Positions 1 through 64,000 of a stretch of DNA of 64,000 nt are shown here, piece by piece (positions within the stretch are counted from its first letter, which is position 1; each line of letters starts with the position of its first letter). Made by a program: the position numbers and the translations under genes. This DNA comes from an uncultured Eubacterium sp. Lineage in GTDB: Bacteria > Bacillota > Clostridia > Oscillospirales > Acutalibacteraceae. The notes beneath the pieces are model-generated. The model had not been told where the DNA came from, ran no database searches, and worked only from the letters and a program-made list of their open reading frames with translations. Where the stretch lies: assembly GCA_944380635.1 (NCBI GenBank), contig CALWID010000004.1, forward strand, positions 1-64,000, in the 5' to 3' direction.

Positions 1-1002
1 GACAAAGACGAAACAGATGAGGCAATAGATAAAATTGCCCAGCCGATAGAGGAAAGCGGAATTCCGTTTGCGCTTGTTTTCGGCAACCATGACCACGAGG
101 GGCTGGCAAGCGATGAAAACGGCTACAGCGAGGAAGCCGCAAAAGAGTACATACTTCACCGATTTCAGTTATACAGCGGCTGCCTTGCCACCGAGGGTGA
201 AGAAATGACCGGCGTAGGCAACTACAATCTTACTGTTAAAGACAGCAACGGCGAAAAAGATATTTTTAACCTTTGGTTTATGGATTCAAACCCTTACGCC
301 ACAGAAGAAGAGGGCGACGGTTACGGCTATGTTCACGAGGATCAGACCGAATGGTATAAAAAAGTTTCAAACGAATTAAAGGCTCAAAACGGCGGAACTC
401 CCATGCCGTCGCTTTTATTCCAGCATATAATAGTGCCCGAAGTTTATGAAATGCTTACCGAAGTGCCGAAAGGCACAAACGGCGCCGTAAAAGGAAACGG
501 CGGCCATGACGGATATTATATTGCGAACGACGAATATATTTATCAGGGCAATTTGAACGAAGGCCCGTGCCCGCCGAATGTGAACCACGGGCAGTTTGAA
601 AGTTGGGTTGAGCAGGGCGATATAATAGGCGCTTTCTTCGGCCATGACCACACAAATGATTTTGCAGGCGAATATCAGGGAATAAAACTCTGCGCATGCC
701 CTGAAACGGGATTTTACAGTTACGGCGGCGTTCACGGAGTCCGCACCATTACGCTTGACGAAAATAATCTTATCGATTTTGAATCTGAAGTTATTCTGTA
801 TAACGACCTGCTTGACTATGATATATCAAATTTATACATACTAAACCGCGGGTACGCAGAATATAAAAACACTTTTCTGCCGATACTTTTCGGCACGGCG
901 GGCGCAGTTATTTTAATATGCGTAATTACCGCCGCGGCGGTAACCGCTTTAAAAAAGAAAAAAAGACAAACTAAAGCAAAGAAGAAGAAAAAGAAAAAAT
1001 AG
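1..1002 (+). CDS. Tail-anchored calcineurin-like metallophosphoesterase, 5' end cut by window
   Basis: The reading frame is already open at base 1, so the start lies outside the window; the visible part encodes 333 residues. It shows the metallophosphatase signatures in order: FGNHDH (about residue 26 of the visible part), an FQH motif, and GHDH near 3/4 of the length. These are metal ligands of the calcineurin-like fold, so a phosphomono- or diesterase is expected; the substrate is unknown. The C-terminus carries one hydrophobic segment (ILFGTAGAVILICVITAAA) and then a lysine-rich tail of 16 residues, which fits a single-span anchor with the tail in the cytoplasm. The same catalytic motifs and a C-terminal membrane span occur in the gene at 59772-60893, so the two look like paralogues. 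A terminator follows directly. Family call is secure; location and substrate are inferred. Confidence 0.88.
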   Translation, partial: DKDETDEAIDKIAQPIEESGIPFALVFGNHDHEGLASDENGYSEEAAKEYILHRFQLYSGCLATEGEEMTGVGNYNLTVKDSNGEKDIFNLWFMDSNPYATEEEGDGYGYVHEDQTEWYKKVSNELKAQNGGTPMPSLLFQHIIVPEVYEMLTEVPKGTNGAVKGNGGHDGYYIANDEYIYQGNLNEGPCPPNVNHGQFESWVEQGDIIGAFFGHDHTNDFAGEYQGIKLCACPETGFYSYGGVHGVRTITLDENNLIDFESEVILYNDLLDYDISNLYILNRGYAEYKNTFLPILFGTAGAVILICVITAAAVTALKKKKRQTKAKKKKKKK

Positions 1003-1030
1003 TATAGTTAGATAAAAATAGTAAGATAAA

Positions 1031-1066
1031 AAACAAGCGGCTGAAAATCTCAGCCGCTTGTTTTTA
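1031..1066. terminator. Bidirectional rho-independent terminator
   Basis: Perfect 10-bp inverted repeat (CAAGCGGCTG with CAGCCGCTTG, 7-nt loop) flanked by A-run and T-run. It sits between the convergent phosphoesterase and DUF1648 genes and can serve both. Confidence 0.9.
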
Positions 1067-1070
1067 TTGA

Positions 1071-1715
1071 TTAACTTTTTGCGTTTGATTCGTATTCGCT
1101 GTGATAAGCCGCAACGGAATAGACGGGCGGAATTACAAGGCAAAGCATTAAAATTGCAAACGGCGCCGCGAGTGATGACAGAAATGAAACAACCATTAAA
1201 ATACCGGAAGCGCACACCCAAACCGCGCCCGCCGTTATACGGGTTCTCAAAAGCACGGAGTCATTTTTAAGCGTGGGAAAAATACGAAAAATCATTTTTG
1301 GCGTTTTTCTTATATAGGGAATAACCGCACCTGCAAAAAGCATCAGCACCGAACATACGGCGCAAACGATAAATCCGCTGTTTCGCAAAACTCCGAGCGC
1401 ATTGCCGATAACTATGAAATAAGCCGTAAAATCCACAACCGGCATAAGCAGCTTAAAAAGGAAGAATCCGTCGCCGAGCGGGTCTTTAACTTTAAGCGCC
1501 GCGATTAAGCCAAACTGCACCAAAGTAACGACCGCGGGGAAAACAAACAGAAAAATATTCTTATTCAAATATGAATCCGCCTGAAACTGCGAGTCAAAAT
1601 GCACGGCAAGAGCATACGGCAGTTTTGAATAAAACAGCGCGCCCGCAAGCGCGGGAGCAAGGCAGACTGCCGACGCCAGTATATCAAAAAGCGAGAAAGA
1701 ATTTTTCCTTTTCAT
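1071..1715 (-). CDS. DUF1648 / SdpI-like integral membrane protein
   Basis: A 214-residue protein with about six hydrophobic segments. Near the N-terminus, after the first span, it has the pattern LPxxLAVHFDSQFQADSYLNK, which resembles the P..iHfn..G..D...sK motif of the DUF1648 domain found in SdpI immunity proteins and related membrane proteins. The later IPYIRKTPK...LRTRITAGAVWV stretch matches the SdpI second half only loosely. I chose the ATG at 1715 (MKRKNSF); an in-frame TTG at 1736 overlaps the stop of the upstream gene and would add seven residues. It follows the beta-lactamase-fold gene closely and is probably co-transcribed with it. Function unknown; an immunity or envelope-stress role would be a family-based guess. 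Confidence 0.6.
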   Translation of the reverse strand: MKRKNSFSLFDILASAVCLAPALAGALFYSKLPYALAVHFDSQFQADSYLNKNIFLFVFPAVVTLVQFGLIAALKVKDPLGDGFFLFKLLMPVVDFTAYFIVIGNALGVLRNSGFIVCAVCSVLMLFAGAVIPYIRKTPKMIFRIFPTLKNDSVLLRTRITAGAVWVCASGILMVVSFLSSLAAPFAILMLCLVIPPVYSVAAYHSEYESNAKS

Positions 1716-1732
1716 ACTTAAGACCGCCAAAC

Positions 1733-3319
1733 TCAAACAAAATATCCGCTGAAATCAGGCTCAAGAAGCGGCAGACCCAAATCGTGGACGGCGTTTTCAA
1801 TAAATTTCTGCGCCGCCTTCGGCTTTGCCGGAATACCCATAAAGGTGAGGTAATATAATGTTAACTCCTCAAAAGTGGGGCTCATTTCATTTTTTATCTT
1901 TACCTTATCCGCCGAAAATTCAAAAGTGAATTTCCTTACATGCGCCGTTTCAACCGGCCTTATCCACAATTTCAGAGTTCCGTCTTCCTGCCAGGCGGCT
2001 TTTGAATATGTATGGTAATGCAAATCGCCGAGAGTTATCTCACTTTCGGCATATTCGCCGTTCATACCCGCGCGAATTACATTTGTATATTCCTTTTCGC
2101 TCCATGTAAAGGCAAGCCCGTCATCATCAAAATCAAATTTCATTGCATTAATATTGCCGGGCTTTCTGTAAAGCATATTCAGCACGGAAATTGAAATTAT
2201 AGATGCATATTTATTACTTTTGCATTTTATTATTTTTCCGTTTACAGCGTGCTCTGCGGCGGCGTTTCTGGGTTTTGCAGGCAAATCCTCAACCTTGCAG
2301 TTTTCTATTGTTTCAACAAGTGAAGCGTATGCTTTTTCGTCCTCCTCAAGAGAATCATTTTGGAAACATTCAGGAAAATACTTCCAAAATACTTTCATAA
2401 CTTTATAATCCTCGGACTCGCCGCAGTTCAGCACAACGAGCGCGTCATAATTGGGAAACATAAAGCATCTTTGGCCGAAAAGTCCGTCCGCCCTGAAACT
2501 GTTTGATACGGGATTTCGCCAAAACTGATAACCGTAACCGCACATATTATCAATAAATCCGTCATGAACAGAATCTGTATGTTTTGCAGTTGCGGTTTTT
2601 ACCCATTCGGCGGGAATAAGTTGAGTGCCGTCTATCCACTTACCGCCGTGTATATACGGCAAAAAGCATTTTGCAATATCCTCAGACTTCATATAAAGCC
2701 CCCAGCCGCCGGCGCAGTAGCCGTTTCCGTCCGTTTCCCAAAACGGTTTTTCTATACCGAGAGGCTCAAAAAGTTTTTCATAAAGATAATCCGCTATACT
2801 TTTGCCGGTAACGCGGGAAACTATTGCCGAAAGCATAAAAGTATTTTCAGAAATATAATTAAATTTCGTGTTCGGCGGAGCAAAAAACGGCGCGTCAAAA
2901 TACTGCTTTATCCAGTCATGCTTGTTTTTCTCATCCAAAAAAGTAATAAGTTTATCCGAGCGCATAGTAAGCAGCATTTCAACGGTTAGTTTATTATTCG
3001 GCGGAAGTTTGGCGTTTTTATACTCCGGGAAAAATTTATAAATCTTATCATCAACGCTTAAAAGTCCGTCCGCAACGGCAAAACCCACCGCGGTTGAAGT
3101 AAAAGATTTACTCATTGAATAAAGCACATGGGGATATTCTTTTGAATACGGCTTAAAAAATCCCTGGGCGCACACCTTATCATGCCTAACGACAGTAAAA
3201 CTTTGAAGGCCGAGCCTTTTTTCATTGATTTCATCAATAAACGCTTTTAAGGCGGCGCTTTTTACTCCGACGCTTTCCGGGGTAACATGCTGAAGCCGAG
3301 TGTTTTTAAGTTTTATCAT
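1733..3319 (-). CDS. Serine hydrolase, beta-lactamase class C / penicillin-binding-protein fold
   Basis: A 528-residue protein. The N-terminal 330 residues are a beta-lactamase-related serine hydrolase: SMSK (S-x-x-K, nucleophilic Ser near residue 68) follows the usual LYSMSKSFTS context, and FNYISENTFMLSAIVSRVTG supplies the second motif (Tyr). Family members include esterases, D-aminopeptidases and 6-aminohexanoate-dimer hydrolases. The C-terminal 200 residues look like the beta-rich domain often attached to them. No signal peptide is visible, so a cytoplasmic enzyme is likely. I start it at the ATG at 3319, which has GGTGAT at the proper distance. An in-frame ATG 12 bases upstream (giving MVIS-) lies inside the recurrent leader element and is less likely. 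Substrate cannot be read from sequence. Confidence 0.83.
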   Translation of the reverse strand: MIKLKNTRLQHVTPESVGVKSAALKAFIDEINEKRLGLQSFTVVRHDKVCAQGFFKPYSKEYPHVLYSMSKSFTSTAVGFAVADGLLSVDDKIYKFFPEYKNAKLPPNNKLTVEMLLTMRSDKLITFLDEKNKHDWIKQYFDAPFFAPPNTKFNYISENTFMLSAIVSRVTGKSIADYLYEKLFEPLGIEKPFWETDGNGYCAGGWGLYMKSEDIAKCFLPYIHGGKWIDGTQLIPAEWVKTATAKHTDSVHDGFIDNMCGYGYQFWRNPVSNSFRADGLFGQRCFMFPNYDALVVLNCGESEDYKVMKVFWKYFPECFQNDSLEEDEKAYASLVETIENCKVEDLPAKPRNAAAEHAVNGKIIKCKSNKYASIISISVLNMLYRKPGNINAMKFDFDDDGLAFTWSEKEYTNVIRAGMNGEYAESEITLGDLHYHTYSKAAWQEDGTLKLWIRPVETAHVRKFTFEFSADKVKIKNEMSPTFEELTLYYLTFMGIPAKPKAAQKFIENAVHDLGLPLLEPDFSGYFV

Positions 3320-3350
3320 ACTAATCACCATAGCCTTTCAGTCAATAAAA
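3320..3350 (-). repeat. Recurrent leader element, copy A (3' tail only)
   Basis: On the minus strand this reads ACTGAAAGGCTATGGTGATT then AGT and the start codon. It is the 3' end of the element found in full at 45519-45675 and 52318-52477. The upstream hairpin and anti-SD are not recognisable here. The GGTGAT supplies the SD of the serine hydrolase gene. Confidence 0.75.
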
Positions 3351-3494
3351 ACTTATTATTATACCATTCTATATTTCAATATTAACCCAACGGGCAATTA
3401 TTTTCAACAAAATTTTACAAGTATAAAAAATTTGTAACTATTTTATAAAACAGAAAAACTGTAAAAAATTATAATAAAAGGTTTTTTAATGATA

Positions 3495-3524
3495 TTGTTG
3501 AAAAAAAGGAAACTATGTTATAAA
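3495..3524 (+). promoter_or_regulatory. Probable sigma-A promoter of the CapD-type gene
   Basis: TTGTTG at 3495-3500 and TTATAA/TATAAA at 3518-3524 with 17-18 bp spacing, about 50 bases before the gene. The divergent spacer 3320-3574 is otherwise AT-rich; the promoter of the minus-strand hydrolase must lie here too, with TATAAT-like TATAAT (minus strand) near 3357-3364. Confidence 0.45.
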
Positions 3525-3574
3525 ATATACTATATGGAGTTTAAAACGGAAGAATTAAAAAACGGAGTAATCTG

Positions 3575-5470
3575 ATGGAAGACGAAAAAACTTTAAAACT
3601 TACTGCTTTTTGCAAAAAAGCCGTTATCGTAATTGTTGATTTTATTCTGTACTTTTTATCAAACGCCGCAATAGTATACCTTACTATGGGCGGTCATGTA
3701 CGGGCAACCGAATACAGCGGTATTCTTTTTAATTACCTGCATTTATTTATAACGCTTGCCGTGCTTTACATTATTAATAAACTGCTTGACCTTTACAAAA
3801 GCGTATGGACTTTTGCCGGCGTTGATGAGATTGCGCGCACCATAGTTGCCGCGCTTTTATCCGCTTTTTCTCTGTTTTTCTTTGACAGAATTATTTTTGC
3901 AAAACTTTTGCATTTTAATGGCTGGCTGCCGTTTTACGCGTACTTTCTTATGTTTGTGCTTGAGTTTGTTGCGCTCTGCGCTCCGAGAATTGGATTCAGG
4001 TTGTTTAAAAGGTATACAGGCAAAGCGATAAACCTTTCAGGCAAGCACAAGCGGGTTATGATAGTAGGCGCCGGATTTATGGGCGATTTCTTTATTAACG
4101 AACTTATTATAAACCATTATAAGGACGGCTACCCCGTGCTTGCGGTTGATGACAACCCCGTTAAAATGCACAAAAGGATAAACGGAGTTAAAGTACGCGG
4201 AACCTGCGCCGAAATACCTCAACTTGCGCAGAAATACGATATAGATATTATTATGATTTGTTTGCCGTCCGCATCACGCACAAGGCAGAAAGAAATAATT
4301 GATATTGCTATGCAAACTAAATGCGCTATCAAAATTTCCCCTTCCGTTAATGAATTTCTTGAGGACGGCGCAAAGGCAAGAAAGATAAGAAATATAGAAA
4401 TAAGAGATTTGCTTGCGAGGCCGGAAGTTAAACTTGATAAAAAAGTTTGCCGCTATCTGATAGGAAAAACCGTGCTTGTAACCGGCGGCGGCGGTTCCAT
4501 AGGCTCAGAGATATGCAAGCAGGTTGCGCGCTATTCGCCGAAATCAATTATTATTTTTGATATTTACGAAAACTGCGCGTTTGAACTTGAAAACGATATG
4601 AAAAACAAATACGGCGACCAAATTGATGTTCACATCAGGATTGGTTCCGTTAGGGATAAAGACCGCCTTAAAGAAGTGTTTGAGGAATTTTTGCCGGATG
4701 TTGTTTTCCACGCCGCAGCGCACAAACATGTGCCGCTAATGGAAAGCAGCCCGTGCGAAGCGGTTAAAAACAATGTTTTCGGCACGCTTAATGTTGCCGA
4801 AGTGTGCAACGAATTTAAGGTTAAGAAAATGGTTACCCTCTCTACGGACAAGGCTGTTAACCCAACTAATGTTATGGGCTGCACAAAAAGAATTACAGAA
4901 CTTATTGTGCAGTATATGAACACAGTAAGCGAAAGCACCGTTTATGCCGCAGTGCGCTTCGGAAATGTGCTTGGCTCTCACGGTTCCGTTATACCGATAT
5001 TCAAAAAGCAGATTGAAGAAGGCGGGCCGATAACGCTTACCCACCCGGATATAGAAAGATATTTTATGACTATTCCGGAAGCGGCGCAGCTTGTTTGCCA
5101 GGCAGGCGGACTTGCAAAAGGCGGCGAAGTATTTGTGCTGGATATGGGAGAACCTGTTAAGATAAAAGACCTTGCCGTTAATATGATAAAACTTGCGGGT
5201 TATGATGTTGACGATATAGGAATAAAGATTACAGGCCTGCGGCCGGGCGAAAAAATGTATGAGGAACTTGCCCTTGAAAGCGAGATGGAAACGAGGAGCA
5301 AAACGGCGCTTGAAAAGATATTCGTTACCCAGCCGATTGAAATAGACGATAAAAAATTTGCGCAGATGATAAACGACCTGCACAATATTGACGAATCGAA
5401 TGTAAGGGAAACTCTTGAAAAATATGTGCCGAATTACCACCCGGCGGCTAATTCCGGAGAGGATTATTGA
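3575..5470 (+). CDS. Membrane nucleoside-diphosphate-sugar 4,6-dehydratase/epimerase (CapD/WbpM/PglF family)
   Basis: A 631-residue enzyme of the large polysaccharide-biosynthesis SDR family, about the usual length. Domains in order: about four transmembrane helices (residues 1-140); a first nucleotide-binding fold with VMIVGAGFMG (about 160); then an extended SDR with TGGGGSIGSE for NAD(P) binding (about 301). STDKAVNPTNVMGCTKR (about 421-437) is the catalytic region. As in WbpM and PglF, the usual SDR tyrosine is replaced by Met and the Lys is kept. Known members dehydrate UDP-GlcNAc at C4/C6 at the inner membrane, the first step to bacillosamine- or QuiNAc-type sugars for glycans. It stands alone with its own promoter and terminator, so the glycan genes must be elsewhere. 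SD GGAG precedes the ATG. Confidence 0.92.
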   Translation: MEDEKTLKLTAFCKKAVIVIVDFILYFLSNAAIVYLTMGGHVRATEYSGILFNYLHLFITLAVLYIINKLLDLYKSVWTFAGVDEIARTIVAALLSAFSLFFFDRIIFAKLLHFNGWLPFYAYFLMFVLEFVALCAPRIGFRLFKRYTGKAINLSGKHKRVMIVGAGFMGDFFINELIINHYKDGYPVLAVDDNPVKMHKRINGVKVRGTCAEIPQLAQKYDIDIIMICLPSASRTRQKEIIDIAMQTKCAIKISPSVNEFLEDGAKARKIRNIEIRDLLARPEVKLDKKVCRYLIGKTVLVTGGGGSIGSEICKQVARYSPKSIIIFDIYENCAFELENDMKNKYGDQIDVHIRIGSVRDKDRLKEVFEEFLPDVVFHAAAHKHVPLMESSPCEAVKNNVFGTLNVAEVCNEFKVKKMVTLSTDKAVNPTNVMGCTKRITELIVQYMNTVSESTVYAAVRFGNVLGSHGSVIPIFKKQIEEGGPITLTHPDIERYFMTIPEAAQLVCQAGGLAKGGEVFVLDMGEPVKIKDLAVNMIKLAGYDVDDIGIKITGLRPGEKMYEELALESEMETRSKTALEKIFVTQPIEIDDKKFAQMINDLHNIDESNVRETLEKYVPNYHPAANSGEDY

Positions 5471-5503
5471 CGGCTATTCAGGCAAATTAAATAAGCAAAA
5501 AAG

Positions 5504-5533
5504 AATCGGCCCGATTTTTCGAGCCGATTTTTA
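5504..5533. terminator. Rho-independent terminator
   Basis: AATCGGC / GCCGATT stem followed by TTTTTA, between convergent genes (CapD-type and GH2). Confidence 0.8.
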
Positions 5534-5557
5534 TTTGCCGAAGAAAGCGGACAAATA

Positions 5558-7618
5558 TTAATATTCCCAAATAACAATATCTTTTAAGCCGCCGTCTGAC
5601 ACAGCTTTTACTTCATTTTTTCCGCGCCTTAATTTTACACCGCGGAAAACAAAAACGCGGCTGTTTGATTTAGCGCTCTTCTGCCCTGCTTTAAAACCGT
5701 TCACATAAAGAGTAATCTCATTTTCATTAGAATAAATTTTTACTGAAACACGCTTATTTTTCCTTTTAACAAATCTGCGGGAAGTTATATACAAAACCCG
5801 CTCACTGCTCCAGTAAGATTTATAAAGGAAAAAGGCGTCTTTTTTTATTTTTCTGTCATATGTAACAAGGCCTTTGTCATTCCTGCCCGGAATACCGCCC
5901 TCATTACGGCTGTCTATTGCAAAATCAAACATATTCCACACAAACGCGCCCCAGATTTTATCCGCTTTTGGGGACATAAAATATTTAAGCGCGTGCTCGT
6001 GAACTATGGACGCCCATTCCTCCGAATGAAAATCACAAACGGTATTCTTTGGCTGTTTTGGTTTTTCGGTATGATGATAAATATTTGAGCCGGCGCCGTA
6101 TTCAGAAACGGCTACTCCCCTGCCGCCGTTTGCCCTGATATGCGCCGCTGCCTGGGAGCGAAACATTTTGGGGCTTCCCCAATACCAGCCGGGATAAATA
6201 TTGCAGCCCTTTATATCCGTCTGCCATTTATCTCCGTCAAAATGATTTGTGGCAAGCGCCGTATAACGCGAAGAATCAAGGGAATGAGCCAAATTATTTA
6301 ATTCACTCATCATATAAGCAGCAGTATCGCCGTATTCGCGCCGCACCTCGTTAGATACACTCCAGCAAAACACACTGGGGCGGTGAATTTGCTGAACTAT
6401 AAGTTCCGTAAGTTGCTGTTTGGCGTTTTTAAGCATATCGGCCGTAACGGCGGAATCAACTTTTTTATCCGTTTTAAGCGGTGAAATACCCATTCCGCCT
6501 ATATTTTCAACAAACGGTATCTCCGCCCACACAAGCAAGCCGTATTTATCACACAAATCATAAAAATGCGGGTGGTGCGGATAGTGCGCAAGGCGAACGG
6601 CATTGGCGCCCATTTCATAAATAAGGGCAAAATCCTGATCGTGCTCTTTTTCAGTAACTGCCCAACCCATATTTTCCCTGTCCTGATGGCGGTTAACGCC
6701 CCGCAGCGGATAACGATTGCCGTTTAGGAAAAATCCTTTTTTAGCATCAATATTAATATATCTGAAACCTATAAATTTTTCCACTCTGTCGCTGACAATA
6801 CCGTTTTCAATAATTTCGCACTTCACCTTATAACGGTAAGGCGCTTTTCTGCCGTTCCAAAGGCGCGGATAATCAACGCATAGTTTTACTGTGGCATTTT
6901 TGTTATCAACATTCTTTTCAGCCGAAACAATCGTTTTACATTCGTTATTTTCAAATTTTTCAAACCGAGTTTTATCAAAATCAGGAACTTTAATGCCGGG
7001 GCACGGCTCAAAGGTTCCGGCGCCCGATATTGAAACACGCAATTTACAACTGCTTTCGGCGCCGCTGATTTTCGCTCTGACCGTAACCTCGGCGCGTTTT
7101 GCTATCTGCGGGATATTAGGATAAGTTATATATACACCGTCCGAACCGAAATCATCAAGCGAAAAATGCGCGCCGGAAACCTCAATTAAATTCACTTTTC
7201 GGTATATCCCGCCGAAAAAAGTGAAATCGGCAGTCAGCGGGATTACATCAGGAAACGGAAAATTGCTTACGGAAACGGCAATTTCATTTTTGCCGCTTAT
7301 CACAGCGTCTGTAATATTAATCCTAAATAAAGTATATCCGCCCCTGTGTTCGCCGATATGCGCGCCGTTAACATAAATACTGCAAACACTGTTTACTCCG
7401 TAAAACTCAAGATAATACAGCGTGTTTTCTTTTTTATCAATATTAATGTTTTTAAAATAACAACATTCGCCGCGAAAATAATCATCGCCGCCGTCCTGCC
7501 CGTCAAGCGCGTTCCAAGTATGCGGTAAACTTACCGCTGCGGCGTCAGCCACGCAAGCATTCTTATATTCTGCACGGCAAAACAGCCAGTTATCCATTAG
7601 CGGCGTTACTATTTTCAC
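5558..7618 (-). CDS. Glycoside hydrolase family 2 (beta-galactosidase-type)
   Basis: A 686-residue GH2 enzyme with the jelly-roll sugar-binding domain first (LPHTWNALDGQ, then GECCYFKN, FYGVNSVCSIYVNG), an immunoglobulin-like middle domain and the TIM barrel (RGVNRHQDRENMGWAV, NAVRLAHYPHHPHFYDLCDKYG). Acid/base Glu is in WSVSNEV (about residue 421) and the nucleophile Glu in VSEYGAG (about 503). Glu in NE and the downstream E are the two carboxylates of the retaining mechanism. No signal peptide, so it acts on imported oligosaccharides. Beta-galactosidase is most likely, but beta-glucuronidase or beta-mannosidase activity is not excluded. Start is GTG at 7618, four codons after an in-frame ATG inside the leader element; GGTGAT fits the GTG. 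Confidence 0.88.
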   Translation of the reverse strand: MKIVTPLMDNWLFCRAEYKNACVADAAAVSLPHTWNALDGQDGGDDYFRGECCYFKNINIDKKENTLYYLEFYGVNSVCSIYVNGAHIGEHRGGYTLFRINITDAVISGKNEIAVSVSNFPFPDVIPLTADFTFFGGIYRKVNLIEVSGAHFSLDDFGSDGVYITYPNIPQIAKRAEVTVRAKISGAESSCKLRVSISGAGTFEPCPGIKVPDFDKTRFEKFENNECKTIVSAEKNVDNKNATVKLCVDYPRLWNGRKAPYRYKVKCEIIENGIVSDRVEKFIGFRYINIDAKKGFFLNGNRYPLRGVNRHQDRENMGWAVTEKEHDQDFALIYEMGANAVRLAHYPHHPHFYDLCDKYGLLVWAEIPFVENIGGMGISPLKTDKKVDSAVTADMLKNAKQQLTELIVQQIHRPSVFCWSVSNEVRREYGDTAAYMMSELNNLAHSLDSSRYTALATNHFDGDKWQTDIKGCNIYPGWYWGSPKMFRSQAAAHIRANGGRGVAVSEYGAGSNIYHHTEKPKQPKNTVCDFHSEEWASIVHEHALKYFMSPKADKIWGAFVWNMFDFAIDSRNEGGIPGRNDKGLVTYDRKIKKDAFFLYKSYWSSERVLYITSRRFVKRKNKRVSVKIYSNENEITLYVNGFKAGQKSAKSNSRVFVFRGVKLRRGKNEVKAVSDGGLKDIVIWEY

Positions 7619-7690
7619 ACTAATCACCATAACCTTTCAAACTGCAAAAACAAAATAAAAATTCGGCTCCTGTTTTACACCTAACTGTAA
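7619..7690 (-). repeat. Recurrent leader element, copy B (degenerate)
   Basis: Minus-strand GCAGTTTGAAAGGTTATGGT followed by GATTAGT and GTG matches the 3' end of the element. Further upstream TTACAGTTAGGTGT resembles the TACAGTAAGGTGT hairpin arm of copy F. The GGCTRC loop partner is not preserved. Confidence 0.65.
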
Positions 7691-7753
7691 TATAACAGAT
7701 TACAAAGCGAAAAACAACAGCCGCAAAATTTTTCTCCGTTTAAAAAACACATA

Positions 7754-7782
7754 TTGTTTGCCCGTTTAAAAAAATGTATAAT
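7754..7782 (+). promoter_or_regulatory. Sigma-A promoter of the deaminase gene
   Basis: TTGTTT (7754-7759), 17-bp spacer, perfect TATAAT (7777-7782), about 30 bases before the start codon. Confidence 0.8.
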
Positions 7783-7817
7783 GTAAATATCATTTTGGTG
7801 AAATGAAGGAGAAAAAT

Positions 7818-8285
7818 ATGAACGAAGACGAAAAATTTATGAAAAGAGCAATAGAACTTGCGCGGCTTGCGGCTCAGCACTCAAACGAGCCTTTCGGCGC
7901 GGTGCTTGTTAAAGACGGTAAGATAGTTTTTGAAAATGAAAACAGCATATATACGGATAACGACCACACTGCCCACGCTGAACTTGGGCTTATTAAAAAA
8001 TTTTGCAAAAAAACAGGTATAACAGACCTCAGCGGATACACTCTTTACTCAAGTTGTGAGCCGTGCTATATGTGCAGCGGCGCAATGGTGTGGGCAAAAC
8101 TCGGCAGACTCGTTTACGGCGCAAGCGATATTGAACTCAGCGAAATACTCGGCTCAAACGGCGGCGAATGCTGCAAAGATGTAGCAAAAGGCTCTTTTTA
8201 CTTTCCGAAAACTACCGCGGGCGTGCTGAAAGAGGAAAGTTTACAGGTGCTTAAAGATTATTTTAAAAGCAATAAAAAAGGATAA
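7818..8285 (+). CDS. Zinc-dependent nucleoside/guanine deaminase (CMP/dCMP deaminase superfamily)
   Basis: A 155-residue deaminase with the zinc-site motifs HAE (TAHAELGLI, about residue 53) and CEPCYMC (PCxxC, about 83-89). The Glu of HAE is the proton shuttle, and His plus two Cys bind zinc. The arrangement NEPFGAVLVKDG...TAHAE...YTLYSSCEPCYMCSGAMVWAKL is closest to GuaD-type guanine deaminases of Firmicutes. A TadA-like tRNA adenosine deaminase or cytosine deaminase is less likely but not excluded. I start at the ATG at 7818, which has AAGGAG six bases upstream. The earlier ATG at 7803 would put that SD inside the gene. Single-gene unit. Confidence 0.82.
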   Translation: MNEDEKFMKRAIELARLAAQHSNEPFGAVLVKDGKIVFENENSIYTDNDHTAHAELGLIKKFCKKTGITDLSGYTLYSSCEPCYMCSGAMVWAKLGRLVYGASDIELSEILGSNGGECCKDVAKGSFYFPKTTAGVLKEESLQVLKDYFKSNKKG

Positions 8286-8388
8286 AACTAAAAAAGCAAA
8301 ATTACTAAATTCATTTTCATTATAAGTTTTTATGTTATTTTGGAAAATTATTATGAATTTATTACTCAAAAATAAATTAAATATAAAA

Positions 8389-8415
8389 TTAGCACTCTAA
8401 CCTTGACAGTGCTAA
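8389..8415 (+). promoter_or_regulatory. CIRCE operator (HrcA binding site)
   Basis: TTAGCACTC, nine bases, then CAGTGCTAA. This is the CIRCE inverted repeat (TTAGCACTC-N9-GAGTGCTAA) with one mismatch. It overlaps the -35 box of the hsp20 promoter, as expected for repression by HrcA that is relieved on heat shock. Confidence 0.93.
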
Positions 8416-8430
8416 TTTTTGTGATATAAT
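8403..8430 (+). promoter_or_regulatory. Sigma-A promoter of hsp20
   Basis: TTGACA (8403-8408), 16-bp spacer, TATAAT (8425-8430), embedded in the CIRCE operator. Confidence 0.9.
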
Positions 8431-8436
8431 AAAGAT

Positions 8437-8565
8437 GAACTTGAAAGAGAGGTAATCTCCAAAGGGTTCACAAACCGGCAAAAGCAGGTAACAAAAGCTC
8501 GCCACCGCGAGGGCAAATCCCCACAGCTACGAGTAAAATCAATAGTTTGAATGGAGGAATGACTT
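8437..8565 (+). promoter_or_regulatory. Long structured 5' leader of hsp20
   Basis: About 130 bases separate the transcription start from the ATG, and they are much less AT-rich than neighbouring spacers. Short hairpins are visible: GAGAGGTAATCTC (8449-8461), GGGTTCACAAACC, and CTCGCCACCGCGAG (8500-8513). The segment TCTCCA at about 8456-8461 can pair with TGGAGG of the SD (8551 on), with one G-U pair. This could close the ribosome site at low temperature. Structure is inferred by eye only. Confidence 0.45.
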
Positions 8566-9012
8566 ATGTTGCCAAGCATTTTCGGTGAAAACTTATTTGA
8601 TGATATGTGGGACGATGTTTTTGATTCAATGTCCGCTTTCAACCGTCATAATCCGTTATACGGAAAACACGGCAAGAACATGATGAAAACAGATGTTCGT
8701 GAAACCGATAATTCGTATGAACTGGATATAGACCTTCCCGGATTTAAGAAGGATGAAGTAAAGGTTGATTTGAAAAACGGATACTTGACTATCAGCGCTG
8801 CCAAGAGCCTTGATAAAGAAGGCGAAAAGAAAAACGAACGCTATATCCGCAGAGAGCGTTATTCCGGCCAGATGGCAAGGAGTTTCTATGTTGGCGATGA
8901 TGTTGAGCCCGCAGAAGTAAGCGCTAAGTTTGAGGACGGTATCTTGAAGGTATCTCTTCCTAAACCGCAGCACAAGAATCTGCCGCCGAGCAGTTCTATC
9001 AGCATCGAATAA
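8566..9012 (+). CDS. hsp20: Small heat-shock protein, Hsp20 / alpha-crystallin family
   Basis: 148 residues, the usual length. The alpha-crystallin domain spans about residues 40-140: TDVRETDNSYELDIDLPGFKKDEVKVDLKNG at its start, and the conserved FEDGILKVSLPK (the A-x-x-x-n-G-v-L family signature) near the end. It is an ATP-independent holdase that keeps unfolding cytoplasmic proteins soluble for Hsp70/ClpB. The SD is GGAGG. Regulation is visible: the promoter lies inside a CIRCE site and the transcript has a long leader. It is a single-gene unit closed by a strong terminator. Confidence 0.95.
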   Translation: MLPSIFGENLFDDMWDDVFDSMSAFNRHNPLYGKHGKNMMKTDVRETDNSYELDIDLPGFKKDEVKVDLKNGYLTISAAKSLDKEGEKKNERYIRRERYSGQMARSFYVGDDVEPAEVSAKFEDGILKVSLPKPQHKNLPPSSSISIE

Positions 9013-9019
9013 AAAAATG

Positions 9020-9049
9020 AGGCAGTCGGATTTTCCGGCTGCCTTTTTT
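9020..9049 (+). terminator. Rho-independent terminator of hsp20
   Basis: AGGCAGTCGG / CCGGCTGCCT stem with four-base loop followed by T6. The stretch 9050-9185 after it shows no gene. Confidence 0.9.
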
Positions 9050-9185
9050 ATTTTGATTATTTCTGTTTATAAATATATCAGGTTAAATACTGCAAAAAAT
9101 CACAACTTATTTGCAGAAATATAATACCTTGCATTTTTGTTTACGAGTGCGATTTCATTCACGCCATCCTGCCGCAGGTTAACTG

Positions 9186-9707
9186 TTAAATTATATTATT
9201 GGCTTTCAGCCATTTTTCAATATCGTCTTTTGCAAAGGCAACATTGCTGCCGTTTAGCGAAAGCCCGTTTTTAACTTCAGCGCCGGGGCAGGCTTTTTCA
9301 ATATCAGAAACACTTCTGCCCAAACCGCTGCCCTCATTAGTGCAAAGCGGCAAAATCGTTTTGCCTGAAAAATCATATTTTTCAAGGAAAGTAAGCACGG
9401 CGCACGGAACGGTGCCGCAGTAATTCGGGTAAGCAAGTATAACCGTATCATAATTACTGATACTTTTAGGCGAATTAACGATTTGCGGCCTTGCGCCGGA
9501 TTTTAAATCACGCACTGCCTCTTTAACACAAGTTTTATAATTATCCGAATACGGATTTTCCATTTCAATTTTATAAATATCGGTATCCAAAAGTTTTTCT
9601 ATAAAATCAGCGGCAATTTGAGTATTGCCTACTTTTACAAAGCGCATCTTCCCGCCGAAATAATTTTCACCTGCGCGGGAAAAATACGCGGTCAAAATTC
9701 TGCTCAC
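9186..9707 (-). CDS. Flavodoxin-family protein
   Basis: 173 residues from the GTG at 9707. The N-terminus ILTAYFSRAGEN is the FMN phosphate-binding region, although a ~15-residue insert (YFGGKMRFVKVGNTQ) sits between it and the helix IAADFIEKLL, as is typical of the Flavodoxin_4 type. YDTVILAYPNYCGTVPCAVLTFLEKYDFSGKTILPLCTNEGSG carries the second and third FMN loops. It is a soluble electron carrier or flavin-dependent reductase, not a membrane protein. A longer start at 9752 would translate through the leader element and is rejected. GGTGAT precedes the GTG. It is likely monocistronic, and partner enzymes are not visible. Confidence 0.83.
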   Translation of the reverse strand: MSRILTAYFSRAGENYFGGKMRFVKVGNTQIAADFIEKLLDTDIYKIEMENPYSDNYKTCVKEAVRDLKSGARPQIVNSPKSISNYDTVILAYPNYCGTVPCAVLTFLEKYDFSGKTILPLCTNEGSGLGRSVSDIEKACPGAEVKNGLSLNGSNVAFAKDDIEKWLKANNII

Positions 9708-9776
9708 ACTAATCACCATAGCCTTTCCGGCTGCAAAATAAAAAGTTATCAATGCTTTATCGCAGCCTTATTGAAG
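9708..9776 (-). repeat. Recurrent leader element, copy C (3' two thirds)
   Basis: Minus strand: AAGGCTGCGATA (loop GGCTGC, plus coordinates 9762-9767), then GCAGCC (9729-9734), GGAAAGGCTATGGTGATTAG and the GTG. The AACGCC arm of the first hairpin is eroded, but the loop/partner pair keeps perfect complementarity. It is closest to copy E (before alr). Confidence 0.78.
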
Positions 9777-9858
9777 AATACATACCGTAATAATTTTTAA
9801 GCGGCAATTAATACTAATAAAATAACAGCCTTGCCGAAAAACGGTAAGACTGTTACTT

Positions 9859-9944
9859 TGGTGGGAGAGAGTGGATTCGAACCACTGAAGCTGAATAGCG
9901 ACAGATTTACAGTCTGTTCCCTTTGGCCGCTCGGGAACTCTCCC
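9859..9944 (-). tRNA. tRNA-Tyr (GTA)
   Basis: 86 bases with acceptor GGGAGAG/CTCTCCC, discriminator A and encoded CCA. The anticodon loop CTGTAAA reads GTA (Tyr). A long variable arm (CGCTATTCAGCTTCAG) and TTCGAATC T-loop are present, as expected for bacterial tRNA-Tyr. Confidence 0.96.
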
Positions 9945-9951
9945 ATAAATA

Positions 9952-10027
9952 TGGAGCTGGTGAACGGACTTGAACCCCTGACCTGCTGATTACAAATCAG
10001 CTGCTCTACCAACTGAGCTACACCAGC
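9952..10027 (-). tRNA. tRNA-Thr (TGT)
   Basis: 76 bases, acceptor GCTGGTG/CACCAGC, discriminator T and encoded CCA. Anticodon loop TTTGTAA gives TGT (Thr). D-arm GTAGCTCAGTTGGTAGAGC and T-loop TTCAAGT are normal. It lies seven bases upstream of tRNA-Tyr, in one transcript. Confidence 0.96.
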
Positions 10028-10045
10028 GTTTCTTAACGCTTAAAT

Positions 10046-10074
10046 AATATATCATAAGTCAGAGGCATAGTCAA
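10046..10074 (-). promoter_or_regulatory. Promoter of the tRNA-Thr/tRNA-Tyr unit
   Basis: Minus strand TTGACT (10069-10074), 17 bp, TATATT (10046-10051), with tRNA-Thr starting about 18 bases downstream of the -10. Confidence 0.85.
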
Positions 10075-10092
10075 GCCTTTTTTTCAATTTTG

Positions 10093-10121
10093 TTACCGTA
10101 AATTATTATTTTGCATATAAT
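10093..10121 (+). promoter_or_regulatory. Promoter of asnB
   Basis: TTACCG (10093-10098), 17 bp, TATAAT (10116-10121). The -10 is perfect; the -35 is weak. Confidence 0.6.
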
Positions 10122-10151
10122 GGAAGTGAACATATTTTTAGAGGTGATACT

Positions 10152-11972
10152 ATGTGCGGAATTGCAGGAATGCTGTCTAAAACCATAGATTTAAGAGAAA
10201 GAAAAGAACTGATTTCAAATATAAGCGAAAGCCTTAAAATGAGGGGCCCGGACGGCTGCGGAGATTTTACAAAGCCTTATATTTCTCTTATTCACAGGCG
10301 CCTTGCGGTTATTGACCCTGAAAGAGGAATACAGCCGATGACTTTCGGCAAATACACAATAGTATATAACGGCGAAATTTATAATACTGATGAAATAAGG
10401 CGGGAATTGATTTCTGCCGGTTACTCTTTTAACACACATTGCGACACCGAAGTAATACTTAAAGCCTATCATTTTTGGAAAGAAAAAAGTTGCGAAAAAC
10501 TTAACGGCATATTTGCTTACGCGGTTTGGGACGATGAAAACAAAGAACTGTTTCTTTGCAGGGACAGAATAGGTGTAAAGCCGTTATACTTTACACAAAA
10601 AAGCGGTATTTTCGCGTTTGCGAGCCGAATAAAAAGTTTGCTGCTGATACCTGAAATCAGCAGTGATGTTGATGAAAACGGGCTTAATGAAATATTTATG
10701 TTAGGCCCTGCCAAAACGATAGGCACTGCTGTTTTTAAAGATATTAAAGAACTGCCGCCGGCAACATACCTGAAATTCAGCGGCAGGAAGTATGAAATAA
10801 GCGAATACTGGCGGCTTGAAGCGGCTGAGCACACTGAAAACGAAAGCGAAACAATAGAGCACACACATTTTCTTGTTACAGACGCAATCAGGCGGCAGCT
10901 TATATCCGATGTGCCGCTTTGCACATTTTTAAGCGGCGGGCTTGATTCCTCAATAATAAGCCGTGTGGCAAGCGACGATTACAAGAGTAAAGGTAAATCA
11001 CTTTACACATATTCGGTTGATTATACCGACAATGACAAATATTTTAAAAAAAGTCTTTTCCAGCCGAATAAGGACAGCGATTATATAGGTATGATATCCG
11101 AATATCTCGGCAGCAAGCACAAAAATATCGTGCTGGACAATAAAGATGTTGCCCACGCGCTGATAGAAAGCACTTATGCCAGGACTCTGCCCGGATTTAC
11201 CGATGTGGATTCCTCCCTGCTGCTGTTTTGCCGCGAAGTAAAAAAAGAGCAGACCGTGGCGCTCTCCGGCGAATGTGCAGATGAGATATTCGGCGGATAC
11301 CCGTGGTACCACAACAAAGATATATTATTTGAGGAAACATTCCCGTGGAGCCGTTCAACCGATGTGCGCCAAAGTATTTTGAAAGACGGGCTGCTGCCAA
11401 ACGGCGCAGAGTATGCGCACGCGCGCTATTTGGAAACAGTGGCAAAGACCTCTTACCTTGATACGGACAATAAAACCGAACGCAGAATGAGGGAAATGTT
11501 TCGCCTGAACCTTGACTGGTTTATGCAGACTTTGCTTGTAAGAAAAGATGTTATGAGCATGGAAAGTTCGCTTGAAGTGCGTGTGCCGTTTTGCGATTAC
11601 AGAATAGTTGAATACGCATACAATATGCCATGGAGCATAAAATCGCTTGACGGGCGTGAAAAAGGCGTTTTACGCAAAGCATTTGAAAACGAACTGCCTT
11701 ACGAAATAACATGGCGAAAAAAGAGCCCTTACCCCAAAACGCACAACCCGATTTACTTTAACGAAGTGTGCAAGATGATGAAAGAGGTTTTAAAAGATAA
11801 AACCTCGCCCTTGCATGATATGCTGAATATGAGCAAAATTAATGAACTTATGGCGGACCCGGACGCGCTGAGCGAACCGTGGTACGGTCAACTTATGCGA
11901 GGCCCGCAGGTACTTGCATACATCGTGCAGATATATTACTGGATAAAAGATAATAATGTTAATTTTGTATAA
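10152..11972 (+). CDS. asnB: Asparagine synthase (glutamine-hydrolysing)
   Basis: 606 residues, normal AsnB length. It begins MCGIAGM, so Cys2 is the free N-terminal nucleophile of the class II glutaminase, with RRLAVID and YNGEIYN also present. The synthetase half has the ATP pyrophosphatase loop SGGLDSS (about residue 260), GECADEIFGGYPWY and the C-terminal EVRVPF...KGVLRKAF...RKKSPYPKT region. It makes asparagine from aspartate, glutamine and ATP in the cytosol through an adenylated intermediate. The ATG has a good SD (GAGGTGAT), its own promoter and a terminator, so it is monocistronic. Confidence 0.95.
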   Translation: MCGIAGMLSKTIDLRERKELISNISESLKMRGPDGCGDFTKPYISLIHRRLAVIDPERGIQPMTFGKYTIVYNGEIYNTDEIRRELISAGYSFNTHCDTEVILKAYHFWKEKSCEKLNGIFAYAVWDDENKELFLCRDRIGVKPLYFTQKSGIFAFASRIKSLLLIPEISSDVDENGLNEIFMLGPAKTIGTAVFKDIKELPPATYLKFSGRKYEISEYWRLEAAEHTENESETIEHTHFLVTDAIRRQLISDVPLCTFLSGGLDSSIISRVASDDYKSKGKSLYTYSVDYTDNDKYFKKSLFQPNKDSDYIGMISEYLGSKHKNIVLDNKDVAHALIESTYARTLPGFTDVDSSLLLFCREVKKEQTVALSGECADEIFGGYPWYHNKDILFEETFPWSRSTDVRQSILKDGLLPNGAEYAHARYLETVAKTSYLDTDNKTERRMREMFRLNLDWFMQTLLVRKDVMSMESSLEVRVPFCDYRIVEYAYNMPWSIKSLDGREKGVLRKAFENELPYEITWRKKSPYPKTHNPIYFNEVCKMMKEVLKDKTSPLHDMLNMSKINELMADPDALSEPWYGQLMRGPQVLAYIVQIYYWIKDNNVNFV

Positions 11973-11985
11973 AATAAAAATAACA

Positions 11986-12015
11986 AACGCTCCGCTATTT
12001 TCCGGAGCGTTTTCT
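11986..12015 (+). terminator. Rho-independent terminator of asnB
   Basis: AACGCTCCG / CGGAGCGTT stem with a short loop and a following T-rich run. Confidence 0.85.
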
Positions 12016-12088
12016 ATTGCTTATTTCTGAATATCTTGCTAATATAATAATGCTGTAATAAATTAAAAAGCCAAAAGGAATAAACCGA

Positions 12089-13006
12089 ATGATTGGAAAT
12101 ATCAAAAGAGCAAAACAATTAAAAGCCGTACTAAAAGAAAATAACAGAAATATAAAATATGTAAAGCAAATAAATCAAGGGTATTACGGCTATGTTTATT
12201 TATTGACAGATACCAACGGAAAAAAGTCAATAGCAAAGGTCTATAAAAAAGAGGATTGCGCCGAACGAGAAATGGCACAACTTAAAATGTTGTCAAAATA
12301 TGCCTTAACACATATTCCGGAAGTATTTGGGGTTAATACAAAAAATCAAAACGGCTTTTTTGATATTCTCTTTATGGAATTTATTGACGGAGTTGACGCC
12401 TCCAAGATAAAAATTTTTGACAAACAGGAAAAAATCAGGCTTAGCAACGAAATAGTAGATAATCTTATTGCCATACACAGCGCAACAAATCCAAACGGTT
12501 TCGGTGATTTTATAACTGAAAAATATTCAAGCAGTTGGCGTGCTCTTTACAAATTACAGATAAATGAATATTTTGAGAAATTATGCTCTGAAACGCCTAA
12601 GAAACTTTCAAAACAATCATTTGTACTGGCGGAAAATCTATATTATGCCTATAATGATGTTTTTAAAACAGAGGTTACGCAAAGTTCGCTGATACACGGT
12701 GATTATAATTTATGGAATATTATGGTAAATCCTAAGACTAACCGATTAATTGCCGTAATAGACCCGTTCGGGTGCTCGTTTGCGGACAGAGAACTTGATC
12801 TTTTTCAACTTCAAAATTCCAACGGCAACGAATACAGGCTTTTAGAAAATTATGCGTCTAAAATTCAGTTAAGCGAAAATTTTGAACTAAAAAACGCGTA
12901 TTACAGATTTTGGGACGATATAAAGCACCTAATTAATGTTGGGCAGTGCTATAACGATTCGTTTTGTAAAAACGGAAATATGGTTTTGGAAATTCTAAAA
13001 AAATAA
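12089..13006 (+). CDS. Aminoglycoside-phosphotransferase-like small-molecule kinase
   Basis: 305 residues with a protein-kinase-like fold of the APH/choline/fructosamine-kinase group. The ATP lobe has QGYYGYVYLL (glycine loop) and KSIAKVYK (Lys). The catalytic loop is LIHGDYNLWN (about residue 203-212; Asp base and Asn), and VIDPFGCSFADRELDL carries the metal-binding Asp and the trailing motif. The phosphate acceptor cannot be told; aminoglycoside resistance is not implied. Base composition is clearly more AT-rich than the neighbours, which hints at later acquisition. A decayed copy of its catalytic region lies at 14495-14658. Confidence 0.82.
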   Translation: MIGNIKRAKQLKAVLKENNRNIKYVKQINQGYYGYVYLLTDTNGKKSIAKVYKKEDCAEREMAQLKMLSKYALTHIPEVFGVNTKNQNGFFDILFMEFIDGVDASKIKIFDKQEKIRLSNEIVDNLIAIHSATNPNGFGDFITEKYSSSWRALYKLQINEYFEKLCSETPKKLSKQSFVLAENLYYAYNDVFKTEVTQSSLIHGDYNLWNIMVNPKTNRLIAVIDPFGCSFADRELDLFQLQNSNGNEYRLLENYASKIQLSENFELKNAYYRFWDDIKHLINVGQCYNDSFCKNGNMVLEILKK

Positions 13007-13011
13007 CAAAT

Positions 13012-13047
13012 GCCGCAGTAAGAATCTCCCTTGCTGCGGCTCGTTTT
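13012..13047. terminator. Bidirectional terminator
   Basis: GCCGCAG / CTGCGGC stem followed by T4, between the convergent kinase and methyltransferase genes. Confidence 0.65.
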
Positions 13048-13067
13048 AACTGTAAAGCAAAACGACT

Positions 13068-13820
13068 TTACACTTCTCCTGAATATAAATATGTATTGTT
13101 AGGCACAAGCAGAATATCATTTTCTGCAAATTTATCAAACAAAGCGTTCAATTCTGATACAAAAGCAGTATAATTTGAATCCCCCTCACGGGGTGAATAT
13201 GACGAGGAAAGCATGCGCTTAACAAATGAATCACGGTTGTAATAAAGGTCATTTCTAAAAGTTTTTAACTCATATGTGCCTTTAAAAAAATCGATTAAAT
13301 CTTTATCATTGTTTGATATGCCGCCGCTGAACCCTTTAAAATCAGGGCAAAGCCTTTTGCATACATCTTCAAGGCAACTCGTTACAGGCGCATTTTTATC
13401 TCTTGAGTTGTAAAGTATAAATACTTTACCGCGACGCTTAAGCAGGCGTTTACATTCTGCGGCGAAAAGTTCTGAATCAAACCAATGAAACGCCTGAGCG
13501 GCAGATATAAAATCAACTGAATTATCATTAAGGCCGGTATTTTCGGCGCTGCCGTTTACGGATATAAAATTATCATATTCACCAAGGCTGTTTTCCGCCT
13601 GACGGCGCATATCTTCATTAGGCTCAACGGCATATACCAAACAGCCCATTTTTAAAAGCGGCTCGGTAAATTTACCGGTACCTGACGCAATATCGGCAAC
13701 AACGGTTCCCGCGCCGAATTTATATTCTTTTTTAAGGTAATCATAAAGTTCATTCGGATATGACGGACGGGCAGCGCTGTATACTTTTGCCTTTCCGCTG
13801 AATTTCTGCGTATTATTCAT
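13068..13820 (-). CDS. Class I SAM-dependent methyltransferase
   Basis: 250 residues with the Methyltransf_11 pattern: YSAARPSYPNELYDYL lead-in, motif I VVADIASGTGKFTEPLL (about residue 40-56), acidic VYAVEPNEDM at the end of strand 2 (binds the ribose), and AQAFHWFD after strand 4. AxAFHWF is typical of small-molecule methyltransferases of the YcgJ/trans-aconitate group. The substrate is unknown. A very good SD (AAGGAGGT) precedes the ATG. It is 23 bases downstream of the NUDIX gene and probably shares its transcript. Confidence 0.85.
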   Translation of the reverse strand: MNNTQKFSGKAKVYSAARPSYPNELYDYLKKEYKFGAGTVVADIASGTGKFTEPLLKMGCLVYAVEPNEDMRRQAENSLGEYDNFISVNGSAENTGLNDNSVDFISAAQAFHWFDSELFAAECKRLLKRRGKVFILYNSRDKNAPVTSCLEDVCKRLCPDFKGFSGGISNNDKDLIDFFKGTYELKTFRNDLYYNRDSFVKRMLSSSYSPREGDSNYTAFVSELNALFDKFAENDILLVPNNTYLYSGEV

Positions 13821-13843
13821 ACTTTACCTCCTTAAAAAACGGT

Positions 13844-14353
13844 TTATCCGTATACTGCAAACAATTTATCAAGATAGGGAAAAACATTTTGAGGAACGAA
13901 TTTTCCGCTTGCGGCAAGATTTTTAATTTCGGCGGACGACGCCCACATTGCGCCGCAGGTTTCGCCGGGCTGAAAAGTTACGCTTGCTATATCGCAATCG
14001 TGCCTAAACACCCACACATCAAGAAAATCTGGAAACTCCCTGTACTGCCTTTTGGCGGTTACAAATAATTTACCTTTTTTGGGGTCTAATTTTATGCCGA
14101 GTTCTTCCCGTGTTTCACGCAAAGCGGCGTCAAAACTGTTTTCACCCGCCACAACCGAACCGCCCGTCGGCTCCCACAAAAGCGGAAAATGTTTATTCGG
14201 TGTACGCTTTGAAATAAGCCACTGCCCTTTGGAATTTTTTATCCACACATTTACAACTATATGATATTCATCCCGCCCCATTGGTTTGCCGCGCTCAACG
14301 GTTCTTCCCGTCGGATTTCTTTCAGAGTCATAAATATCCCAAAATTCACTCAC
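13844..14353 (-). CDS. NUDIX hydrolase
   Basis: 169 residues from the GTG at 14353. A complete NUDIX box is present (about residues 64-86): GGSVVAGENSFDAAL followed by RETREELGI, with the REXXEE metal ligands intact. The N-terminal EFWDIYDSERNPTGRT...RGKPM...YHIVVNVWI layout matches the Idi/YfcD-like NUDIX group (isopentenyl-diphosphate isomerase relatives), which hydrolyse nucleotide-linked compounds. Substrate unknown. It starts a two-gene operon with the methyltransferase. The leader upstream is a diverged copy of the recurrent element. Confidence 0.87.
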   Translation of the reverse strand: MSEFWDIYDSERNPTGRTVERGKPMGRDEYHIVVNVWIKNSKGQWLISKRTPNKHFPLLWEPTGGSVVAGENSFDAALRETREELGIKLDPKKGKLFVTAKRQYREFPDFLDVWVFRHDCDIASVTFQPGETCGAMWASSAEIKNLAASGKFVPQNVFPYLDKLFAVYG

Positions 14354-14412
14354 AATAAACACCGTGGCCTTTCATAAATTAAAAAACACATACGCCTTAT
14401 TTCAGCCTTAAA
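14354..14412 (-). repeat. Recurrent leader element, copy D (diverged)
   Basis: Minus strand AAGGCTGAAATAAGGCGTAT then a T-rich linker, ATGAAAGGCCACGGTGTTTA and TTGTG. It keeps the AAGGCGT arm, the linker and the GAAAGG...GGTG end, but the SD half reads GGTGTTTA and the GYAGCC segment is lost. Confidence 0.55.
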
Positions 14413-14494
14413 ATTTCATATTATTTTAATTTATTGTAGCATATTAATGCGCAAAGAGCAAAGTAAAATAAACCTTCATTGATATTTTTAAATT

Positions 14495-14658
14495 GAAGTT
14501 ACACAAAGTTCGCTGATACACGGTGATTACAATTTTGGAATATTATGGTAAATCCTAAGACAAACCGATTAATTGCCGTAACAGACCCGTTCGGGTGCTC
14601 GTTTGCAAACAGAGAACTTGATCTTTTTCAACTTCAAAATTCTAAAGACAATGAAACT
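14495..14658 (+). pseudogene. Decayed partial duplicate of the APH-like kinase gene
   Basis: About 160 bases match 12671-12836 of the intact kinase gene at more than 90 % by eye. They cover the catalytic loop (LIHGDYN) through VDPFGCSF to DLFQLQNS. Relative to the parent there is a two-base deletion (TTACAATTTTGG against TTATAATTTATGG), which breaks the frame inside the catalytic motif, plus several substitutions. Flanks on both sides do not match. It is therefore a gene fragment copied about 1.8 kb away and not a functional gene. No mobile element is seen beside it. Confidence 0.9.
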
Positions 14659-14743
14659 TTGAACTTTTAAAAAAACTTAACGCCGCCCAAAGATACTTAA
14701 GCGGCGTTAAAATCCATGATAAATTTATGTATTGGAATATATT

Positions 14744-15046
14744 TTATAATGCAAAAATATATTCAAAATTGTTATAATCGGTAAGTTCGTAATCATCTAT
14801 TGTTTCATAATGCTTAGTTCCTATGCCGTAGGCGCAGAATTTAACCGTTTCATAATCATCGCTGCCCGGCCTGAAAAGTTTTAAAGTATGTATATACTTG
14901 CCTATAACAAATGAATTAGTTTCAAGAATGAAATCGCCGTCGCCCTCGCAGCGCTCGGCTTCCCTTACATCATACCCAACATTATTTATGCCTATGCAAT
15001 CAGGATACCTTTTCTGCAGTTCTTTGACAAAATTATCAAAATTCAT
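14744..15046 (-). CDS. Conserved-looking hypothetical protein (100 aa)
   Basis: Not recognised. From the ATG at 15046 it encodes 100 residues: MNFDNFVKELQKRYPDCIGI, then an acidic, aromatic-rich chain ending FEYIFAL. No signal peptide, membrane span or Cys/His cluster. A longer start at 15124 would add 26 residues rich in Cys and Arg and looks spurious. The SD is modest (AAGAGAG). Composition and codon use look like a real gene. It lies between the pseudogene fragment and tRNA-Val with no obvious partner. Confidence 0.6.
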   Translation of the reverse strand: MNFDNFVKELQKRYPDCIGINNVGYDVREAERCEGDGDFILETNSFVIGKYIHTLKLFRPGSDDYETVKFCAYGIGTKHYETIDDYELTDYNNFEYIFAL

Positions 15047-15231
15047 TGCCGACACTCTCTTTATTAAATAATTTAACACAAACAAACGGCAGCGCGCGAA
15101 ATTGCAGACTGCCGCGGCGCGCAAATCTGTACTCTAAAAGAATACCATAATTGAAAAGATATTTCAAGGAAAAATATAATTTAGCAAATGTTATGCTTTA
15201 AGCGCCGAAAATCGGCAGAACCGAGTAAATA

Positions 15232-15266
15232 AAAAAACAAAAATCCCGCCGAAAACCGACAGGATT
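15232..15266 (-). terminator. Terminator downstream of tRNA-Val
   Basis: On the minus strand AAAATCCTGTCGG / CGGCGGGATTTTT hairpin followed by a T-rich run, directly after the tRNA CCA end. Confidence 0.75.
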
Positions 15267-15269
15267 TTG

Positions 15270-15345
15270 TGGTGGGAGTAACAGGGCTCGAACCTGTGAC
15301 CCTCTGCTTGTAAGGCAGATGCTCTCCCAGCTGAGCTATACTCCC
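15270..15345 (-). tRNA. tRNA-Val (TAC)
   Basis: 76 bases, acceptor GGGAGTA/TACTCCC, discriminator A with encoded CCA. Anticodon loop CTTACAA reads TAC (Val). D-arm and T-arm (GGTTCGAGCCC) are canonical. Confidence 0.96.
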
Positions 15346-15357
15346 TCAGCGCTATAT

Positions 15358-15385
15358 ATTTTACCATAAATCTGAGCAAAGTCAA
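15358..15385 (-). promoter_or_regulatory. Promoter of tRNA-Val
   Basis: Minus strand TTGACT (15380-15385), 16 bp, TAAAAT (15358-15363), 13 bases before the tRNA. Confidence 0.75.
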
Positions 15386-15479
15386 GAGTTTTAATTAAAT
15401 TTATTGCGGCGCATATTGCGCGAGGCAAAAAAATATGTTATTTTTAAATCAATAATGAAAAAGCACGGGGGCAAATAAA

Positions 15480-16235
15480 ATGAGATTTATAAGTTGGAAT
15501 GTGAACGGACTCAGAGCCTGCGTTAACAAGGGATTTGAAAAATTTTTCAGCGAAATAAACGCCGACATATTCTGTATTCAGGAAACGAAACTTCAGCAGG
15601 GGCAGATAGATTTTGCGCCCCAAGGTTACTACGCATACTGGAATTATGCAGAAAAGAAGGGCTATTCCGGCACTGCGGTTTTTACAAAGACAAAACCTAT
15701 AAGCGTTAAATACGGAATGGGAAAAGAAGAGCACGACAAAGAGGGCAGGCTTATAACGCTTGAATTTGAAAATTTTTATTTTTTAACGGTATATGTGCCG
15801 AATTCGCAGCGTGAACTTGCCCGCCTTGATTACAGAATGAACTGGGAGGACGCTTTTTTTGAATACATAAAAGCGCTTGACGAAAAGAAACCGGTTATCT
15901 TTTGCGGCGACCTTAATGTTGCCCACGAAGAAATAGATTTGAAAAACCCGAAAACCAACCGCAACAACGCCGGATTTTCAGACGCTGAAAGAGAAAAAAT
16001 GACAAGAATACTGCAAAACGGATTTACTGATACATTCAGATATTTTTATCCCGACCGAGAAGGCATTTACAGTTGGTGGAGTTATATGTTTAAAGCGAGG
16101 GAAAAGAACGCGGGTTGGCGAATAGATTATTTTATTGTATCCGACAGGCTGGACAGCAAACTGACAAAAGCGGACATACTTACTGACATTATGGGTTCAG
16201 ACCACTGCCCTGTTTTGCTTGAAGCAAACATATAA
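15480..16235 (+). CDS. xth: Exodeoxyribonuclease III / AP endonuclease
   Basis: 251 residues of the exonuclease-endonuclease-phosphatase fold, near the usual Xth/ExoA length. Motifs in order: RFISWNVNGLRA, CIQETKLQ (metal-binding Glu), YSGTAVF, CGDLNVAHEEIDLKNP (Asp/Asn), RIDYFIVSD and the terminal GSDHCPV with the catalytic Asp-His pair. It cleaves the DNA backbone 5' of abasic sites in base-excision repair. It stands alone before the D-amino-acid operon, from which it is separated by a terminator. Confidence 0.95.
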   Translation: MRFISWNVNGLRACVNKGFEKFFSEINADIFCIQETKLQQGQIDFAPQGYYAYWNYAEKKGYSGTAVFTKTKPISVKYGMGKEEHDKEGRLITLEFENFYFLTVYVPNSQRELARLDYRMNWEDAFFEYIKALDEKKPVIFCGDLNVAHEEIDLKNPKTNRNNAGFSDAEREKMTRILQNGFTDTFRYFYPDREGIYSWWSYMFKAREKNAGWRIDYFIVSDRLDSKLTKADILTDIMGSDHCPVLLEANI

Positions 16236-16302
16236 TTTAAAGTTTAAAATAATAAGAAAAAGTATTTACTTTTAACAAAAATTGTATTAGAATTAATTTT
16301 GT

Positions 16303-16342
16303 TGGGCAACGGCGCTTAATACAGCGCCTTATGCCCTTTTTT
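16303..16342 (+). terminator. Terminator or attenuator before the aminotransferase operon
   Basis: GGGCA-AC-GGCGC / GCGCC-TTA-TGCCC followed by six T (hairpin 16304-16336). It most simply ends the xth transcript. If a promoter lies just upstream (the 16240-16300 stretch is AT-rich), it would instead act as an attenuator for the following operon. Confidence 0.7.
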
Positions 16343-16376
16343 ACTAAATAATTAAATAAAAGCAAGGAGTGCTGAC

Positions 16377-17222
16377 ATGAAAAATCTTGGCTATTACAAC
16401 GGCGAATACGGACTTATTGAAGAAATGAAAATACCTATGCTTGACCGCGTATGCTGGTTTGGCGACGGTATTTACGACGCCACTTATTCACACAACCACA
16501 AAATATTTGATATGGACGCGCACCTTGACAGATTTTACAGAAGCGCTAAAATTTTGGATATCAATATGCCTGTTGAAAGAAACGAACTTGATAAACTGCT
16601 GAGAGAACTTGTGCTTAAAGTTGACGACGGCGACCAGTTTGTGTATATGCAGGTTACGCGCGGAAGCGGTCTGAGAAAGCATGTTTACGAAAAAGATATG
16701 AAATCAAATCTTTGGATAACGCTTACCCCCTGCCCTGTGGCGGACACATATAAGCCGATAGATGTTATTACATATGAAGACAAGCGCTTTTTATACTGCA
16801 ACGCGAAAACGCTTAACCTTATTCCCTCCTGCCTTGCGGCAACAGCGGCAGAAAGAGCAGGATGTGAGGAGGCAATTTTCCACCGCGGCGATATAGTTAC
16901 GGAATGTGCGCATTCAAATGTTTCAATATTTAAAGACGGCAAAGTTATCACTCACCAACTTGACGATAAAGTTTTGCCGGGCACCGCGCGTTTAAGGCTG
17001 CTTGCTTTTGCGGAAAAACTCGGCTACGAAACGGAAGAGCGCGATTATACGCTTGACGAACTTATGAATGCGGACGAAATCGTAGTACATTCCACAGGTT
17101 CGTTCTGCATACCCGTTAAAACGGTGGACGGAAAACCGGTTGGCGGAAAAGCGCCGGAAATGCTTAAAAAGATACAGGACGCGCTTGTTGCTGATTTTGA
17201 AGAGCAGTGCAAGGCGGACTGA
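16377..17222 (+). CDS. Class IV aminotransferase, probably D-amino-acid transaminase
   Basis: 281 residues, typical for fold-type IV PLP enzymes. The PLP lysine is in NAKTLNLIP (about residue 143; family form K-S-L-N). The cofactor-ring Glu is in VTECAHSNVSIF (about 174; family form TEgsssNvf). The N-terminal DRVCWFGDGIYDATYSHNHKIF matches the D-alanine-aminotransferase substrate region better than IlvE. D-amino-acid transaminases interconvert D-Ala and 2-oxoglutarate with pyruvate and D-Glu. This fits being the first gene of an operon with two D-glutamate-cyclase-type genes. An aminodeoxychorismate lyase or IlvE role is less likely. Strong SD (AAGGAG). Confidence 0.8.
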   Translation: MKNLGYYNGEYGLIEEMKIPMLDRVCWFGDGIYDATYSHNHKIFDMDAHLDRFYRSAKILDINMPVERNELDKLLRELVLKVDDGDQFVYMQVTRGSGLRKHVYEKDMKSNLWITLTPCPVADTYKPIDVITYEDKRFLYCNAKTLNLIPSCLAATAAERAGCEEAIFHRGDIVTECAHSNVSIFKDGKVITHQLDDKVLPGTARLRLLAFAEKLGYETEERDYTLDELMNADEIVVHSTGSFCIPVKTVDGKPVGGKAPEMLKKIQDALVADFEEQCKAD

Positions 17223-17255
17223 TTAAGATTTTAATTTGCTTTTAAGAGGTTTGTT

Positions 17256-18317
17256 ATGACAAAAGAGGAACTTACCATATTTAATGTTGGCTGCAATCTG
17301 GACGCGCTTATGAATCTTGACCCGAGAGGTTACGGCGTGTGCAGAATACTTTATGACGGCGCGCGCAAATTTACCGGCGAACCGCTGTCTACAAACGGAG
17401 CAAAAGGGCTTATAAAAAATATCAAAAAGGGCAAAAAAGTATTTATTTTTACCGGATTTGTTCTGCTGCCGTGGGAAGAGGCTGAAACGGACGGAATAAT
17501 ATCAAGCTGCATATTTGCCAAATTCATTATGAGGGCATTTGGCGCAAAACCTGTTTTACTTATTCCGAGCCAGTGTGAAAAGGCGGTTAAGGCGATTTCA
17601 AATGTGCTGGACTTTGCAGTAACGGACGATATTGACGATATGAGCGAAAACACCGTTACATATATTATCTTTACAAAAGAGCGCGAAGAGGCGCCTGTTC
17701 AGGCAAAAGAAATTTTATCGCACGGCAAGCCGTGCGCGGCTGTAAGCATAGAAGCGCCCGGGCGCAACAAAAACGGATTTTACCACAACGCAGTAGGCGT
17801 AAATACAACCGGCGTTGAGGCAAAATATGATGTGCTGTTTAAAATGTGCAAAGACGCCGGAATATACAACCTGTCCATAGGCGACCTCGGCAATGAAATA
17901 GGCATGGCGGCAATTGAAGACCACATCAGAAAATATGTGCCGTACGCCGAAATGGGCGGCTGCAAAGCAGGCAGCGGATTCGGAATACTTGCCGACACCG
18001 TTGCGGACAATATTATTACTGCCACCGTATCAGACTGGGGTTGCAACGCGCTTATGGCGGCGACTGCGTTTTTGCTTAAAAAGCCGGAACTTTTCCACGA
18101 CACGGAAGAGCAATCCGCGGCAATGGACGCTGCCGCTGCGGCAGGCATGCTTGATATGTACGGAAAGCCGCGCCCCTATATTGACGGAATAGGCAAAAAT
18201 ATAAATCTGCCGCTTGTTGCTTTAATGGGCGCGCTTATTGAATACCCTCACACTGTTGAGGATAAAACTCAGGAATGGTTTACTCACACGCTTGAAAAAG
18301 GATACTTTACACGATGA
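17256..18317 (+). CDS. DUF4392 protein, D-glutamate cyclase-like
   Basis: 353 residues. The start TIFNVGCNLDALMNLDPRGYG, the KVFIFTGFVLLPWEEAETDGI segment and the C-terminal GNEIGMAA...GGCKAGSGFGILADTVADNIITATVSDWGCNAL region match DUF4392. That domain forms the C-terminal half of the vertebrate mitochondrial D-glutamate cyclase DGLUCY, which makes 5-oxo-D-proline from D-glutamate. Here it is a stand-alone soluble protein. The other half of DGLUCY (DUF1445) is encoded three genes downstream, with the 5-oxoprolinase genes between. Its stop overlaps the start of pxpB by four bases (ATGA), so translation is coupled. Family call is firm; the reaction is inferred from the mammalian protein. Confidence 0.8.
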   Translation: MTKEELTIFNVGCNLDALMNLDPRGYGVCRILYDGARKFTGEPLSTNGAKGLIKNIKKGKKVFIFTGFVLLPWEEAETDGIISSCIFAKFIMRAFGAKPVLLIPSQCEKAVKAISNVLDFAVTDDIDDMSENTVTYIIFTKEREEAPVQAKEILSHGKPCAAVSIEAPGRNKNGFYHNAVGVNTTGVEAKYDVLFKMCKDAGIYNLSIGDLGNEIGMAAIEDHIRKYVPYAEMGGCKAGSGFGILADTVADNIITATVSDWGCNALMAATAFLLKKPELFHDTEEQSAAMDAAAAAGMLDMYGKPRPYIDGIGKNINLPLVALMGALIEYPHTVEDKTQEWFTHTLEKGYFTR

Positions 18318-19045
18318 GGGCAAGATTTTTACCCTGCGGCGACTGCGGTATAACCGTTAATTTCGGAAACGAGATCAGCGAAGAGATAAACGGCAGGGTT
18401 ACCGCTTTTACATCTGCCGCAGAAAAAGCAAAGATACAGGGCGCTGTTGAATACATACCGGCATTTTGCAGCGTTACAGTAATTTATGACCCGCTTAAAA
18501 CATCCGCAAAAGAACTTATAAAGCAACTGAAAAAAGCGCAAAAGCAAAGCGCCGGCGGAAACGATTTTAAGCCGGTGCTTTATAAAATTCCGGTTTGCTA
18601 TGACGACGAATTTGCCCCTGACATTAAAAGCGTGGAAGAGATAACAGGGCTTTCAAAAGAAGAGATTATTGATATTCACACCGGGTGTGATTACCCGATA
18701 TATATGCTGGGCTTTCTGCCCGGATTTGCTTATCTTGGAAATTTGGATAAGCGCATTGCCGCGCCGCGCCTTGAAACGCCGAGAGTGAAAATCCCGCGCG
18801 GCAGCGTCGGAATAGGCGGAAATCAAACCGGAATATACCCCTCCGACTCACCGGGCGGCTGGCGGCTGATAGGCAAAACGCCCGTAAGAGTATATGACGA
18901 AAGAAAAGAAAGCCCTATTCTGTACCGCGCCGGCGATTACATAAGATTTGTAAGAATATCAAAAGAGGAATTTTTAAAAACAGATAAAGAATGCGAAAAC
19001 GGCACATACGCCGTTGAGCGCGGGGAGGTGCGCCGTGGCAATTAA
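18314..19045 (+). CDS. pxpB: 5-oxoprolinase subunit PxpB (KipI family)
   Basis: 243 residues of the KipI/allophanate-hydrolase-subunit-1 family: FLPCGDCGITVNFGNEIS start, YDPLKTS, GCDYPIYMLGFLPGFAYLGNLD and PRLETPRVKIPRGSVGIGGNQTGIYP. PxpA, PxpB and PxpC together use ATP to open 5-oxo-L-proline to glutamate. The two KipI/KipA-type proteins form one complex, in B. subtilis also named as kinase inhibitor and its antagonist. Neighbours support the oxoprolinase role. Translationally coupled at both ends. Confidence 0.9.
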   Translation: MRARFLPCGDCGITVNFGNEISEEINGRVTAFTSAAEKAKIQGAVEYIPAFCSVTVIYDPLKTSAKELIKQLKKAQKQSAGGNDFKPVLYKIPVCYDDEFAPDIKSVEEITGLSKEEIIDIHTGCDYPIYMLGFLPGFAYLGNLDKRIAAPRLETPRVKIPRGSVGIGGNQTGIYPSDSPGGWRLIGKTPVRVYDERKESPILYRAGDYIRFVRISKEEFLKTDKECENGTYAVERGEVRRGN

Positions 19046-19976
19046 AATAGTGCGCGGCGGTATTCTTACAACCGTGCAGGATTTCGGGCGTACCGGATAT
19101 ATGAAATACGGCTTTTCGCAGTGCGGCGCAATGGATTTGCGCGCAATGAAAACGGCAAACATACTGCTCTCAAACAACGAGAACGCTGCCGTGCTTGAAA
19201 TGACTTTGAGCGGAATAGCCGCTGTATTCACGCAGGACTGCGCCGTTTGCATAAGCGGCGCACATATTGAGGCGCAAATTAACAAAAAACCGATACGCAC
19301 AAACAAAGTTTATAAAATATCCTGCGGCGATGTTCTTATCTGCGGCAGGGCAAAAAGCGGAGTAAGGGCGTATCTTGCAGTAAGCGGCGGAATAGATGTG
19401 CCTGAATTTCTCGGCAGCCGCTCAACTGATATGAAATCAAAAACCGGAGGCTTTCACGGCCGCAGGCTTAGCACCGGCGACGAATTAAAAATAATGCCGC
19501 ATAAAATTCCCGAAAATATTGAAAAGCGGGAAACGGCGGAATTTGAATTTAAAAAAGATATACTGCTCAGAGCAGTACCCGGGCCTCAGGACGATATGTT
19601 TACAAAAGAGGATATGAAAACTTTCTTTTCCTCAGAATACAAAGTATCCGCAGAAGCGGACAGAATGGGAGTGCGCCTAAACGGCCCGCCGCTTAAAGGG
19701 AAAAACGGTATGGATATTATTTCAGACGGAATTGCGCCCGGCAGTGTTCAGGTGCCTGAAAGCGGGCAGCCGATAATACTTGCCGCGGACAGACAGACAA
19801 CGGGCGGCTACGCAAAAGCGGCAACCGTTATCTCCTCCGATATGCCGCTGCTTGCGCAGGCTTTGCCCGGGTGCAGTATCAGATTTTGCAAAATATCAGT
19901 TAAAGAGGCGCAGGCGGCAGCCGAGGCGGAAAATAAAAAATACGAAATGCTTAAAGAATACATAAATAAACTTTAA
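19035..19976 (+). CDS. pxpC: 5-oxoprolinase subunit PxpC (KipA / biotin-dependent carboxyltransferase family)
   Basis: 313 residues from the GTG at 19035, which has GGGGAGGTG four bases upstream and overlaps the end of pxpB by 11 bases. Family features: GGILTTVQDFGRTGYMKYGFSQCGAMD, AYLAVSGGIDVPEFLGSRSTDMKSKTGGFHGR, VPGPQDDMF and the C-terminal SDGIAPGSVQVPESGQPIILAADRQTTGGYAK. This is allophanate-hydrolase-subunit-2 architecture. It acts with PxpB and PxpA in ATP-dependent cleavage of 5-oxoproline. An upstream TTG start (19014) lacks an SD and is rejected. Confidence 0.9.
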   Translation: MAIKIVRGGILTTVQDFGRTGYMKYGFSQCGAMDLRAMKTANILLSNNENAAVLEMTLSGIAAVFTQDCAVCISGAHIEAQINKKPIRTNKVYKISCGDVLICGRAKSGVRAYLAVSGGIDVPEFLGSRSTDMKSKTGGFHGRRLSTGDELKIMPHKIPENIEKRETAEFEFKKDILLRAVPGPQDDMFTKEDMKTFFSSEYKVSAEADRMGVRLNGPPLKGKNGMDIISDGIAPGSVQVPESGQPIILAADRQTTGGYAKAATVISSDMPLLAQALPGCSIRFCKISVKEAQAAAEAENKKYEMLKEYINKL

Positions 19977-19989
19977 AAAGGGTGATAAT

Positions 19990-20775
19990 ATGAACTATTC
20001 AGCAATGAGCCCGAAAGAGGTCAGAAAACTTATTAAAGAGCAGAAAATAACCGGGCAGACAAGCGGTATGTGCGCCGGATACGCCCAGGCAAATCTTTGT
20101 ATTCTGCCAAAAGAACTTGCTTTTGATTTTCTTCTTTTCTGCACAAGAAATCCGCGCCCATGCCCCGTGCTTGAGGTTGGCGACGCCGGCTCAAGGATTA
20201 TAAAAGAAATGGCGGACAATGCGGACGCGGCAACGGATTTTCCAAAATACAGGATATGGAAAAACGGCGTGCTTACAAAGGAAGTAAACGATATTTCCGA
20301 TATTTGGCAAAGTGATTTTGTATACTTTCTTATAGGCTGTTCTTTTTCGTTTGAGGCGGAACTTATAGAGGCGGGCATACCCGTGCGCCATATTGAAGAG
20401 AGCAGGAATGTGCCTATGTTCAACACAAATATTCCGCTTAAAAAGGCGGGCATATTTGGCGGAAACATGGTGGTTTCCATGCGCCCGATACCGTATGACC
20501 TTGTTGTTAAAACGGTAAATGTTACGGCGGCAATGCCCCGCGTTCACGGAGCGCCGATACATATAGGCAACCCGAAACTCATAGGAATAAATGACATTTC
20601 AAAACCCGATTACGGCGACGCCGTTACTGTAAAAGACGGTGAAATACCCGTATTCTGGCCCTGCGGTGTAACGCCGCAAAACGCGGTAATGAACGCAAAG
20701 CCGCCCATTGCGATAACCCATTCGCCCGGGCATATGTTTATTACGGATATTAAAAATTCAAGCCTTAAATACTGA
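19990..20775 (+). CDS. DUF1445 / YcsI-family putative hydro-lyase (D-glutamate cyclase N-half homologue)
   Basis: 261 residues with the clear YcsI signature: SPKEVRKLIKEQKITGQTSG, AGYAQANLCILPKELAFDFLLFCTRNPRPCPVLEV, SDFVYFLIGCSFSFEAELIEAG and the C-terminal GVTPQNAVMNAKPPIAITHSPGHMFITD. In B. subtilis ycsI lies with ycsF and kipI/kipA. In vertebrate DGLUCY this domain is fused to DUF4392. The presence here of both halves as separate genes around pxpBC makes a role in 5-oxoproline formation from D-glutamate attractive, but the bacterial reaction is not shown by sequence. SD GGGTGAT. Confidence 0.85.
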   Translation: MNYSAMSPKEVRKLIKEQKITGQTSGMCAGYAQANLCILPKELAFDFLLFCTRNPRPCPVLEVGDAGSRIIKEMADNADAATDFPKYRIWKNGVLTKEVNDISDIWQSDFVYFLIGCSFSFEAELIEAGIPVRHIEESRNVPMFNTNIPLKKAGIFGGNMVVSMRPIPYDLVVKTVNVTAAMPRVHGAPIHIGNPKLIGINDISKPDYGDAVTVKDGEIPVFWPCGVTPQNAVMNAKPPIAITHSPGHMFITDIKNSSLKY

Positions 20776-20789
20776 GAAAGAGTGATAAT

Positions 20790-21557
20790 TTGTTTAAAAT
20801 AAACCTTAACTGCGACCTTGGCGAGGGAGCGGGAGCGGACGAGATAATAATTCCGCATATTAACAGCGCAAACATTGCCTGCGGATTTCACGCGGGCGAC
20901 GCCGTTATGATGGCAAAAACGCTTGAACTTTGCAAAGCAAACTCAGTGGGAGCCGGCGCTCATCCCGGTTATCCGGACAGAGAAAATTTCGGCAGAACAA
21001 AAATGGAACTTTCGCCCGAAGAGGTATACAATATTACGCTTTACCAACTCGGCGCCATAGGTTCAATTGCCAAATCAAAAGGCGTTAAACTTGACCATGT
21101 TAAGGCGCACGGCGCTATGTATAATGCCGCCGCCAAGGACAGAGCCCTTGCAGACGCAATAGTAAAAGCCGTTTACGATTATGACAGGGATTTAATATTG
21201 CTTGCGCTTTCCGGCTCTGAAATGATAAAAGCGGCAAAAGCCGCGGGAATAAGATACGCAAGCGAAGTATTTGCCGACAGGGCTTATGAGGCTGACGGAA
21301 CGCTGAGGCAGCGCGGGCTTGACGGCGCTATGATAGAGGACGAAAACGAGGCTGTGGAGCGCGTTATCAGAATGGCAAAATGCGATATGGTAACGGCATA
21401 CACCGGCGAAGATATTGAAATTGAAACTCACTCTGTTTGCGTGCACGGGGACGGGCCGAAAGCAATTAATTTTGTAAAAAAACTTAACGAGGCATTTAAG
21501 CGAAACGGCATAGAAACAGTTTCGCTTTCCGAGGTAATCCAAGGTAATCAGTATTAA
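20790..21557 (+). CDS. pxpA: 5-oxoprolinase subunit PxpA (LamB/YcsF family)
   Basis: 255 residues starting at a TTG with AGTGAT before it (MFKINLNCDLGEG; the family N-terminus begins in the same way). Conserved LamB/YcsF blocks follow: ANIACGFHAGDAVMM, GAHPGYPDRENFGR, VKAHGAMYN, EVFADRAYEADGTLRQR and CVHGDGPKA. Histidines in GFHAGD, HPGYPD and KAHGA are the likely catalytic/metal residues. It is the third component of the PxpABC 5-oxoprolinase and closes the operon. The full-length leader element of alr begins right at its stop codon. Confidence 0.92.
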   Translation: MFKINLNCDLGEGAGADEIIIPHINSANIACGFHAGDAVMMAKTLELCKANSVGAGAHPGYPDRENFGRTKMELSPEEVYNITLYQLGAIGSIAKSKGVKLDHVKAHGAMYNAAAKDRALADAIVKAVYDYDRDLILLALSGSEMIKAAKAAGIRYASEVFADRAYEADGTLRQRGLDGAMIEDENEAVERVIRMAKCDMVTAYTGEDIEIETHSVCVHGDGPKAINFVKKLNEAFKRNGIETVSLSEVIQGNQY

Positions 21558-21706
21558 AAATGCACTAACAGGATTATACGGCGCTCAAAATCTGCCGTTT
21601 GGTATATTTTGAAACTCCGAACTGCTGTTAACGCCTTATCAGGCTGCGATACGGCGTTGATAATTTTAATTTGATATTTGCAGCCCGAAAGGCTATGGCG
21701 ATTAAA
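21558..21706 (+). repeat. Recurrent leader element, copy E (full length, before alr)
   Basis: Parts in order: AAAATGCACTAACAGGATTATA homology to copy H (given here in pieces), promoter-like TATATT at 21603-21608, anti-SD AACTGCTGT (21620-21628), hairpin AACGCC (21630-21635)/GGCGTT (21653-21658) with loop GGCTGC (21642-21647), partner GCAGCC (21680-21685), then GAAAGGCTATGGCGATTA and the alr ATG. The SD is GGCGATT instead of GGTGATT and the facing anti-SD base changes from A to G, which keeps the pair. Confidence 0.85.
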
Positions 21707-22855
21707 ATGTTTTTCAGAACTGAAGCCGCAATAGATTTGGACGCGGCAGAACATAATTTTAATGTTACAAGGGCAAAACTGCCGCAAAATGTTAAACTGC
21801 TTTGTGTTATAAAGGCGGACGCTTACGGCCACGGAGCAGTGCCGCTTGCAAGGCTGTTTGAGGGCAGGGCGGATTTTTACGGCGTTGCCTGCATAGAAGA
21901 GGCAGTTGAACTGAAAAAAGCGGGAATTAAAACGCCGATACTCATTTTAGGCGCCGTGCCCCGCGATTTTTTTGAAGATATAGTAAAATATGAAATCCGC
22001 ATACCTGTTTTTCACTATGAAGACGCAAAAGCGCTTTCAGACGAGTCTGTAAAGCAGCGCAAAAACACGCCTTTTCATTTTTGCGTGGATACAGGAATGA
22101 GCCGCATAGGTTTTCAGGTAAACGAAAATGACGCGGACATTTGCAAAGAAATAACGAAACTGCCCGGCATAACGGCTGAGGGACTGTTTTCACACTTTGC
22201 CACGGCTGATGAAAAAGACCTTTCAAAAGCGATTGCCCAGCGGGACAAATTCAAGGAATTTATAAAAATGCTTGAAGAGCGTGGAATAAATATCCCGATA
22301 AAGCACATCAACAATTCGGCGGGAATTATGAATTTTGACGAGTATTTTGATATGTGCCGCATGGGAATTATTTTATACGGGTTATACCCGTCTGCCGAAG
22401 TGGATAAAAATCTGCTTGATATTCGCCCGGTTATGCAGTGGCGCACGCATATTTCACACATTAAGGAACTTGAGCCGGGGCGCGAAATATCTTACGGAGG
22501 CACATATAAAACGAATGAAACGCGCCGCATTGCCACCATTCCCGTAGGATATGCGGACGGCTACCCGAGATGCCTTTCAAACAGAGGAAAAGTGCTGATA
22601 AACGGCAAGTTTGCTCCGATAACCGGCAGAGTATGTATGGACCAGTTTATGGCAGACATAACAGGAATTAACGCCGAAATCGGCGATACAGTTGTTCTTA
22701 TAGGAAAAAGCGGTGAAAACGAACTGAGCATGGAAGAGGTTTCTGAAAGCGCGTATTCGTTTAATTATGAACTGCCCTGCCGCATTGCCCGCAGGGTGCC
22801 GCGAACATACTATCGAAACGGAAAATTTATATTTTCAAGAAATTATATGTACTGA
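21707..22855 (+). CDS. alr: Alanine racemase
   Basis: 382 residues, normal length. The PLP lysine lies in LLCVIKADAYGHGAVPLA (about residue 35), and RMGIILYG and SYGGTYKTNETRRIATIPVGYADGYPR follow. The second catalytic residue region is GRVCMDQFM. The fold-type III barrel plus C-terminal beta domain are complete. It makes D-alanine for peptidoglycan. The ATG at 21707 is chosen because the recurrent leader supplies its SD. A TTG 36 bases earlier lies inside the leader. Standing next to a D-amino-acid transaminase/D-glutamate operon, it links cell-wall D-amino-acid supply and recovery. Confidence 0.94.
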   Translation: MFFRTEAAIDLDAAEHNFNVTRAKLPQNVKLLCVIKADAYGHGAVPLARLFEGRADFYGVACIEEAVELKKAGIKTPILILGAVPRDFFEDIVKYEIRIPVFHYEDAKALSDESVKQRKNTPFHFCVDTGMSRIGFQVNENDADICKEITKLPGITAEGLFSHFATADEKDLSKAIAQRDKFKEFIKMLEERGINIPIKHINNSAGIMNFDEYFDMCRMGIILYGLYPSAEVDKNLLDIRPVMQWRTHISHIKELEPGREISYGGTYKTNETRRIATIPVGYADGYPRCLSNRGKVLINGKFAPITGRVCMDQFMADITGINAEIGDTVVLIGKSGENELSMEEVSESAYSFNYELPCRIARRVPRTYYRNGKFIFSRNYMY

Positions 22856-22875
22856 TTAAACAGAAAGGAAAAAAG

Positions 22876-23430
22876 ATGGAACTACAAAACGGCAGGCCTG
22901 CCGATTTAAGCGGACGGCTTGAAAAGGAAATCAGAGTTTATGACCTGCTTGACAGCCTTGGAATAGAATACAAGCGCGTTGACCACCCTGCGGCGGAAAC
23001 AATGGAGGCATGCCTTGAGATAGAAAAAGTTTTGGGCACGCCGATATGTAAAAACCTGTTTTTATGCAACAGGCAAAAAACGGATTTTTACCTGCTCTTA
23101 ATGCCCGGCTCAAAGCCGTTTAAAACAAAGGATATAACAAAGCAACTTGGCTGCGCGCGCCTTTCATTTGCACAGGCGGAATATATGCAGAAATTTCTTG
23201 ATATTACGCCCGGCTCAGTATCTGTTTTAGGGCTTATGAATGATAAGGAAAACAGAGTAAAACTTGTTATAGACGAAGACATTTTAAACGGCGAATACAT
23301 AGGCTGCCACCCGTGCATAAACACATCAAGCCTTGCGATAAAGACAAGCGATATTCTTAATAAGTTTCTGCCGGCTGTTAATCACAGGGAAACAACCGTT
23401 GATATGCCGTGGCACTGCGAGGACGAATAA
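22876..23430 (+). CDS. YbaK/ProX-type aminoacyl-tRNA deacylase
   Basis: 184 residues: EIRVYDLLDSLGIEYKRVDHPAAETMEACLEIEKVLGTPICKNLFLCNRQKTDFYLLLMPGSKPFKTKDITKQLG is the classical ProX lead, and LTPGSVSVLG-like ITPGSVSVLGLMNDK and GCHPCINTSSLAI follow (each motif is split here for reading). The conserved Lys of the family is in ICKNLF. These free-standing editing domains hydrolyse Ala-tRNA(Pro) and similar mischarged tRNAs in the cytosol. It is separated from alr by 20 bases with an SD (AAAGGA), so co-transcribed with alr and the next gene. Confidence 0.88.
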   Translation: MELQNGRPADLSGRLEKEIRVYDLLDSLGIEYKRVDHPAAETMEACLEIEKVLGTPICKNLFLCNRQKTDFYLLLMPGSKPFKTKDITKQLGCARLSFAQAEYMQKFLDITPGSVSVLGLMNDKENRVKLVIDEDILNGEYIGCHPCINTSSLAIKTSDILNKFLPAVNHRETTVDMPWHCEDE

Positions 23431-24198
23431 ATGGGAATACTCATCTGCCCGGTATGCGGCAAAGAACTGAGCAGGCAGGAAAAACGGCTTTGCTGCGAAA
23501 GCGGGCATAGTTTTGACTTTGCCAAAGAGGGATATGTAAACCTGCTTACAGGCAGCAAAAGCGGCAGTAAAACCGGGGACAGCAAAGAATCCGCCCGCGC
23601 AAGGCACGAATTTCTGCAAAAAGGCTATTTTGCTTTTCTAAAAGACGAGATAGCAAAAAGACTCAGCGGCACGGTGCTTGACATATGCTGCGGCGAAGGA
23701 TATTACGATGATTACAACGGTAAACTTTACGGATTTGACCTCAGCAAAGAAATGGCGCGCCTTGCGGCAAAGCGCAAAAACGGCGGCAATTACTTTGTTG
23801 CCAACCTGAAAGCAATACCTGTTAAAAGCGGCAGCATTGATACGGCAATACATATTTTTGCTCCGTTCAACGCCGCTGAATTTTCAAGGGTACTGAAAAA
23901 AGGCGGAAGGCTTTACAGCGTTGTTCCCGCCCCGGATCATTTGTTTGAACTGAAAAAACTTATTTATGAAACGCCGTATCTAAATGACGAAAACTACCCA
24001 GACGGCAACGGACTGCGGCTGATTTCAAAGCAAAAAATCAGCCGCACCGCTAATTTTAAACAAGAAGATATTAAAACGCTGTTTGCAATGACTCCTTATT
24101 ACTACCACACTCCAAAAGAAGGAGCGGAAAGAATAAGCAGCGTTGATAGCCTAAACATAACTCTGGCGTTTACCGTGCTGGAATACAAAAAAATATAA
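23431..24198 (+). CDS. RlmA-like 23S rRNA (guanine-N1) methyltransferase
   Basis: 255 residues. The N-terminus has a zinc-binding group CPVCGKEL...RLCCESGHSFDFAKEGYVNLL (Cys near 6, 9, 23 and His near 27), the hallmark of RlmA-type methyltransferases. Then comes a linker with SKESARARHEFLQKGYF, SAM motif I VLDICCGEGYY (about residue 85) and IFAPFNAAEFSRVLKKGG. RlmA(I)/(II) modify G745 or G748 in helix 35 of 23S rRNA. In some species this alters macrolide/tylosin response. The ATG follows the proX stop with no gap. A terminator follows. Confidence 0.87.
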   Translation: MGILICPVCGKELSRQEKRLCCESGHSFDFAKEGYVNLLTGSKSGSKTGDSKESARARHEFLQKGYFAFLKDEIAKRLSGTVLDICCGEGYYDDYNGKLYGFDLSKEMARLAAKRKNGGNYFVANLKAIPVKSGSIDTAIHIFAPFNAAEFSRVLKKGGRLYSVVPAPDHLFELKKLIYETPYLNDENYPDGNGLRLISKQKISRTANFKQEDIKTLFAMTPYYYHTPKEGAERISSVDSLNITLAFTVLEYKKI

Positions 24199-24211
24199 AT
24201 TAAAAATGAAA

Positions 24212-24238
24212 CCCTTGCTCTCCTGAGCAGGGGTTTTT
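24212..24238 (+). terminator. Rho-independent terminator after the rlmA-like gene
   Basis: CCCTTGCTC / GAGCAGGGG stem, TCCT loop, TTTTT tail. Confidence 0.9.
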
Positions 24239-24252
24239 GATTAATAAAAGCA

Positions 24253-24281
24253 TTGATTTTAGTAAATATAAATAGTATAAT
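24253..24281 (+). promoter_or_regulatory. Promoter of the structured RNA / lipoprotein unit
   Basis: TTGATT (24253-24258), exactly 17 bp, TATAAT (24276-24281). The predicted start (24288) falls on the first base of the long hairpin. Confidence 0.85.
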
Positions 24282-24287
24282 GAATAT

Positions 24288-24441
24288 GCTACACAAATTT
24301 GAATAAACCATATCTTGGGTGTTTTTTACTTCCCGGTAAAAATGCACGCTCTTTTTTCGCATACTAAGATATGGTGGAATGAATTTGTGTAGCAGCAAAT
24401 GAGCCTGCGTTTTTCTGCGCAGCATTTGCTGCGCATTTTTT
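24288..24441 (+). ncRNA. Candidate structured RNA: long bulged hairpin plus terminator
   Basis: The stem GCTACACAAATT (24288-24299) pairs perfectly over 12 bp with AATTTGTGTAGC (24382-24393). After an internal loop (about 7 by 6 bases), ACCATATCTT (24307-24316) pairs over 10 bp with AAGATATGGT (24366-24375). Inside is a smaller hairpin (GTGTTTTTTAC with GTAAAAATGCAC). Then follows a strong terminator: GCAGCAAATG (24392-24401) / CATTTGCTGC (24423-24432) and T6. The terminator stem shares two bases with the outer stem. With the promoter just upstream this is a ~154-nt unit. It is either an independent small RNA or an attenuated leader of the lipoprotein gene. I cannot match it to a known family. 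Confidence 0.55.
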
Positions 24442-24461
24442 ATTTATGGGGAGTAAAAAAT

Positions 24462-25172
24462 ATGAAAAAAGTTTTTGCTATTATACTTACCTGCGTATTG
24501 ATAACGGCGGCTTTTGCGGCGTGCAATGCCGAAACGAATGAAACAAACTCAGCGGGCGCTGATGAAAGTGAAGTTTTAACAGAGGTTGTTACCGATTCAA
24601 ACGGCGAAACAGTTACGAACGAAAACGGCGAAACCGTTACACGAACCGTGGAGGAAGAAAGCGAAAGCGCCGCAGCGCAGGAGAGCGCCGGCACAACCGC
24701 GCCCGCACAGGGCACAACGGCGAAGCAGTCCGCACCACGCAGCGGAGGAGATACTGCTGCTGAAAAACAAACAACAACCAAGAAACAGACCACAACCAAA
24801 AAGCAAACTACAACTAAAAAACAGACAACAACCAAAAAAACTACCACAACAAAACCCACAACCTTTGCTATGACAGCGACAGAGATAAGGAATTATGCGC
24901 TGGAACAAATAGCGGATATAGACGGAACGATATATACACCGGAATTTACAAAGGGCAATGCCGGTTGGGACACACCTTTGGTTGTTTACACTGATGATTC
25001 CGAAAGCAAAATTAAGGAAGGTTGCAGAAGTTATGCGAACGGAGTATATAACGGTACAACTAAAAACGGCTATAATGTCTATGTAGAAAACAGTACAGAT
25101 TATTACGGAGAAAAGGTGTTAAAAGTTTATTTCCTGTATGGAGGAATTTATACCGGACCTTCAGAATTATAA
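24462..25172 (+). CDS. Secreted lipoprotein with Thr/Lys repeat linker, function unknown
   Basis: 236 residues. The signal peptide MKKVFAIILTCVLITAAFAA ends at Cys21 (AFAAC, a slightly atypical lipobox), giving a membrane-anchored lipoprotein. Residues 30-100 are acidic, then Ala/Thr-rich; the next 30 residues are a KQTTTK repeat (four 18-base units in the DNA), a typical wall-spanning linker. The C-terminal 100 residues (TEIRNYALEQIADIDGTIYT...YGEKVLKVYFLYGG) form a small soluble domain that I do not recognise. SD GGGGAG. Located behind the structured RNA and closed by a terminator. Confidence 0.75.
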   Translation: MKKVFAIILTCVLITAAFAACNAETNETNSAGADESEVLTEVVTDSNGETVTNENGETVTRTVEEESESAAAQESAGTTAPAQGTTAKQSAPRSGGDTAAEKQTTTKKQTTTKKQTTTKKQTTTKKTTTTKPTTFAMTATEIRNYALEQIADIDGTIYTPEFTKGNAGWDTPLVVYTDDSESKIKEGCRSYANGVYNGTTKNGYNVYVENSTDYYGEKVLKVYFLYGGIYTGPSEL

Positions 25173-25281
25173 ATTATAATCATTAATAATAAATAATATA
25201 AAAACATTTATAAGGCAGGGAATGCCTTTGATTCACACACAGATGTGAAATGCCACAACGCTTACTTGTGATCTATAAAAA

Positions 25282-25310
25282 AACAGCCTGTTTTTTCAGG
25301 CTGTTTTTTT
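25282..25310 (+). terminator. Rho-independent terminator after the lipoprotein gene
   Basis: AACAGCCTG / CAGGCTGTT stem with T6 loop and T7 tail. Confidence 0.9.
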
Positions 25311-25338
25311 GCTGTTTTAAAATTTCAGCGCTTTAACA

Positions 25339-25490
25339 ACCCCTCCGAGTTGCCTGCGGCAACTCACCTCCCCTTACACAGGGGAGGCAGTGAGTTGGGA
25401 GCGGCTTGCGTTGAAACTCCCCCCTTACACAGGGGAGGCGATGAGTTGGGAGCGGCTTGCGTTGAAACTATCCCCCTTACACAGTGCAGG
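25339..25490. repeat. GC-rich tandem repeat, 51-52 bp period, 2.3 copies
   Basis: Core CCCTTACACAGGGGAGGC then GAGTTGGGAGCGGCTTGCG then TTGAAACT. The units start near 25367 and 25419; the third, partial one starts near 25471. A GAGTTGCCTGCGGCAACTC hairpin precedes them (25348-25366). The CCTCCCCTTACACAGGGGAGG palindromic core resembles dispersed intergenic repeats common in gut Clostridia genomes (recollection, not searched). No gene is supported here. Confidence 0.85.
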
Positions 25491-25593
25491 CTATAAGGAA
25501 AGTTATAAACCAGGTGTGCATAAACAAACAGCAAAGCCGCGCGGAATTTAACACGCGCGGCTTTGCCATGCAAAAAGTGATTAGATTTTGAAT

Positions 25594-25743
25594 TTACATA
25601 ATCTGCTCAATCATAACATCTGAAAAATTAAGGCGTTTTGATAAAATATATCTGACTTCATCATCCGTTTTGCCGCTGTTTTTCATAAATTTTACTGTTA
25701 ACACGGCAAGGTTTATCAAAGCCTGCTTATCTGAAGTGTGCAA
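25594..25743 (-). CDS. Small protein, 49 residues, unknown
   Basis: TTG start at 25743 with a perfect AAGGAGGTAAT SD in the right position; reads MHTSDKQALINLAVLTVKFM then KNSGKTDDEVRYILSKRLNF and SDVMIEQIM. It is soluble and predicted helical, with a charged centre and no Cys or membrane span. The strength of the SD and the amphipathic pattern support translation. No function can be assigned. The AT-rich stretch 25744-25903 between it and the PIG-L gene shows nothing else clear. Confidence 0.65.
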   Translation of the reverse strand: MHTSDKQALINLAVLTVKFMKNSGKTDDEVRYILSKRLNFSDVMIEQIM

Positions 25744-25903
25744 AACGATTACCTCCTTATTATATTCTGGGCAAAAATCTGAAATTTATTACCAACTTTG
25801 TTATAATTTTAACGCGGAAATGTTAAAGTTTGATAAAAATTTTATTTGAAAATTTTTAATTTTTAAAATTTTTTGCCCGTAAACAAGGATTTTAACGGCA
25901 ATC

Positions 25904-27937
25904 TTATTTATTTTTGCGCGGCTTATAAACGCCGAGGCGGCGGACAAGCCCGCGGTAATAATCCCATTGCATAGAGAAAGACCACATTTTCTGCTCTCCG
26001 TTTTGCTTTAAAGATAAAATATATCGTTCCCGCTCATCGGGATTTCTTACGGTAAAGCAGTCATAAATCTGCGGGGAATCGGCAGATTTAACCGTTATAA
26101 CGGCGTGTTCGCCCTGAGGGCAATAAACATTTATAACTCCGTTTTCAACAGAACAAATAACGCCCTCATCACTGCTTTCGGCAGTAAAATCAAAATCTTT
26201 CTGATTGGGAAAGGTATAAACCGTAAACTGCTCTTTGCCCGATTTATTAACAATATAATCATAGCAGAAATCGCCGTTTGAATTCTGAACCTTAATAAAT
26301 TCCGCTTTATCGCTTTCAGGCTGAGTGTACGCCTCCACTTTTAAAAGAGTACATTCACCGGTGCAGTTTTTAATTTTTATGCCTATTAAATCCGTATCAA
26401 CAGGCGGAAATTCAAACACGGTCGGCCCGCCGTTATTAAACTCGCCGGTATTGTAAGAAATATGCCCCACCATAAGTTGAGCGTTTAAAATATGATTTTC
26501 ATTGCGCGGGTCTTCATATATCACAACGCGGCATATTTTTTTATTTTCGGGCAGTTTAAAAGCAACTATTCTTTTTTCGTCATTCGCGTCTGCCTGCCAC
26601 AAACCTTTCAGCGGCAGACCTGAATCGTTCTTTATATCATCGCTGTCAACAAGTTTAAAATCCGCAAGGCGGGACGCATCACCGCTTGACGCAGTAATTT
26701 GTGAATTATAAAGAACGCTGTCCGTTCTTCTGAGCCAAAAAACTTTATCTGAATTTATTATTCCGTTTGCGTGGTCGGTTGCGGTTTGGCTTGAATATTC
26801 ACGCATTGCTCTGTAAGAGGAGGAATTCTGCATTACGCGCGAAAGGCTCTCTTTTGCCACGGGGAAACGCACACGCTGATTCCAGCGGTAAGTATTTGTT
26901 TCACGCATAAGATTTGCCGGCTCCTTAAGGCGTGTGGAAAGCGCGTTTTGGCTGTAATAATCGCAGGCACCGTCCCACGCGGTGGAATAAGCAAAGCCTT
27001 TAAAAACAAGCGGAGTGTAAAGAGGGTTGCGCTTTATGATTTCACCGAGCGCCTCCTCAAAAAACAGGCTTATTGCGCGGTGGTCTGCATGGCCGTCATA
27101 ATCACAGCAAAAAACGGTATCGGGTTTGTATTTTTCTATCACATTTATAAATGCGTTTAAATAATTTTTTCTTGTAAAATCGCAGTTTACAAACGGTTTT
27201 TTACTGCGTGTGCCGTATGTTTTATTATACCCGGCGGCAGAAGTTAAAATTTCATCATCCGGCGCGTTATAAATATGCGCCGAATTTTTATCTGTAATAC
27301 TGTCGCTGAAACCGAGAAATATTATATCGCTTTCGGGAATGCCGTAAGTTTCGGCAACCGAAAGAGCCTCTTTTATTCTGAGTTTTCCGAGGCGGTAAAA
27401 ATCGCCGTTTGTTGAAAAAACTATTTTAACTTTTGAGCCGTTTTTAACATACTGCTCTATAATGCCGCCGTAAATATTAATCTCATCATCTTCATGGGGA
27501 GCAAAGAACATAACATTTTTTGAGCCGAAAACATTTTTTCTGTTTGCCTCAGGAAAATCATAAAGCGTATCTTTAGTAAAAAACACGCTGCCGAACACCG
27601 CAACGCCCGCAGACGCCACAACCGCTGCAAGCGACGCGGCAAAAAAGAATATTGTAAGCCCGGAAGGAAACGGCATAAGCACTGCCGCAAGCATAGAAAT
27701 ATCAAGCACGCCGAGCAGCATATAAATTTGTATCATACGGGATTCTATATGAACGCCGAAAACAAATGTTAAAAATACGAAAACTGCGGTAAGAACTTTC
27801 AGCGGCATATATAAAAGAGGATTTACAAAAGCAATAACCATGGTTATAAGCAAAATAATAATCAGCGCCGTCATTACCGGAACGGCAAAAGACGCTTTTT
27901 CATAGGGCTTTATTTTTTTCCAGTTAACATTAATCAC
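25904..27937 (-). CDS. Membrane-anchored PIG-L/LmbE-family deacetylase
   Basis: 677 residues from a GTG with GGGGAG upstream. Residues 1-125 hold about four transmembrane helices. The PIG-L metal-dependent N-acylhydrolase domain follows: VMFFAPHEDDEINIYGG (about 140-156; HxDDE zinc motif) and CDYDGHADHRAISLFFEEAL (about 278; HxDH). YPFDFPN-like loops match GlcNAc deacetylases. The C-terminal 300 residues are beta-rich: a galactose-binding-like domain (KGLWQADANDEKRIVAFKLP, VVIYEDPRNENHIL), then Ig-like strands. Known relatives deacetylate N-acetylglucosamine conjugates, and here an envelope glycan is plausible. An isolated gene. Confidence 0.82.
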   Translation of the reverse strand: MINVNWKKIKPYEKASFAVPVMTALIIILLITMVIAFVNPLLYMPLKVLTAVFVFLTFVFGVHIESRMIQIYMLLGVLDISMLAAVLMPFPSGLTIFFFAASLAAVVASAGVAVFGSVFFTKDTLYDFPEANRKNVFGSKNVMFFAPHEDDEINIYGGIIEQYVKNGSKVKIVFSTNGDFYRLGKLRIKEALSVAETYGIPESDIIFLGFSDSITDKNSAHIYNAPDDEILTSAAGYNKTYGTRSKKPFVNCDFTRKNYLNAFINVIEKYKPDTVFCCDYDGHADHRAISLFFEEALGEIIKRNPLYTPLVFKGFAYSTAWDGACDYYSQNALSTRLKEPANLMRETNTYRWNQRVRFPVAKESLSRVMQNSSSYRAMREYSSQTATDHANGIINSDKVFWLRRTDSVLYNSQITASSGDASRLADFKLVDSDDIKNDSGLPLKGLWQADANDEKRIVAFKLPENKKICRVVIYEDPRNENHILNAQLMVGHISYNTGEFNNGGPTVFEFPPVDTDLIGIKIKNCTGECTLLKVEAYTQPESDKAEFIKVQNSNGDFCYDYIVNKSGKEQFTVYTFPNQKDFDFTAESSDEGVICSVENGVINVYCPQGEHAVITVKSADSPQIYDCFTVRNPDERERYILSLKQNGEQKMWSFSMQWDYYRGLVRRLGVYKPRKNK

Positions 27938-28039
27938 AAACTATCTCCCCTTTTTAAAAGGATTATAATATATTTCATCTGATTTCTTTATTAAAGATAC
28001 CAAATCTAAATAATATAGTCAAATTTTTTTAAAAAAATC

Positions 28040-28067
28040 TTGACAAATAAATTTTTTATGATATACT
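28040..28067 (+). promoter_or_regulatory. Promoter of the perR-like operon
   Basis: TTGACA (28040-28045), 16 bp, TATACT (28062-28067). Confidence 0.85.
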
Positions 28068-28071
28068 TAAA

Positions 28072-28086
28072 TTGTACTCGGTACAA
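28072..28086 (+). promoter_or_regulatory. Inverted repeat at the transcription start, likely autoregulatory operator
   Basis: Perfect TTGTAC-TCG-GTACAA dyad placed at +5 to +19. Fur-family repressors bind dyads, though this one does not match the classic PerR (TTATAATNATTATAA) or Fur boxes closely, so assignment to the adjacent regulator is by position. Confidence 0.5.
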
Positions 28087-28113
28087 GATAACAATTATAA
28101 CAAGGTGGGCTTG

Positions 28114-28527
28114 ATGCGAACCGAGCAAATAATTTCTATTTTTAAGGAAAAACATTTTCGCGCCACGCCGCAAAGGATTGCAGTATATAAATATGTTTAC
28201 GGGCACAGAACCCACCCGGACGCTTCCCAAATATACGAAAGCGTGCTTAAAAGCAACCCGAGTTTTTCAAAAACAACGGTATACAACGCTTTAAAATCCC
28301 TTTGCGAAAGCGGATTTTTGATACCCGTTACAATAGACGGCGATAAAATTCATTATGACGCAAATATAAATTTCCACGGGCATTTCATTTGCAGTGAATG
28401 CGGCGAAATATATGATTTTGATGTGCCGGAACCCGTGGGCAAGGGTCTTAACGGATTTACCGTTACCCGAAAAGATGTTTATTACAGCGGCATTTGCCCG
28501 GACTGTAACAATAAATTAAAAAATTAA
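28114..28527 (+). CDS. Fur-family transcriptional regulator (PerR-like)
   Basis: 138 residues from the ATG at 28114 (SD AAGGTGG). It has the winged-helix region (FRATPQRIAVYKYVYGHRTHPDASQIYESVLKSNPSFSKTTVYNALKSLCESGF, read in pieces) and the dimer domain with FHGHFICSECGEIYDFD and GICPDC. The two CxxC pairs form the structural zinc site typical of PerR/Zur/Fur. Direct linkage to reverse rubrerythrin and a flavin reductase indicates peroxide/oxygen sensing, so PerR is the best guess. Nuances of metal choice cannot be read. It probably controls its own operon. Confidence 0.88.
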   Translation: MRTEQIISIFKEKHFRATPQRIAVYKYVYGHRTHPDASQIYESVLKSNPSFSKTTVYNALKSLCESGFLIPVTIDGDKIHYDANINFHGHFICSECGEIYDFDVPEPVGKGLNGFTVTRKDVYYSGICPDCNNKLKN

Positions 28528-28548
28528 TTTAAAAAGGAGTTTTTAATT

Positions 28549-29088
28549 ATGGCAAAGAAGTATTATTGTCCCGTATGCGGATACGAGAGTGACGAACCTA
28601 TTGAAAAGTGCCCCATCTGCGGCGCAGCTATGAAAGTTCGTGAAGAAGGCGGCGAAATGGCTTGGGCTGCCGAGCATGTTGTCGGCGTTGCAAAAGGCGT
28701 CAGCGAAGAAATCGTTCAGGGTCTTCGTGAAAACTTTAACGGCGAATGCAGCGAAGTTGGTATGTATCTTGCAATGGCAAGAGTTGCACACAGAGAAGGT
28801 TATCCTGAAATCGGTCTTTACTGGGAAAAGGCTGCTTATGAAGAGGCAGAGCACGCCGCTAAATTTGCAGAGATGCTTGGCGAAGTAGTAACAGACTCAA
28901 CAAAGAAAAACCTTGAAATGCGCGTTGCCGCTGAAAACGGCGCAACACAGGGCAAGACTGACCTTGCAAGACTTGCAAAAGAGCAGGGACTTGACGCTAT
29001 TCATGACACCGTTCATGAAATGGCAAGAGATGAGGCTCGCCACGGCAGAGCATTCGCAGGTCTCCTTAAGAGATATTTCGGCGAATAA
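28549..29088 (+). CDS. rbr: Reverse rubrerythrin
   Basis: 179 residues in the reversed domain order: the N-terminal rubredoxin-like Fe(SCys)4 site [24 protein letters not shown] comes first, and the ferritin-like diiron domain follows. That domain has [37 protein letters not shown], and at the end [12 protein letters not shown]. The Glu and His ligands of both ExxH pairs are present. Such proteins act as terminal NADH peroxidases with partner flavoproteins in obligate anaerobes. Codon use is noticeably biased towards highly expressed codons. Strong SD (AAAAGGAG). Co-transcribed with the PerR-like gene. Confidence 0.94.
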
Positions 29089-29112
29089 TACATTCAAATC
29101 AATCACATAAAA

Positions 29113-29140
29113 GGGCGGCGGATATTTCTGCCGCCCTATT
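29113..29140 (+). terminator. Hairpin after rubrerythrin (weak terminator)
   Basis: GGGCGGC / GCCGCCC stem but only a short TATT tail. It may allow partial read-through into the flavin reductase gene. Confidence 0.5.
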
Positions 29141-29182
29141 GCGTACAATTTATTTTATATTAAGTTTTACAGGGAGAAACTA

Positions 29183-29683
29183 ATGAACAAGGCTGCGCTT
29201 TACAATTTATCATACGGAGTTTATGTGATAACCACTTGGGCGGACGGCAGAGCAACAGGCTGCACGGCAAATTCCGCAATGCAGATAACCTCCTCGCCCG
29301 CAACAGTTGCGGTTTCCGTAAACCACGATAATTTTACAAATGAATGTATAAACAAAACAGGCGTTTTTGCAATTAACATTTTAGGCGAGCACTGCGACCC
29401 GCTTGTTATAGGCAATTTTGGATTTAAAAGCGGAAAAGACTTTAATAAATTTGCCGATTATGAGCCGGTAATCAAAAATTTTATGCCGATAGTTCCGAAA
29501 GCGAGCGGATACATAACCTGCAAAGTGATTGACAAAATGGAAACTTCCACCCACACCGTATTTTTGGGCAAGGTAACCGACGCCGATATTTTAAATGACG
29601 ACGCACCTATGACATATGCCTATTACCACAATGTAATTAAAGGCAAATCGCCGAAAAACGCCCCGACATATCAGGGTGAATAA
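29183..29683 (+). CDS. FMN-binding flavin reductase domain protein (Hrb-like without rubredoxin)
   Basis: 166 residues. It matches the flavin-reductase domain of clostridial high-molecular-weight rubredoxin (NADH:rubredoxin oxidoreductase): ALYNLSYGVYVITTWADGRATGCTANSAMQITSSPATVAVSVNHDN, NECINKTGVFAINILGE, and the end THTVFLGKV...YAYYHNVIKGKSPKNAPTY. In Hrb a rubredoxin domain normally follows this end; here the protein stops seven residues later. Rubrerythrin encoded just upstream carries the rubredoxin-type site. The pair may form a split electron chain from NAD(P)H to peroxide. SD GGGAGAA. Confidence 0.87.
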   Translation: MNKAALYNLSYGVYVITTWADGRATGCTANSAMQITSSPATVAVSVNHDNFTNECINKTGVFAINILGEHCDPLVIGNFGFKSGKDFNKFADYEPVIKNFMPIVPKASGYITCKVIDKMETSTHTVFLGKVTDADILNDDAPMTYAYYHNVIKGKSPKNAPTYQGE

Positions 29684-29690
29684 ATAAAAT

Positions 29691-29730
29691 TTCCCGCCGA
29701 AATGCTAAAACGCGTTTCAGCGGGATTTTT
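29691..29730. terminator. Terminator between convergent genes
   Basis: TCCCGC / GCGGGA outer stem with GAAATG / CGTTTC inside and a T5 tail; serves the flavin reductase and, in reverse, the GPH symporter. Confidence 0.75.
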
Positions 29731-29743
29731 CATATCTTTATAT

Positions 29744-31183
29744 TTATTTTGTTTCAGTATTCTGCTGAGCGGCGCGGCGGGCGGCAAGTTCGCTTTCCAC
29801 CTTTTGGCGCTGGGCAGGGGTATACCTGATAAACAGCAGCGGAATTATATAAAGCAGGCTTGCTGCTGCCGGAGTCAGAATAACAAGCGGCCAAATCCAC
29901 TTATCAAACGCGGCGGACTGCGTGCCTATATAGACCGATGCGCCTTCTATTGCTTTATAATCAAGCAAATGAAGAGCAAGAGCCGCAAGCCCGGCGGTTA
30001 TGCCGCTTGAAATTTTGGTAAACATAGTCTGCATAGAGAATGTGATACCCTCCGTGCGTTTGCCTGTTTTCCATTCCATATAATCAATACTATCGCAAAA
30101 AACAGAAGTTTGGGCAATGGAACTTGCGCCGAGAGGAATACAGCCGAGCCCGATAAGAGCGAGCGCAAACCATAGATTATTGCCCTCAAACCCTATGAAA
30201 TACGCAATGACGCGCACAACCACATTAGCCGCCTGCATCATAATAAGCGCGTTTACATAACCGCGGCACCATTTTTTCAGTTTATCAGCAAATATCATAC
30301 CTATAAATCCGGGCAGCCCTGTTATTGCGGAATAGATAGTGGTAAGCCCCAAGGCGCCGATAATGCTGTTTTGCCCCAGAAAATCAGCCGGTATTTCATA
30401 TTTGAAAAAATATGTAACAAGATTTGCGCCGAAACCGAGCGAGCCTAAAATATTTGCTATGGTTACAAGCAGCAACATTTTATTCTTAAAAAGCAATGAA
30501 AAACTTTCCCTTAAAGTAGCCTGCTGCTGCGCTTTAACAACTTTTACCCTTTCCTGAGCAAAACTGCATCTGTAACTGAGCATTGCGCCGCCGAGGCCGA
30601 ATATTATTGCAAAAACAAGAGTAAGAAGAGCCATGCTGCCTCCCGTAGCGTTTGCAATCATTTCAAGCACCATAGGTATGCCTGCGCTGAGCGCGCCGAA
30701 AACGCAGGAACCGATAGTGCGAGCCCACTGCACGAAAGAATCCCTTTCCTGCGAATCAGGGGAAACGCTTGAAGTTATACCCCACACGGAAACATCCTGC
30801 AAAGTATAGCAAAGGTCCCAGCATATATACATAATTATAAAATAAGAAACGCGCAGCCAAAGCAGATTATCATCGGTTGAAAAAACAACAAACATAAGAA
30901 CGGTGAAAATACCTACCGGAAGCGGCGTATATTTTAAAAACGGCCGCAGTTTTTCACCGTTTTTAAAAGTGTGTTTATCAATATATGAGCCTACTATGGG
31001 GTCGTTAACACCGTCCCAAACTTTCATAACTATAAGAAGCACAGATACCACAATAGCGGGAAACAGCGCAATATCAGTTAAAAAGTAATTAAAAAACGAG
31101 CCGCCGATAAGCGAATAGACCATATTCTGACCGCAAAGGCCGGCATAATAATTTATTTTTTCCTTTTTGGGTATATATTTCAT
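29744..31183 (-). CDS. GPH-family glycoside-pentoside-hexuronide:cation symporter
   Basis: 479 residues with 12 predicted membrane spans. The GPH hallmark is near residue 55: VWDGVNDPIVGSYIDKHTFKNGEKLRPFLKY, the Asp-rich loop after helix 2. A second one is IDYMEWKTGKRTEGI near residue 370. Related to MelB, LacS and XynB; it couples Na+ or H+ entry to a glycoside. The substrate is unknown, and no glycosidase is directly adjacent. SD GGGGAGGGG just before the ATG. A related transporter occurs at 39681-41204. Confidence 0.9.
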   Translation of the reverse strand: MKYIPKKEKINYYAGLCGQNMVYSLIGGSFFNYFLTDIALFPAIVVSVLLIVMKVWDGVNDPIVGSYIDKHTFKNGEKLRPFLKYTPLPVGIFTVLMFVVFSTDDNLLWLRVSYFIIMYICWDLCYTLQDVSVWGITSSVSPDSQERDSFVQWARTIGSCVFGALSAGIPMVLEMIANATGGSMALLTLVFAIIFGLGGAMLSYRCSFAQERVKVVKAQQQATLRESFSLLFKNKMLLLVTIANILGSLGFGANLVTYFFKYEIPADFLGQNSIIGALGLTTIYSAITGLPGFIGMIFADKLKKWCRGYVNALIMMQAANVVVRVIAYFIGFEGNNLWFALALIGLGCIPLGASSIAQTSVFCDSIDYMEWKTGKRTEGITFSMQTMFTKISSGITAGLAALALHLLDYKAIEGASVYIGTQSAAFDKWIWPLVILTPAAASLLYIIPLLFIRYTPAQRQKVESELAARRAAQQNTETK

Positions 31184-31347
31184 AACCGCCCCTCCCCTTT
31201 TGTTTAAAATCTGCTTAATTTAATTTTATCACAAAGCGCAAATTAAAAATATGTGTAAACAGCACAAGAAAACAAGGAATTATTTGTATAACTTGCTCTT
31301 AAAATTAACGCCTGTATTGCAATTTTTAAATATTTTAAAAATATATA

Positions 31348-31376
31348 TTTATGTTTATGCCCGTTTCTGATATAAT
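31348..31376 (+). promoter_or_regulatory. Promoter of the PurF-like gene, with ~100-base leader
   Basis: Perfect TATAAT (31371-31376) preceded at 17 bp by a weak TTTATG (31348-31353). The leader downstream contains AGCAAAC...GTTTATTTGCT (31441-31470), a hairpin next to the SD. The rest of 31184-31347 is AT-rich with nothing recognised. Confidence 0.6.
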
Positions 31377-31488
31377 ACTCACGAAGAAAATAAATATCAT
31401 TTTCCGTTAAAGCAAACGGGGATTATGATATAACTTCAAAGCAAACTGTTTTATAACGGTTTATTTGCTGAATAAAGGGAGGAAAAAT

Positions 31489-32895
31489 ATGGGCGGATTT
31501 TTCGCGACAGCGTCCAAAGAGGACTGCGTATTTGATTTATTTTTCGGTGTTGACTACCATTCACACCTGGGCACAAGGCGTGCGGGCCTTGCGGTATATG
31601 ACGAGAAGAACGGGTTTGAAAGAGCAATTCATAATATTGAGAACGCTCCGTTCAGAACAAAATTTACAAAAGAATCTAACGAAATGCACGGCACTTTAGG
31701 CATAGGCTGTATATCTGATTTTGAGGCTCAGCCTATTCTTGTGCGCTCGCACCACGGCACTTTTGCCATTACTACTATAGGCAAAATAAACAACGCAAAT
31801 GAGATAGTTGATAAAATTATAAAATCAAATGTTCACTTTTTTGAAATGAGCAACGGCGATGTTAACCCAACTGAACTTGTTGCCTCTATAATAAACCAAA
31901 AGGAAAATTTCATTGACGGCATAAGATACGCTCAGGAAATTATTGACGGCTCACTCAGTATGCTGATACTTACGCCGAAAGGCATTTACTGCGCAAGGGA
32001 CAAGCTGGGCAGAACTCCTATAGTTATAGGCAAAAAGGAAGACGGTTATTGCGCAAGTTTTGAGAGTTTTGCATATCTGAATCTCGGCTATGCTGATTGC
32101 AGGGAACTAGGGCCGGGCGAAATAGTTGTTATGACGGCAGACGGCGTTAAAACACTTGTTGCCCCCGGAAAAGATATGAAGATATGCACATTCCTTTGGG
32201 TCTATTACGGTTACCCCTCTTCTTCATACGAGGGTATCAGCGTTGAAAAAATGCGCTACAACTGCGGCAAACTGCTTGCAAGGCGAGATAATGTTAAGCC
32301 GGATATTGTTGCCGGCGTTCCCGATTCAGGCACGGCGCACGCAATAGGCTATGCTAATGAATCAGGATTTCCGTTTTCACGCCCGTTTGTTAAATACACG
32401 CCTACCTGGCCGCGCTCGTTTATGCCTACTCACCAAAGCAAGCGAAATCTTATTGCCAAGATGAAACTTATTCCGATACATGACCTTATTGAGGGCAAAA
32501 GCCTGCTGCTCATAGACGATTCAATAGTGCGCGGCACCCAACTTAGAGAAACAACGGAATTTCTTTACGCAAGCGGCGCTAAAGAAGTACACATCAGACC
32601 CGCCTGCCCGCCGCTGCTTTTTGGCTGTAAATACCTGAATTTTTCGCGCACATCTTCAGAAATGGAACTTATAACACGCAGGGTAATAAAGAAACTTGAG
32701 GGCAAAGACCCGGATGACGCCACGCTTAAAGAATATGCGGACCCGGACAGCGATAAGTATAAAACAATGGTTGACGAAATAGGCAAGGAACTCCATTTCA
32801 CATCATTAAGATACAACAGGCTGGACGACCTTATTGAATCCGTTGGCATAGGTGAAGAAAAACTTTGTACTTATTGCTGGAGCGGAAAAGAATAA
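31489..32895 (+). CDS. Amidophosphoribosyltransferase-like protein lacking the glutaminase Cys
   Basis: 468 residues from the ATG at 31489 (SD GGGAGG). The layout is that of PurF: N-terminal Ntn-hydrolase-like domain, then a phosphoribosyltransferase domain with the PRPP loop LLIDDSIVRGTQLRE. Four cysteines match the Fe-S ligands of the B. subtilis-type enzyme (KICTFLW, FGCKYL, LCTYC). The N-terminus reads MGGFFATASKEDC, however, so the catalytic Cys of class II glutaminases (MCGI...) is replaced by Gly. The classic reaction makes phosphoribosylamine from PRPP and glutamine. This one would need free ammonia, a partner, or a different role. It is not next to other pur genes. Confidence 0.82.
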   Translation: MGGFFATASKEDCVFDLFFGVDYHSHLGTRRAGLAVYDEKNGFERAIHNIENAPFRTKFTKESNEMHGTLGIGCISDFEAQPILVRSHHGTFAITTIGKINNANEIVDKIIKSNVHFFEMSNGDVNPTELVASIINQKENFIDGIRYAQEIIDGSLSMLILTPKGIYCARDKLGRTPIVIGKKEDGYCASFESFAYLNLGYADCRELGPGEIVVMTADGVKTLVAPGKDMKICTFLWVYYGYPSSSYEGISVEKMRYNCGKLLARRDNVKPDIVAGVPDSGTAHAIGYANESGFPFSRPFVKYTPTWPRSFMPTHQSKRNLIAKMKLIPIHDLIEGKSLLLIDDSIVRGTQLRETTEFLYASGAKEVHIRPACPPLLFGCKYLNFSRTSSEMELITRRVIKKLEGKDPDDATLKEYADPDSDKYKTMVDEIGKELHFTSLRYNRLDDLIESVGIGEEKLCTYCWSGKE

Positions 32896-32971
32896 ATAAT
32901 CTATTACACCATTTTTGCAAAATAAAAACATTTTAGTTAAACAAAAAGCAAACGAACTGAGTAAAAATTAT

Positions 32972-33010
32972 AAGCGCCCCAAAAGCCGAACACTTTTGGG
33001 GCGCTTTTCT
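32972..33010. terminator. Strong bidirectional terminator
   Basis: AAGCGCCCCAAAAG / CTTTTGGGGCGCTT, 14-bp perfect stem, 7-base loop, T-run. Between the PurF-like gene and the convergent GNAT gene. Confidence 0.92.
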
Positions 33011-33025
33011 ATATTTCGCGCTGTT

Positions 33026-33442
33026 TTATTTTTCCCACGCCATAACATACTCGTCTGCGGGTTTTAAATCAAGTTTCTCCTTAATTTCAAATCCGTTTTT
33101 TATATAAAACTTTACGGCTTTTTCATTTTGGCAGTACACATTTAGCGACAGTTCTTTCTTTTTATGTTTAACAAAATCAATAAGCGCTGTTCCTATGCCG
33201 AGAGAGCGGTATTCTTTTTTTACGAACAAACCCTCTATATAATTTCCGCTAAGCCCTATAAATCCCGCGGTTTCGCCGCATTTTTCATACACATATATTT
33301 CGGCGTTTTTAATCTGCTTTTCGGCGTATTCAAAATTATCGCGCCAATAACCTGCGGGAACGAATGAATGAGCGTCAATATTAGAATCAAGCCATATACT
33401 CATTACTTTATTTACATCGCTTATTTTAAATTTTCTTATCAT
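33026..33442 (-). CDS. GNAT-family N-acetyltransferase
   Basis: 138 residues. The acetyl-CoA motif A is in IEGLFVKKEYRSLGIGTALIDFVK (R-x-x-G-x-G near residue 80), and motif B NVYCQNEKAVKFYIKNGFEIKE follows. The N-terminus MIRKFKISDVNKVMSIWLDSNIDAH is typical of small-molecule or peptide acetyltransferases. Substrate unknown. Its ATG overlaps the rlmH stop by four bases, so it is the third gene of the walJ-rlmH-GNAT operon. Confidence 0.87.
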   Translation of the reverse strand: MIRKFKISDVNKVMSIWLDSNIDAHSFVPAGYWRDNFEYAEKQIKNAEIYVYEKCGETAGFIGLSGNYIEGLFVKKEYRSLGIGTALIDFVKHKKKELSLNVYCQNEKAVKFYIKNGFEIKEKLDLKPADEYVMAWEK

Positions 33443-33918
33443 TTATGATACCTTGAATTATTTATTATGGAAAAAGCACGGTAAATCTGCTCGCAAAGCA
33501 CAAGGCGCGCAAGTTGGTGCGGCAGAGTAATTTTTCCGAAAGAAAGTTTTATTTTTCCAAGCGATTTTACCTTATCAGCAAGCCCGAACGAACCGCCTAT
33601 AACAAAAGCAATTTTTGAATTTTGCAGACTTATCCTCTCTATCTGAGCGGCAAATTCCGGGGAGGAATATTCCCTGCCCTCTATACAAAGCGGGATAACA
33701 GCGGCGCCTTTCGGAATCTTTTCAATAATTCTTGCGCCTTCCTTTTCAATAATATTAAGTATTTGAGCAGAAGACGGGTCTTCGGGGGCGCGTTCCTCCG
33801 CAACCTCAATTATCTGCACTTTGGCATACGGCGAAAGCCTTTTTAAATATTCGGCGCAGCCGTCCCTCAAATACTGTTCTTTAAGTTTGCCCACGCACAC
33901 AACAGTTATATTTATCAC
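33439..33918 (-). CDS. rlmH: 23S rRNA (pseudouridine-1915 N3) methyltransferase
   Basis: 159 residues, exactly the RlmH (YbeA/YydA) size. Family blocks: VVCVGKLKEQYLRDGCAEYLKRL, EVAEERAPED, IPLCIEGREYSSPEFAA, FVIGGSFGLAD (SPOUT knot SAM loop) and the C-terminal KITLPHQLARLVLCEQIYRAFSI. It methylates pseudouridine 1915 in helix 69 of assembled 70S ribosomes. GTG start overlapping the walJ stop; GNAT overlaps at the other end. Linkage to walJ (yycJ) is conserved in Firmicutes. Confidence 0.96.
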   Translation of the reverse strand: MINITVVCVGKLKEQYLRDGCAEYLKRLSPYAKVQIIEVAEERAPEDPSSAQILNIIEKEGARIIEKIPKGAAVIPLCIEGREYSSPEFAAQIERISLQNSKIAFVIGGSFGLADKVKSLGKIKLSFGKITLPHQLARLVLCEQIYRAFSIINNSRYHK

Positions 33919-34703
33919 AAAACTATTAAACCTCCGTCATTTTCCGGCTTGGAAACATAAAGGCGGTAATCCTCATTTTCCTTTGCGCCGAGTTCGCCCA
34001 GAGCGGTAACGGCGGAAAGGCGCGCTATTTCAGGCACATTATTTTCCCGGCTGAGATGAGCAAGCACAAATCTTGTGGTGCCGCTTTCAATCAATTCCTT
34101 TGCAAAAGAATCCGCCGCGTTATTTGAAAGATGACCTTTATCTGAAAGAATACGCTTTTTAAGCGGGTAAGGATATGAGCCGTTTTGCAGCATTGATATT
34201 TCATGATTTGATTCAAGAAAAACCAAATCAGACCCCGAAACAGCCTTTTTAGCCTCATCGGTAACATAGCCGGTATCCGTGCAGACAGAAACGGTTCTGC
34301 CGTCCGAAAGTTCTATCTTATAACCAACGCAGTCAACAGCGTCATGAGAATTATGAAAAACAGAAACATACATATCGCCCAAATCAAGCACCGAGTTTAT
34401 TTCATATGATGTTACCGTATTATTTGCGATACCGCTGAAACGCAGTTCCTCCAGCGTTGCCGGAGTGGCAAAGACCGGGGTTTTATGCCTTGAGGCAAAC
34501 ACACGCACGCCCGCAACATGGTCTGTGTGCTCATGAGTTACCAAAACTGCCTTTATATTATCCGGGTCAACGCCGATATTTCTAAGGGCGCAATCGCACC
34601 TTTTGGCGGAAACGCCTATATCAACAAGAATACCGCCGTTTCTGCCGCCTATGTATATTGAATTTCCGCTGCTGCCGGAAAAGAGTTGACACACTTTTGC
34701 CAT
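33915..34703 (-). CDS. walJ: MBL-fold metallohydrolase, WalJ/YycJ family
   Basis: 262 residues with the metallo-beta-lactamase HxHxDH motif in VLVTHEHTDHVAGV (about residue 57-64), then VCTDTGYVTDEAKKAV, LESNHEISMLQNGSYPYPLKKRILSDKGHLSN and LAHLSRENN. Start FSGSSGNSIYIGG matches YycJ. In B. subtilis this 5'-to-3' exonuclease-like protein is encoded with the WalRK cell-wall regulon, but no walRK genes are seen here. Cytoplasmic. First gene of an operon with rlmH. Confidence 0.9.
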   Translation of the reverse strand: MAKVCQLFSGSSGNSIYIGGRNGGILVDIGVSAKRCDCALRNIGVDPDNIKAVLVTHEHTDHVAGVRVFASRHKTPVFATPATLEELRFSGIANNTVTSYEINSVLDLGDMYVSVFHNSHDAVDCVGYKIELSDGRTVSVCTDTGYVTDEAKKAVSGSDLVFLESNHEISMLQNGSYPYPLKKRILSDKGHLSNNAADSFAKELIESGTTRFVLAHLSRENNVPEIARLSAVTALGELGAKENEDYRLYVSKPENDGGLIVL

Positions 34704-34757
34704 AAAATTAACTTCCCAAAAAATATAAATTTTAAATTAAATAAAGCAACAAACATT

Positions 34758-34787
34758 CAAAAAGGGGCGATGATTCGCCCCTGTTTT
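34758..34787 (-). terminator. Terminator of murA
   Basis: AGGGGCG / CGCCCCT stem with T5 on the minus strand. Confidence 0.8.
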
Positions 34788-34809
34788 ATTACTGATATTT
34801 AAGCCGTCA

Positions 34810-36096
34810 TCAGCCTGCATGCGCAACGCTGCCGCCCGCATCCGCACGGACTCTTTTAATATCGGCGCCGAGTTTTGTAAGTTTTTCAACAATATTCTCG
34901 TAACCTCTGTCCACATACTCTATTTTTTCAACAACGGTTTCGCCTGTTGCTATAAGCCCCGCAATTACCATTGCTGCGCCGGCGCGCAAATCCGTTGCCT
35001 TAACTTTAACGCCTGTTAAATGGTCTACGCCCTCTATAACGGCTATTTTACCATCCACCTGGATATTGGCGCCCATTCTGAGCAGTTGGCCTACATACTG
35101 AAATCTGTTATCCCAAACAGATTCCGAAAGAATGGAAGTGCCCTTTGCAACTGAAAGCAATACAGCCATTTGGGGCTGCATATCCGTTGGAAAACCGGGA
35201 TGCGGCATAGTTTTAACATTGCATCTTGTAAGCGGCTTAAAGCGCGTTACACGCACTGCGTCATCATATTCAATGATTTCCGCGCCCGCCTCTTCAAGTT
35301 TTGCGCTGATTGATTCAAGGTGCTTTGGAATTACATTTTTTACAAGCACATCACCGCCGCATGCAGCAGCGGCAACCATATAGGTGCCAGCCTCGATTTG
35401 ATCCGGTATAATTGAATATGAGCAGCCGTGCATTTTTTCAACGCCGCGGATTTTAATAACATCAGTTCCCGCTCCGCGCACATCGGCGCCCATTGAGTTA
35501 AGAAAGTTTGCAAGGTCTACGATATGAGGCTCTTTTGCCGCGTTTTCAATAATAGTAAGCCCTCTTGCAAGGACAGCGGCAAGCATAACATTAATAGTTG
35601 CGCCGACGGACACAACATCCATATAAATAGTTGTGCCCACAAGTTTTTCCGCCTCTGCGCACACCATACCGTTTATTATATTGACATCTGCGCCGAGCAT
35701 TTCAAAGCCTTTGATATGCTGGTCAATAGGTCTGTCCCCGAAATCACAGCCGCCTGGCAAAGCAACCTCTGCCTTTCTGAACCTGCCGAGCATTGCGCCG
35801 ATAAGATAATAACTTGCCCTGAAGCGCGATGAAAACTCATAAGGCACACTTTGGCATTTAATGGTGCGTGTATCTATTTCTATGGAATCTTTAGAAAGCA
35901 GTTTTATACGCGCGCCCATTTGGCTTAAAATTTCTATTATTAAAGAAACATCCGAAATATTAGGAATATTCTCTATTTTAACTTTATCATCCGCAAGCAC
36001 GGCTGCGGGTAAAATGGCAACGGCGGCATTTTTTGCGCCGCTGATATTAACTTCACCGAAAAGTTCTTTTCCGCCTTTAATAACAAAATCTTCCAA
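34810..36096 (-). CDS. murA: UDP-N-acetylglucosamine 1-carboxyvinyltransferase
   Basis: 428 residues, normal for MurA. Key residues: Lys in [14 protein letters not shown] (about 22); the PEP-binding Cys in [16 protein letters not shown] (about 116) with the Arg that follows; the [14 protein letters not shown] loop; and [13 protein letters not shown] and VDRGYENI near the end. It transfers enolpyruvate to UDP-GlcNAc, the committed step of peptidoglycan synthesis, and is the fosfomycin target. Since the Cys is present, normal sensitivity is expected. It starts at TTG (SD AGAGGG); there is no ATG nearby. Confidence 0.95.
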
Positions 36097-36550
36097 ATCA
36101 ATTTCCCTCTTTAAACCCGGAATAATAAATATATCTATAAAAAAGTTATAATCTTAATAAGTATTGTTTTACCTAACTTTGCATATTATAGCAGAATGGT
36201 CTGTAAAAATAAAGACCTTTTAATAATTCGATACACTTTTGTAATATATAAAATTGATGAAAAAACAACAACATATATGGTGATTTTGCCCAAAACGGTG
36301 CAATATAAGGGGTTGCAAATTTTTTTAAAAAAATTTTAAAAAACTCCCTTTTTCCCATAAATTACAAAAATATTACAATGTTTTCAGTGCAAAATGACGA
36401 AACTGTATAACTGAAATTTTTTAAATTCCGGGCAAAAACCGGCGCAAAAATATTATTTGAAACTTATTAAAGATTATTATCGGCGGCTTATGTATTTTTA
36501 TATAAAATTTTACAGTTTGCGCCGGGCTGCACTTAATATATTATTTAATA

Positions 36551-36579
36551 TTGACAAATCTTTTTACATATTGTATTAT
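36551..36579 (+). promoter_or_regulatory. Promoter of the CNNM/CorC gene
   Basis: TTGACA (36551-36556), 17 bp, TATTAT (36574-36579). The 36100-36550 spacer is very AT-rich. It must also hold the murA promoter on the minus strand; I see no gene or clear structured RNA in it. Confidence 0.85.
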
Positions 36580-36633
36580 GATTGTAAATATTCATTTTTT
36601 TATTAATTTTTATTTTTTTACGGAGGATTAATT

Positions 36634-38010
36634 TTGGACGACTCTATATGGCCTCTGCTATTACTGCAGGTAGTACTGATAGCGCTTAACGCCGTTTTTG
36701 CCGCTGCGGAGATAGCAATAGTCAGCATGAACGATAATAAAATGGCAAAAATGGCAAAGGAAGGAAACAAAAAAGCCGCGCGCCTTGTTAAACTTACAAG
36801 CCAGCCGTCAAGATTTCTTGCAACCATTCAAATTGCCATAACGCTTGCAGGATTCTTGGGCGCCGCGTCCGCCGCGGAAAGTTTCTCAGATGTAATCGTA
36901 GAGGCTATTATGAAAACGGGAATTTCATTCCCGGAAAATGTGCTTAACAGCATTGTAGTATTTTTAATTACGCTTATAATTTCATTTCTCAATATCGTTT
37001 TCGGCGAACTTGTGCCGAAACGAATTGCAATGCGCAATCCCGAATCATACGCGCTTGGCATTTCAGGGCTGATATTTGCCATATCAAAAATATTTAAACC
37101 TATAGTATGGCTGCTTACCGCCTCTACAAATCTTGTTTTAAGGCTATTTAAAATTGACCCGAACGAGAATGATGACGAAGTAAGCGAAGAGGACATACGA
37201 ATGATGGTTGATGTGGGCAGCGAAAGCGGCGCCATTGACCGAACAGAAAAAGAATTTATACAAAATGTTTTTGAGTTTGACGATCTGACCGCCGGCGAAG
37301 TTGCTGTGCACAGGACGGAAGTTTCGCTGCTTTGGCTTGAAGAAAGCCCTGAGGAATGGGATAAAACTATTCACGGCAGCCGCCACAAAATTTACCCTGT
37401 TTGCAATGAAACGGTGGATAATGTGGTGGGCATACTTAACGCAAAAGATTATTTCCGCCTTGGCACGAAAGACAGAGCCACCGTTATGAAAAAAGCGGTG
37501 CACCCCGCGTATTTTGTGCCTGAAAGCGTTAAACTTGATGTGCTTTTTCAAAATATGAAAAAGAGCAAAAACTCCTTTGCCATAGTTTTGGACGAATACG
37601 GCGGAACAACAGGTATAATCACAATAAACGACCTTGTTGAGCAACTTGTAGGCGATTTTGATTATGACGACAGCAACGAGCCGCGCCCGATTGAATCAAT
37701 AGAAAGCCTTGATTCAAAAACATGGAAAATTATGGGCAATCCGGCTATTGACGATATTGAAGAGGCGCTTGATATATCTCTTAAAAACGAGGAATGCGAT
37801 ACATTCAGCGGGCTTGTTTTTGAAGCGCTCGGCTCAATTCCCGATGACGGCTGCGCGCCGTTTGAAGTTGAGACGGACGGACTTATTATTAAGGTAACGA
37901 AAGTTAAAAACCACCAGGTGCAGACGGCTATTGTGTGCAAAGCCGCTCCAAAAAAAGAAGAGCAGCAGGAATCTGAAACCGAAAACAAAGAAAACACTGA
38001 CGAAAACTGA
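36634..38010 (+). CDS. CNNM/CorC (HlyC/CorC) family membrane protein with CBS pair
   Basis: 458 residues, TTG start with GGAGG. Order: DUF21 membrane domain (about residues 5-190, NAVFAAAEIAIVSMNDNKMAKMA...LATIQIAITLAGFLGAASAAESF, GELVPKRIAM), a tandem CBS pair (VHRTEVSLLWLEE...YPVCNETVDNVVGILNAKDYF and KNSFAIVLDEYGGTTGIITINDLVEQLVGDFDYD), and a CorC_HlyC C-terminal domain, with an acidic tail. Family members export Mg2+ or regulate divalent ions; CBS domains bind Mg-ATP. 'Hemolysin' in older names is historical. Single gene with its own promoter and terminator. Confidence 0.92.
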   Translation: MDDSIWPLLLLQVVLIALNAVFAAAEIAIVSMNDNKMAKMAKEGNKKAARLVKLTSQPSRFLATIQIAITLAGFLGAASAAESFSDVIVEAIMKTGISFPENVLNSIVVFLITLIISFLNIVFGELVPKRIAMRNPESYALGISGLIFAISKIFKPIVWLLTASTNLVLRLFKIDPNENDDEVSEEDIRMMVDVGSESGAIDRTEKEFIQNVFEFDDLTAGEVAVHRTEVSLLWLEESPEEWDKTIHGSRHKIYPVCNETVDNVVGILNAKDYFRLGTKDRATVMKKAVHPAYFVPESVKLDVLFQNMKKSKNSFAIVLDEYGGTTGIITINDLVEQLVGDFDYDDSNEPRPIESIESLDSKTWKIMGNPAIDDIEEALDISLKNEECDTFSGLVFEALGSIPDDGCAPFEVETDGLIIKVTKVKNHQVQTAIVCKAAPKKEEQQESETENKENTDEN

Positions 38011-38052
38011 CAAAGCATAATTCCTGCAAAATAAAATTTAACATTATAAAAT

Positions 38053-38092
38053 AACGCCGTTTAAGCAGAAGTTTAAACGGCGTCTATTTTTT
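38053..38092. terminator. Terminator after the CNNM/CorC gene
   Basis: AACGCCGTTTA / TTTAAACGGCGT stem and T-rich tail; convergent genes on both sides. Confidence 0.85.
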
Positions 38093-38207
38093 ATTATATT
38101 ATTATTTAATCAAATTATTTTTGCAAAATTCCGTATGCAATCGCAGTATATTTATATTCACGAAATACGGTTAATCGGCGCGGCATACGGATTTATAGTT
38201 TTTTTAA

Positions 38208-39578
38208 TTAAATTACGGCGTGCTGATTATTTATTTCACCGCCGGTCAAAATATTATCCGCGGCAAGCGCAAGTTTGCGGAAATCATCGTTATTTTTAAA
38301 CAGGCGGGACGGTGCGCTCATTGCGCACATCACAACACGGTAATAGGCGCTGTTTCTCGGGTGCGTAATAATTGAGCCGTCCAGAATTGAGAGCCAGATT
38401 TCACCTATCATTTCCCTTAACGGTTTATATCTGAACTGCATTGCGTCCGCCCGCGAAACGCCTTTTGCAAGTCCCAGCGCGCGCAGAAATTTATACACAT
38501 CCCAAACAAGGGCGGTATCAATTTTACGCACAAACGGTTTCAGCAAAAACCAAAATTTACCGAGTTTCTCACCGTTTAACTGGAGCGCCTGCGCCCGCTC
38601 AACGAAATCCTGCCTGCTGCGGCATTTTGTCAGATTAAATATAAGATTGCAGGCATGCTGAGCAAGAAAACGGCGGGCGTCAACTTCCCTGCCGTTTAAA
38701 GTGAATTTTTCAAGGTAGTCAACCTCATAATAAAGCGTATTATCACTGTTTACCGTTACATTTACGATAGGCGCGGGATAGCCTACCAAAGAGCCGACAT
38801 TTACTTCCGTTATCTTTTTTCCGGCAGGGCTTGCAAAATAATCGGTGTTCTGAATATGGCTGTGCCCCACGAACATATATTTCAGCCCGTTATCAGCAAA
38901 AAACGAGGCGGTTTCTTCCCTGTTTTCAACGCAGGTTGAACCGCCCGTAATAAGCGGCGAAACATGGGGCACAAGCAGATGGTGCTCAATACCTATAATA
39001 AGGGCGCCGTCCTCCTCTGCTTTTTTGAGTTGTTTTACAATCCATTTTCTGCATTCGGGAGTAAATCCGGCGTGGCCGTTTTCATTTTTATCATCATTAA
39101 GGCAGAGCACGCGCACTTTATCAGAAAGATTTACAGTATAGCAAATGGTGCCTATATCGGTTATAAAACTATCAGCCGCCTGCGCAGGGCCGAAATCTTT
39201 ATAAAATTCCGGCAGGTCTGCGCTTTTCATAACGGGCACATCGTAAAATGTATTATCGCCGTCAAAGCGGCGGGGATTTTCGTCGCAGCACCAGTCGTGC
39301 GTTGCGGTTATCAGGTATACAGGCTTTTTTTCTTTCAGTTTATAAAGCTTTTCTCTGAACTCAAGGTGGGAAACCATTTCTCCGTCATTTGAAACATCGC
39401 CGAGGATAAACACGGCGTCAGTATCGCTGTTTGCTATTTTATCAAAAGCGGCGTCTATAATCTCAGCCGTTTCAGCAAGGCACTTTTGGTCAGAGCCGGA
39501 GCGAAGTTCATAAGCCTTTCCGCTTGTGCCGAGAGTTTTGGAATAATAATGCGTATCCGCAATAAAAGTTATCTTCAT
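38208..39578 (-). CDS. Cytoplasmic calcineurin-like metallophosphoesterase
   Basis: 456 residues. Metal-site motifs: DTH (residue 8), GDVSNDGE (about 60), ITATHDW (the usual GNHD position, altered), GIEHHLL and GHSHIQ. The last 150 residues are an added domain containing FKP-type helices and no membrane span, unlike the other two phosphoesterases here. Substrate unknown. ATHDW replacing GNHD is seen in some family branches but is worth noting. Its SD is AGGTG. It is the last gene downstream of the GPH symporter on this strand, with a terminator between. Confidence 0.85.
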   Translation of the reverse strand: MKITFIADTHYYSKTLGTSGKAYELRSGSDQKCLAETAEIIDAAFDKIANSDTDAVFILGDVSNDGEMVSHLEFREKLYKLKEKKPVYLITATHDWCCDENPRRFDGDNTFYDVPVMKSADLPEFYKDFGPAQAADSFITDIGTICYTVNLSDKVRVLCLNDDKNENGHAGFTPECRKWIVKQLKKAEEDGALIIGIEHHLLVPHVSPLITGGSTCVENREETASFFADNGLKYMFVGHSHIQNTDYFASPAGKKITEVNVGSLVGYPAPIVNVTVNSDNTLYYEVDYLEKFTLNGREVDARRFLAQHACNLIFNLTKCRSRQDFVERAQALQLNGEKLGKFWFLLKPFVRKIDTALVWDVYKFLRALGLAKGVSRADAMQFRYKPLREMIGEIWLSILDGSIITHPRNSAYYRVVMCAMSAPSRLFKNNDDFRKLALAADNILTGGEINNQHAVI

Positions 39579-39632
39579 ATCAACACCTATTACAATTATA
39601 CTTCAGCAACAGTCTCAGTTCAAGACTTTTAC

Positions 39633-39665
39633 AAAAACAGGCGGCGCCATTTGCAGACGCCGCCT
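39633..39665 (-). terminator. Terminator of the second GPH symporter gene
   Basis: AGGCGGCG / CGCCGCCT stem with T5 on the minus strand. Confidence 0.85.
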
Positions 39666-39680
39666 AATTGTAATTTTTAC

Positions 39681-41204
39681 TTATTCGTTTACGGCTTTTG
39701 CCGTTTCTTTTTCCGCTTTTCGCGCTTCTCTTCTTTCCATAATTTCTTTCATCATCTTTCTGTGGCCGTCGCCTGTGATGTTATAGAAATGCATAGGAAC
39801 AAGCATAAGCAGGTAGCCTATTGCGGGAACAACGGTAGTGAGAAGGAAGAGCGCCCAGTTTGTTTCAGTATTCTGAACAAGAGAGCCTTCAGTATGCTGA
39901 ACATATCCCGTAAAGCCGAGAATTGCAAGGCCTATGGAAGAAGAAAATGTATTTTCTATTTTTCCTGTAAAACTCATAATGGAAAGCATTATTCCCTCTA
40001 CACGAGTGCCTGTTTTCCACTCAATATAATCAACTGTTTCGGCTTCCATTTCCTTTTGAATAAGGTTTTTAAACTCAAGTGGTATGGAGGTAAGACCGGT
40101 GAAAAGGACTACGAGTATTCCGGTAAAGAGCGGCACGCTTTCACCCGCGGCTTTATTCATAAGCCCGTTATAGCAGGTGATTGCAAACAGCGCGTGCAGG
40201 ATTATTGCAACTACGCAGCAAGCCTGATAGAATTTTTTGCTGTCCGCTTTTCTGCCGAGAGTTTCAATAATCTTGGGAACAAGCAGACCGGCAATAAGAA
40301 ATCCCGGGAATTTAACAACATCAATAAATATATTATACTGCCTGTTGAACATAAGATCGGCAACAAAATAGAAAGATACCTGCTCTGCAATCTTGCAGAT
40401 AACAAAGAAAACATTGCCGAGAAACAGCATAAGAAGCGGCCTGTTTTTGAAAAGCAGCAAAAGACACTCTTTAACAGACGGGACATCCTCTTTATGCTCC
40501 GCTCTTTCGGTGGTGTTTTTAAAAGTAAATCTTGTTAAGAAAACTATTCCGATTGCGGAAATAATTGCAGATGTAAGGTAAGCCTGCGGCGTATGGTCCT
40601 TAAAATAAGGAAGAAGCGCAGCGCCGGCAACAAAAACCTGCGGCAGAGCGCCGAGCACGGAACGGGTTATTGAACTTACACCGAAAAGTTTTGTTCTTTC
40701 TATTCCGCTGGGCGTAATAGAAAAAGCAAGGGCGCCCATAGGAATATCAAAAGCCGTATAAGTAACATCAAGCCCCACAAACAAAATGGTTGTATAAATA
40801 ATATTTAAAAGCGGGGGTGCGTCTGCGCTGCCGATAAAGAACAGTATCATAACGATTGAAACGAATATCGGCGCCCATTTTATGTAAGGCCTCATCTGAC
40901 CGTCTTTAGTTCTTGTTTTATCAACTATAACGCCCATAATCGGGTCATTAATAGCGTCAAATATACCGCAAAAAAGGCGTATTTTAGAGGCGGTACCCAT
41001 AGGGTCATCAAGTTTTTTAAACAAAACATTCGTCAAAAAGAAATTGATGTATTTTGACGAAGTCATACTTGTATTCATACCCTGCGCGCCGCGCCCGACA
41101 GCATATGAAAGAGTTTCTTTCCAGGTAAGGTAAGTTTCCTCGCCGACATCATTTTTGATAATCTTGCTGTTCAGAAATTCCTTAACATTAAACTTTCCCA
41201 TCAT
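39681..41204 (-). CDS. GPH-family sugar:cation symporter
   Basis: 507 residues with 12 predicted membrane spans. GPH signatures: GIFDAINDPIMGVIVDKTRTKDGQMRPYIKW (about residue 85) and VDYIEWKTGTRVEGIMLSIMSFTGKIE (about 385). The long C-terminal tail is charged (ERREARKAEKETAK). It transports a glycoside or uronide with a cation; the substrate is unknown. It overlaps nothing, and the HAD gene lies 25 bases upstream on the same strand, so the two are likely co-transcribed. Codon choice suggests high expression. SD GGAGGAG. Confidence 0.9.
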   Translation of the reverse strand: MMGKFNVKEFLNSKIIKNDVGEETYLTWKETLSYAVGRGAQGMNTSMTSSKYINFFLTNVLFKKLDDPMGTASKIRLFCGIFDAINDPIMGVIVDKTRTKDGQMRPYIKWAPIFVSIVMILFFIGSADAPPLLNIIYTTILFVGLDVTYTAFDIPMGALAFSITPSGIERTKLFGVSSITRSVLGALPQVFVAGAALLPYFKDHTPQAYLTSAIISAIGIVFLTRFTFKNTTERAEHKEDVPSVKECLLLLFKNRPLLMLFLGNVFFVICKIAEQVSFYFVADLMFNRQYNIFIDVVKFPGFLIAGLLVPKIIETLGRKADSKKFYQACCVVAIILHALFAITCYNGLMNKAAGESVPLFTGILVVLFTGLTSIPLEFKNLIQKEMEAETVDYIEWKTGTRVEGIMLSIMSFTGKIENTFSSSIGLAILGFTGYVQHTEGSLVQNTETNWALFLLTTVVPAIGYLLMLVPMHFYNITGDGHRKMMKEIMERREARKAEKETAKAVNE

Positions 41205-41229
41205 TCTCCTCCTGAATATGGTTTGCTGA

Positions 41230-41802
41230 TTATTTTATTTTTACGATTTTGTTTTTCTTAACAAGATAAACATTATCCGAAATATCCATCATTGCTTTGT
41301 CATTCATACTATCCGTATAAAAATTGACTATATGGGCGTTCGGATAAAGTTCATTAAAAATCTTTACTTTATTTTCAAGAAAGCAAAGGCGGCGGAATTT
41401 GCCCGTTTTTTTATCTATACTTGAGCCGACATAATTTTTTATGCCCATTCTTTTCATAATTTCATCAAGTATAAAATCCGTTGTGCCGGAAACGATTATA
41501 TCACTGTCTTTACGCACGGAAGAATACCACGGCTTTATCTTTTTTTCGTTTTTATTCCAGAAATCCACCACGGCGCCTGAAATATCGCCCGCTTTTACAT
41601 AATACCCTTCAAGGAAAGAGGCATAAGCCTCAACAGCGTCCTCAACGGTAAACAAATGCAGCATATCCTTAAGCGCAATTACTGCAAGTTTAGGCAGATA
41701 TTTCCAGATTTTTATATCCCTGCGTACAAAATACAGTATAAAATCAACAAGCGTTTCGCCATCATAAATTGTGTTGTCAAAATCGTAGACATTAACTTCC
41801 AT
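41230..41802 (-). CDS. HAD-superfamily phosphatase, subclass IB
   Basis: 190 residues from the ATG at 41802 (SD GGAG). Motif I NVYDFDNTIYDGETL (Asp nucleophile and acid/base Asp near residue 6-8), motif II SGTTDFILDEI with the phosphate-binding Ser/Thr, a Lys in ENKVKI, and motif III YTDSMNDKAMMD. The alpha-helical cap between motifs I and II contains FILYFVRRDIKIW, as in the SerB-like and phosphatidylglycerophosphatase C groups. Likely a small-phosphate or lipid-phosphate phosphatase. It heads the transcript with the GPH symporter. Confidence 0.85.
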   Translation of the reverse strand: MEVNVYDFDNTIYDGETLVDFILYFVRRDIKIWKYLPKLAVIALKDMLHLFTVEDAVEAYASFLEGYYVKAGDISGAVVDFWNKNEKKIKPWYSSVRKDSDIIVSGTTDFILDEIMKRMGIKNYVGSSIDKKTGKFRRLCFLENKVKIFNELYPNAHIVNFYTDSMNDKAMMDISDNVYLVKKNKIVKIK

Positions 41803-41965
41803 AATATAATCTCCGTTTTTCAAGATTAAGTTTAGTCAAAGTCAAATCCGCGTCAAAAAAAGCCGAAAAATAAAACATTTTCAGGCGGAAGAAAATCGGC
41901 GCTGTTTTAATTAAATATTATCAGAATTTTTGAATGCTGGCAAGACGGTATTATTATTTATTTTC

Positions 41966-41994
41966 TTGACTTTAAGGCGAATTAATTATATATT
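41966..41994 (+). promoter_or_regulatory. Promoter of nadBC
   Basis: TTGACT (41966-41971), 17 bp, TATATT (41989-41994). Confidence 0.82.
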
Positions 41995-42010
41995 AGTATA
42001 AATAAAAAAA

Positions 42011-42040
42011 GGAGCACCCGGCTTTGCGCCGGATTAAATT
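42011..42040 (+). promoter_or_regulatory. Hairpin between the SD and the start codon of nadB
   Basis: The only strong SD (AAAGGAG, ending at 42014) is 26 bases from the ATG at 42041, too far to work directly. CCGGC (42018-42022) / GCCGG (42028-42032) forms a hairpin in the gap. Folding it brings the SD to about 11 bases. Translation may therefore need this hairpin. Confidence 0.5.
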
Positions 42041-43363
42041 ATGAAAAGGGATTATATAAAGACTGATGTGGTTATAGTAGGCAGCGGCGTTGCGGGGCTG
42101 TTTGCCGCGCTTTGCCTGCCGGAAAACAAAAAGGCGCTTGTAATAACAAAAGAAGACCTTAAAGAATGTGATTCTTACCTTGCCCAGGGCGGAGTTTGCG
42201 TATTAAAAGACATAGAGGATTTTGACTGCTATTTTGAGGACACGATGAAGGCGGGCCATTATGAAAACGACCCGGAAAGCGTGCGTGTAATGATAGAATC
42301 ATCACCTGATGTTATCAGCACTCTTATAAACTTAGGAGTTAAATTTGATACGGACAGCGACGGCTCTTACAACTACACGCGGGAGGGCGCGCACAGGCGA
42401 AACAGAATATTGCACCACAAGGACGAAACGGGCAAAGAGATAACCGCCACACTGCTTTCAATAGCAAAAAAGCGCAAAAACATAACTTTTATAACACAGA
42501 CTACTATGATAGATATTATTGAAAAAGACAACACCTGCTACGGCATAGTTTGTGAAGATGAATTAGGCGAGCGCGGCGCAATACTTGCAAAAGATATAAT
42601 TCTTGCAACGGGCGGAATAGGCGGGCTTTTTAAAAACTCCACAAATTTTCCGCACATTACAGGCGATTCATTTGCGCTTGCCATTAAACACGGTATTGAA
42701 CTGAAAGACATTAATTACATACAGATTCACCCCACAACCCTTTACAGCAAAAAGAGCGGCAGACGCTTTCTTATAAGCGAGAGCGTGCGCGGCGAAGGCG
42801 CTGTACTTCTTAACGAAAACGGCGAAAGATTTACGGATGAACTTCAGCCGAGGGATGTTGTTACCGAGGCGATTTGCAAAGAAATGGAAAAATTCGGCAC
42901 TGACCATGTGTATATAACTCTGCCAACCATGACAAGCGAACAGGCAAAAAAGAGATTTCCCAACATATTTGAAGCCTGTATGGAAGAGGGGTATGACATT
43001 ACAAAAGACAAAGTGCCCGTAACTCCTGGCCAGCACTATATGATGGGCGGCATAAAGACTGATATAAACGGCAGGACTTCTATGAAACATCTGTTTGCCG
43101 TTGGAGAAACGGCGTGCAACGGAGTACACGGCAGAAACAGGCTTGCCTCAAACAGCCTGCTTGAAAGCCTTGTATTTTCCAAACGCGCGGCAGACCTGAT
43201 TGCGGCGGACAGCAGTGAAAAAGATTCTTACGCCCCTGACACGGACTGGGATTCCCTGCCGCCGAAAGAAGAGCGTGAAAAGGAATTTAAAAACCTTGTT
43301 ATGAATGAAATTAAAAGAAAGGACCGTGCTTTTTATGATAAGTGGTGTAACGATGAAGATTAA
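42041..43363 (+). CDS. nadB: L-aspartate oxidase
   Basis: 440 residues; shorter than E. coli NadB (about 540) but typical of the Clostridia form. FAD-binding VVIVGSGVAGLFAAL (about residue 9), ECDSYLAQGGVCVL, the active-site region THREGAHRRNRILHH-like YTREGAHRRNRILHHKDETG, ATGGIGGLFKNSTNFPHITGD, IQIHPTTLY and the C-terminal HGRNRLASNSLLESLVFSKRAA are all present. It oxidises aspartate to iminoaspartate for NAD synthesis, with fumarate as likely acceptor in an anaerobe. nadC overlaps its end; nadA is not in the window. Confidence 0.93.
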   Translation: MKRDYIKTDVVIVGSGVAGLFAALCLPENKKALVITKEDLKECDSYLAQGGVCVLKDIEDFDCYFEDTMKAGHYENDPESVRVMIESSPDVISTLINLGVKFDTDSDGSYNYTREGAHRRNRILHHKDETGKEITATLLSIAKKRKNITFITQTTMIDIIEKDNTCYGIVCEDELGERGAILAKDIILATGGIGGLFKNSTNFPHITGDSFALAIKHGIELKDINYIQIHPTTLYSKKSGRRFLISESVRGEGAVLLNENGERFTDELQPRDVVTEAICKEMEKFGTDHVYITLPTMTSEQAKKRFPNIFEACMEEGYDITKDKVPVTPGQHYMMGGIKTDINGRTSMKHLFAVGETACNGVHGRNRLASNSLLESLVFSKRAADLIAADSSEKDSYAPDTDWDSLPPKEEREKEFKNLVMNEIKRKDRAFYDKWCNDED

Positions 43364-44192
43364 TATGGATGATTATATCATTCACGCGCTTAAAGAGGAT
43401 ATTACAAGCGAAGATGTTTCCACAAACGCGGTTATGCCCGAAAACAAGCAGGGCACGGCGCAGCTTATTTGCAAAGCGAACGGAATTATCTGCGGCATTG
43501 AGGTATTTGAGCGTGTATTCACCCTGCTTGATGACACTTCCAGATTTGAAACAAAAGTCAAAGACGGCGATAAGGTTACTAAAGGGCAGATAATAGGCGT
43601 ACTTTACGGCGATATTAAGGCGCTGCTTTCAGGCGAGCGCACGGCTCTTAACTATCTGCAAAGAATGAGCGGAATAGCAACGATAACAAACGAATACGCA
43701 AAAGAACTTGAGGGCACAAACACCACCCTGCTGGACACAAGAAAAACAACGCCTAATATGCGCCCGTTTGAAAAATACGCCGTAACGGTTGGGGGCGGCA
43801 GAAACCACCGCTATAATCTTTCTGACGGCGTGCTGCTTAAAGACAACCACATAGGCGCGGCAGGCTCCGTTGCAAAAGCAATAAAAATGGCAAGGGATTA
43901 CGCGCCGTTTGTTAGAAAAATAGAGATAGAAGCCGAAACTTTAGACCAGGTAAAAGAAGCGATTGAAGCCGGCGCGGATATTATTATGCTGGATAATATG
44001 GATAATGACACAATGAAAAAAGCGGTTGAACTTATAGGCGGCAGAGCGCAGACGGAATGTTCCGGCAATGTTACAAAAGAAAGGCTAAGGGAAATAGCGG
44101 CAATAGGCGTTGACTATGTTTCAAGCGGCGCGCTCACTCATTCCGCTCCCGTGCTTGATGTAAGCCTTAAAAACCTGAAACCCGTTGAATAA
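43353..44192 (+). CDS. nadC: Nicotinate-nucleotide pyrophosphorylase (carboxylating)
   Basis: 279 residues. Family motifs: YIIHALKEDITSEDVSTNAV, ALLSGERTALNYLQRMSGIAT, LLDTRKTTPNMRPFEKYAV, GGGRNHRYNLSDGVLLKDNHI and the Glu/Asp pairs IEIEAET and DIIMLDNMD. It joins quinolinate to PRPP, giving nicotinate mononucleotide with loss of CO2. I use the ATG at 43353 (SD GTGGTG), which overlaps the end of nadB by 11 bases. A second ATG at 43365 is possible. Operon with nadB and closed by a terminator. Confidence 0.93.
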   Translation: MKINMDDYIIHALKEDITSEDVSTNAVMPENKQGTAQLICKANGIICGIEVFERVFTLLDDTSRFETKVKDGDKVTKGQIIGVLYGDIKALLSGERTALNYLQRMSGIATITNEYAKELEGTNTTLLDTRKTTPNMRPFEKYAVTVGGGRNHRYNLSDGVLLKDNHIGAAGSVAKAIKMARDYAPFVRKIEIEAETLDQVKEAIEAGADIIMLDNMDNDTMKKAVELIGGRAQTECSGNVTKERLREIAAIGVDYVSSGALTHSAPVLDVSLKNLKPVE

Positions 44193-44220
44193 ATCAGAAG
44201 TTTTAAAATATCGGATAAAA

Positions 44221-44255
44221 AATCCGGCTGAAAATTAATTCAGCCGGATTTTTTG
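44221..44255. terminator. Terminator after nadC
   Basis: AATCCGGCTGAA / TTCAGCCGGATT, 12-bp stem with T6 tail. Confidence 0.92.
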
Positions 44256-44273
44256 TTGTATTACTGGCGCTGT

Positions 44274-44525
44274 TCAGCCTTTAAGTCCCCTTGCCTGCCT
44301 ATCCATATCCTCTATAACTATATCGAATATTTCGCCGAGGGACGCGCAATATTCAAGCACTTTCCACGGCTCATTAGTGTGGTAATGGATTTTAATGAGT
44401 TCTTCATCACCAACCGCAAGCAGGCAGTCGCCCTTAAAGTTCTCCTCAAAATAATCGTTAATTTCGTCCTCATCAAGGTTTTTGCCCTCAATAAGAAGTT
44501 GAGTGTCATATTTATACTCAAGCAT
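44274..44525 (-). CDS. Stand-alone FakA/YloV C-terminal-like domain protein
   Basis: 83 residues. YDTQLLIEGKNLDEDEINDYFEENFKGDCLLAVGDEELIKIHYHTNEPWKVLEYCASLGEIFDIVIEDM matches the C-terminal segment of the fatty-acid-kinase/DAK2-fusion protein FakA (YloV; family pattern TEFLIEG...GDSLVVVGDDDLVKVHVHTN-PGKVLEYA...NIKIENM). In that protein the segment interacts with the fatty-acid-binding partner. Here it exists alone, ends with the charged tail DRQARGLKG, and the kinase (DAK2) domain is absent from the window. Such single-domain forms are annotated in other Clostridia. Function unknown. Confidence 0.75.
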   Translation of the reverse strand: MLEYKYDTQLLIEGKNLDEDEINDYFEENFKGDCLLAVGDEELIKIHYHTNEPWKVLEYCASLGEIFDIVIEDMDRQARGLKG

Positions 44526-44581
44526 AGTATTTCAAAACCTTTCCGCGCCGCGGCGCATATTTTTATTTATTACAAAAAATA

Positions 44582-44947
44582 TTACTTTGATACAATATCT
44601 GCGCCGAACGGGCAAAGGGCAAGTTTTGCAAGTTTAAAATGCTGCTTGCCGAACGGAATACCTATAATAGTTACACAAAGCAGAATGCCCCACATTAAAT
44701 GCTCAAGCGCAAGCAGAATACCTGAAAACAGCATCCAAACAAAGTTTAAAATTGCAGAGCCTGCTCCGCCGCCGTAAACAATTTCTTTTCCGAACGGGCA
44801 AAAACTTAAGCCCGCCATTTTAAAGCACTGCGTGCCGACGGGAATTCCGATTATGGTAACGCACCAGAGGCAGCCTGCAAAAAGCCAACTAAGGCCGCTG
44901 AAAAAGCCGCCGAAAACAAACCATAATATATTCCCTATTGCAGACAT
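44582..44947 (-). CDS. YccF-family inner membrane protein
   Basis: 121 residues from the ATG at 44947 (SD AAAGGAT). It contains an internal duplication: NILWFVFGGFFSGLSWLFAGCLWCVTIIGIPVGTQCFKMAGLSFCPFG and the related NFVWMLFSGILLALEHLMWGILLCVTIIGIPFGKQHFKLAKLALCPFG (each given in pieces). The two halves of about 50 residues are the YccF domain, with four membrane helices. Function of the family is not established. It lies between the FakA-like small gene and the PPC-domain gene. Confidence 0.88.
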   Translation of the reverse strand: MSAIGNILWFVFGGFFSGLSWLFAGCLWCVTIIGIPVGTQCFKMAGLSFCPFGKEIVYGGGAGSAILNFVWMLFSGILLALEHLMWGILLCVTIIGIPFGKQHFKLAKLALCPFGADIVSK

Positions 44948-45095
44948 AATACCAAATCCTTTCATAAATAACATACCATATTTATATTACGGATAAATGA
45001 CCGCATAATTACAAATTTGTTAGATTTCAGTACGGGATAATGAAACATATATTTTTAAGCGCGCCCAGCGGATATTTATTTTACTTCCGGCGGAA

Positions 45096-45518
45096 TTAAT
45101 CAAAGTCAAAAAGATTCAGCCCTATTTCATCACTGAAGCGGCGTGAAACTTTACCGTTTACAATATTTATAACCATTTCGCAGGTTGCGCTGACTACGGC
45201 TTTATTAAGGTGCCCGCCAAAGACCTCGCCTTTTTCGTTGCCAACGCTCATATGCAAGTGCGAATAATGCTCTTTGTTCATTTGAGTAACCGTGCCGGAA
45301 AGTGAAACTATTTCAAAATCGCCATTAAAACTATTTGAATAATACTGTTTTTCAGCCGTTTTAAACACGCCTACGGTAACATCGCCGACCGCGCCTATAG
45401 CGTTTACATAGGCGAGGGTTATATCTTCTTTTTCGCAAATTGCTTTCAGAGTTTCCACAATTTCCTCGCCCTTATCTATCCTTGCAAAAACCGTGTTTTC
45501 AAATCTTTTGTATTCCAT
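45096..45518 (-). CDS. PPC (DUF296) domain protein
   Basis: 140 residues with the PPC/DUF296 fold: VFARIDKGEEIVETLKAICEKEDITLAYVNAIGAVGDVTVGVF, the GDFEIVSLSGTVTQ strand and HLHMSVGNEKGEVFGGHLNKA with the conserved histidines and GGHL. In plants the domain is found in AT-hook proteins. Bacterial stand-alone copies form trimers of uncertain role and are often called DNA-binding on weak grounds. The ATG at 45518 directly follows a full copy of the leader element. Single gene. Confidence 0.88.
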   Translation of the reverse strand: MEYKRFENTVFARIDKGEEIVETLKAICEKEDITLAYVNAIGAVGDVTVGVFKTAEKQYYSNSFNGDFEIVSLSGTVTQMNKEHYSHLHMSVGNEKGEVFGGHLNKAVVSATCEMVINIVNGKVSRRFSDEIGLNLFDFD

Positions 45519-45675
45519 ACTAATCACCATAGCCTTTCAGGCTACAAAAAATTAAAATAATTAACACCTTACTGTAGCCTGATAAGGCGTTAATGGTACA
45601 GCCATCTCAAAATTATTCAGCAAGGCAAATTTTGAGGGCAATATAATCAGAATCAGTGTGAATTTTCACGCTAAT
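45519..45675 (-). repeat. Recurrent leader element, copy F (full length)
   Basis: Minus-strand order: imperfect palindrome AGTGTGAATTTTCACGCT (plus 45655-45672), GATTATATTGCC, promoter-like region, residual anti-SD TGTACCATT (45592-45600), hairpin arms AACGCCTTA / TAAGGTGTT (45563-45591) with loop GGCTAC (45574-45579), partner GTAGCC (45540-45545), TGAAAGGCTATGGTGATTAG, ATG. Four bases (ATCA) of the anti-SD seen in copy H are missing here. Confidence 0.88.
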
Positions 45676-45684
45676 CCTCTTTTT

Positions 45685-46149
45685 TTAATTATTAAGTTTA
45701 TCAAAAAGCGCCTTACAGCCTGATTTTATATCTTCATACGCCGCCGAAAAATCACCCGTATACCAAGGGTCTGAAACATCTTTCCCGCTCCCGGCAAAAC
45801 TCATTATTTTAAAAAGTTTGCCCTGCTTATCGCCGCCGAACAGGCGCTGCATACCGCGCATATTTTCGCTGTCCATACCTATTATATAATCATATTTTTC
45901 ATAATCATCTTTTTTCAGGCGCACCGCGCGCTTGCCGGCGCACGAAACCCCGTGCTTTGCAAGTTCGCGCCTTGCCGGCGGATAAACAGGGTTGCCCACG
46001 CCGCCCCAAATTTCCTCGCCGCTTGTTGCGGCGGAGGCAATATAAAATTTTTCCGAAACGCCTGCCTTTTGCGCCATATCTTTAAAGATAAATTCCGCCA
46101 TCGGCGAACGGCAGATATTGCCGTGGCAGACAAATAAAATTTTTATCAT
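45685..46149 (-). CDS. Low-molecular-weight protein-tyrosine phosphatase
   Basis: 154 residues from the ATG at 46149 (SD GAGGTAT). P-loop MIKILFVCHGNICRSPMAEF gives Cys8 nucleophile and Arg14 (C-x5-R); the general acid Asp lies in VSDPWYTGDF near residue 122. The family dephosphorylates tyrosine in proteins. In bacteria it often opposes BY-kinases in capsule control, but no BY-kinase is in the window. Nothing unusual in the active site. Isolated gene. Confidence 0.92.
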   Translation of the reverse strand: MIKILFVCHGNICRSPMAEFIFKDMAQKAGVSEKFYIASAATSGEEIWGGVGNPVYPPARRELAKHGVSCAGKRAVRLKKDDYEKYDYIIGMDSENMRGMQRLFGGDKQGKLFKIMSFAGSGKDVSDPWYTGDFSAAYEDIKSGCKALFDKLNN

Positions 46150-46321
46150 AGATACCTCTTTAAAAGCCGAAATCAAGGCCTGCGGTGATTTTTAAGCAAA
46201 TCGGCGCAGGTGGCGCAAATATTTTAAGCCTGAAAAAATATTTCAGGCGCTTTTGATTTACGCCGCTTTTTATTCAAGTATATCACGCGGCGGCTCTGGT
46301 TTCAACAAAATGAATTTAAAG

Positions 46322-46356
46322 AAAAAGCCGAAAGGGAAAAATTAAACTCTTTCGGC
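46322..46356 (-). terminator. Terminator of the DUF2798 gene
   Basis: GCCGAAAG / CTTTCGGC stem with T5 on the minus strand. Between it and the phosphatase gene (46150-46320) there is a further GCCTGAAA / TTTCAGGC dyad at 46228-46248. Confidence 0.7.
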
Positions 46357-46367
46357 AGTTTTGGGTT

Positions 46368-46835
46368 TTATTTATTTTTATTTTTGAAAATGCGCTCGAA
46401 AATCATTCTTACAAACGGGCCTATAAAGAATATCTGGCTGAAAAACGCCATTGGGAAATTCAGCACCGTTGTTTGCAGCCACACCGCCGCAAACTGCACG
46501 CCTGCTTTTTTGAAAAGCAGAGTTGCAATAAGGCTCATTGAAGGGCACATAAGGCACACTATCATTGAGGACAGCGCTATCACAAAAAGTTTTGGATTAT
46601 CCTTTTCAGGGTTCGTAAACTTAAATGCAAGTTTATGGGCAAGGCGGTCCACAACAAGAAATTCAAGCACGAAAGCAACCGGCCACATAATAACTATCTC
46701 ATTAAAGGCTGAAAGAAAAACGCTGTTTTCCATTTTGCCGGTGCTTAGCGCAATGTTGTAGCATATCATAGCGTACACCATTACAAAGGACATTAAAAGT
46801 GTGAAAATGACATTCTGAAATTTTGTTTTTGGCAT
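46368..46835 (-). CDS. DUF2798-type membrane protein
   Basis: 155 residues from the ATG at 46835 (SD AAAGGAG), four membrane helices. It reads KFQNVIFTLLMSFVMVYAMICYN, then AFNEIVIMWPVAFVLEFLVVDRLAHKLAF, then a second pair of helices ending FIGPFVRMIFERIFKNKNK. This pattern matches DUF2798-family proteins, often found near MarR-type regulators. Function unknown. A ~100-base leader separates it from its promoter and could encode a short peptide starting GTGGTAATATTGG. That open frame runs on past the gene start in another frame and is not supported by an SD. Confidence 0.72.
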   Translation of the reverse strand: MPKTKFQNVIFTLLMSFVMVYAMICYNIALSTGKMENSVFLSAFNEIVIMWPVAFVLEFLVVDRLAHKLAFKFTNPEKDNPKLFVIALSSMIVCLMCPSMSLIATLLFKKAGVQFAAVWLQTTVLNFPMAFFSQIFFIGPFVRMIFERIFKNKNK

Positions 46836-46944
46836 AATGTTTACTCCTTTCATAAGGGATAAACATTGTGTTGTTCGTATCAGTGCAAACCCAAAAGCAC
46901 CCGTGCGTTTCCAATATTACCACTGTTTACCGTTTTGCCCGCGT

Positions 46945-46973
46945 ATTATAGCAGATAAAAAATCAAAAATCAA
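46945..46973 (-). promoter_or_regulatory. Promoter of the DUF2798 gene
   Basis: Minus strand TTGATT (46968-46973), 17 bp, TATAAT (46945-46950). Its leader holds a CAGTG...CACTG dyad (46883-46925). Confidence 0.85.
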
Positions 46974-47112
46974 TGCCTGAATCAAAAAAGCAAAACGCTT
47001 TACTGTAAATTGAAGGGCGCAAAACGCAAAAAATATAAACCGGCGGCAAAACGGTTAGGCGCATAAAAAGCGGTCGGTTTTTATTTTTTACTCTAACTTT
47101 AATGCAGAACGA

Positions 47113-48414
47113 TTAATTTTTATCAGTTTTTCTTTGAAACAGGATTGACAGATGAAAACGGCGCTCCTGATTATCATAATGCCATTCAACCCTGCCGTTA
47201 TTAAGTTTTGCGTGCTTTTTGATTATTCGCGTTCCGAAACCGTGATTAGCGGACTCGGGCTTAGTGGAAATCAGCCTGCCGTTTTTATTCACGGGCGGAG
47301 TATCGCAACTGTTTATAACGCTTAAAATATCCATATTATTTATATTTCTCAGAGAGAAATCAATAACTTTTTCACGGCTTTTTACTGCGCTTTCAACCGC
47401 GTTATCAAGAATATTATTTAAAATTATGGAGAGTTCGGAATCATCAATATAATCAAGATTTGCCGTTTTAGCCTCATAAGTAAACTTAATATTCTTTTTA
47501 TTGCATAAAAAAATATATTTATTAAGGATAAGATCCAGCATTTTATTATTTGAAATACGGACTGTATTTTTATTCTCAAATTCAGGGTAAATTTTATTTA
47601 TATAATCCTTAACCTGAGATATATCATCAAAAGCGCTTAGGGCAAGGTAATGATTTTTTGTATCGTGAAACAGCATTTGCAATTCATCATTCTTTTGCTG
47701 CAATATATCAAGATAAGTGTTATTTAACTCATAAAAACTGCGTTCCGATTCAAGTTCTTTAACTTTTGCCTCATTCTCCTCAAGATACTGAAAATAGATT
47801 AATATAAGCACACACGCGAATATATAAGACGCCAAAACAGCGGAAATTACAATTTTAAACGAATTAGAAATTTCATATCTGATTGAAATTATTAAAAAAA
47901 CCACAGTTGTAACTAATGTTATGGCAGGAAATATAAACAGCGCAATATAACGCTTTGAGTCAATATTTTTCTTACCGCGCTTTATTATAAACGCCGTTAA
48001 CTGTAACGCCGCGAAATAGATGATTTTGCTTATCAGAACAAGCTGCACAGAAGTATTTATATCATTTCTGTAAAATGTTAAGGGTACATCCATAATTGCC
48101 GAAATCAGATAGATCACAATCATTTCAGACGCGGCCATAAAAGCGCTCATTAAAATCATTTGCACAACTGCGCTTTTTAGGCTGCACTTATAACACAAAA
48201 GCATAACAATTAAATTTATAATGCAAAAAGTTATTAGATTTAATATTTCAATATTAACGAATATAAACTGCAAAAGCCCGCAAAAATATACAACTGAACT
48301 GATAAGGAGAATATACCCGATTTTATGTTTCCTTTTAAAAATTCTGTTTAAATAGGAAAGGGCTATCATCATTTCAATTACATATGCAACGGTGCAAAGT
48401 GCAATCCGGCTCAT
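47113..48414 (-). CDS. AgrC/ComD-type sensor histidine kinase (GHKL)
   Basis: 433 residues. Residues 1-205 make six or seven membrane helices. A coiled-coil-like stretch follows (EENEAKVKELESERSFYELN). The phospho-acceptor motif is LFHDTKNHYLAL (His near residue 248), and the ATPase has N-box NNILDNAVES and G-box HGFGTRIIKKHAKLNNG. The architecture is that of peptide-sensing quorum kinases of the HPK10 class. The gene overlaps the LytTR regulator upstream by one base, so they form one operon. No AgrB protease or AgrD-type peptide gene was found beside it, so the signal is unknown. Confidence 0.9.
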   Translation of the reverse strand: MSRIALCTVAYVIEMMIALSYLNRIFKRKHKIGYILLISSVVYFCGLLQFIFVNIEILNLITFCIINLIVMLLCYKCSLKSAVVQMILMSAFMAASEMIVIYLISAIMDVPLTFYRNDINTSVQLVLISKIIYFAALQLTAFIIKRGKKNIDSKRYIALFIFPAITLVTTVVFLIISIRYEISNSFKIVISAVLASYIFACVLILIYFQYLEENEAKVKELESERSFYELNNTYLDILQQKNDELQMLFHDTKNHYLALSAFDDISQVKDYINKIYPEFENKNTVRISNNKMLDLILNKYIFLCNKKNIKFTYEAKTANLDYIDDSELSIILNNILDNAVESAVKSREKVIDFSLRNINNMDILSVINSCDTPPVNKNGRLISTKPESANHGFGTRIIKKHAKLNNGRVEWHYDNQERRFHLSILFQRKTDKN

Positions 48415-49112
48415 TATCTGCCCTCCATAAACCTCATAAATGTTTTATAAAATTCTGTTTGTCTGTTTCTTGAAACGGCTATATGATATTTATTGTTAAG
48501 GATTATTGAATTTCTTTCATAAGAAGTTACATAATTAAGATTTACAATAAAACTCTTGTGGGGAGACGCAAAAACCGAACTTTTCAGTTTATCACGCCAA
48601 AAACCGATAGGCGCCGCCGAATGATATTCTTTTTCCTGAGTAACCACTTTTGATTTTCTGTTTTCTATCTCTATATAAATTATATCGCAGGCGTTTACAC
48701 GCTCTGTTGTTTTACCGTCTTTAAGATAAAAAGAAACGGTGGAATTATCTATTCTTTTAACCGCGTCGCTCAAGCCTCTGTAAAACCTGCCCTTATCCAG
48801 CGGTTTTTCAAAAAATCTAACAGCGCTGAGGTTTAAAGCGTCATCAAGATACTTGTTGTAGGCAGTAACATACATAAGCGCTATATGCGGATTTATCTTT
48901 CTGAGCGCCTCGCCCAGTTCAATACCGTTTTTGCCGTCCATTTCAACATCAAGAACGGCTATATCAAACTTCCCGCCGCTTTTAAGCATATCCTCAGCGC
49001 AGGTGAAAACGCTTATATCAAAATCTATACAATTCTCTTTTGAAAAAAGTTCTATCTGCTCTTTAATTTCAAGAGCGTATGATTTTTCATCATCACATAT
49101 TGCTACTTTCAC
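48414..49112 (-). CDS. LytTR-family response regulator (AgrA-like)
   Basis: 232 residues from a GTG start. Receiver: VAICDDEKSYALEIKEQIE, phospho-Asp in FDIAVLDVEMDGKNGIE (about residue 55), then Lys in RFFEKPLDKGRF. C-terminal LytTR DNA-binding domain: CDIIYIEIENRKSKVVTQEKEYH, FWRDKLKSSVFASPHKSFIVNLNYV, ISVSRNR-like IAVSRNRQTEFYKTFM. LytTR proteins bind pairs of direct repeats at target promoters; none is obvious in 49113-49266. Partner of the adjacent kinase. Confidence 0.92.
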   Translation of the reverse strand: MKVAICDDEKSYALEIKEQIELFSKENCIDFDISVFTCAEDMLKSGGKFDIAVLDVEMDGKNGIELGEALRKINPHIALMYVTAYNKYLDDALNLSAVRFFEKPLDKGRFYRGLSDAVKRIDNSTVSFYLKDGKTTERVNACDIIYIEIENRKSKVVTQEKEYHSAAPIGFWRDKLKSSVFASPHKSFIVNLNYVTSYERNSIILNNKYHIAVSRNRQTEFYKTFMRFMEGR

Positions 49113-49266
49113 AGTTACCGTCCCTTTTATAACATTGTTAAAATTGTAACATAAAACAGCAGCACATTCAACAAAAGCAGCCGTTTGAGAACAAATTATT
49201 CTAAAAGCAAAACAGCGAATTTACACGCCGTTCTGATTTACACTACAGGAAAACACGCCGCGAAAA

Positions 49267-50835
49267 TTAACGCTTTAATAAAAATTTAATGCCTATAACA
49301 CCGTGTTCGGAAACTATCTTTTTTTCGCTTAAAAATTTCCCCGCTGAGAGTTTAACACAATAATTTTTGCCCTTATAGCAAAGCGCAAGTTCATTATCGC
49401 TGACGCTGAAAACCGCGGGCAGATACTCGCTTACCCTGCCAATTCTGTTTTCCATTATAAAATCCTTATTGCGTGAAACAGTAATCCCGTTTTCATTTAA
49501 ACTGAAAATAACGGCGCCGCCGGCGGAATCGGCAAAACTTACTTTGCACCTGCCTTTGCCGCAGTCCTCAAACTCCATTTTATCGTATAAAAGTTCGCTG
49601 CCGGTATCTTTATCAGCAAAATAAATTCCGGATATTATATGATTACCGCTGAAAAGGAATCCGTCCGCAACGGGCAGAGTTTCATAGACGGCATAATTTT
49701 CCCTGCATATGTTATTTTCAAACGGGTCTTCAATACTATCGTCAAAAATATGCAAATCCCTTATGCGAAAACGCCCGCCTGCTCCGTAAAGATTAACACG
49801 GTAATTTTTTGAGCAGTACCACGCCGAGTCCTTATTAGGGTCATCAAAAGCACTGTGCGCCGTTATGGCTGACGCGGGCGTTGAAGCAAAAGTATTTTTA
49901 AACCATTTTCCGCTTTCGCCGAGGGTTTCTATCTCTATTTTATTTTCTTTTTCAAGCCTTGCAAATTCTTTAAACTGATAGTTGAGGCCGTCTTTCATTG
50001 CGCTCCAGCCGAAACTGTTTTCCTGCCCTGCCTGAGCGTAGCAGAAAGACAGGCATTCGCCGTTATAATTTTCTTTCAAATACCAGTCTACCCACTGCGG
50101 CAGACCGCCTCCCGCCTTTTTATAAACGGGTTCAAGAGTAATAACGCTCTGCGACGCCCGAGCGGAGCCGTCCTCATTCATACCGCAGTCATACTGATAA
50201 ACCTGATCTGAGCCGAGCATGCGAAAAAGCGGAACATTGAGTTGCTCTTCTTTGCTTTGAGCAGGTATAAAAACATTGGTTTTACTTGGATAATACGCCT
50301 GCCCGTAATAGCCGCCCCAAAGGGTATAACCGTCCGTACCGTACTGCTCTTTACAGTTGCAAAGAGCATCCAGCCCGTATTTTTCGGTGATATATCTTAC
50401 AGTAAACGAATCAAAAAACCACGAGCCGAACACGCGCGGATAAAAGCCCATAACATCACGAAATTTTTCAAAAAGCCTGTTTACCATAGCGGCGCGCTCT
50501 TCCCTGCTGTACCCCATAGGAAAGCCATACTGAACGCGGCCGTCCCACTCCCTTTCGCCGCGCCATTTAATGCCGCAGTCCTCAGCAAGAGGTTTATGTA
50601 TTTCAAACCACACGCCTGTTTCATAGCGGCTTGAATCGAGCGACGGCATAAGTTTTTGGTATTCGGGGAAAGTAAGCGCGTCATACTGAATAAGAAAAGT
50701 TGCCTTAAAATTATATTTATCAATAAGTTTTATCTGCTCCAGCACGGTGCGGTAAGTTTCACCTTTGGGCTGGGGCTCAGAATCATAACCGCGGATAAAG
50801 TTAACGATATTCAAAATACGGCGTTTTTTATTCAT
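49267..50835 (-). CDS. Polysaccharide-deacetylase-like (NodB-fold) carbohydrate-active protein
   Basis: 522 residues, no signal peptide or membrane span. The first 250 residues look like a (beta/alpha) barrel of the glycoside-hydrolase/deacetylase type: ILNIVNFIRGYDSEP, YNFKATFLIQYDALTFPEYQ, RYETGVWFEIHKPLAEDCG, YPRVFGSWFFDSFTVRYI. The usual D-D and H-x3-H zinc motif of NodB is not clearly present. The second half is beta-rich and resembles a substrate-binding domain. It is likely a cytosolic sugar-acting enzyme that I cannot place exactly. It shares a region with the AraC gene and mgl transporter, and its ATG follows a full leader element. Confidence 0.5.
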   Translation of the reverse strand: MNKKRRILNIVNFIRGYDSEPQPKGETYRTVLEQIKLIDKYNFKATFLIQYDALTFPEYQKLMPSLDSSRYETGVWFEIHKPLAEDCGIKWRGEREWDGRVQYGFPMGYSREERAAMVNRLFEKFRDVMGFYPRVFGSWFFDSFTVRYITEKYGLDALCNCKEQYGTDGYTLWGGYYGQAYYPSKTNVFIPAQSKEEQLNVPLFRMLGSDQVYQYDCGMNEDGSARASQSVITLEPVYKKAGGGLPQWVDWYLKENYNGECLSFCYAQAGQENSFGWSAMKDGLNYQFKEFARLEKENKIEIETLGESGKWFKNTFASTPASAITAHSAFDDPNKDSAWYCSKNYRVNLYGAGGRFRIRDLHIFDDSIEDPFENNICRENYAVYETLPVADGFLFSGNHIISGIYFADKDTGSELLYDKMEFEDCGKGRCKVSFADSAGGAVIFSLNENGITVSRNKDFIMENRIGRVSEYLPAVFSVSDNELALCYKGKNYCVKLSAGKFLSEKKIVSEHGVIGIKFLLKR

Positions 50836-51000
50836 TAAATCACCATAGCCTTTCAGGCTGCAAAAATAAATTTAAAAACATTAACACCTTGCCGCAGCCC
50901 GACAGGCGTTAACGATGATTACAACCGCCCCAAAAGTATGCCGCAGGAAAATTTCAGGGAAATATATTTTTAACAGCGTAAATTTTTGCGCTGATAATCA
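50836..51000 (-). repeat. Recurrent leader element, copy G (full length)
   Basis: Minus-strand order: palindrome with CAGCG / CGCTG arms (plus 50974-50993), ATATATTTCCC, CATACT, anti-SD AATCATCGT (50912-50920), hairpin arms AACGCC / GGTGTT (50883-50910) with loop GGCTGC (50894-50899), partner GCAGCC (50856-50861), TGAAAGGCTATGGTGATTTA and ATG. All nine anti-SD bases can pair with ATGGTGATT (50838-50846), two as G-U. The stretch 51001-51275 between this and the AraC gene is AT-rich with no gene seen. Confidence 0.88.
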
Positions 51001-51275
51001 AAATTAATCTTCATTTAAATAAAAGCGGAATAAAAACCAAAATATAAAATTTTTATAACAAATACATAATTCCAAATAAATACAAAATAAATTATGATAT
51101 AATATACAAGGTTTAAAGCCTAAGGAAAAGGCGGAGCGGAACGCTTTTTATTTCTGCTCCTGACTTTTATAATATAATATTTGCCGCCGGCAGGCAACAA
51201 AAAAGCCGCATAAAAATACAAAAAGCCAAATCACAGCAAAGATTGCCGCTTTAAATAATTTTCAGGGTGATAAAA

Positions 51276-52112
51276 ATGTATCAGTGCACTTGGTTTTACA
51301 CTTCTCAACTAATGCTTTTAAAAAAGGAAAACGCTGTTGCCGCCGCTTGGCGCGTTGAGGCTGATGAATTTTACATATATGAAATTAAGCAGGACAAACT
51401 TGCCCTTAATGATACATACTGCTTTCTGCGCACCGTAAACGGCGGAGGATATATCAAAACCGTAAACGGCGATAAAATTTCTCTGCCTGAAAATTCGTAT
51501 ATTATTATAGAAACAAACAGGATAAAAGAATTATGCAGTTCTGATGAAAAATGGATTTATTACAGGGTGGATTTTCTGCACAAGGATAAACTTAACATAA
51601 AAACGGGAAAGCCTTATCCCGCTGTTTTCAGTGAACACGAAAAAGAACTTTTTGAAGAACTGCTTGATGTGGGCAGGCAGTTTCCCGGTGAGGTTGAATA
51701 TATAAATTCCGTATTCAGCCACTATTATTTTAATCTTACCCTGCAGCCTTTTAAAAAGACTGATGATGCGGCGCACAGCGTTAAACTTTCCGAAGTGTGC
51801 GCATACATTCAGCAAAAACTTTACTCGCGTATTACAGTTACCGAAATAGCGAATTTCTTTAATGTGTCATCACGCAGAATTCATCAAATATTTAACGAAA
51901 CGCTTCATATGCCGCCTAAGCAGTATATATCAGATTTAAAAATTGAAAAAGCAAAGCAAATTCTTGAAAAAACATCAATGCCCATAATTGATATAGCCGA
52001 ATCACTCGGATATTACAGCGCTTATCATTTTTCATCTGCATTTCAGCGGAAAACAGGCTGCTCGCCAAGCGCTTACAGAAGAAAACTGCTTAAAAAAACT
52101 TCAAAAAAATAA
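51276..52112 (+). CDS. AraC-family transcriptional regulator
   Basis: 278 residues from the ATG at 51276 (SD AGGGTGAT). The N-terminal half is an AraC-type cupin sensor (LPENSYIIIETNRIKELCS). The C-terminal 100 residues hold two helix-turn-helix units (ITVTEIANFFNVSSRRIHQIFNETLHMPPKQYISDLKIEKAKQIL and MPIIDIAESLGYYSAYHFSSAFQRKTGCSPSAYRR, read in pieces). The IAxSLGYYSAYHFSxxFxxxTGxSPxxYR pattern is the classical AraC signature. It lies between the deacetylase-like gene and mglBAC and probably regulates one or both in response to a sugar. Confidence 0.9.
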   Translation: MYQCTWFYTSQLMLLKKENAVAAAWRVEADEFYIYEIKQDKLALNDTYCFLRTVNGGGYIKTVNGDKISLPENSYIIIETNRIKELCSSDEKWIYYRVDFLHKDKLNIKTGKPYPAVFSEHEKELFEELLDVGRQFPGEVEYINSVFSHYYFNLTLQPFKKTDDAAHSVKLSEVCAYIQQKLYSRITVTEIANFFNVSSRRIHQIFNETLHMPPKQYISDLKIEKAKQILEKTSMPIIDIAESLGYYSAYHFSSAFQRKTGCSPSAYRRKLLKKTSKK

Positions 52113-52137
52113 TATTGATATTTATAAAACGCTCAGA

Positions 52138-52167
52138 AACGCTCCGAAAGAAACGGAGCGTTTTTTT
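52138..52167 (+). terminator. Terminator of the AraC gene
   Basis: AACGCTCCG / CGGAGCGTT stem, 7-base loop, T7 tail. Confidence 0.92.
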
Positions 52168-52317
52168 GTTGCTTTTAAGCAGGCAAAAAGCGGTTAAAGC
52201 CGTAAATTTTAATCGGTGCAAAAATTGATTGTTTCATTGAAAAAATATTGGCAATATTAAATATGAAAGGCAAAAGAAAAAAGCCTGAAAAAACACACAC
52301 ACGAGTGATTAATGTAA

Positions 52318-52477
52318 AAAATTCACACTAAGCAGATTATATTGCCTCAAAATTTACCTATGGCATAATTTTGAAACGGCTGTAATCACCATTGACGCCT
52401 TATCCGGCTACAGTAAGGCGTTCATAATTTTTAATTTACTGACTGTTTGTAGCCTGAAAGGCTATGGTGATTAATAT
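52318..52477 (+). repeat. Recurrent leader element, copy H (full length, before mglB)
   Basis: Order: AAATTCACACTAAG, ATTATATTGCCT with -35-like TTGCCT (52342-52347), -10-like CATAAT (52364-52369, 16 bp spacing), anti-SD TAATCACCAT (52383-52392), hairpin ACGCCTTA (52395-52402)/TAAGGCGT (52414-52421) with loop GGCTAC (52406-52411), AT-rich linker, partner GTAGCC (52449-52454), then TGAAAGGCT and ATGGTGATTA (52464-52473) before the ATG at 52478. The anti-SD and SD segments are perfect 10-base complements. This is the best-preserved copy. Confidence 0.9.
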
Positions 52478-53542
52478 ATGAAAAAAATATTCGCGCTGAT
52501 TACATCTTTATTATTTGCGGTATTCTGCCTTACCGCCTGTTCGGCGGACAGTGCCGGCGGAGAAATTTCCGTACTCTATTATACTTTCAGCGACACTTAT
52601 ATCTCAAGCGTGCGCGCTGCGCTTGACCAAACCCTGAATGACGCGGGGCTTAATTACAACGATTATGACGCAAACAGCAGCCAAACCACGCAGACGGAAC
52701 AGGTGCATACGGCTATTGCCAAAGGCGCCTCCATGCTGATAGTAAATGTTGTTGACACCGGCTCTGACGACGCCGCTCAGAATATAGTTAACCTTGCAAA
52801 AGCGCAGAATATACCTGTAATATTCTTTAACCGCTCAGTTGACGAAAGCGTTGTTACAAGTTATGACAAATGCGTTTTTATAGGCACGGATTATGAAATG
52901 GCGGGCCATATGCAGGGCGAGATGATAGGAAATTACCTGCTAAAAAATTACGACGCTTACGATTTAAACGGCGACGGTAAAATAAGTTATGTTATGTTTA
53001 AAGGGCAGGAGGGCAACTTAGAGGCGATAGCAAGAACTCAATACGTCGTTGAGGACTGCAACAGGATTTTACAAAGCGCAGGCAAGCCGGAAATTGAATT
53101 TTACGATTCCGCCAACACAAACAAATACCTTGTTGACCAGGACGGAAACTGGTCCTCGGCGGCGGCAACGAATTATATGAGCACTATTCTTGCCCGCCAC
53201 AGCACTTCGAGCAACAATATGGTTGAACTTGTGATTGCAAACAACGATGAAATGGCGCTGGGGGCAGTATCCGCCTTACAGAGCGCAGGCTATAACAAGG
53301 GCAGCGGCAGCGTTACGATACCCGTATTCGGAGTTGACGCCACAGACGCCGCGAAAGCAAAAATTGCGGACGGCTCTATGGCGGGTACAATTAAGCAGGA
53401 CGGCGAAGGCATGGCGCAGACTATAAAGACCGTTATTGATAATTTTAATTCCTCCGCTTTGCCGCTTACAAATATTGACGAAGATAATATTGTTGGCAGT
53501 TGGAGGGTAAATGTGCCATACTCCGAATACACGGGAGAATAA
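52478..53542 (+). CDS. mglB: Galactose/methyl-galactoside ABC transporter substrate-binding lipoprotein
   Basis: 354 residues with a lipoprotein signal (MKKIFALITSLLFAVFCLTA, Cys21 of LTAC). Periplasmic-binding-protein-like fold: YDANSSQTTQTEQVHTAIAKGASMLIVNVVD, FNRSVDES, and ANNDEMALGAVSALQ. The Ca-binding EF-type loop DLNGDGKISYVMFKG (about residue 165) is a hallmark of MglB. It captures galactose, glucose or methyl-galactosides outside the membrane for MglA/MglC. Downstream genes complete the transporter. The SD (GGTGATT) belongs to the leader element. Confidence 0.93.
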   Translation: MKKIFALITSLLFAVFCLTACSADSAGGEISVLYYTFSDTYISSVRAALDQTLNDAGLNYNDYDANSSQTTQTEQVHTAIAKGASMLIVNVVDTGSDDAAQNIVNLAKAQNIPVIFFNRSVDESVVTSYDKCVFIGTDYEMAGHMQGEMIGNYLLKNYDAYDLNGDGKISYVMFKGQEGNLEAIARTQYVVEDCNRILQSAGKPEIEFYDSANTNKYLVDQDGNWSSAAATNYMSTILARHSTSSNNMVELVIANNDEMALGAVSALQSAGYNKGSGSVTIPVFGVDATDAAKAKIADGSMAGTIKQDGEGMAQTIKTVIDNFNSSALPLTNIDEDNIVGSWRVNVPYSEYTGE

Positions 53543-53547
53543 AACAA

Positions 53548-53576
53548 AAAGACTGGCTGAAAGGCTGCGATGATTA
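53548..53576 (+). repeat. Recurrent leader element, copy I (tail only, mglB-mglA gap)
   Basis: GACTGGCTGAAAGGCTGCGA then TGATTA and ATG. It is the SD-bearing tail of the element within an operon gap. GGTGATT is weakened to GATGATT. Confidence 0.6.
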
Positions 53577-55082
53577 ATGAAGAACAACATTGAGTTGCTT
53601 AAAATGGAGAATATTACAAAAAGTTTTCCGGGCGTAAAAGCGCTGGACGGAGTTTCACTGAGCGTAAAGGCAGGCACCGTCCACGCTCTGATGGGTGAAA
53701 ACGGCGCGGGAAAATCAACGCTTATGAAATGTCTTTTCGGAGTATATTCCAAAGACAGTGGCAAAATATTTTTAGACGGTGAAGAGGTTAATTTCAAGAA
53801 TTCAAAAGAGGCGCTTGAAAACGGCGTTGCTATGGTGCACCAGGAACTAAACCAGGCTTTAAAGCGCAGTGTTATGGACAATATGTGGCTCGGCCGCCTG
53901 CCGACGGTTTCAAAATTTCTGCCGTTTACAAGCGAAAAAAAGATGTATGAAAAAACAAAACAGGTATTTTATTCGCTCGGAATTGATACAGACCCGAAAA
54001 CAATAATGGGCAAAATGCCCGTTTCACAGCGGCAGATGGCTGAAATAGCAAAAGCCGTGTCATACAATTCTAAGGTAATAGTATTTGACGAACCGACTTC
54101 CTCGCTGACTGACGCGGAGGCTGAACGGCTGTTTGAAATTATAGAGCACCTTAAGAAAAAAGGGTGCGCAATAATTTATATCTCCCATAAAATGGAGGAA
54201 ATTCTGCGCATATCGGATGAAGTAACCGTTATGAGGGACGGAAAACATATTGCCACAAGGCCCGCTGGCGAACTGACAACAGATGAAATCATAAGGCTGA
54301 TGGTTGGGCGCGAACTTAAAAACAGATACCCTGAAAAAACGAACTTGCCGGGTGAAACGCTTTTAACCGTAAATCACCTGAGCGCGCAGTATAAGCGGCT
54401 TTATGATGTTTCATTCACGGCAAGGCGCGGTGAAATTCTGGGAATTGCCGGGCTTGACGGTTCCGGGCGCACCGAACTGCTTGAAACTATATTCGGAATA
54501 AACACAAGAAAAAGCGGAAACATATACCTATGCGGCACGGAAGTTAAAAACAGAAACGCCCGTGAATCCGTAAAAAACGGCTTTGCCCTGCTTACTGAAG
54601 AGCGGCGGGCAACGGGGATATTCGCCATACTGAACATTCGTGAAAACGCAGTGATTTCCAGCCTGAAAAAATTTGCTTTCGGCCCCTTTTTAAGCGATAA
54701 AAAAATGAAAGAAAGCGTTCGGCATCTTATAGACGCTCTTAAAATCAAAACTCCGGGGCAGGAAACAAGAATAGGCGTGCTTTCCGGCGGCAATCAGCAA
54801 AAAGTAATCCTCGGCAGATGGCTTTTGACCGAGCCGGATGTTTTACTTTTGGACGAGCCGACGCGCGGAATTGATGTAGGCGCCAAATATGAGATATATA
54901 AACTTATAAACGACCTTGCCGCGCGCGGAAAAACCGTTTTAATGGTATCCTCCGAAATGCCGGAACTGCTTGGCGTGTGCGACAGAATACTTGTTATGAG
55001 CGGCGGGCGGCTTGCCGGTGAAACAGACGCAGGGACTGCCACGCAGGAAGAGATTATGGCGCTTGCCGCAAAATATGTTTAA
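53577..55082 (+). CDS. mglA: Galactose/methyl-galactoside ABC transporter, double ATPase
   Basis: 501 residues, two ABC cassettes in one chain. N-cassette: Walker A GENGAGKST (about residue 37), Q-loop, signature-like VSQRQMAEIAKA, Walker B VIVFDEPTSSLT. C-cassette: degenerate Walker A GLDGSGRTE, LSGGNQQKVILGRWL signature and LLLDEPTRGIDVGAKYEIY. This is typical of MglA/RbsA, where the second site is altered. It powers sugar import through MglC. Preceded by mglB (34 bases) and followed by mglC (14 bases). Confidence 0.94.
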   Translation: MKNNIELLKMENITKSFPGVKALDGVSLSVKAGTVHALMGENGAGKSTLMKCLFGVYSKDSGKIFLDGEEVNFKNSKEALENGVAMVHQELNQALKRSVMDNMWLGRLPTVSKFLPFTSEKKMYEKTKQVFYSLGIDTDPKTIMGKMPVSQRQMAEIAKAVSYNSKVIVFDEPTSSLTDAEAERLFEIIEHLKKKGCAIIYISHKMEEILRISDEVTVMRDGKHIATRPAGELTTDEIIRLMVGRELKNRYPEKTNLPGETLLTVNHLSAQYKRLYDVSFTARRGEILGIAGLDGSGRTELLETIFGINTRKSGNIYLCGTEVKNRNARESVKNGFALLTEERRATGIFAILNIRENAVISSLKKFAFGPFLSDKKMKESVRHLIDALKIKTPGQETRIGVLSGGNQQKVILGRWLLTEPDVLLLDEPTRGIDVGAKYEIYKLINDLAARGKTVLMVSSEMPELLGVCDRILVMSGGRLAGETDAGTATQEEIMALAAKYV

Positions 55083-55096
55083 GGAGATAACTATTT

Positions 55097-56161
55097 ATGC
55101 CTGATTCAAATAAAAACACGCCACCGGGAGCGCTTAACGCAGTATCTGCCGTGAGCAGGCGCTCGGCGGCTGATTTCATATTAAACAACGCTATGTATAT
55201 AATCATTGCGCTGGCGATTATTTTTATAGCGATAAAAGTGCCTGCCTTTCTTTCGCTTCCGTCAATAATAAACATAATTTCATTAACGGCGTCCAAACTG
55301 CCCATAGCGCTCGGCGTTGCGGGGTGCATAGTGCTGACAGGAACGGATATTTCCGCCGGCAGAGTGGTTGGGCTGACTGCCTGCGTTGGCGCGTCTCTTT
55401 TGCAGATGGCGGATTACACAAACAAAATGTTCCCCGATTTAGGCGTTTTGCCGCTTTGGGCGGTATTTCTGATTGTTATAGCAATCGGCGCGGCGGTTGG
55501 TCTTGTAAACGGCTTTTTTGTTGCTAAATTTAAACTCCACCCGTTTATAGTTACCCTTTCAACCCAGCTTATAGTGTTTGGGCTTGTGCTTATGTATCTT
55601 ATGATCGGCACCAACAACGGGCAGACTCTTTCGGGGTTGGACGGGTCTTATACAGAATTTATACGCGGCACGCTGTTTACCGTAGGCGGTGTAGCCGTTC
55701 CCAAATATGTTTTGTATTCCGCAATATTAACCGCGGTAATGTGGGTGATTTGGAACAAAACAAAATTCGGCAAAAATATGTTTGCAGTCGGCTCAAACGA
55801 AGAGGCGGCGAATGTTTCAGGCGTTAATGTTTTTGCAACTATAGTGGGTGTTTTTGTGCTTGCCGGCGCGCTTTACGGCGTTACGGGATTTATTGAGGGC
55901 GCAAGAATAGCCTCCTGCTCCGCAAACACGGGGCTTACCTATGAGAGCGACGCTATTGCCGCGTGCGTAATAGGCGGCGTATCTTTTGTTGGCGGCACGG
56001 GAAAAATAAGCGGAATAGTAATAGGAGTGCTTTTGCTGCAACTTATATTTGTGGGGCTGAATTTTCTTTCGGTTTCGGCAAATATGCTGTATGTTATTAA
56101 GGGCGTTATAATTCTTGCCGCGTGCGCGATTGATATGAGAAAATACCTGAGCAGGAGATAA
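55097..56161 (+). CDS. mglC: Galactose/methyl-galactoside ABC transporter permease
   Basis: 354 residues with about 10 membrane helices; BPD_transp_2 (RbsC/MglC) type. Conserved LGVAGCIVLTGTDISAGRVVGLTA near residue 75 and FAVGSNEEAANVSGVNV near 235, and YESDAIAACVIGGVSFVGGTGKISGIVIGVLLL (about 280-310) typical of MglC. Together with MglA it forms the pore. SD AAGGAG. A small predicted membrane protein gene follows within 8 bases. Confidence 0.94.
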   Translation: MPDSNKNTPPGALNAVSAVSRRSAADFILNNAMYIIIALAIIFIAIKVPAFLSLPSIINIISLTASKLPIALGVAGCIVLTGTDISAGRVVGLTACVGASLLQMADYTNKMFPDLGVLPLWAVFLIVIAIGAAVGLVNGFFVAKFKLHPFIVTLSTQLIVFGLVLMYLMIGTNNGQTLSGLDGSYTEFIRGTLFTVGGVAVPKYVLYSAILTAVMWVIWNKTKFGKNMFAVGSNEEAANVSGVNVFATIVGVFVLAGALYGVTGFIEGARIASCSANTGLTYESDAIAACVIGGVSFVGGTGKISGIVIGVLLLQLIFVGLNFLSVSANMLYVIKGVIILAACAIDMRKYLSRR

Positions 56162-56169
56162 ACGGTAAA

Positions 56170-56316
56170 TTGAAAAACGGGAATAATAAATATAAAAACA
56201 AAAGCGGCGGTCTTTACGCTGGCGTAAATATATCCAAAAAATCGGCGGATATTCTTGCGGCGCTGAGCGCCGGCGCGCTTGCGCTGTGCCTTTTTGCAGT
56301 AATCTTTTGTTGCTGA
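56170..56316 (+). CDS. Small single-span membrane protein (48 aa)
   Basis: TTG start at 56170, eight bases after the mglC stop, with AGGAG upstream. It reads MKNGNNKYKNKSGGLYAGVN, then ISKKSADILAALSAGALALC and LFAVIFCC. A basic, glycine-rich N-terminus is followed by one hydrophobic helix of about 20 residues, so a small membrane protein attached to the mgl operon is plausible. The SD spacing (12 bases) is long, which lowers confidence. Role in the transporter is not known. Confidence 0.5.
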   Translation: MKNGNNKYKNKSGGLYAGVNISKKSADILAALSAGALALCLFAVIFCC

Positions 56317-56329
56317 AAACAAAATATAA

Positions 56330-56366
56330 AAAATGAGCGGCGCCGAAAAGCAACCGCTCATTTTAT
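56330..56366. terminator. Bidirectional terminator after mglBAC
   Basis: AAATGAGCGG / CCGCTCATTT stem with flanking A/T runs, between convergent genes. Confidence 0.8.
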
Positions 56367-56402
56367 TATGCTTACAGTATTTTTTATAATACAGCGTTTA
56401 AA

Positions 56403-56600
56403 TTAAAGGTCGTCGGCGTCCTGCTCCGGCTCCTCATACTCGCCTGTTTCATAAGTGTTTTTTGTTGTGCCCGTATAACTGCCGAAAGTATCGCTGTTTG
56501 CCATTTCCGGGCTGATATATGAAGTCAGGTCAATAACTTTTTTGCTGTTTTTGATTTTTTCATTTTTATTTTTTTCATTTTGTTTTTTGTTTTTTTTCAT
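56403..56600 (-). CDS. Small acidic-tailed protein (65 aa)
   Basis: Strong SD (GAGGTGAT) before the ATG. Residues 1-22 are extremely Lys/Asn-rich (MKKNKKQNEKNKNEKIKNSK). Then VIDLTSYISPEMANSDTFGSYTGTT and an acidic end EEPEQDADDL follow. SDTFGSYTG...QDADDL resembles a family of very short Clostridia proteins of unknown role (recollection, not searched). No membrane span. It is 54 bases downstream of the 207-residue gene and likely co-transcribed with it. Confidence 0.72.
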   Translation of the reverse strand: MKKNKKQNEKNKNEKIKNSKKVIDLTSYISPEMANSDTFGSYTGTTKNTYETGEYEEPEQDADDL

Positions 56601-56654
56601 AAAAAATCACCTCACTGATATTTTTAGTAAAGGTGAATTTTTTATTCTTATATT

Positions 56655-57278
56655 TTAAATTTTTTCAACATCCACGGCAGCAATTTTATCCATAAACTGC
56701 TTTGGAGTAATCACCTCGCCCATATCGAAAAAATCATCCATATTCAGGTTGAAATTATTGACGAAAACGGGCATTTTTTCATATTCAATATCAATGTGCA
56801 GGCGTTTTGCGTCCTCTTTAATGCGCTCTGTATTATAATTATTGCAGTCATAATAGCGCGACGCCTGTATCTCATTATTTCTGATATACTGCAAAACAAT
56901 ATTTCTGCTTGATTTTGAAATTGATATATACTGCGGTATGTCTTTTTGAAGCGCCTGACCCATAGTCATCTGCGCAACCGCTTTGCACGCGCCGGAATTA
57001 ACGAAAAATTCATTTATAAAAATGCTTTCAAGCGGACTTGTATCATCCGGCACTATAATTGCAAGGATATTTTTAGACGGCTTGCGCTGGTAATATTTTT
57101 TTACAAATTCTTTAAAATAATGCTGGCCCTCCGCTATCTTTTTAGCGTAAAAGTGGTAAAAAGGTATATTCGGCCTGCTTGCAATACCAGGGAGGGAAAA
57201 AGGCTTGAATTCGCCGCTTTCCTCATCGTAAAGCAAAACATTTGAATTTGTTATTATAACAGGTATGGCTTTGGACAT
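56655..57278 (-). CDS. Unknown 207-residue protein, possibly actin-fold fragment
   Basis: No domain that I recognise with certainty. Start SKAIPVIITNSNVLLYDEESG; middle NILAIIVPDDTSPLESIFINEFFVNSGACKAVAQMTMGQAL; then RNIVLQYIRNNEIQASRYYD. The middle stretch resembles the VP...E...I.EFF..AGA..V segment of the MreB/FtsA/Hsp70 actin-like fold, but the ATP-binding loops are not visible, so this is only an impression. Cytosolic. Its 3' neighbour is the 65-residue gene. Confidence 0.6.
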   Translation of the reverse strand: MSKAIPVIITNSNVLLYDEESGEFKPFSLPGIASRPNIPFYHFYAKKIAEGQHYFKEFVKKYYQRKPSKNILAIIVPDDTSPLESIFINEFFVNSGACKAVAQMTMGQALQKDIPQYISISKSSRNIVLQYIRNNEIQASRYYDCNNYNTERIKEDAKRLHIDIEYEKMPVFVNNFNLNMDDFFDMGEVITPKQFMDKIAAVDVEKI

Positions 57279-57424
57279 CTTTAAAACTTCCTTATAATTA
57301 CTGATACAATTTTACTATATATTGTGGATAAAATCAACAAAATAAAAAAATATAGTGCAATTCGCCGTAAGATATGTTATTATGTAATAGACTGGTAGAT
57401 TATAATTTGAAAAGAGGAAACGAT

Positions 57425-58744
57425 ATGGCCGGCAAAGATGATGAAATAGATAAGATACTAAATGAAATTAAGGGTGCAAAAGGCACTTCCGACGCGGATG
57501 ACGGCAATGACAATTCTGCTGAAGATACTGCCTTGAACAGTACAGCGGAAGATAAAAAAGAAGATGAAACGCCGCTTGAGCCTGCGTTAAACGAACTTCC
57601 CGTTAACAAAAAAGGCATTAATGATTTTAAAGACGAATATGAAGAAGAAGAGGTGGAATATGTGAAAAATCCCGCAAAGAAAAAAATTATAATAGCCGTA
57701 TTAGCGGTTGTAATAATTATAGCAGTTGCCGTTGGAGTTTATTTCGGCGTATTTTACGAAAAAGAAGAACCCACTACGGCGCCGGAAACCACTACCACAA
57801 CAACAGCGGCTCCCGTTGTTATAAGAAACCCGCTTACCGGCGAGGAAGGATATAATGAATCCGCGGTAGGAAAAAGGCCGATTGCGGTAGTTGTTGAAAA
57901 TTCCCCGCAGGCACGCCCGCAGTATAATATGGACACACCTGATATTATTTTTGAAGGTGAAGTTGAGGGCGGTATCACTCGTATGCTTTGGTTTTACGCC
58001 GATATGACTGACCTGCCGGAGCAAGTTGGCCCAACCCGTTCCGCAAGGCCGAGTTTTGTTGAATTTTCACAATTATTTGATTCTATTTTCGTTCATTTCG
58101 GAGAGAGCCACAGCAAGGGCAATTACACCGGCGCGGACGATATAATAGAGAGCAAAAATGTTGATAATATTGACGGTATGAACACCTCTTTCTGTTTCAG
58201 GCGCACAAGCGATAAAGTAAGCCCGCACAATGCCGTGCTTGAGGGCGATAATCTTTTACAGGCGATTGAAAATAAAAAATACAGAACAGACCTTGACAAC
58301 AGCAAATTTTCCGCATTGAGTTTCAACGAAAAGGAAACGGCTGTTTCTTCCGTGCCGTGCAACAGCATAACGGTTAAATTCTCCTCCCGCACGGACAGCC
58401 ATACTTTTACATATAACAGCACTGATAAGGTATATCAAAATCAGTCTGACTTTGAACAGCAGGTAAGTTTTAAAAACATAATAGTTTTATTTGCTGACAC
58501 ACAATATATTGATAAAGATAATTATAACGGCACCGGCAGAACTGAAACTTACTGTAATTTTGATTTTACAAGCGGCACGGGCAAACTTGCCTCCGCCGGA
58601 ACAGTTGCCGATTTCACTTGGACTGTCAGCGACGGCGTGCTTAAACTTACAGCCGCGGACGGCAGTGAATTAAAACTCAACCCCGGCAGAAGCTGGATAG
58701 GCGTAGCTTCCGCAAACCACAGCGGCAGCGCTGAAGTTAAGTAA
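57425..58744 (+). CDS. DUF3048 (YerB-like) membrane-anchored protein
   Basis: 439 residues from the ATG at 57425 (SD AGAGGAA). Order: an acidic cytoplasmic region (about 80 residues, DKILNEIKGAKG...), a membrane helix KIIIAVLAVVIIIAVAVGVYFGVFY (about 85-105), a Thr-rich linker, and the extracellular DUF3048 domain from RPIAVVVENSPQARPQYNMDTPDIIFEGEVEGGITRMLWFYADM. The RPIAVvvEN.P.ARPQ...ADIVFE pattern is the family signature (YerB in Bacillus). Role unknown. It is followed at 21 bases by another membrane protein. Confidence 0.9.
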   Translation: MAGKDDEIDKILNEIKGAKGTSDADDGNDNSAEDTALNSTAEDKKEDETPLEPALNELPVNKKGINDFKDEYEEEEVEYVKNPAKKKIIIAVLAVVIIIAVAVGVYFGVFYEKEEPTTAPETTTTTTAAPVVIRNPLTGEEGYNESAVGKRPIAVVVENSPQARPQYNMDTPDIIFEGEVEGGITRMLWFYADMTDLPEQVGPTRSARPSFVEFSQLFDSIFVHFGESHSKGNYTGADDIIESKNVDNIDGMNTSFCFRRTSDKVSPHNAVLEGDNLLQAIENKKYRTDLDNSKFSALSFNEKETAVSSVPCNSITVKFSSRTDSHTFTYNSTDKVYQNQSDFEQQVSFKNIIVLFADTQYIDKDNYNGTGRTETYCNFDFTSGTGKLASAGTVADFTWTVSDGVLKLTAADGSELKLNPGRSWIGVASANHSGSAEVK

Positions 58745-58765
58745 TAATTCAAAAAGGGGAAACAT

Positions 58766-59704
58766 ATGAAAAAATCGCACTCGGGCATTTTTTTAATTGT
58801 TTTGGGAGTCATACTGATTATTGCAGGCTCATTTTCATCTTTGCTGTTTATTTTAGGAGCGTCAACTCCGGAGTTAATTCCGTTCAGCGGCGTTATTTCT
58901 AAAGACAGTTATGATGTTTATAATATCGGAAATGTGCTTGTTATTGACAAATACGCTTTTTATGAAGACGGCTATCAGTATGACGAAGATTACTATATCA
59001 TAGGCTTTACGGACGGCGAGAGCGATAAAGTTTATTTAGCGTCTCTTACGGTGGACGAATCAATGGATATATATGAAAAACTTGACCGGTACGCAGACGA
59101 CGATACCGCTTATATAGGCGATTTATATATTGAACTTTGTGCAACCGCCGATACCGTTTCCGCCTTGGACGGAGACATTTATTCCTATTATAATGACGAG
59201 GTTGATGTTTACGGCGAAATGTTACCGGGCACGGAAGATTCGGGAATATCTTTTACATATTATTGCGAGGGCGCCGCGGCGTTTCCTCAGGCCTCCCAAT
59301 CAAGCCAAAAAACAGATACGGGCGTAATTATTTTCGGAATTGCTGTTTTTGCCATAGGAATTGCTGTGCTTACCGTTGGTATTATTAAAACCAAAAACGC
59401 AAAAAAGCAAAATCAATTTTATATGCAAAATCAGCCGAGCGCATATTACTATCCGCCGAATCAGCAGCCCGGCACTTGGCAGAACCAGCCGCCTAATCCA
59501 AACCAATGGACTAACGGCGCTGCGAATTATCCGCCGCAGGCAGACGGAAACGCGCAGTACCAACAACAAAATGCAAATGAGTGGACTAACGGCGCGCCGC
59601 GCGGCGCCGATAACCCGCCTAATCCATATTATTCACCGCCGGCACAAGACCGGCCAGGCAATGTAAACACACCGGAAAACGGCACACCTAATGACGAACA
59701 ATAA
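58766..59704 (+). CDS. Two-span membrane protein with proline/glutamine/asparagine-rich tail
   Basis: 312 residues, not recognised. Helix 1 near residues 8-32 (FLIVLGVILIIAGSFSSLLF), a ~140-residue acidic, Tyr- and Asp-rich loop (YYIIGFTDGESDKVYLASLTVDES), helix 2 near 190-210 (VIIFGIAVFAIGIAVLTVGII). A low-complexity tail follows, rich in Asn, Pro, Gln and Tyr, with three copies of NxWTNGA. With this topology the tail and the N-terminus would be cytoplasmic and the acidic loop outside. Such tails often mediate protein contacts. Probably co-transcribed with the DUF3048 gene. Confidence 0.65.
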   Translation: MKKSHSGIFLIVLGVILIIAGSFSSLLFILGASTPELIPFSGVISKDSYDVYNIGNVLVIDKYAFYEDGYQYDEDYYIIGFTDGESDKVYLASLTVDESMDIYEKLDRYADDDTAYIGDLYIELCATADTVSALDGDIYSYYNDEVDVYGEMLPGTEDSGISFTYYCEGAAAFPQASQSSQKTDTGVIIFGIAVFAIGIAVLTVGIIKTKNAKKQNQFYMQNQPSAYYYPPNQQPGTWQNQPPNPNQWTNGAANYPPQADGNAQYQQQNANEWTNGAPRGADNPPNPYYSPPAQDRPGNVNTPENGTPNDEQ

Positions 59705-59771
59705 AATTCAAAGCGAAAAGGATACATAATGCCCTGCCGTGCTTTGCGGCATATATAATATGGAGTTTACT

Positions 59772-60893
59772 ATGAAATTTAATGAAAACAAGAAATTCAA
59801 GATAATGCAGATTACCGATATGCAGGAAATTCCCGCCGTATCGCCGGACACTATGGCGCTGCTTGAAGCGGCGGTAGAGGCTGAAAAGCCCGACCTTGTT
59901 GTTTACACCGGCGACCAAATTAAAGGCTACGGAGTAACCTACCGCGGCAAAGGTAAAGAACTTGAAAACGCCGTTGCGAAAACGATTAAAAAACTGCTTG
60001 AGCCGATTACAAAGCGCGGAATACCGTTTGCGGTAACTTTCGGAAACCATGACAGGCAGGTGGGAATATCAAACAAAGACCAGTTTCTGCATATTTACAA
60101 ATCCCTGCCGAACTGCATAGGCGAACAGGCAGAGGGCATTGACGAAGGCGGCACCTGCTGTATTCCTATTGAATCATCAGACGGCAGCGGCAAAGACGCT
60201 TTTTGCCTTTATCTGTTTGACAGCGGCACCGACGCCAAAGGCGGCGGATATGAGCCGTTTGATACTAAAATAATTGAATGGTACAAAAAAACCAGGGATA
60301 AACTCAAAGAAAAAAACGGCGCGTATGTGCCGTCCATAGTATTCCAGCATATTCCGCTTTGCGAATACTACAATGTTTTAAAGCGCGTTAAAAAATCGCA
60401 CAAAGGCGCGATAAGGGCTTTTAGAACTCACAAAAATGAATATTATATTCTGGGCGACACCTGCCGTAAAGGCGATATGCTGTGCGAGCCGCCGTCCATA
60501 CCAAATAAAAACACGGGCGAATTTGACGCCATATCCGAAAAAGGCGATGTTATGGCTGTGTTTGTAGGGCACGACCATAAAAACAGTTTTGTAGGCAGAT
60601 ATAAAAATGTGGACCTGGGCTTTACGCAGTCCTGCGGATTTAATGTTTACGGAAACAGAACGAAAAGGGGCGTAAGAATAATTACGCTTGATGAGAACAA
60701 ACCGGGCGAATATGAAACTTATACGCGCACATTTGACGAACTTGTGGGCACAAAGGTACAAAGACCCGTTTATGACTATCTTTCAAGCAAAGCGCCGGAA
60801 ACTGTTGACGCGGCTATTCCGATGATTGCAAAAGCCGTGGGCATACTTGCGGCAATCATCATAATAATTGTGCTTTTAATTAAATTATTATAA
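59772..60893 (+). CDS. Tail-anchored calcineurin-like metallophosphoesterase
   Basis: 373 residues from the ATG at 59772 (SD GGAG). Metal-site motifs: KIMQITDMQ (normally D-x-H; here D-M-Q, an altered first motif), VVYTGDQIKG, FGNHDRQ, FQHIP and VGHDHKNS. The end AVGILAAIIIIIVLLIKLL is one C-terminal membrane span. It has no N-terminal signal. It is a paralogue of the gene cut by the left window edge (same motif order FGNHD, FQH, GHDH and C-terminal span). Likely a membrane-associated cytosolic phosphodiesterase or phosphatase; the substrate is unknown. Confidence 0.87.
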   Translation: MKFNENKKFKIMQITDMQEIPAVSPDTMALLEAAVEAEKPDLVVYTGDQIKGYGVTYRGKGKELENAVAKTIKKLLEPITKRGIPFAVTFGNHDRQVGISNKDQFLHIYKSLPNCIGEQAEGIDEGGTCCIPIESSDGSGKDAFCLYLFDSGTDAKGGGYEPFDTKIIEWYKKTRDKLKEKNGAYVPSIVFQHIPLCEYYNVLKRVKKSHKGAIRAFRTHKNEYYILGDTCRKGDMLCEPPSIPNKNTGEFDAISEKGDVMAVFVGHDHKNSFVGRYKNVDLGFTQSCGFNVYGNRTKRGVRIITLDENKPGEYETYTRTFDELVGTKVQRPVYDYLSSKAPETVDAAIPMIAKAVGILAAIIIIIVLLIKLL

Positions 60894-60907
60894 GAAAGGA
60901 TTAGCAT

Positions 60908-61426
60908 ATGGCAGAGCAAAACAAAAAGAACGCTTTTAAGAAATGGACGGAAAAACACGCTGAAATATGGAAATTCATAAAATTCAGCATTGCGGGCGGA
61001 GGCTCTTCCGTTGTGGAACTCATTGTACATATGGTGCTGTTAAACACCGTGTTTGCGGCTATGACCGCTCAGGAAATAACAAACCCCACGCTTAATATGA
61101 TTGGTATAAATTCTAAGGGTTATCTTTTTACATATCTGATTTCAACCACGGTGGGATATGCCATTGCTTTTATTTTAAACAGAAAAGTTACCTTTAAGGC
61201 AGACGCTAATCCTGCGCTAAGTATGGTGCTTTATTTTATAATGGTAGTATTTACGATATTTGCAAACGGCTGGATAGGCTCCGCTATGCAGACTTTTGCG
61301 GCAGACCACAATCTTTCTGGCAATATTTGGGATCTGATCTTTAAAGTTATAGGAATGATAATTCCAACGCTGTGGACTTACCCCTGCAACCGCTTTATTA
61401 TTCACAGAAAGAAAAAACAGGCATAA
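60908..61426 (+). CDS. GtrA-family membrane protein
   Basis: 172 residues with four membrane helices. FIKFSIAGGGSSVVELIVHMVLLN and ISTTVGYAIAFILNRKVTFKAD are the two GtrA hallmarks (F-x-x-VG near helix 1, N-R-x-W/V-T-F after helix 2). GtrA proteins help flip lipid-linked sugars used to modify surface glycans. It lies 14 bases after the phosphoesterase (SD AAAGGA), so these two form an operon. A terminator follows. Confidence 0.87.
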   Translation: MAEQNKKNAFKKWTEKHAEIWKFIKFSIAGGGSSVVELIVHMVLLNTVFAAMTAQEITNPTLNMIGINSKGYLFTYLISTTVGYAIAFILNRKVTFKADANPALSMVLYFIMVVFTIFANGWIGSAMQTFAADHNLSGNIWDLIFKVIGMIIPTLWTYPCNRFIIHRKKKQA

Positions 61427-61441
61427 TCACAACACACAAAA

Positions 61442-61476
61442 GCGCCGCTGTACTAATATGGTACGGCGGCGTTTTT
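61442..61476 (+). terminator. Terminator after gtrA
   Basis: GCGCCGC-TGTAC / GTAC-GGCGGCG stem with T5 tail; convergent with the DUF5662 gene. Confidence 0.88.
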
Positions 61477-61490
61477 AATATTATTTTAAA

Positions 61491-62015
61491 TTACTTTTTT
61501 AAACTTCTGATATATCTAAATGTTTCCTTTTCGCCTTTTTCTTTCAGCATTACAAGCAGTTTTTCAAGCAATTCGGCGGTTTTGGGGTGCATTATTATTC
61601 TTGATTTGGCGTTTGTATAATACTGCAGAGGGTGCGCGGCCGTATATTTTTTGCCCTGATATATCTTGCTTGCGGCAACACGGTCGCAAAACATTTCCTT
61701 AACATATTTGAGCGGCATTTCCACCGGCTCCATTCGTTTTGTTTTTATGCTGTAATCCATCCAGTATTCATAGTGGTGGCGGTTTCTTCCCTTGTGGTGA
61801 AGCCACGCCGAGGAATAGCCTTTATCCGCCCTTTCGCCCTCATTCGGCGAGCGGTCGCCGAGATAATACTTTGCGCCGGGGATAAATTCCGCAGGGGAAT
61901 ATTTGGATAAATCGTGCATAAGACCCTGAAGCGGAATGCCTGCAAGAAAACAATGCCACATAACCCTGTGGCGGTGCTTTGTGATAGTTATAAAATGTTT
62001 TACGGGATGCGCCAT
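61491..62015 (-). CDS. DUF5662 family protein
   Basis: 174 residues. His/Asp-rich pattern: HPVKHFITITKHRHRVMWHCF, GLMHDLSKYSPAEFIPGAKYY, AWLHHKGRNRHHYEYWMDY, and MFCDRVAASKIYQGK. Several His and Asp residues arranged as H...HD...HH resemble an HD-type phosphohydrolase metal site; this is characteristic of DUF5662. Reaction unknown. It lies downstream of pstB on the same strand with a gap of 86 bases. Confidence 0.85.
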   Translation of the reverse strand: MAHPVKHFITITKHRHRVMWHCFLAGIPLQGLMHDLSKYSPAEFIPGAKYYLGDRSPNEGERADKGYSSAWLHHKGRNRHHYEYWMDYSIKTKRMEPVEMPLKYVKEMFCDRVAASKIYQGKKYTAAHPLQYYTNAKSRIIMHPKTAELLEKLLVMLKEKGEKETFRYIRSLKK

Positions 62016-62101
62016 ATAATAAAATCGTCCTTTTAAACAAAAATAAGCCTGCTTTTCAACAGACTTATATTAACACCAAAACGCTGTAAAGTCAAAAAAT
62101 A

Positions 62102-62857
62102 TTATCCGAACTGACCGGAAATATACGCTTTTGTTCTTTCGTCCCGCGGAGAATTAAATATTTCATTCGTTTTTCCGTATTCAACTATTTCCCCCAGCAG
62201 GAAAAAAGCCGTTTTATCAGAAACGCGCGCCGCCTGCTGCATATTATGTGTAACTATAACGATAGTATATTTCTCTTTAAGCAGGGTGATAAGTTCTTCT
62301 ATTTTGGAAGTGGAAATTGGGTCAAGAGCGGAAGTGGGCTCATCCATAAGTATTACCTCCGGCTCAACGGCAAGCGCACGCGCAATGCAGAGCCTTTGCT
62401 GCTGACCGCCGGAAAGCCCCAGCGCTGATTTCTTAAGCCTGTCCTTAGTTTCATCCCATATTGCGGCGGCGCGCAGGGATTTTTCAACTATCTCATCAAC
62501 AGCGCTTTTTTTGTGTATACCGTGAGTGCGGGGGCCGAAAGCGATATTATCATAAATACTCATCGGAAACGGATTGGGCTTTTGAAACACCATACCTACT
62601 TTTTTGCGGAGTTCGTTCACATCTGTATCACGGGAATAAATACTTTTACCGTCCAGCAAAACATCGCCGGTAATACGGCAGGAATCCACAAGGTCGTTCA
62701 TACGGTTTAGGGTTTTGAGCAGGGTGGATTTTCCGCAGCCGGAGGGGCCTATAAAAGCCGCCGCCTGTCTGTCTTCTATTTCAATATTTATATTTTTCAG
62801 CGCCTGAAAATCGCCGTAAAACAAATCAAGATTTTTAACTGAAAATTTTGACATCAA
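62102..62857 (-). CDS. pstB: Phosphate ABC transporter ATPase
   Basis: 251 residues. [24 protein letters not shown]; Walker [21 protein letters not shown] (about residue 36), Q-loop [20 protein letters not shown], signature [16 protein letters not shown], Walker [17 protein letters not shown] and H-loop [15 protein letters not shown] and [12 protein letters not shown] are typical of PstB. It energises high-affinity phosphate uptake through PstA/PstC. Its start overlaps pstA by four bases. No phoU gene follows in the window, where DUF5662 stands instead. Confidence 0.96.
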
Positions 62858-63735
62858 TCTTTATGCCCTCCTTGCTGAGCGATTTTTGACGCTATAAAGC
62901 CGGATACGGCATTAATAATCATAACTGCAATAAGCAAAACAACTGCGGTTGCGAACGCCTCATCCATATACAGCCCCTCTGAAAGCAGGGCATACATATG
63001 AACTGAAAGCGTACGGCCGGAATCGGTAAATTTAGTAACGGCAGCCGAAACCGTGCCCGCCGTATAGATAAGCGCAGCAGTTTCCCCCACTATTCTGCCT
63101 ATCCCCAAAATTATGCCTGAAAGTATCCCCGGCATAGCGCTCGGCAGAATAATTTTAAACACCGTGCGAAGTTTACCGGCGCCGAGGCCGTAACTCGCCT
63201 CCCTGTAAGAATCAGGCACGGCGCAAAGCGCCTCCTGAGTTGTTCGCATAATAAGCGGCAGTATCATTATGGCAAGTGTAAGCGTGCCCGCAAGCATTGA
63301 ATAACCGAGTTTAAAATAAACGCAGAACATAAGATAACCGAAAAGCCCGTATACTATGGATGGTATTCCGGAAAGAGTCTGCGCCGCTATTCGTATAAGG
63401 CGCACAAAAGCGTTGCCGCGGCGGGCATATTCCGCAAGATAAACTGCCGCAAAAACGCCTGCCGGCACAGCCATAAGCAATGACACGGCAGTAAATATTA
63501 AAGTGTTTATAATTGCCGGCATCATAGAAACATTTTCAGAATTATATTCCCATTCAAACAGGCGCGCGGAAAGATGAGGCGCGCCCTTTACAAAAATATA
63601 CCCTATCATAAAGACTACTACTGCGCAGCACGCCGCAGCACAAAGCAGCACCAAAACGGCAAGAGCCAAAGATTTAGGGCGCTTTTTATACATAATCATA
63701 CGCTGCCGAAAACTAACTTTATTTATACTTTTCAT
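62854..63735 (-). CDS. pstA: Phosphate ABC transporter permease PstA
   Basis: 293 residues, six membrane helices. PstA motifs: [55 protein letters not shown] and [48 protein letters not shown] (binding-protein-dependent permease loop EAA...G, read in pieces). Overlaps pstC and pstB by four bases each, so the three are translationally coupled. Confidence 0.95.
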
Positions 63736-64000
63736 ATTTTATTTTCCCTGCCTTTAACAGCGGAAAAGAGCAGATTTATTAAAAGAACAAAAATAAACAG
63801 TACCGCCGCCGTTGCGATAAGCGCCTCACGGTGCAAATCCTGAGCATAGCCCATTTCAAGAATTATATTAGCGGTAAGCGTTCTTACTCCGCTGAAAATA
63901 CTTTGCGGAATAACCGGCTGATTTCCCGCAATCATAACTATAGCAGTAGTTTCCCCTATTGCTCTGCCTATACCGAGAATTATTCCGGCGGAAACGCCCG
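63732..64000 (-). CDS. pstC: Phosphate ABC transporter permease PstC, cut by window edge
   Basis: Only the C-terminal 89 residues are visible; the frame is open to base 64000 and the start lies beyond. The visible part begins [20 protein letters not shown], the diagnostic permease loop of PstC, followed by IPQSIFSGVRTLTANIILEMGYAQDLHREALIATAAVLFIFVLLIN with the last helix. The order pstC-pstA-pstB is conserved. The binding protein pstS and any pho regulators should lie upstream, outside the window. Confidence 0.92.
   Translation of the reverse strand, partial: GVSAGIILGIGRAIGETTAIVMIAGNQPVIPQSIFSGVRTLTANIILEMGYAQDLHREALIATAAVLFIFVLLINLLFSAVKGRENKI

Follow-up and report, generated by a model that had tools for sequence, protein, structure and literature searches.

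The window analysed here, a stretch of 64,000 nucleotides (positions 1 to 64,000 of contig CALWID010000004.1, uncultured Eubacterium sp.), carries several copies of a repeat of about 160 nt. The repeat is best read as a miniature mobile element with a conserved RNA fold, which inserts in the gap between the Shine-Dalgarno (SD) motif and the start codon of host genes and probably supplies a replacement ribosome-binding site (RBS). The probability of this reading as a whole is put at about 0.7. It rests on the placement of the copies at start codons, empty orthologous sites in relatives, compensatory changes in the fold and the pattern of decay in older copies.

Copies in the window and their distribution

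Nine places at which a shared sequence block adjoins a start codon had been listed in the first-pass annotation. All nine carry an 18-nt core, each 0-4 nt 5' of an ATG or GTG. The core was exact at window positions 3322, 9710, 45521 and 52456 (four of the nine places), had one mismatch at 7621, 21687 and 50837 (three places) and three mismatches at 14356 and 53559 (two places). The four copies previously taken as full length (E to H) were all matched by the covariance model R1 with E-values from 7e-25 to 3e-35; E, F, G and H all belong to the 28-sequence seed of R1, so these matches are not independent. Copy H, earlier placed at 52318-52477, was recovered as a full copy with corrected ends, the model giving about 52308 to 52473 (Table 1). 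Its previously named helices were likewise recovered, and the list of parts was extended by two 5' hairpins, P0 and P1, which it had not mentioned. The gene 3' of copy H encodes a periplasmic sugar-binding protein (Pfam Peripla_BP_4). The place at 53559 was without an R1 match in the covariance model search of the window, and the gene 3' of it was read by eye as an ATP-binding transporter gene. Very weak R1 matches were also recorded in the window at 25177-25305 (minus strand, E 0.003) and 56300-56396 (minus strand, E 0.04).

Table 1. Copies of the element in the window and parts of copy H.
Feature	Position	Strand	Basis and remarks
Full copy H	52308..52473	+	R1 157.3 bits, E 3.2e-35; in model seed
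Full copy E	21547..21704	+	R1 113.2 bits
Full copy F	45521..45675	-	R1 152.8 bits; 5' of PCC-domain gene
Full copy G	50837..50995	-	R1 136.7 bits
Partly decayed copy	9710..9854	-	R1 48.1 bits; core exact
Partly decayed copy	7621..7741	-	R1 41.9 bits; core with 1 mismatch
Remnant, mostly core	3322..3367	-	R1 33.1 bits
Possible remnant, marginal	14356..14456	-	R1 16.5 bits, E 0.028; core with 3 mismatches
Core only, 3 mismatches	53559..53576	+	Core search; directly 5' of next gene
P0 hairpin, 5' end of H	52308..52332	+	ATTAATGTA / CACACTAA; alignment, covariation helices 1-2, flank pairing
P1 hairpin of H	52344..52380	+	GCC-TCAAAATT ... AATTTTGA-GGC; covariation helices 3-5; in minimum-energy fold
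P4 left strand of H (earlier "anti-SD")	52383..52392	+	TAATCACCAT; swap test; in minimum-energy fold
P2 stem and loop of H	52395..52421	+	Covariation helices 6-8
P3 right strand of H	52448..52456	+	TGTAGCCTG; pseudoknot with P2 loop; covariation helix 8
GAAAGG purine block, probable SD of element	52456..52461	+	Nearly invariant in 81 relatives' copies
P4 right strand of H	52464..52473	+	ATGGTGATTA; 4 nt 5' of ATG at 52478

Across the whole genome, a 17-mer core was found exactly 28 times (0 for the reversed control) and 64 times with up to three mismatches (1 for the control). R1 gave 61 matches in this 2-Mb genome. The expectation that relatives would hold many more copies was borne out in the genus, where 47 of the 59 other sampled genomes carried 1-29 matches each (48 of 60 with our own), using strict filters and at most 48 scored places per genome; individual counts included 29, 25, 25 and 22. 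The 18-nt core with up to one mismatch occurred 0-5 times per genome in 24 congeners and was absent from 15 genomes sampled in the order's other families; this contrast arises partly because relatives carry other versions of the core, as found by model search. In a sample of the order, at least seven of 295 genomes (two of them in this genus) and at least five of 148 genera matched R1, a lower bound since nine candidates were scored per genome. Another genus of the family had matches in 17 of 39 genomes. Named carriers confirmed with the model were Eubacterium coprostanoligenes ATCC 51222, Ruminococcus bromii ATCC 27255 and Clostridium sp. CAG:217, and many uncultured Eubacterium and Ruminococcaceae genomes also carry the element. 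We take its host clade to be the Acutalibacteraceae-type gut Clostridia.

Tandem copies, some of them weak, were seen at G000:C29:3869-4322 (MATE gene; three copies, the first weak), G000:C4:82544-82860 (starch synthase) and G000:C21:18012-18297 (P-type ATPase), an arrangement that looks as if new copies can land beside the 3' end of old ones. In a genus of another family of the order (g53), a diverged sequence related to the element's 3' half precedes the same gene in two genomes, at loci L200 and L202 (Pfam TIM at L200; the same start, judged by eye, at L202). These are possibly an old, fixed insertion.

A covarying pseudoknotted fold

The length of about 160 nt was taken from an alignment of 28 copies with a good core (15 from our own genome, 13 from relatives). 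Copies for the R1 seed were selected by their core, and the model contained the pairs of P0, P1 and P2, leaving out P3 and P4. From 5' to 3', the element comprises P0, a linker GATTATATT, P1, the left strand of P4, P2 with loop GGCTAC, a U-rich linker, the right strand of P3 (GTAGCC), GAAAGGCT and the right strand of P4 (ATGNNNATTA), followed, usually after 2 nt, by ATG. P0 is a hairpin (NNTAGTGTG ... CACACTANN) that reaches 9 bp in relatives and is weakened in copy H. P1 is a long hairpin, GCC-TCAAAATT-GCC..GGC-AATTTTGA-GGC. In H the strands of P2 are ACGCCTTA and TAAGGCGT (52395-52402 and 52414-52421), and the left strand of P3 is the P2 loop GGCTAC at 52406-52411, opposite GTAGCC at 52449-52454. 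The gap from the end of P4 to the ATG is 2 nt in most relatives' copies and 4 nt in H. When the sequence of H was read, the complementarity reported earlier between TAATCACCAT and ATGGTGATTA was perfect, and the loop GGCTAC and its partner GTAGCC were found as described. The role given to ATGGTGATTA as a conserved SD was not supported: relatives often have ATGGGAATT, ATGTGAATT, ATGGAAATT or ATGCAAATT at this place in P4, and the left strand changes to match. What hardly varies is the purine block GAAAGG, just 5' of the P4 right strand.

Covariation was measured in 81 matches, taken from the best 80 of at least 125 relatives' places. Over P0-P3, changes on both sides were found in 29 of 42 pairs and 93.5% of cells were paired; the covariation score was 0.229, compared with 0.095 for shuffled alignments (reached in 0 of 500 shuffles) and at most 0.039 with slid partners. 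In P3, six of nine pairs had double changes with 97.1% of cells paired, and the helix occurs as AGGCTAC/GTAGCCT, CGGCTAC/GTAGCCG, TGGCTAC/GTAGCCA and AGGCAAC/GTTGCCT. P4 likewise occurs in matched versions (ATGGTGATT/AATCACCAT, ATGGGAATT/AATTCCCAT, ATGTGAATT/AATTCACAT, ATGGAAATT/AATTTCCAT and ATGCAAATT/AATTTGCAT). A direct column count for P4 gave 64.3% of cells paired, against 61.7% when shuffled and 64.4% when slid by -1. This count is weak because the left strand shifts by one base between P4 versions, and a swap test was therefore used, in which left strands were exchanged between copies with differing right strands. In the 111 of 132 copies that passed simple anchors, P4 pairing was complete (9/9) in 64, compared with a mean of 8.0 and a maximum of 16 for swapped partners. 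The covariation that had been predicted for the anti-SD and loop helices was thus found in both P4 and P3, and hairpins P0 and P1, stem P2, pseudoknot P3 and helix P4 are each supported by covariation.

Within our own genome, double changes in P4 numbered 17 against 9.1 in the 36 weaker copies, with no excess in the 15 strongest; for P3 the excess was seen in the 15 strongest copies and was absent from the 36 weaker ones. The corresponding counts for P0-P2 are biased by the detection model. The pseudoknot-free minimum-energy fold of H contained P1 and P4, with another inner helix instead of P2 (z -2.88 relative to shuffled sequences); the minimum-energy fold of the copy at L109 had z -8.39. 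A candidate SD hairpin, TAGCC-TGAAA-GGCTA, was rejected, with double changes in none of its five pairs in either 28 or 81 sequences.

Two further pairings were examined. The left strand of P4 could alternatively pair with the segment 3' of P2: at least six of seven pairs formed in 44 of 81 copies (300 swaps: mean 28.3, maximum 40). For exact runs of at least six the count was 18 with a swap maximum of 19, one of five thresholds that stayed within the swaps, and the pairing was weak in the printed strong copies of our own genome. Between linker GATTATAT and the start codon region, at least six of eight pairs formed in a fraction of 0.61 of the 61 copies from relatives (0.38 with background starts) and of 0.40 of only five copies in our own genome (0.37 with background starts). 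A T at -1 had a frequency of 0.84 compared with 0.50 in the background of this test. The linker/start-codon helix was present in one minimum-energy fold, and its enrichment is mild.

A leader peptide was rejected: on inspection by eye, most copies have indels and stops that break the frame, although L023 stays open for about 42 codons from its GTG. Directly 3' of the old SD, most relatives' copies have GTG-TGA, a start-stop pair, and several have GCG. The GCG variants keep the pairing, so structure explains GTG-TGA better than a start-stop pair does. In some copies an alternative 5' module, GAATTTTGACCGCTGCCAGTTCTT... CTCGCACTGCGAGCGGTC, replaces P0 as judged by eye (L156 in G023, L163 and L037 in G015, and L018 near the first copy on G000:C29); it is possibly a repeat family of its own.

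Insertion sites, decay and downstream genes

Placement was assessed in 51 of the 61 matches of our own genome, excluding nine weak or short copies and one overlapping tandem copy, and in 81 copies from relatives. An open reading frame of at least 50 aa, starting -3 to 15 nt from the element end, was found at 127 of 132 copies (49/51 and 78/81, respectively). Random same-strand places in the same loci had such a frame in 20% of cases (488/2463 and 806/3922), which upholds the earlier description of a portable leader adjoining start codons. An ATG exactly 2 nt 3' of the end opened the frame in 21 of 51 own copies and 67 of 81 from relatives, compared with 14/2463 and 26/3922 random places (0.6-0.7%). 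The 16 nt preceding the element held an SD-like motif, its start 4-8 nt away, in 69 of the 80 copies from relatives; among random upstream places, 520 of 2620 (20%) had one. The own-genome figure was 19 of 51, made up of 12 of the 15 strongest and seven of the 36 weaker copies.

Orthologous sites were compared at two genes. For luxS (Pfam LuxS), 30 loci were fetched from 77 matching genomes and 26 were readable; one was filled (G021, ...ggagttga[element]taATG) and 25 were empty, with ggag retained shortly 5' of the start in 23 of the 25. For dxr, 76 genomes matched and 30 loci were retrieved; one was filled (G021, ...gaggta[element]atATG) and 29 were empty. In one operon the element lies 5' of a phospholipase-like gene in two species and 5' of the following luxS in a third. 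Start-codon placement, empty orthologous sites and the 5' SD-like motif together indicate that the element is inserted in the SD-AUG gap, without evident loss of host sequence. Either end can be placed only to within about 4 nt, since NNTA on the left and ATTN on the right may each belong to host or element. No clear target-site duplication was seen, the left NNTA and right ATTN differing in many copies. In the 91 of 132 copies that passed simple anchors, pairing between the left NNTA and an internal TANN exceeded that of permuted partners (position n2 0.87, compared with 0.48 permuted overall and 0.66 permuted within genomes); one locus, L099, was assigned to the wrong genome in this comparison. 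Dispersed copies and empty orthologous sites, two features of a non-autonomous mobile element, were both found.

Decay of the copies was uneven. In the 36 weaker own copies, identity to a reference copy was 0.96 for GAAAGG, 0.88 for GGTGAT, 0.83 for CTAT and 0.75 for the last TA, and 0.44-0.72 for other segments. This retention may be inflated, because the core was part of the detection model and also guided the choice of its seed; core-only copies from the core search (e.g. L004, L006) agree with it. Since the core is kept while the fold erodes, GAAAGG probably becomes the replacement RBS of the downstream gene. At about 14 nt, the linear spacing between GAAAGG and the AUG is long. A search of this assembly for the 16S 3' end did not recover it.

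Known families and possible movers were also searched. The first-pass remark that no described family was known agrees with the Rfam results: a scan of the window returned three tRNAs only, and six matches at relaxed E in five loci were all below gathering scores. A known RNA family was thereby ruled out, and no Rfam intron covariance model for group I or group II introns matched in the window or the five loci. Y1 transposase (PF01797), the expected companion of IS200/IS605-derived (PATE/REP) elements, was rejected as the mover with 0 matches in our own genome. Reverse transcriptase (RVT_1, PF00078) was also rejected; it occurred in 16 of 60 genus genomes, did not track copy number and was absent from the high-copy genomes G015, G021, G052, G065 and G074. 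In our own genome, a 994-aa open frame contains one weak reverse-transcriptase match (G000:C20:46746-47132, minus strand, E 4.8e-8). No blastn match was obtained in the phage and plasmid collections. Pattern searches of viral contigs returned 0 contigs for one pattern and one for another. This IMG/VR contig (L342) has a full copy at 4408-4571 (minus strand, 127.4 bits), 5' of an open frame, 300 codons or longer, that has no Pfam family, and is a possible vehicle of the element. With one viral contig only and collections without a match, a phage or plasmid passenger was rejected.

Twenty of the 127 downstream proteins were scanned against Pfam. Eighteen had a family, mostly unrelated to each other: glycosyl hydrolase 2, HIT, MATE, P-type ATPase, sugar-binding protein, HMGL-like/isopropylmalate synthase, Mur ligase, starch synthase, RbfA, inositol phosphatase, GntR, YceG, S30AE and radical SAM were among them. 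Only seven related pairs occurred among all 127. Such unrelated genes argue against a regulon, and the proposal of shared control is doubtful, the sites being mostly species-specific and orthologous sites empty. At a hydG-like gene (radical SAM/BATS, which we take to be hydG), the element was identical at 158 of 162 positions between R. bromii and an uncultured Ruminococcus, whose genes differ at 38 of 179 fourfold sites and whose 1500 nt upstream are 89% identical; this looks like selection in place. In four close pairs, the identities of the element and of 300 nt upstream were 0.98/0.91, 0.98/0.98, 0.84/0.75 and 0.83/0.85. The element was better kept than its upstream sequence in only two of the four, so conservation in place is not general.

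Explanations, known systems and significance

The proposed course of events is as follows. An element folded as an H-type pseudoknot (P2/P3) closed by P4, with its last strand usually ending 2 nt 5' of the start codon, inserts between a host SD and the start codon. GAAAGG, together with GGTGAT in this species, would then serve as the replacement RBS, and the gene would stay expressed. The old SD and the fold at the 5' side would later decay, and the core would stay as the RBS of the gene, which would explain "short" copies such as those at 3322, 7621 and 53559. The fold may be kept in active lineages, less surely, because it is needed for mobility or for a translation-neutral landing at the AUG. 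P4 and P3 could gate translation while a copy is intact. More tentatively, and at odds we consider low, the element may represent a new class of integrating element targeting the translation initiation site, which would base-pair with both flanks, supply, gate or restore ribosome entry and possibly remove itself from mRNA. Flanks would in that case be recognized by the pseudoknotted RNA or its DNA strand, through NNTA and the internal TANN and perhaps through the start codon and linker GATTATAT.

A riboswitch or other cis-regulatory RNA, in which a signal shifts a P4-paired form with a hidden start to a P4-open form across a regulon, is unlikely. It would account for the strong covariation of P3 and P4 beside the start codon, where a covarying structure does extend over the start region, and for the strong preservation of the copies at the hydG-like gene. 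The P3 and P4 pairings of the SD-hiding switch suggested earlier are supported; the two-state switch itself is possible, with modest support from the alternative P4-left pairing (44/81 copies, swap maximum 40; four of the five thresholds tried exceeded the swaps). Against it stand the lack of a coherent downstream gene set (seven related pairs among 127), the empty sites at luxS and dxr, decayed copies that retain the RBS core and not the fold, and copy numbers of 0 to 29 among congeners with 61 here. Removal of the element from the transcript like an intron, with an excision that would fuse the old SD to the start codon, is quite improbable. The position between SD and AUG, the old SD usually kept in relatives and in the strongest own copies, the compact pseudoknotted fold and the pairing of the 5' flank NNTA with internal TANN above permutation would all suit it. 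Group II introns start with GUGYG, and the 5' end of the element, GTGTG, is similar. The absence of an Rfam intron match and of a group II domain V by eye argues against it, as does the loss of the 5' SD from all but seven of 36 decayed copies that keep the internal core, a pattern that use of the core would predict.

Very little weight is given to a split RBS of the kind found at T4 genes 38 and 25, in which the fold would bring the old SD near the AUG and the core would be unused. A compact fold flanked immediately by the old SD on its 5' side and the AUG on its 3' side, and the T4 precedent itself, speak for it; about 160 nt with several helices is far from the T4 spacings of 22-27 nt (PMC3014915). 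The linker would moreover be unpaired unless the weak linker/AUG helix forms, and decayed copies are mostly without the old SD and with the core. A plain dispersed DNA repeat free of RNA constraint would fit the high copy number and lineage-specific amplification, and is hardly credible given the compensatory changes in P0-P4 and start-codon placement in 127 of 132 copies against 20% at random. The mobile element inserted in the SD-AUG gap thus remains our preferred reading.

Bacterial MITE, REP, Correia and BOX elements are short, non-autonomous or miniature, non-coding and dispersed in many copies. The present element resembles them in being short, non-coding and multi-copy, with copy numbers that vary between close species and with empty sites. 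It differs in lying nearly always in sense orientation directly 5' of start codons, in being without a clear target duplication and in having the covarying pseudoknotted fold P0-P4. RBS-occluding cis-regulatory leaders and riboswitches form a helix over the region just 5' of the start codon. The element shares with these a covarying pseudoknot and a helix covering the pre-start region, and differs in standing before unrelated genes, at mostly species-specific sites, between SD and AUG and without an Rfam match. Group I introns are much larger ribozymes, and a c-di-GMP-linked group I intron positions an RBS beside the translation start. Bacterial group I introns are mobile structured RNA (PMC3984707) and are similar in this respect; unlike them, the element has no Rfam intron match. 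T4 genes 38 and 25 also have RNA structure between SD and AUG, with the spacings given above, in single genes that the accessible text does not describe as mobile (PMC3014915). In Beggiatoaceae, TAACTGA heptamers form direct repeats of two to six copies before start codons; they are abundant, possibly horizontally moved and a few nt from the starts of unrelated genes, as is the element, and differ from it in being described, in the portion available, without a pseudoknotted fold or SD-AUG insertion (PMC4679880).

The element is thus partly a miniature transposable element and partly an RBS-covering leader RNA. We know of no mobile element whose target is the SD-AUG gap. No description of the element was found in the open-access subset of the literature, most subscription papers falling outside this scope. 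Confirmation would mean that a selfish sequence can enter important genes (LuxS, DXP reductoisomerase, RbfA and triosephosphate isomerase) without killing them, and would rewrite the RBSs of dozens of genes per genome. Cultured gut carriers (E. coprostanoligenes ATCC 51222 and R. bromii ATCC 27255) make the element testable, and its compact pseudoknot beside the AUG may serve as a translation-control part.
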